This document shows, piece by piece, positions 1-23,128 of a DNA stretch of 23,128 nucleotides. Within the stretch, counting starts at the first letter, position 1. The number at the start of each line of letters is the position of its first letter. Made by a program: the position numbers and the translations under genes. Below the pieces are notes generated by a model that saw nothing but the letters and a program-made list of their open reading frames with translations, was not told the origin of the DNA and did no database searches. The DNA is from Saccoglossus kowalevskii (Eukaryota > Hemichordata > Enteropneusta > Harrimaniidae), in NCBI RefSeq assembly GCF_000003605.2, contig NW_003120440.1:5200-28327 (forward strand), written 5' to 3'.

Positions 1-1360
1 CGTTTATTTACTTGATAAATAATCCCGTACTGCGATTATGTGATTACTAGTAGTTCAGAAGCAGTTTTTACGGATATAATTCGACAGCTCTTCACTCTCC
101 CCCCTACTACCTTTCATGTTGATACCAAAATCACAGATTCTTGCAAAATATTCGCAGTGTTCATGTTAGATATTCTAACTCAATACCAAGTTTCCATGGT
201 CATATCAAGGTCTTAATTTCACATTTCACACACACGGCGTATTTAAAGTCAATTTGTCATGAATAGACCGGAAACAAAATGGTGAAACTATTGTGTACAA
301 ATCACAGTTCAACGTCGCATATGGAAGCGGTTGGGCTTATCTGAAAGCGTCTGATGCAAAAATCCCGCTTCGAATTTTCAAATATTTTGGGAAACAACAG
401 AACATATTTTTCATTCGTTTTCAAACTAAAACAATTTTACTACAGGGACTAAGATGACTAAAATGACTAAGAAATATTTCGTTTCCGGTAGCAGCCTTGC
501 CAATGACCTATAACTTCATGTGATCCGTTCTGCGCATGTATAGTGCTGCCTAGTTTCTCGGGATTTTTGTCAGTCCCAAAAATATCGTGAGTCAAACCCG
601 TTTTGTTGAGTAAATAAGCGGAAGTGTTGACAGGTTGAAACGAAAAAATAGACAATGGCGATAAGGCTTGAAACAAAAGATATAAATTCCTTCTCCTATT
701 ACCGGTACCTTCCAGTTTATTTGGTCTTTACATTATAGAATTGTAACTCTCGCATAGTGGGTGACCCCATAGTACTATCAAAATAAGTTATAGAGGTCTT
801 TTTACGATGTGCAATCGTCATGTAAAATGTCCAACTTTGTTTCGTTTTCCTCGGTTACCTGACGTCAGCTCCGCGTGTCAATCATATGGAGTACTCGTTC
901 TATAATAGAACAGGGGTTCTTATTTGCTCTCATACATTGCAGCGAATATAAACAAAACTCACTTTTCTTTGTTATCACTTTCTCTAAAAATAGGTGTAAA
1001 TGCTAGACATCACGTTATTGCAGTATTACACGCGTGAATCCAGGACCGGAAATCCGGCCCAGAGAAATTTCCTGCGTCCTACTCGCCGTTCGCAAGGGAC
1101 TTCGGGAACCAGCAAAAAGTTGTGTACTGTGCTTTTTTCAACTGTTCTGTGTTCTTGAAGTGAAGGCGCCAGTGTAGTGGAATTTGATACAACCATGATA
1201 ATATCGAACTTTTCCTTCGAATACTAATCTTATATAAAAAAAAAGTTAACGTGAAAAATGTTCTGCAGAAAAGAGGTTTATTGCACAAAAGTTCATAATC
1301 GGACAACATATTGATATGTATTCAACACTGAATTTTAATGCCGAAAACAGTTAATAATAT

Positions 1361-1384
1361 AAATAAATAAATAAATAAATAAAT
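1361..1384. repeat. (AAAT)n microsatellite
   Basis: Six tandem copies of AAAT or its rotation, preceded by related AT-rich sequence. Confidence 0.9.
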
Positions 1385-1662
1385 ATAATCGACAATTCAT
1401 CCAAAAATAACGTAATAATATTTTGTGAAGATCATTAATACTTGACAAAACACCATAAATATCTCTCTGCAAAACTATACTTTTGACGCTGAAAGACTTT
1501 GGGCGTAAGAAGTGAGAAGATTTTCAAACTTCTCGTTAATGGAAGTTATCTTTTCAGGTTGAGAATACGTTCTAGACTAAATGAATACACTCTATCGTGT
1601 TTAAGTGAAAAGTTAGTTCTCGCACGTGACATAACGCCCCGGTAAAAATACCAGGATAAGCC

Positions 1663-1725
1663 AGAGAACAGAGCAGAACAGAAAAGAACGGAACAGAACA
1701 GAACAAAGAAGATCAGAACAGAAAT
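1663..1725. repeat. Imperfect GAACA pentanucleotide repeat
   Basis: Runs of gaaca/agaac with interruptions (gagcagaaca, gaacggaaca, gaacaaagaa). It is purine-only apart from the C of each unit on this strand. Confidence 0.75.
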
Positions 1726-3274
1726 GAATATAGCAATGGATATATTATCTTTTCAGAAGCTCTTGCTGAACCTAATTGATTCAATCTCTGACCCAACATT
1801 AACTTTATATAGTTCCAAATGTCTAACTTAAACGCTACATATTCTGAATAATCATACAATTCTTGAAATGATAATGCAATAACCCATCAAAACAACGTCA
1901 ATAGTAAAACAGAGTGTCTTAATGAGGAGTGGATGCAACTCTTACTTATACATTTTATTACGTTCAAGTCTTCGTTAAAAGAACTAATAGGCTCAACATT
2001 TACACCGGAGTCCTCCCACGTCATTACAGCGAGGGAAACACCGTGGTTAGATTGGGAATGGGAATCGAGAATTGCCATATATAGTTACACAACTTAACTA
2101 TTTACAGAAAAATAATATATATCAGGTTAGAATGGTAAATTCTGGAAAGTACTACTTTTGGTATAAATGGAAGAAAATATTTGTATATCAATGGTAAATT
2201 TGTGAACACATGACTGACCGATACCACTGGCAAGACAGAAACATGGCGGCAGCACACCGTACACCGCGTAGCTCAGCGCAAACTAAATGTCTCATAGCAG
2301 GACTGGGTATGACAGTCTTGGTTCCTACTGTATGATGTATATTATTGTTATACAATTACTAAACAAAAAAAGGGAATATAAGTGAACCTGCAAGTTCAAT
2401 TTATGAATATATCGTGCTACTTTTCCGGTGCAATTTAGGGATAAAACATTTCATTTCGTGGGTGCTAGAGAAAAAAACAAACAGTATCCAGATGTTTTGT
2501 TCTGTTTTAATATCAAATCAAACACATATTAGGTTTGTTTTTGTTATTGGTTCTAACCTAGCCTAGACATATATAGAGATATTTAGTACAAGCACCAGTT
2601 TGATGAATTAGGAAGTAAAAAAACTAACTTATCGTTAGCCAAAAGTCTCAACCTGAAATGTTGCCTGTTAACGCTCAGACTACTAGTGGTCTGAGGTTAA
2701 CGCTAAAATATAATTGGTGTAATCTCTAACATCGATGCGCCTATTCTAGGCCTGGTAAACAGCAGTGTGGTTGGATAAATAACTTTTACAATGTATCGTT
2801 TGGTAAATCACAGTTTCAAAGTACGAAACGACTCCCACGCGATCGGTGGAATACCAACTTACCTAACAAATACAAAAACAAAACGAGTATCCCATCATGC
2901 ATTGCGAAGTAAATATACTAAGTTATTATGTAAATTGTGTCCTTTTTTTATTTTATTCATTTACCGAATTAGGCATTTTTAGTTGAAGTGTGTGTTATTA
3001 CGTGTATCGTAATGCGTAGTGAGAACTCGCCGAAATTGATACTTTTTATCAAAGACTATAAAGTGACACGACCTCGAAGATAGAGTACTTCCTCGCTCTT
3101 GCTGAGTCGGCTAATCAGGGAATACGCCCATCAAGACGTATAACTGTATTCGTGGAAAATGGTCAGTAAATTCTTAATATTTTCTTTTCTCTTTAAAATC
3201 ATCTGACATCAAAAATATAATCTTGTATGGCGTTAATCCAGAGTCTTCCTCATTCATTTTTTCTCATAGCGGGG

Positions 3275-3288
3275 ACGTCACGTGACGT
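3275..3288. promoter_or_regulatory. Palindromic E-box/CRE element
   Basis: Perfect 14-base palindrome acgtcacgtgacgt. The core GTCACGTGAC is the extended E-box bound by bHLH-zip factors of the MITF/TFE and USF type, and the flanks are CRE-like TGACGT half sites. It lies about 530 bp past the stop codon. Binding is inferred from motif only. Confidence 0.4.
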
Positions 3289-3739
3289 TAGTCAAACTCA
3301 CTGGAAAGGAAAAAGAAAATAATTGTTTCGCCTATGAACCACACGGTAAATTTGGTCGGGTGCAGAATATTCTGGGCACAAGACGAAAACCGTACAAATT
3401 ACTTACAGTAAGCATTTTCTTTCTAAGCTGCGGTAATATTTACTATTAGACATAATGGGATTACAAATGCACATCATTAAGCATTACCAAAGACATCCAT
3501 CAGAGAATGTGACGGACGTATAAAAAAACTAACTTTCATTTGTTTACGTACACCACATTCCCACTGGGTGATTGCGGGTGCTACCCTGACAGACAGACCA
3601 AGAGACAGACAAACTGTAAACAATGTGAAAACAACGTCACAACTGCAAACACAAAACAACACGTTTAACATATATTGTTCTATTGGTTAAAGAGGATCAC
3701 GTGGATGACTGGGTCTTCATTGCGTAATTGGATGATGAA

Positions 3740-3751
3740 CGTCACGTGACG
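3740..3751. promoter_or_regulatory. Second palindromic E-box/CRE element
   Basis: Perfect 12-base palindrome cgtcacgtgacg, the same core as at 3275-3288, with another gtgacgtg at 3761-3768. It is about 67 bp past the stop codon, so it may be transcribed as 3' UTR or serve a neighbouring promoter. Confidence 0.4.
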
Positions 3752-3817
3752 CTATCGGATGTGACGTGAAATAGCAGAGACGTTCTGTCTTTCGTATCGT
3801 ACCTTGATTACCTAAAA

Positions 3818-3941
3818 TCAGCCTGCACGCTGTGCAACGGGACTTGATCGGATGGCTTGTCTAGCAGCGTCTCTGAGTCTGTCGGTGAGTATTTTATTCA
3901 GCATAGTGGAAAGCAATACTTCGCTGCCGTTCCTCTTCTGG
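3818..3941 (-). CDS. Coding exon 8 (P7): terminal PTH-like cassette and stop
   Basis: Acceptor aaatttgtatttag; the first base C completes GTC (Val), then QKR and a 37-residue peptide starting NGSEVLLSTMLNKILTDRLR, with D21-A22-A23-R24-Q25 and ending VAQRAG before TGA at 3820-3818. S3-E4, L7, L11, K13 and L15 all coincide with PTH (SE..L...L.K.L), making this the most PTH-like N terminus of the set. The peptide is shorter than P2-P6 and lacks the YGDF end. The final residue is Gly directly before the stop, which can serve as an amide donor without a basic site. A second AG three bases downstream (gccag) would break the frame, so tag|C is the acceptor. Confidence 0.85.
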
Positions 3942-6900
3942 CTAAATACAAATTTTACCAACATAAATAACGTATAGTTTGTAACACACAATGATGACAT
4001 AACTATATAAAAACAGTGACCTGGGGCCAAGTCAGGGTCAGCGTAAGATGCAAACAATAAACACACAAAGAGCATTCTACACTTTCGAAACATTAGAAAA
4101 ACTTAACCACCACGAATTGTAACATCACAGCGTACGAAGCAGATACGAAACAAACGTTTGTAGTCTCAACATTTATGTTGAAAAACAAATACCCATTGAA
4201 TGCAGCGTGCGGGGAATAGTACGTCACACAGAGTGTAGGCTTGGTAGTTGTGACGTAGACAGTAACGTGGTCTTACAACAAGGCAATATAAATCACCCAT
4301 GTTTTCGGGTGCGGCGTATGCATCGCCCCGTGATCATCTCTGTAAGTACATCGACGACGAGCATGAATCGGTTCCTCTTAGTTTAAACACTTGAGTTCGA
4401 TACATAATATCAACTTTACATACAATTCTGTTATTTTATGTTCCTTGGGTTATTAATAATTAATTATTTAATAATTATAATGTCAATTGTGCATTCTGCG
4501 AATAGATCTCCAGGACAATAATTTCGTGTTTTTGCTAAATAACTATTACTATTTGGGTGAAAGTCTAAATTATATTACCGAACGAAAACAAATCATATAA
4601 CACAGCGCCCGTAGTATCGAGAATTGGAAGATAATATCATGGATCGGCATTAGAACACACCATGCCAGAAGTTAATCCACGATCATCTGATAAGATTATA
4701 TAAAATGATCATTATATAGCAGTTGTTTGATTGTCCCGGGGAAACCAATGTGGTAACGTTTAAGTTTCTGTTTATTGTTACGAGGTGTAAGTAATACCAT
4801 CTCTTCAAAATAAAAAATGAAAAATTTGTTGAATCACGTTAAATTAGCATATATTGTCGCATAAAAAAGGGCGCAATAGAGTATGGTTACTCGAGATAGA
4901 CAGGGTTATTCGGCACGTTTCTAAAAATAAGATAATTGGGTCAGATATTGATAATACATTTTACTATCATCAATTTTCCACACCTTCCCAGCAATATTTC
5001 ACACTCTTCTACCCGTGCATCCATATGCTCGGACCTGTTTTTTGTGAATGACTTGCCTTAACTGTACAACCAACAGTTTTAGTAGATTCAATGAGCTTGT
5101 GACTACATATGATAGCACTATTAGACAGATGATTTGAAATGTTATCAATACCACTTGTCTGATGTAAAACCAATTGCTTATGACGAGTGATATATGGTGG
5201 GTGTCACGTGGAGCAGAATGTACTCTCCCTCTCTTCGAAACACTTGACACTAGTTCTTATTTGTATACCTCGAGGTCCATGTATGCATGGGTATCATGTT
5301 ATTTCCACTCATTCCGTTGATTGATTATTTTGAAACATTTCTATAGCTTTTATAAAATAAAACACGGATACCAGAAAACTTACACGTCGTTTTCACTTTT
5401 TTTGCCAACTTTGAAGTCGCCCTGTCGAGCCTGTAGAGCCAAGAGTGCTTCTCTGAAAGCCGCTCCCTGATCCCTCAAATATTGGTTCCGCATTGCCTCG
5501 TTCATAAATGCATCTGCAGTGACACGTTTTCTACAGAGAACAAATGAGACAACACATAGCCAGTAGCGTTAGCATTAGAATGACGAGATCACTTGTGATT
5601 CTCATATAATAACATCTGTCGTTCTACTGTCAGATTCGTAGATATAATGCACATGCCTTCGGAAATCATCTTAATTGGAGAACGGCGATCACTGATATGA
5701 GACATCCCATTGTGCCGAAAATATATTCACGACGAGAGAATTTTTTTATTTTATTCTTTGAAATAACACGAAAAAAAACACCTACTAAACGGGGTTTGCC
5801 TTTGGAGAGTTAGAGGGGAATGAACTGCATTTTCACTGATTTTGTAATAGTTTTGAATCCAAATAATACTGGTCCAAACTGACGTGCGTGGTTCCAAATG
5901 TGTAAACATAGTGTTTACACATTTGTAAACACTGCCTAAATGTCTTTCATCAAACGCTTATACATAACTTGAAGAAGAAGAATCAACAAACAAATAATTT
6001 GATTTGAAAAATTCAAGATTATTTACTATGAACGTTTTTTCATCAAATTAATCGATTTGTTTATATTAACGTCAAAGGTTTGATCAATGATGTGTCAAAT
6101 TAGTCATTCTTTCTACTTGCGTTTTCAAAGTAGTCAGAGTTTTGGGATCGTTTCCTGTGTTGGTACTTGTCTAACTTCGAAAGAGTGTCTTTGGTTTAGA
6201 AAAGTGCGCTTTGTTTTCAAGTTAGTATCAGTGTTGCAGCCGGGATGTTTGCCAACTGTCTAAACCTGCTATGTAATGTTCCTGGTGTCATTGTATGGAG
6301 ATTATCAACCAACCTGACGTTTAGGCCAACACTTGGTCACAGAGTTGGGCACACTGAACCATGAAATGTAGACGCGAGGAACTTTAAAATTAGAAAAGTT
6401 GAGATAACCAGCAATTTTTTAAAACATTTTTATTTTTAATTTAATGAGTTAGCTTTTCAGTTGAAATAAATGCATAAATTTTACATGTCATTTGAAAAAT
6501 AATTTAATACCATCATTTTATAATGTATTATAGTAAGTTTAACTTCATTTTTATTCATGTTTTGCCATTTAAAATAGCAAAATAATTTGATAGGCCAGAC
6601 AGTACACCACTACGTTATGCTATGATACACTATATTAGACTGAGAAAGTATTATAATAGGACAAGAACATTTAAAAAGATGTTTAAAAAAGTCCCATCTC
6701 CATAGTAATCTGTCACACCTCCTACGTGTTTTGTGTATATTTTGTTGACAACTTACACGAGAGTAATATGACCTGCAGAAGTGCTATATATTTAAAATTG
6801 TCTTCTGTGAGTTTTGAAATAACAATCAATCAAAACATTTTGCACTGAGCAGGAAAACATGTTTCGAAGGTAGTATTAAAGTTGTAACACTTTTGCATTG

Positions 6901-9900
6901 AATACTATCTATTGAACATCTTTTATTAAAATGTTAAAAACAACTTAGAGACACTTTATCCAAAGGACCATGAGCTTTCAAACGTCACTTCTAAATTAAA
7001 TTTCTAATTCACATTTTTATCACCAAGACATGAAACAGTTGAATTCAAGAAAATGCCGCCAAACCATTGATATGCTGTAGACTATGATGCAACCCGATTG
7101 ACGCCGTCATACTCACCCTGGTGTCCTGATGGTGAAGTCGCCGTACTTTCTTTGAAGCTTTTGTAACATTTCAATTAGTGCTTGTCCTTGTAACTTAGAC
7201 ATACTCTGTGACATTAATTGAGAGTTCAGTGCATCTGTCATTGTTCTCTTCCCCCTGTGACAAGATGTAATCGGGTGTTTCAATTTAAAGTAGGCGGTAA
7301 ATACAGACAAGAACACTGTTTTAACCACGAGTCTTTTGAGTTTTCAAGAAACATCAACCATGGATATATATTTTATACAGGCGATGTTAGAATCATTTTA
7401 TCAAATCTTAAAGGGGCCTGGAATTGGACACTCTGATAATTTGTTTTTCTAGTCACTTCAATTTATCACGTTAGTTTTCAAATTAAAACGCAGATTCGGG
7501 ACTCAAATCGCATTGCTCTGCCTGAATATCAAATCATGTAAATGATGTGCATACTTTGCTTTGTTGTTATGCAAAGAAAGGCAACAAAACTATATTTTAA
7601 AAACTGCAACTCATGACAGTGCTTTGGATCAAATAGATCTCGTACGACGTAAACAATTTCATATAGGTAACATTCCTTGCTGATCCAAATATAGATACAA
7701 GATGTCTACACATTATTTTCTTATGTGCGTCTCCCGAGAATATAAATATCTCTTCCGGTTTGTAGAAGTCTGCCAAGACATGACATTACACATGACATTC
7801 AACGGATTGTTCACCACGTGTGATGATGCATCAATGCTTAATAATATATCAATGACAGACCACTTATTCCGAGACATGAGGCTCGACATTGTAATGATAA
7901 ATGGAAGAGTGAAAATGGAGCAATATATATATATATAATTCTACGACCTACGTCCAAATCAACAATTTCCGTTTATAAGAAAAGCGATTGCTTTGCACTA
8001 AAACTAACAATGTTTCGGTACGTATACAGCCCGGAATGCCATTCCACTTTGTTTGTAATTTAACTCCTTTTCTTGGTCTGGAAATTGTTGGAACGGTAAT
8101 ATTTTGAATATTTCAACGGTTACACAACATATACACTCACTGCAATACAACGTGTACGTAAGTAACTGGAAACAAGGTGCTTATGTGTTTGCAATATGTG
8201 TCGTAATAGCAGTTAACATGGAAGTGAGCGAAACATTGTTAAAACATCCAGTTCGTGAAAGGTGAATAGGGTTGAGTGAGTAGCACCGAGGGTAGGGGTG
8301 ATTAGTTGAGATGCACACGCCATGTTGTGATACTGAGAAGAAAGATACATTGCCTGTGAGACGAACGTGAGTTAGTACTGGTACGAGTGATTAGAACACG
8401 ACGCAAGTGAACCCGGGATGTGAATACAATGCAGTGCGACGTAGTGCCATTGCAGTTGTGACCACGTGCGACCAGGTGCGTGTGTGTGTGTGTGCATCGA
8501 TAACCTTGGGTAGATAGGTTTTCTGATTCAGTCTTGCGATGTATCCACGGGGGCTGCTGTGCAGGAAGTGTATACGTGCACCAATCTTTAAACTCCGTCC
8601 ATACATGCTGTTGTAGGTGAAACATCTACGAGTATCCCAATATACACAAATATAAATATAATATAATATCATATGAATATAAAAATATAATACAGTATAC
8701 AAATCAAGAAAAAGGAAGAGAAGCATTTAGGCATTTTTAAAGAAAAAAACACGAAAGAAAAAACACCAGAAAAAAAACGGAAATAGAGAAAGCCACAATA
8801 AGAATAAATAAAAATCACCATGGTAATGCAGGATTCTATTTGCTGTTTATTGACATTTTGATTTCAATCTTGTTTAAATCAATCGCATGTTTAGAGGATA
8901 TGTGTACTAACTAAATCTACACGGATTGTTAAAAATGTCAAGCAAACTGATTTTTAAAGGGGTCAATTAAAGTAATAAACTGCCAATTAGAATCCATTCT
9001 TCAACATACAGGCTATGCTACTTACGCGCGATTTAACGTTAAGCGATACGTCGTCGCTACTGCATTGTCCTCGTCTCGGTCAGTGAGGTTTATCAATTCC
9101 GCCGAATGTTGGGCCTGTGGGGAATTTCTGGGAAGCAGATGAGGAATTATTGTTGCACACCTAATCCGAACATGCGGTATCGGTTTCAAATAGAATTGAG
9201 AAAAGCATGCATAATGACTATGCAAGGTAGTCGTGAAAAGTAATTTGAAAACGTGTAAGGAGGTTCGGACCGAATTGAAGAATATGTTTATTCTTCCAAC
9301 ATTGCGGATTCGTGCCATTAGGATACAGAAAACGGAAAAAAAATTTAGGTCACTAGACTTGTTCCGAAATGTCATGTTCATGTTATAGTTATTTTGCATT
9401 CGTTCCTATGTTAAAACTATTTTTTCAAGTCGAACAAGTCGAATATATTATTATTAATAATAGAAATCATAATTTCATAATTAAATTAATTTAGTAAGTT
9501 TCCAGTGTGATATTTTATTTTTATTCTTTACTGTGACGAACATATGTTCCTTAATATGTCCAGTGGTTTACAATTTAAATATCTCTGCTATAATTCATTG
9601 CCCATATGCTTAGTAACATGCTCAGTAGTTCAACATTTGAATTCGGCTCGAACTCCTTTAATTATTAGGAAATTGTGAATTTTTGCACAAAATCAATACT
9701 TGACTGAGCAAAAAAATAATATCCGTGCAAATAAAAAAAAGGCTAACCGTATTGTTTTACTTACAAAGGGATTATCTGGAAATCACCATATTTTTTCTGT
9801 ATGTCGAGTAAAAACTGGTGAAAAGCATCTCGCCGTTTAGATTTTGCCAGTTGTAATAGTTTTTCAGAGAGAATAGAATCCGCGACATTTCTTTTAAATC

Positions 9901-12900
9901 TGTGGACGCATGGTTTAGACATCAGTAGTAGGGAGGAGTAGCAAGAATAGGAGTATGGTAAAAACAATGCAATGGGAAGGGTTTGAGGTTGGTAGTAGTG
10001 TTATGGGGATGACATAGAAATAACATAAAACAAAACAAAAAATTCAAAATAATGACAACAAAAAATATACTAAATAGGTGTATTTGTGTCTACTTACTTA
10101 GTATGGGGCGTTATAGAAACACTTAAATTGTGTTGTTGTATGAATTCTAGTAGTTGTTGTCGCATGGCATCGTGTCCCATGCCTGACGCCAAATTGTTCA
10201 AAAGGGTAGCCAATTGGCTATCCGAAAGATTTCTCTTTCTTCTATATTGAATATTTAAAAAAGACATAATATAAAAAATAACAAAAAAACAATTGTGACG
10301 TTAAAAAATAGTACTGGAATGAATGAAAAAAATGAATATTACTGCAGACATTCTGACAAAAATATTATATAATCTACGAAAGGTAAAAAAAGTAAAAAAG
10401 ATCATCCTGCGAAAAAAGGATTGAAATTTAACATTGTTTTGTTAAAAGAAGAAAAAAGATACAACTTTCTTACAATGTGTTAGTACTGTTGAAACCCCCA
10501 ACTCACCGGCGATGAATACAGTGCAGTCGTAATGCGCATGTGCAAAAGATGGTATTATGCTGGTTAGTAAAACATGTAACTATGCTTTATACAAACTGTC
10601 TTGTACATTCAAGAGTTACGACCTTGTTAGTAATGGATACACTGTGCATATGAGGCACACAAAATAGAATATATATAATGAGTTTGAAGGAATAGTGGAG
10701 ATGATGATGTAAATGAGACAACCAGACACCAAGACCACTACTAACTATACAGTAATCTCCAAGAACGTGTGACTTGACGTCCATTTCCCATTCGTAACTT
10801 ACTCTTCGGTAACCGTATCCACGTTGTAGCTGACTATTGTATTTATCATGTTGTCATATGTTTGGGTCTTACTGGAGCCGCGAAATGGCACAACAGGGTG
10901 TGCATTTTTCTTCCTCCTCCTGTCGATTGAATATTATCTGTATATCAGTTAGTCAATATAAGAATTATCTTCTTTATTACATACACGTCACGAAGAGCTT
11001 GCGCATTAATACTGAGACAGGATCACGGTATATACTTTCTTTACGACATCTGATACGTAACTGATACCAATGTGAACCAAGCAAAAACATGGCCTAGTCA
11101 AATAACGAAGACAAACTGTTTTTCTAAGTCAATGGTGATGTCTATGGTAGGCATCACAAGACGTAAATGCCTTTTTTTAAATTTCACAATATAGTTATTC
11201 AAGGTACAGAGGCCACCTGCTTTTGTTTAAAAATTAAGTACAAACAGATAGTATATTGACTTGTTCGAAATATGTACAGTGAGGTCACACCACAAATTAT
11301 AGACTAATTACTGCAATTTCTTTATTGAATAAAACACGCATTTCGAAATTCGTACAATTAGGGATGCACTGTTTGAGCTCATAAAGTATAGTAATTTATC
11401 TCTTGTGGTTAGTTTAAGTAAACAAAAAACGAAGGTATATTGATATGGTAGACATACCAGACAGAAATGAAATTCATCTTCAGCTTGGTTACCGACATGA
11501 AAGTCATGCCATTACTTCGATTATCAGTTTTAATTTTTCAAATTGTGTGCCGATATTCTAAATTGTCTTAACCATGCAGCCATTGACACATTGTCAAATA
11601 ACTGTAAGATACTTCTTCTGCCCAAATGTAAAGTTTAATTTATTATACGTTGAAAGCTTAGGTGATTGGTTCAAATTGTTTAGCCATTCATGAATATTGA
11701 TATTCACAAAGTAAAATGAAATAATTGAACCTTATCCAGGCCTTGACCCCTCTACAGTCCTAGCTGTATCCACTCAATCGCAAAAGGTATATTGAATAAA
11801 TCGGCATACAATCGTTTGCTTATTCACTTACACTGGGCCCTGGTCACGTAGGGTATGAGTTGTACTTTCTAGTAATAGCTTACTAAACCATCTCAAGAAA
11901 GCTGCATTGCTATTATGAACACGTTGTTGTTCAAGGTATGTTCCCATAGCAGCATCGGCTGTATTGCGCTTACTTCTGTGAAACAAAGCTGTGAATTATT
12001 TCTGCCAAAATATATCAATATGTCATATAGCCTTTGACCTTTAGTCATTACCACCCTGTATTAACCTGTTCACCACCAGTTCCATCTTTTCATCACAAAT
12101 TAACAAAAAAGTCCCATTTATAGCCTGGGACAAACATATTAAAATTGTTTGATTAGAAACTGAAAATCAAATCAAATTGTGTCTGTTGGCTTCAAATTAG
12201 GGTTCATTTCCAGAAATATTGAAGAATATAAGAAAAAAAGGAGCAGAACAATTTGGGATGAAAAGGTTAAGATGAAACATCATTCGGCTCCACAGTGTTT
12301 AGATTTGGTATTATTAGCATACATCGTCAGAATATAGTACAGGCTGTTCTATGGGCTGTGGGATATTCCCCATAACTCCCTGATTAATCCAACCTTTCCA
12401 GGATCTCAACATTAGACTTATTTTCACGTTCCTCAAGCATTGACACTGCGACTACTTGCACGTGCCGAGTGAACTTTAATAATTTATTTTCTTTCAGTAC
12501 ATTTTGCAACCAATTTAGTTACGCTTTGTCATCAACTTGAGTGTGGAGAATGGATGCCATTGAGGTATCTGCTAGGTTGCGCCTTACTCTGTAGAAAGAA
12601 CATACTGTAAATGTGGTGTGACCTGGTCACACACTGCGACCTCACTACGCTCCCGGGCAAGTGAGACCATCCATGCACTTTCCCACTACCATTTCACTCT
12701 TGGGAAATCATACAGTTGAGCGCCCATATTACTGTACAAAAGATTGAATTCATTCACAGGAACATTGTGTGGATGTAAGATTATGTATGACGTCACATAT
12801 GTTTATTACAAACTCGTGATGTAACGCTCCTTATACATTGTAACAACCTCTGCAATGTAATTTGATAGTATGTGTCAATTTCTACAGCTCTGCCACCTCG

Positions 12901-13668
12901 CTGTTGAAAAAAACCAAATACATTTCCGGCTTCCCATTTACAGTAACTTGATTCTGCAACACAAGTGATTATAATACATAATAACATGTACCCCATTATG
13001 TTGGGATGCATTCCGAGTTCATTCATACTAACGTATAAGGTATAAGGCAATGTTCGCACTCCATTCGAATAGAAAACTTGTATAAAAATATATATAATAT
13101 ACATATTCATAAATACATATACATAGATGCGTTTCGTATACACTCCAGCAGCTAATTACACACTGTAAAATACCATAGTATAGATTGATGTCTCAAACGT
13201 TATTTGGTTAAATTGACTTTTGAGTCAGCAGAGTTCATCTGAATTTGCCTTCATGAAAATATATGAATATAAAGCACAGACTTCTAAATACCATGCGTGG
13301 AAATACGAGGGTGTGTTGTCAGAGAAGCTGCGTTTTAGATAGCAAGCTCACCATAAGAGACGTAATGTTTAGTGTAAATGTTGTAAAATAACTAATGTAT
13401 CTTCAAATGACAATCGCTATCGTAATATTTAACAAGCACATGTCGTGTTCACCTGTATAATGATTCGGTGTAAAAGTACAGTTAGATTAATGCATCTGAG
13501 AGAGTTCAACAAGACTAGCAAAATAAAACATGTATAACTTCACTACACCGACTAATTATCAGTATAATTATCAGGAAGGAGGTATACTTACATTGGTGCC
13601 CCATAGCTTTGTTTAACCGCTACCACAACCATTACAAAGACTGCTACAAGTATTGTTTTGTTCATCAT
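3818..13668 (-). CDS. Multi-copy PTH/TIP39-like secreted peptide hormone precursor (8 coding exons)
   Basis: Seen: join on the minus strand of 13668-13592, 12588-12523, 11975-11832, 10241-10098, 9899-9765, 7254-7117, 5530-5384 and 3941-3818, giving 975 nt, 324 residues and a TGA stop. All seven introns are GT-AG and phase 2. Donors are gtaagt (five), gtgagt (one) and a weaker gtaact after exon 2. The product has a signal peptide and then seven peptides, each preceded by a basic cleavage site; three end in GKR or GKK amidation signals. Family knowledge: spacing of acidic 4, Leu 7, Leu 11, aromatic 23, hydrophobic 24 and 27/28 is that of PTH, PTHrP and TIP39, which bind class B1 receptors. Inference: a neuroendocrine precursor processed by prohormone convertases and amidating enzymes. 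Alternatives are a PDF/cerebrin-like or glucagon-like precursor. The exon structure is firm; the family name is less so. Skipping exon 2 would give 302 residues in frame. Confidence 0.87.
3942..5383 (-). other. Intron between coding exons 7 and 8 (1442 bp)
   Basis: Phase 2, gtaagt to gtatttag. It contains 9-bp inverted CRE-like half sites at 4220-4228 (tacgtcaca) and 4249-4257 (tgtgacgta), and an AT-only stretch near 4,450-4,480. The open frames at 4854-5051 (plus) and 4999-5250 (minus) have no recognisable content. Confidence 0.65.
5384..5530 (-). CDS. Coding exon 7 (P6): PTH-like amidated peptide cassette
   Basis: Acceptor ttgttctctgtag, donor gtaagt, 147 nt, phase 2-2. The first base completes the amidating Gly of P5, and AAA CGT gives KR. 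The peptide is 39 residues: start VTADAFMNEAMRNQYLRDQG, then A21-A22-F23-R24, L27-L28, L30-Q31, G35-D36-F37, end KV. It is followed by GKK, an amidation and cleavage signal, so Val-amide is predicted. A linker SENDV then leads to the QKR of exon 8. By my count it shares 13 of 39 positions with P5, including the run Q19-G20 and the G-D-F end. The ADAF start resembles the N terminus of GHRH-like peptides as well, but the spacing to F23 fits PTH numbering directly. Confidence 0.88.
5531..7116 (-). other. Intron between coding exons 6 and 7 (1586 bp)
   Basis: Phase 2, gtgagt to ctctgtag. AT-rich and without a cassette. It contains a perfect 14-bp-arm hairpin at 5895-5925 made of forkhead-like motifs (listed separately). 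Confidence 0.7.
5895..5925. repeat. Perfect hairpin of forkhead-like motifs
   Basis: Arms at 5895-5908 (caaatgtgtaaaca) and 5912-5925 (tgtttacacatttg) are perfect complements around the 3-base loop tag. Each arm holds GTAAACA/TGTTTAC, the forkhead factor core, and a third tgtaaaca follows at 5924-5931. Confidence 0.6.
7117..7254 (-). CDS. Coding exon 6 (P5): PTH-like amidated peptide cassette
   Basis: Acceptor cttgtcacag, donor gtgagt, 138 nt, phase 2-2. Encodes GKR, which amidates and releases P4, then a 42-residue peptide starting TMTDALNSQLMSQSMSKLQG, with A22-L23, L27, L30-Q31, K33-Y34-G35-D36-F37 and end IRTP. The next codon is GG+A (Gly) across the intron, then KR in exon 7, so the predicted C terminus is Pro-amide. 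Position 1 is Thr rather than Asn, and position 23 is Leu rather than aromatic. By my count P4 and P5 share 12 of 42 positions without gaps. Confidence 0.88.
7922..7936. repeat. (TA)n microsatellite
   Basis: Alternating AT tract in the intron between coding exons 5 and 6. Confidence 0.85.
8478..8494. repeat. (GT)n microsatellite
   Basis: gtgtgtgtgtgtgtgtg tract. It generates His/Thr-rich false reading frames on the other strand. Confidence 0.85.
9765..9899 (-). CDS. Coding exon 5 (P4): PTH-like amidated peptide cassette
   Basis: Acceptor catgcgtccacag, donor gtaagt, 135 nt, phase 2-2. Encodes FKR, then a 42-residue peptide starting NVADSILSEKLLQLAKSKRR, with D21-A22-F23, F26-L27-L28, K33-Y34-G35-D36-F37 and end QIIPL. 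The Leu codon is TT+G across the junction, and exon 6 supplies GKR, so the mature peptide should end in Leu-amide. R19-R20 sits where PTHrP has an Arg run; K18-R19-R20 could be cut but may instead be a receptor-contacting basic patch, as in the vertebrate hormones. It shares the C-terminal KYGDF with P5. Confidence 0.88.
9900..10097 (-). other. Intron between coding exons 4 and 5 (198 bp)
   Basis: Phase 2, gtaagt to gtccacag. Much shorter than the other introns of the gene. It is close to the minimum needed if these two cassettes are always spliced together. Confidence 0.75.
10098..10241 (-). CDS. Coding exon 4 (P3): PTH-like peptide cassette
   Basis: Acceptor attcaatatag, donor gtaagt, 144 nt, phase 2-2. 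Encodes RKR, then a 44-residue stretch starting NLSDSQLATLLNNLASGMGH, continuing with D21-A22-M23, R24-Q25-Q26-L27-L28-E29-F30 and ending ITPHT. The split codon AA+A is Lys, and exon 5 continues FKR, so the C-terminal processing site is K-F-K-R. This fits a furin or convertase type site, and no amidating Gly is present. The tail is rich in Gln, His and Ser and lacks the YGDF motif of P4 and P5. The acceptor has a poor pyrimidine tract, but frame, phase and the downstream cassette make the exon secure. Confidence 0.85.
10242..11831 (-). other. Intron between coding exons 3 and 4 (1590 bp)
   Basis: Phase 2, gtaagt to caatatag. AT-rich, with A-runs near 10,260-10,460. Open frames inside it (10587-10784 minus, 10837-11064 plus) show no signal peptide, basic cassette or known domain. 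Confidence 0.7.
11832..11975 (-). CDS. Coding exon 3 (P2): PTH-like peptide cassette
   Basis: Acceptor tttgtttcacag, donor gtaagt, 144 nt, phase 2 at both ends. Encodes SKR, then a 45-residue peptide starting NTADAAMGTYLEQQ, with N20-A21-A22-F23-L24 and W26-F27 on the hydrophobic helix face, and ending LRDQGPV. The last Val is completed by the first base of exon 4, and RKR follows at once. There is no Gly before the basic site, so no amide is expected. The TADAAM start recalls the ADDAAF stretch of TIP39, and F23-L24 matches PTHrP. Family likeness is inferred from register, not from high identity. Only the basic sites at the two ends flank the peptide. Confidence 0.86.
11976..12522 (-). other. 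Intron between coding exons 2 and 3 (547 bp), holding a lost half-cassette
   Basis: Starts gtaact and ends tttcacag if the short form of exon 2 is used. Its first part (about 12518-12480) still reads LNWLQNVLKENK in the exon frame, matching positions 21-32 of the peptide family. The frame stays open for several tens of codons, but I see no gtaagt-like donor in phase 2 at the length expected of a full cassette. Confidence 0.6.
12523..12588 (-). CDS. Coding exon 2 (P1): short cassette, or a decaying one
   Basis: After acceptor ttctttctacag the exon supplies one base (completing ATA, Ile), then VRR and NLADTSMASILHTQVDDK, then two bases (GC). Those complete Ala with the first base of exon 3, giving DDKA-SKR. 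The peptide matches the first half of its siblings: N1, A3-D4, M7, L11. The exon is 66 nt against 135-147 for the other internal cassettes. It ends at gtaact, a weak donor (C at -1, C at +5) but in the right phase. Read without splicing, the frame meets TAA at 12521-12519, inside that donor. Beyond the stop the same frame reads LNWLQNVLKENK, matching the missing second half. So this is either a shortened exon giving a 19-residue peptide, or a pseudo-exon that is skipped; skipping keeps frame. Confidence 0.6.
12589..13591 (-). other. Intron between coding exons 1 and 2 (1003 bp)
   Basis: Phase 2, gtaagt to ctttctacag. AT-rich. An open frame at 12793-13143 on the minus strand has no recognisable domain and a low-complexity Tyr/Ile/Met start produced by TA-rich DNA, so I do not call it a gene. 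No extra cassette (basic site plus AD motif) is seen. Confidence 0.7.
13592..13668 (-). CDS. Coding exon 1: signal peptide and start of pro segment
   Basis: Encodes MMNKTILVAVFV followed by MVVVAVKQSYGAP, then two bases (AT) of a split codon before donor gtaagt. Two adjacent ATGs are present; the first is taken as start, and using the second costs one residue. Lys 4 followed by a long Ile/Val/Ala/Met core and a polar QSYG end is a classic secretory signal, with likely cleavage after Gly 23. After joining to the next exon, only API-VRR stands between the cleavage site and the first peptide. That is a six-residue pro segment ending in two basic residues, the same length as the pro hexapeptide of vertebrate PTH. 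The exon continues upstream as a 13-base 5' UTR to an acceptor. Confidence 0.88.
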
Positions 13669-13681
13669 TAGTTGAAAATTC
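13669..13681 (-). other. 5' UTR part of coding exon 1, after a splice acceptor
   Basis: On the minus strand the ATG is preceded by 13 bases, and these by ctcttattattttcag, a pyrimidine-rich tract ending in CAG. This implies that at least one non-coding exon lies further right (above 13,682) and that the promoter is not next to the start codon. No in-frame ATG extends the protein upstream across this acceptor. Confidence 0.7.
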
Positions 13682-14235
13682 CTGAAAATAATAAGAGAGT
13701 ACGTGTGCGTGAGGAAAAGAATTATCAACGGGGATTACCGTGATCTCCATCCATCTCTTGTATTCGTGGGTTGTTTTGTTCGTAGTATTATTATAAATTA
13801 TCTAGTAGATACAAAGATTATGTGTTATTTATAGTGTATCCTTGGGTTGAGTTGTATTTTGTTTAACTCTTATACTGCCAGCCCAATGTACTCTGACATT
13901 GAGTTAAATTAGGGTTTGATTATTTAACAACCGGATGTTTTTCCCCTCAGCTTTCTCTGTACACACTGCATGTATTGAACATACTATACATATTGCCTAG
14001 TTTAACGTTGTTGTTCAAATTCATAAGATTATGGTCTCTACATACAACAGTACGGTCAGATTTGCGATGATGGTTTCGCTGAATCCAGATCCATGATTGA
14101 AGTACATTCTCTTGTTCTCCCTGTGAATATCTAAGTGACATTTATTCACTGTTTTGTACTATTGATGACAAACGAGAGTAGCGAGAGTTAAAACACAAAT
14201 GGGAGTTCATGGTTTCTCAAAATGAATATCAATTC

Positions 14236-14251
14236 AATGAATGAATGAATC
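14236..14251. repeat. (AATG)n short tandem repeat
   Basis: About four copies of aatg in the 5' flank of the gene. Confidence 0.7.
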
Positions 14252-14419
14252 ATTGTCAATGTACGCTGTATAGCCGTAAGAAATAGAAACGTTTAGCCAT
14301 GTAGTCTATGCTGCAGTACGAGAATTGTAGTATCTTTCGATTTGAAGCACTTCGAGGTATATCAATCATCAACCTCTGCTGTGATGGTAATCGCATCCCA
14401 TGGAAAGATGTATATTCAG

Positions 14420-14442
14420 TTGGTTGGTTGGTTGGTTGGTTT
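14420..14442. repeat. (TTGG)n microsatellite
   Basis: Five tandem ttgg units in the region upstream of the gene. Confidence 0.85.
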
Positions 14443-17400
14443 GTAAAGCTCGATTTTAACTTAGTATTATCTTAACCAGACATGATCAATATAATAAATG
14501 AATAATATAACTTATATTTATATAAATGAAAGTGTATGTATGAAACTGAATAAAGAAGTCTGAATGAATTTACGTTTTTTTTTACAAACGTCCCCGTGCG
14601 CAAACGTGGAATTTGCACGTAGATGCCACCATATGGAATGACAAAACAACAGCCTCTGATGTGAATATACCTTCTAGAGCATAACGCAGTTCTATTTTAT
14701 TAATATGATACTTTATTCTGCTGTAATTCGAGAATATCGCCGGTGGTTTTATATTTTACTGTATCATTTTCCAATGTGTTTCATTAGTTTCGCTGCCATA
14801 GTAGATAAGAAAGCGAAGTTATTCTTATAGATGTGTGTCTGTCGTCCATAAACCATTTACATTTGCTTAAAGGTTAGTTGAGCGGACTTCTATCAGATGT
14901 GATTTTGTGGAAATTAATTTTTGGTCAAAAAGACAGCCCAATTCATGACATCTGATACGTGGGTACCTTGGCTATCATTAAGTTTTTAGCGAATATTTTT
15001 GTCATTTATGGTAAAACTTGCTTTGGTCCTTTGATGAACCAATATTTCTAGCATTTGTTATGTCTTGTAAAAATTATATTTTCGACCTTTTCTTGACAAC
15101 TAAATGTCCAATTGCGTTGATACTTGACGTGTTAGTACCCTGGGTGGACAACTAATCAAATGATATTTTGACGTCTTAAACACCACCAGCATAATGCTTT
15201 TGATATTTGAGGTGCACATAATGTTTGTGAACAGTTTATTTGATGAATATTCTTAACAGCCAAAACCAATTTACTTGTTTTGGGGTAAATGTGTTTTATC
15301 TTTTGGTTTACGGATATGATTTACTTGACTTGGCTACCACAAGCTATTGCGACTGTCAGATCGCTTGTTTTTTTATTGGGTTAATAATTTAATTATATGC
15401 AAGCATATGCTATTGACTAAATATGCTTCTCTTACGATATGGTTAGTCGAGATTATTGCCAAATCATACGTGTTAATTTGTCGCCCGTGTTATACAATTA
15501 AGTTGCGTAATCAATTCATGTCCCGTTATGCAGCTGATTTACGTGATTTTGTATCGTATTATATCCATACATCCGGGCTATTACGAAGTGGAGAATGTCA
15601 CCACGTGTAATTCTTTTAATTCGTTTGTGATACGTTCAACAAATTGCATTCATTTGTTGAATGCGCACGTCGAGTCTGTTGTTAGAGCATGGCATACGAT
15701 ACACACGGGCTAAACGAACCAGTTCAATCACTGACAATCCCGCTGAGCGGAAGGATGCATATCATCATAGACCTGATTATATGCTCTTTATAATCGAGTC
15801 ACAGTGCATTTCAAATGATTGTTAATGCCGACTTTTCATCATTCAGCTGCCAGTATAAGTGGAAGTGAAGTGAGTTCAGATTATTTCGATATATACAACC
15901 TTATCATGGTCTAATCGTGTTGATAATGGAAATGCGAAATGCGTATAGAGGTAGGCTTGACGCAATTAAAGAGTAACGGATGAGGCTTTCATCTAGGTAG
16001 GTGAAAGTGTGATCTATTTCCGTATATGGAACAATGTGGGGGTCCAATACTCGTCATCAGCTGCATAATGAGGTCATTTACAGAATACTGACATCTGCTT
16101 CTCAGAGTAAGACGAGTAGATACACCATCCTACCTCTAATATCGTGTTTTATTCGTCCAAATACTAAGCTTAGCGGATATATTTCAGTGAAATGTGAATT
16201 TATTGCATGCATGTTGTTAACTCTATACTCAATGGATGTTTATCGATACATGCTTTAGAATTACCAAAGCAAAATCGTATGGTTTTGATGTTCTGGGCTG
16301 GTCAGTGATATTTTCACAATAGCGAATGAAGTATTTTACTTGTATTCATTCCCAGTGACGTTGGTAATATTGATGTAACTCGCCACATGAAGTACCAGCT
16401 ACTGCCCCACGGACAATGCATAAATTAATTGTCTAGCAAATCACAGTAGATGTTCTCCTGTGAATAGGATGCACACTACATTTCCCAAGTTGCATTGTCA
16501 TGTCTGACCAGCCGACCGATTGCAATGTGCATTTAAATTACTATTGCTCCCAAGAAACAACCTTTACAATCTCTCCTATCTATTCCTGGCTCACTTATTT
16601 GCCATGGCTCAATCGGGCATTTGCATTTGAATCTGTAAGCAGACTGACATCACATGTCACCATGCCTAGATCATCAACAATCAAGGAACGTTTGTTTAAA
16701 TTGGTTGAATGACAGTAAATATAAATAATTGCTCCATACCATCTATACAATTACAAGCAATTTACCATAAAAATAGTCATTGGCGAGAAAGCACATAGAG
16801 ATCAAAGCACATGGCCAAGGAGTATTTCGGAAGAGACACACGACGTGCCCCACCTATCCATATGATTTACAATAAAATCTATCTGAAGCATTCTTTCAAA
16901 GTATTGTCTGCCTGAAATGTCTACTTTTGGCTGAACATCAAACAAACTGTAAGCCCTAGTAAGTGTGCCACTGACTCGATGGAGGCAAATTCCACTGACC
17001 AAGATTTATTCACTAAAGGATGTGACTTTAGGGGAATACACTATTTGTTAGCATCCGCACATGAAATGTACACAGAACAAATGTCAGGAGAGACAGTGAC
17101 ATTCACTTTCTGAAACGTTCATAACAATTATTTTTAAAACGTGTATTCGAATTCTATACACGCACACAGTTATTGACAAACTTTTAGAACTCTTCTTTTG
17201 TGTATGATTCATTGAGTCACAGAATCGAACACGCTGCTTCACTAACAAATTTCCATGTGGAAACTGACCTGATTACATATGATCTCAAACAAAAGGAGTA
17301 TGCTTTACCTGAATATATGACACTAGGTTGTATAGTATGCAATCCTGTCAGTGACGTACTACGTGTGCTTTCACAGTTAAGTGAGTTCACTGACAGTAAA

Positions 17401-18426
17401 TGAAATCCGCCCACACCCTAAAGTTGTCCACGTCAGTTACTATCAATAATTCCTTCTGAATTGAAGTTTGATTTTTGTGGTGGTGATTATATGTTGTTCT
17501 TATGATAAAATGAATATGGAATTGTGATATAAATGATTGTCCTAAAAGTAATATCACTATTTCACTTTCTGGTCCGTCCTGAAATCATATGATATGTGTG
17601 ATATGACGTCATCTATGATAACTGTGTAGTTTGAAATGTATAATGTTATTAGCCTAAGAGTACAGTAGTGCAATTCAGAGTGTCCTATGATATGTGTTGC
17701 CGGAAGTCGACAGTGGTGGCACTTATAACTGCGCAATTGAGCGGAACATGAAAGTGTTCCATTTCGCCGCAATATTCTTTGTAACTCATTGATTCAACCA
17801 TGTGGCACGCTGTGTGAATCAATCTTATTATCTGAATTGCGATTAAGAATTTCAAAATTGTCAAAATATGTAATATGCTCACAAGTAAGGGATGGGGCAT
17901 ATTCAGTAATCTCAGAGCAGTAGTGTCAGATAAAATCAATCAAGATTATGCTGACTTTAGTATCTCAAGCGCAGATTGTACATCGATCTACGTAGCACAT
18001 TGATGCACCAACTGGGAGAGGGAATTGCCTGACTCCAAACAAATAATAGAGTTTAGTGTACATATAGTTACATGTCTTTTCCTATAGGAAATCTCTTCAA
18101 TAAAGACAAAATCAATTCATTACTTCCCAGATTTAATTCGGAATGAAATTGATGACAACTCGCGTAGGCAAGTAATCGTGAAATCCCAAAGGATGAAGTA
18201 CAAGTGGTCAGTGCCCCTAGAGGGAAATAGTTAAATTCCCAGTCAGCTAATGCGACGTGGGAAGAATGGATTTACCTTTTTACGACTCTGAGCCCTGTTA
18301 CAAAGCATTTTAACGTGTACCACCAGGTTTGAAGATTATAACTGACATTTGATTCCCCGAAGAGACAATATGGGCAACCAACAAAATATTCACCTAGAGT
18401 TACCCATTTGTTAAAATCTTGATGGT

Positions 18427-18445
18427 AAATATATATATATATATA
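18427..18445. repeat. (TA)n microsatellite
   Basis: Alternating AT tract; a second one lies about 100 bp further on. Confidence 0.85.
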
Positions 18446-18549
18446 AAAGCATTAGGATTAGTATGTTCATATAATATTATGATAGATTTATGTAATCAAC
18501 TGAAAGACATTAGAAAGAAGTAACATGGGTGGTGTAAGCACGTGGAGTT

Positions 18550-18564
18550 AATATATATATATAT
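18550..18564. repeat. (TA)n microsatellite
   Basis: Alternating AT tract ending at cgcgca. Confidence 0.85.
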
Positions 18565-21500
18565 CGCGCACCATGCGTCAAGTGATGCCTAATTCAAGAA
18601 CCCCAATCACAATAACGGACACCGTGACACCCAATACCACATATGTATTAGATATGCTTATAAATAATTACGTTTACGTTAACTTTCGACATATACACTT
18701 TCCATTAAATATTACCATATACTTTATTTATTAGTTCGTATATTCAATGCGTATTGCTTTTAGACATGACGTTGAAGGATCCAGATGGACCTACTGACTG
18801 AGCGACTAAATATCACATTTCCATGACAACAATATATAACGCTATTAGTTATTTAAAGGTCTCTGAATTGTACTTGTCATAAGGATTTATATTCTAGCTG
18901 TACTCATTCGTTCCGAAGATTAACCATTCACATGCCCTCATCCTCGACTCCCACTCAGTTAACACCAGTCACATCAGTTTTATTAGTAGTAGTGGACAAA
19001 ACCTACATGTTTAACTATTACATTAAGAATACATACAAATACGTATATTATAATCTCAGTCGTATCGAATTGATATCATCTGTCACACTAATTCACGTTC
19101 GCTATAATAAATCAGCAAAACTCGACTATGACAGTTCTTCATTGGAAGGACTTAAATATCTTAAATCATCGCCATAGTACGCGACCGCAAGATTTAACAC
19201 TTATTTCAGAAACGATATTTTTTTAATTCTTCAAATTCAATTTTACTGTTGACCGAGAAGGCTCATAGCAATCTATTGATCTTCGAACCTATGTGCCTGT
19301 TCGTGCTCTAAGGGCCACAACGCACAGGTATACTTTATGGGGTGATCGAGCTTGTGTCTCTGACATTCTCTGTAGTGCACTTACTCTGCTACTTAATCCT
19401 TTGAACTACACTGGTGTTTGCAAATATAATATAATTGATATGGGTAGTTACCGCACATTTTCCCACAAGAAGGTCAAAGTTATTCCCCATTACTATCCAA
19501 TAAGGACCGTAGTTGTTTTTTTTGCTGATAAATTGTGGAATTTGAGCATACACAATTTGCAGCCCAGCAACAAGTCATTAGTGCCTAACAATGGGAAACT
19601 GTAAATCAACTATTTTGATAAAAAACAGTTATATACCGTTATCGGGCGACATTGCCTATAAATAGTAAATGGATACATATGCCAAATTCTCATGACTACA
19701 ATTCATAGTTTGTTTTTCAATAGTTTCGGCTCTGATGGGTTGGTGGTGGAGACTTTGCACGGCCATTACATTACATGTGTTGAAAATTACTTTATTCAAA
19801 TTTTACAGCAACAAACGAAAGTGTGTGAAAAACTGTATCCATACATCTAAATCGAAATAAAAAAAATTCAATCGTCTTTTCATTTTCATTATCCAATTAC
19901 AACATTTTTGAATAATATATTTTCAGATATATGACAAAGATGTTTGTAGTGTGCTAAATCAAGATTATGTGTAGTATTTAACTGACCGCGTGAACGGAAC
20001 TTATTTATATAATTGTCACCTACATGTTATTGTCTGTTTTGAACGGAGATTAAACGTTATTTTAAGATTATAAAGGCCAACTCGCGGCTCTCATTATTTA
20101 TTCATTGCTAACTATACATGCGTGGACCGACAGTGAGCATGTTCTTTGAAACTTACACTGGATAAAAATGCATACATATATGGGATTAGAAGCATCACTA
20201 CATATGTATTCCCGCCGAATAAAGTGAGATTATGCTAATATTCGTTGATATCCCAGTCTCGCATTGCCACGCTGCGACAATGTGGAGTCGTCGTTCAACA
20301 TGCTGCGAAAAGTGCATTTGCAGCTCGATACCAGGAGCGACTGAGAAGCCATTTTATGTCATCGTTAACGAGTTGAGGGCGAGTGGGTTACAAGCGTATA
20401 CGTCATATGTGGTTCATTATCATATTCCGATCATTAATCCATGACCTGAGCACGTGACAAAAATTTGATGACAAAATTTCTAACTGGTGATTTTACGCAT
20501 CAAAGTATAGTGGGTTTGTCAGCCCCGTATTGGCGTTCATGCACTTTTTTTTACTAGAAACACAAATTGTTATTCTATTAAAATGTAAGCATTAACATAC
20601 TTTGTAATAGTATTGGTATAGTCTCTGGTTCAAGTTCACGTCGTTCATTCCTATGTGCGTCAGTAGTGTAGTTATAAGTGTAAGAAAGTGGTTTTGCTTC
20701 GATTACCATCCCAATAAAATGATTGCTTTAATCACCTGCACATGACCATTTGATTGGTAAAATTGTTGAAATAAAAGCATAAAACTCCATTTTAGAGTGT
20801 ATTTTCTATAGTATACACATCATCAGTGCTACACTGTGATTTTATTCTTGGAAAATTACAAGTATGCCTCAGCTGGTCATTGTGCAAAGTGAACTAAACA
20901 AATATATCATATACATAGTTACCAGATGACACACTTCCTTACAGGGCCTACAAACATAGCAGAAGTGACTGACCAGAGAAAGAGAATGCCACAATTTCTT
21001 TCAAAACACATTACATAATGAACGCTATATCACGAGTGATCAAAACACTGTCAAAATGATTTAGGAACAATTCCAGAAACTATATGTGTTCAGCTATCAT
21101 CGAATGATGATTGTATTTGTTGTTCAGTTGTCTCTCCGGTGACTCATCACAGTAATTCTTATTGCACCCCGTCCACATGACCAATGGTCATAGTAAACAC
21201 ATGCTTGCTGACCAGTATACCTCCATGAGAAGTTCACGCAACAAGCGCGGGAATCTATTCTATTTGCACTTTGTGAATAACATGTAACATTTCACTGCGA
21301 TGCGTGTCCGCTGGGTAAACTGTCTGAAATTGACACCGGAAATGGAAACAATGGGATTAGGAATAACAATAAGCTCACATATATCTCCATGCATTGCGTT
21401 GAGTGATTAGACTTCTCTGTAATAAAAAAAAAACATTCCCATTGTCCATCAACGAAATGCTAGTAGCTGCGTTTGAGTCGGTTGAATGAGAACGGTTATT

Positions 21501-21647
21501 ACCATAGCGGTGCCCGGGATGATCTTCTGATAACCTTGGCGTCCGGGGATCTACCTTTGTGCCACCGATGTTGTTGCCCGTGGCAGCGTGGAGAATCGCG
21601 CATTTTACCGGATGATCTATCGGGGGATTGAAATAAGTCAATCTTAC

Positions 21648-21701
21648 CTGGGGTGGACAATATTTCAAGACAATATTCGTAAGAACCGTTCGCTCTGACA
21701 T
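21648..21701 (-). other. Candidate upstream exon end (weak)
   Basis: On the minus strand ATGTCAGAGCGA begins an 18-codon open stretch ending ...CCACCCCAG followed by gtaaga, a near-perfect donor. About 15-40 bases upstream the strand reads caaataaaagtc, a TATA-like element. The surrounding 21,440-21,660 is less AT-rich than its neighbourhood. It could be a 5' UTR exon of the peptide gene or belong to another transcript. This rests only on splice-site appearance. Confidence 0.2.
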
Positions 21702-22712
21702 TTAGTATTGAATGAAGTATTTTCTGAAGGTGGAAGACTTTTATTTGAATTCTGAATACGCGGTGACAAAAAATAGAGCGAAAACAATGGGACGACGATC
21801 GATTTGATAGTCATCATATCACGTATATACGCCGAGGAAAACCAGAATTTATTGCAATATAATATTTTTCACATTTTAGTCGATTTCATTAGAACCGTAT
21901 GCCAGATATGAATTTATTGGGTGCAATGATATCGATATAACTTGTATTGCATTAAAGAATACTGACTATGTACGATTTATATGGTCCTGGGTACACGGTA
22001 TACAAACCTAAAACTTACATCGGTCCTAATGTCAACATATATTTGTGTACATACTTTGATTAATACATTTCATTTACAGTAGTACAGTAGCCGTGATATA
22101 AACTAAATGTTTACAGCTTCCCCTGTCTTTAAAGGTGAAATATTATTACCAAGCAGCAGTAGTATGAAAAGTGTATCTCTTGCTGGGATGTGTGCGGTTT
22201 AATTGCATCTCAGCTTGAAGCCTAACACCGAGGACGTGTATCCAACCGATAGTTTATGACAATTCGCTATACACATAAAGTCAATAACTACGAGAGAACC
22301 GGGAATTATAGCCACATATAAATGACGACAGTTTTATGCGCTTTATTATCGATGTATACTTGATAGATACTCTTTTTCACCTGTGGTGTTCGCTCAGAAA
22401 GCCGAATGCATGTATGAATGTTATTAGACACCGGGTTAAGCGGTCCGGGGCAAAAAAAAAAGAGTGAATACTGAGATATAACATTTCTCGGGGCAACATT
22501 TTAAAAGTTTCGTTTGGAGTAATGGATGAGATCTTTGTGACGTGATTGAGTGAGTAATTGCATCAGTGAATGAGTTCCGGTAATCGGCTGATGAAACCTT
22601 CCTGAGTTCACTGTCAACTCACGTTATTAGCGTCGGGTAGGCATGACGTAGCCCTAAGCCATAGTGACATTTCAACTGTCATACGCATCTATACATACAC
22701 AGCCGTTATTAC

Positions 22713-22731
22713 TATATATATATATATATAT
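22713..22731. repeat. (TA)n microsatellite
   Basis: Alternating TA tract in the far right flank. Confidence 0.85.
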
Positions 22732-23128
22732 TGTATATTCTTATTCCGCCAATGATATACCATAGATTATAATGAAGTACATGTAATAATATCACGTGAC
22801 AGTACAAAACTAATCTATGTCTCTGCTTTAGTATGTTTTGCCCGTTCGCATTTCTAATTTACCTTACGATGTCCCCGGACACGTGTTGATTATAGGTGTA
22901 TATACTCACACAGATATGTTAAAACCAACGCCATCCATCTATTTTTATTACTAATATTAGCCGTATACTCAGAGGTATGGTTTTAGTCAATGTGAAAATA
23001 TACGCTCCACTGAACACATCTAGCATAATTTTCTCAATAACTACGATATATGAATCCGGCATAATGACACGATTTGCCAATACCTCTGAGTTACATGATC
23101 TTAAATGGGCCCACTGTCACATTATTAC

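Follow-up and report, generated by a model that had tools for sequence, protein, structure and literature searches.

A gene on the minus strand of the Saccoglossus kowalevskii window (the whole stretch of DNA analysed, 23,128 nucleotides) probably encodes a secreted prohormone in which each of several exons supplies one diverged peptide of the secretin/glucagon/PTH superfamily. Judged from its sequence, its products would be ambulacrarian ligands for receptors of the PTH/glucagon/PACAP group. The gene runs from position 13668 to 3818 (coordinates are positions of the whole window; the genome searched is 572 Mb) and consists of a signal-peptide exon, followed by seven homologous peptide exons (cassettes c1 to c7) and one dissimilar exon:

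13592..13668, minus strand: exon 1, coding part; signal peptide MMNKTILVAVFVMVVVAVKQSYGAP, ending in phase 2 before GTAAGTAT.
12523..12588, minus strand: cassette 1 (c1); RRNLADTSMASILHTQVDDKA, then an in-frame TAA; acceptor present, usual donor absent.
11832..11975, minus strand: cassette 2 exon (c2); SKR-NTADAAMG...; 144 bp; phase 2-2.
10803..10919, minus strand: extra exon; RRKK-NAHPVVPFRG...; 117 bp; phase 2-2; dissimilar to the cassettes.
10098..10241, minus strand: cassette 3 exon (c3); RKR-NLSDSQLA...; 144 bp; phase 2-2.
9765..9899, minus strand: cassette 4 exon (c4); FKR-NVADSILS...GDFQIIPL.
7117..7254, minus strand: cassette 5 exon (c5); GKR-TMTDALNS...GDFTIRTP.
5384..5530, minus strand: cassette 6 exon (c6); KR-VTADAFMN...GDFKV-GKK.
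3818..3941, minus strand: cassette 7 (c7), last coding exon; QKR-NGSEVLLS...; acceptor TTTGTATTTAG; stop TGA.

In each cassette and in the extra exon, the splice acceptor leads straight into a basic site, and phase 2 is common to the intact ones. The six intact cassettes (c2-c7) join into an open precursor of 302 residues, and any selection from the six middle exons (c2, the extra exon and c3-c6) keeps the frame (64/64 subsets). The initial annotation had described a signal peptide plus seven peptides: the signal exon and seven homologous minus-strand cassettes are present, six of them intact and one interrupted. The extra exon (10919-10803), which that annotation overlooked, has the same splice phase and basic start without any similarity to the cassettes. 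In the joined sequence, C-terminal amidation sites are predicted for three cassettes (c4, c5 and c6). The c4/c5 junction reads ...IIPL-GKR; c5 ends in the GG of a split codon, which therefore gives Gly whatever exon comes next, and GKR when joined to c6; c6 has its site internally, in GDFKV-GKK. The tails of c4-c6 also have GDF in common.

The cassettes are related to one another well beyond chance. An ungapped alignment of the peptides from the basic site, as originally proposed, is borne out for all seven cassettes, which as a set lie 14.6 s.d. above 3000 shuffled sets (z 14.6). The Ala 22 pattern is invariant in the aligned c2-c7 (6/6) and does not extend to c1, which has Asn there. A scan for exons of cassette form, using a pattern set after the cassettes had been seen, returned ten rows on the minus strand, corresponding to six distinct exons, and none on the plus strand; across 60 dinucleotide shuffles, the mean was 0.07 rows per strand and the maximum one. 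Leave-one-out HMMs recovered c2, c3, c4 and c6, only the N part of c1 (E 4.6), and neither c5 nor c7; when scored against the remaining core cassettes, the latter two exceed shuffles (p <= 0.0001). The AlphaFold model of cassette 4 is a single helix over residues 3-34 with a coil tail (mean pLDDT 77.4, pTM 0.37).

The hormone family was approached by comparison with few, mutually related reference sequences (nine secretin/glucagon peptides and a PTH/PTHrP/TIP39 set); absolute alignment scores are about zero, and the signal lies in the register and the set. Against the secretin/glucagon set, the seven cassettes reach z 7.83 at register +1, and 5.94 when the shuffles preserve the hydrophobic pattern; the corresponding maxima over the eight remaining registers are 3.7 and 2.7. 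Leaving out c1, the scores are 6.6 for the whole peptides, 5.6 for the N part and 4.5 for the C part (0/600 shuffles each). Each of the seven cassettes individually scores p < 0.02 against the secretin set. Compared for the PTH residue pattern (S3-E4, L7, L11, L15, W23-L24, L28), the PTH/PTHrP/TIP39 set at register 0 gives z 4.63 (3.23 with the hydrophobic pattern kept, 3.6 without c1) and is not sharply peaked, with registers +3 and -1 reaching 3.6 and 3.5. Taken singly, with c1 left out, PTH scores z 3.4, PTHrP 2.7 and TIP39, which was placed by hand, 1.9. A CRH/CRF identity gains no support: the CRF set attains at most z 2.6, and 2.7 with the hydrophobic pattern kept, with no distinct register.

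Their sequences support placing the peptides among the secretin-type (class B1) ligands, a superfamily of which the glucagon/secretin branch appears to fit best and PTH less well. The PTH/TIP39-like precursor first proposed survives as a class B1 type, with PTH/TIP39 not the best match (z 4.6 versus 7.8 for secretin/glucagon); its stated alternative, PDF or another secretin-type family, gains ground for secretin/glucagon (z 7.8, register +1) and loses it for PDF (z -0.55, one Drosophila peptide). Profile searches add no family name. Pfam, run on c2-c7 and the joined precursor, matched no hormone model (PF00123, PF01279, PF14980) and gave only unrelated models below cut-off, and a PDB profile search with the cassettes returned no hormone, only unrelated chains (best E 0.031). 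Across the genome, PF01279 found nothing at E <= 10, in a search of a kind that cannot show absence, and PF00123 gave three sub-threshold matches only, all on other contigs. PF00473 likewise stays below cut-off in the genome, though a CRF-type receptor exists there. Close paralogues, sought across the genome, turned up on this contig only, in a search that is insensitive, since c4 alone misses its neighbours c3 and c5. Rfam gave no match at gathering thresholds. Five short low-complexity arrays and one weak inverted pair were also observed.

On the receptor side, the genome holds one candidate of the PTH/glucagon/PACAP group, at C1169. By PDB-chain scores it is closest to PTH1R (271 bits), followed by PTH2R (245), the secretin receptor (227), chain 5vai_R (219; listed as an uncharacterized protein, presumably rabbit GLP1R), the calcitonin receptor (216) and GLP1R (206). 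The label 'PTH-like' may still apply at the level of the receptor, because the sole candidate of this group is closest to PTH1R. The other class B1 receptors identified are one calcitonin-type, one CRF-type and one without an assigned type at C1001, which could be an alternative partner for the peptides.

Two other identities are compatible with a superfamily prohormone. The first, which is rather unlikely, takes the gene as the counterpart, in a deuterostome, of the protostome iPTH/QSGamide/PXXXamide peptides. Such peptides activate PTHR orthologues in a beetle. The available part of PMC8557429 places them in the same receptor group, and an oyster gene of the iPTH/QSGamide family yields several peptides via differential splicing (PMC8398477, in part). 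Long predicted-amidated peptides after KR and the same receptor group argue for the link. An N-terminal SD is given as conserved in iPTH in the available part of PMC7224569, but S-D at 3-4 occurs in cassette 3 only, and none of the three amidated cassettes (c4-c6) has Pro at -4. It is unlikely, and slightly more so, that the gene is a true PTH/TIP39 orthologue, a narrower form of the superfamily reading in which the PTH family of chordates in the strict sense has been multiplied into several copies. The register 0 score of the PTH set (z 4.63), the score of PTH alone against the N part of the cassettes without c1 (z 3.9), the resemblance of NGSEVLLSTML in c7 to SVSEIQLMHNL in PTH, and the closeness of the C1169 candidate to PTH1R all favour it; the better fit of the glucagon/secretin peptides, the weaker scores of TIP39 and PTHrP, the failure of the cassettes to match PF01279 and the Pfam TIP39 model, and the amidation sites in three cassettes count against it. 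PTH itself is not known to have an amidation site.

A further reading takes the gene for another multi-peptide precursor (of PDF, CRH or calcitonin type, or for amphipathic defence peptides) that is alike by helical composition only. The weak absolute similarity, the amphipathic helices and the class B1 receptor without an assigned type at C1001 are consistent with it, but the register signal still stands when the shuffles preserve the hydrophobic pattern (z 5.94), and the controls PDF, CRH, urocortins, DH44, DH31, CGRP, LL-37, apoA-I helix and leucine zipper all score below z 1, which makes this reading quite improbable.

The first cassette bears on whether the gene is in use at all. Its in-frame TAA falls at residue 20 and the donor is missing at the usual place; a weak GTAACT directly before the stop would preserve phase 2. 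Similarity to the other cassettes is confined to the part ahead of the stop (p 0.0001); for the remainder the p value is 0.32 (0.026 against secretin peptides). From its sequence, c1 may be either an interrupted copy or a short exon. Gene decay stays a rival because c1 is interrupted, its TAA and lost donor then being the first of several losses in a locus out of use, but this is very improbable against the other cassettes being open, the strong donors on the internal ones and the frame kept at every junction.

For the superfamily prohormone, a course of action can be proposed. Prohormone convertases would cut the precursor at the basic sites, and the released peptides of 37-46 residues would form a helix and dock into the C1169 receptor, their N-terminal ends (x-x-[A/S/T]-[D/E]-[A/S/T/V]) reaching the transmembrane core. 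The choice of exons may decide which peptides, amidated or not, get released. It is possible, if doubtful, that the gene is a little-changed ambulacrarian form of an undivided PTH/glucagon/PACAP-group ligand, with a glucagon-like core, a PTH-like extra N-terminal residue and one receptor; freely exchangeable one-peptide exons would then supply alternative agonists, and splicing would set peptide and amidation.

In a beetle, the PTH-receptor ligand is < 12% identical to the human hormones PTH, PTHrP and TIP39 (PMC7224569, available part). PACAP was looked for in hemichordate and echinoderm data and not found, as stated in the available part of PMC7251081. No printed PTH-type peptide of a hemichordate or echinoderm came up in a literature search whose scope excluded supplements and the neuropeptide papers on starfish, ophiuroids and crinoids. 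With candidates for both ligand gene and receptor from a single ambulacrarian genome, the pair would be open to direct assay and could reveal how the glucagon and PTH hormones diverged.

Glucagon genes encode several related peptides in one precursor, and the worm gene shares this feature with the glucagon/secretin/PACAP (Hormone_2) family, along with register-specific similarity in both halves, an x-[S/A]-[D/E]-[A/G]-like start and the helix. It differs by one extra N-terminal residue (register +1), as in PTH, a longer tail, the lack of a Pfam match and six intact cassettes. With PTH/PTHrP/TIP39 it shares a less distinct similarity at register 0, S/A/T-E/D at 3-4 and a receptor candidate closest to PTH1R, whereas its sequence fit is weaker, three cassettes have amidation sites and there are many peptides per gene. 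The iPTH/QSGamide/PXXXamide peptides, compared by published description and not by alignment, are alike in the long peptide, in the worm predicted to be amidated, after KR, the acidic N-terminal motif and the receptor group, but motif positions disagree; the splice-chosen peptides of one oyster gene are a further likeness (PMC8398477, in part). The amphioxus PACAP/GCG-like precursor, compared by description rather than aligned, differs in its three peptides of 32-33 residues, and is like the worm gene in that a single gene of an invertebrate deuterostome encodes several peptides with low identity to the hormones of vertebrates (PMC7251081, available part).

On the minus strand of the window, which forms part of contig C1311 (28,327 bases) of this 572 Mb animal genome, lies a predicted multi-cassette prohormone gene of the secretin-type ligand superfamily. 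Its homologous peptide exons, the cassettes c1 to c7, are numbered in transcript order.

Exons of the candidate prohormone gene, in window positions, with the basis of each call
13668-13592, minus strand: exon 1, coding for the signal peptide (sequence reading)
Starting at 12588, minus strand: c1 (basic site at acceptor, homologous peptide)
11975-11832, minus strand: c2 (basic site at acceptor, homologous peptide)
10919-10803, minus strand: extra exon, starting RRKK, phase 2 (exon-form scan)
10241-10098, minus strand: c3 (basic site at acceptor, homologous peptide)
9899-9765, minus strand: c4 (basic site at acceptor, homologous peptide)
7254-7117, minus strand: c5 (basic site at acceptor, homologous peptide)
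5530-5384, minus strand: c6 (basic site at acceptor, homologous peptide)
3941-3818, minus strand: c7, ending in TGA (basic site at acceptor, homologous peptide)

The initial annotation had described seven peptides after basic sites behind a signal peptide: the signal exon and seven homologous exons with basic starts are present, but six are intact and c1 is interrupted by a stop. This cassette (12588-12471) reads RRNLADTSMASILHTQVDDKA up to an in-frame TAA at residue 20 and lacks a normal donor. Its N part, upstream of the stop, is like the other cassettes (p 0.0001), whereas the part downstream shows no resemblance to them (p 0.32) and a weak one to secretin peptides (p 0.026). Directly 5' of the stop is a weak in-phase GTAACT donor, use of which would yield a short in-frame exon. 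The stop may reflect decay, a short peptide or a fault in the assembly.

Ungapped similarity among c1-c7 (34 residues) stands 14.6 s.d. over 3000 shuffled sets, the maximum of which is far lower, and each cassette, set against the others of c2-c6, gives p <= 0.00025 in a shuffle test. On the six-frame window, leave-one-out HMMs recover c2 (E 0.0013), c3 (1.5e-5), c4 (2.3e-7) and c6 (4.2e-5), match c1 by its N part only (E 4.6) and miss c5 and c7. An exon-form scan, with a pattern defined after the cassettes had been seen, returns six separate minus-strand exons (c2, c3, c4, c5, c6 and 10919-10803) and zero on the plus strand of the window; 60 shuffles of the window give a mean of 0.07 rows per strand. 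The extra exon has no cassette similarity (z -0.90), and its product may be a spacer or a separate, unrelated peptide.

Both c2-c6 and the extra exon are in phase 2 at each end with a length that is a multiple of three, and joining any selection from the six middle exons (c2, the extra exon, c3-c6) keeps the frame (64/64 subsets). The donor is GTGAGT in c5 and GTAAGT in the other intact internal exons (c2-c4, c6, the extra exon). Joined without c1 and the extra exon, the precursor has 302 residues. A palindromic ACGTCACGTGACG motif occurs twice downstream of the last exon, at about 3275-3288 and 3739-3752.

Cleavage and amidation would follow from the processing sites: every peptide is preceded by KR or a like site, c6 ends in V-GKK, and c4 and c5 end in L-GKR and P-GKR, both spanning splice junctions. 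Amidation of c4 therefore hinges on the next exon supplying Gly; c5 closes with GG of a split codon, which gives Gly whatever exon comes next. AlphaFold models c4 as a helix (3-34) with a loose tail (mean pLDDT 77.4, alignment of six sequences).

Pfam matched zero hormone families on the cassettes. For the comparison with families proposed in the initial annotation, the seven-cassette profile was set against 28 reference peptides, 10 of which were run through Pfam and identified as named (10/10). In a free search over nine registers per peptide (offsets from the cassette numbering, +1 giving the cassette one extra N-terminal residue), register +1 is preferred by eight of nine secretin/glucagon-branch peptides, at z 2.4-3.9 for seven and 1.7 for GIP, counts that are not independent because the reference peptides are mutually related. 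GLP-1 prefers register +4 (z 2.6) and PTH register 0 (z 2.1); PTHrP, TIP39, CRH, two urocortins, DH44, DH31, CGRP and PDF each fall below z 1, as do all nine control peptides, and PDF, formerly kept as an alternative, thus gains no support. When the shuffles preserve the hydrophobic pattern, single-peptide z is 1.5-2.8 for the nine secretin/glucagon peptides.

As a set, these nine peptides at fixed register +1 reach z 7.83 against the cassettes (5.94 with the hydrophobic pattern kept), and at most 3.7 (2.7) at other registers. PTH/PTHrP/TIP39, with TIP39 placed by hand, reach 4.63 (3.23) at register 0 and up to 3.6 elsewhere, and CRF peptides give no distinct signal at fixed registers. Leaving c1 out lowers the two sets to 6.64 and 3.63; the secretin fit then stands in both halves, each reached by 0/600 shuffles. 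The earlier PTH/TIP39-like assignment thus survives as membership of the secretin-type superfamily, but the better-fitting set suggests that the peptides are closer to the glucagon/secretin side.

A profile search of the genome gave 76 matches to PF00002 (7tm_2) and six to PF02793, at contigs C1169, C4305, C2503 (two), C1001 and C593. On visual reading of exons, several of the matches, C4305 and C593 among them, look adhesion-type. Several 7tm_2 matches are clustered on each of C1303 and C3325, perhaps tandem receptor genes of adhesion type. A calcitonin-type receptor (plus strand; C2503:75469, 131 bits) and a CRF-type receptor (minus strand; C2503:97181, 226 bits) lie within about 35 kb (G000:C2503:66500-104400, with a gap). 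The C1001 receptor (G000:C1001:204000-218900) matches many class B1 (secretin-type) receptors weakly, the glucagon receptor best (110 bits), and no solved receptor type clearly; a PDF-receptor-like identity is a guess. The only CRF-family match in the genome, G000:C1238:6270-6362 (minus strand; 19.3 bits, sub-cut-off), is possibly the CRH gene, and its low score is a sign of weak Pfam hormone models in this genome.

The C1169 receptor, its exons joined by hand and scored against PDB chains, ranks PTH1R (271 bits), PTH2R (245), the secretin receptor (227), 5vai_R (219), the calcitonin receptor (216), GLP1R (206), VIPR1 (204), the glucagon receptor (198), the GHRH receptor (194) and PAC1 (193). 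Chain 5vai_R, an uncharacterized protein in its PDB entry, is presumably rabbit GLP1R. A query with fewer exons gave an unclear ranking (5vai_R 101, PTH2R 96, GLP1R 92, PTH1R 92); in its alignments the first extracellular loop roughly equals that of PTH2R in length and exceeds that of GLP1R. A TM2-3 query found no close paralogue in the genome, the nearest being C2503:75469 (53%, one exon) and C2503:97181 (37%). Because the other class B1 receptors fell into other types or matched weakly, C1169 is the one candidate found that belongs clearly with the PTH/glucagon/PACAP group, although split exons may hide more. By its PDB scores it is the single PTHR-like candidate found, and the cassette peptides are predicted to pair with it.

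On the mitochondrial contig (17,037 bp) COX1 lies on the opposite strand (Pfam), ND2 precedes ND1 (genes named from open frames) and tRNA-Lys has the anticodon TTT; the single AAA codon of COX1 sits at what we take to be a conserved Lys site. Extracts of the published account describe Saccoglossus kowalevskii mtDNA with a COX1 inversion, ND1 or ND2 transposition, Lys anticodon UUU and AAA as Lys, and the anticodon CUU in Balanoglossus, echinoderms and Rhabdopleura (PMC3121625). The source is therefore probably an acorn worm, either Saccoglossus or a close relative.

Extracts of an account of the Saccoglossus nervous system name vasotocin, orexin, GnRH, CRH, TRH and calcitonin among the neuropeptides, and no PTH- or glucagon-type ligand (PMC10508912). 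Nor did the extracts of literature searched show such a ligand from hemichordates or echinoderms; this gene may have been predicted elsewhere under another name. Cassette positions 1-5 read x-x-[A/S/T]-[D/E]-[A/S/T/V], a start that exceeds the H-S-D-G type of glucagon/secretin by one residue and is like the S-V-S-E of PTH. This kind of gene is already known, but within the literature searched the combination looks new: an ambulacrarian gene with six intact, diverged cassettes on freely combinable one-peptide exons.
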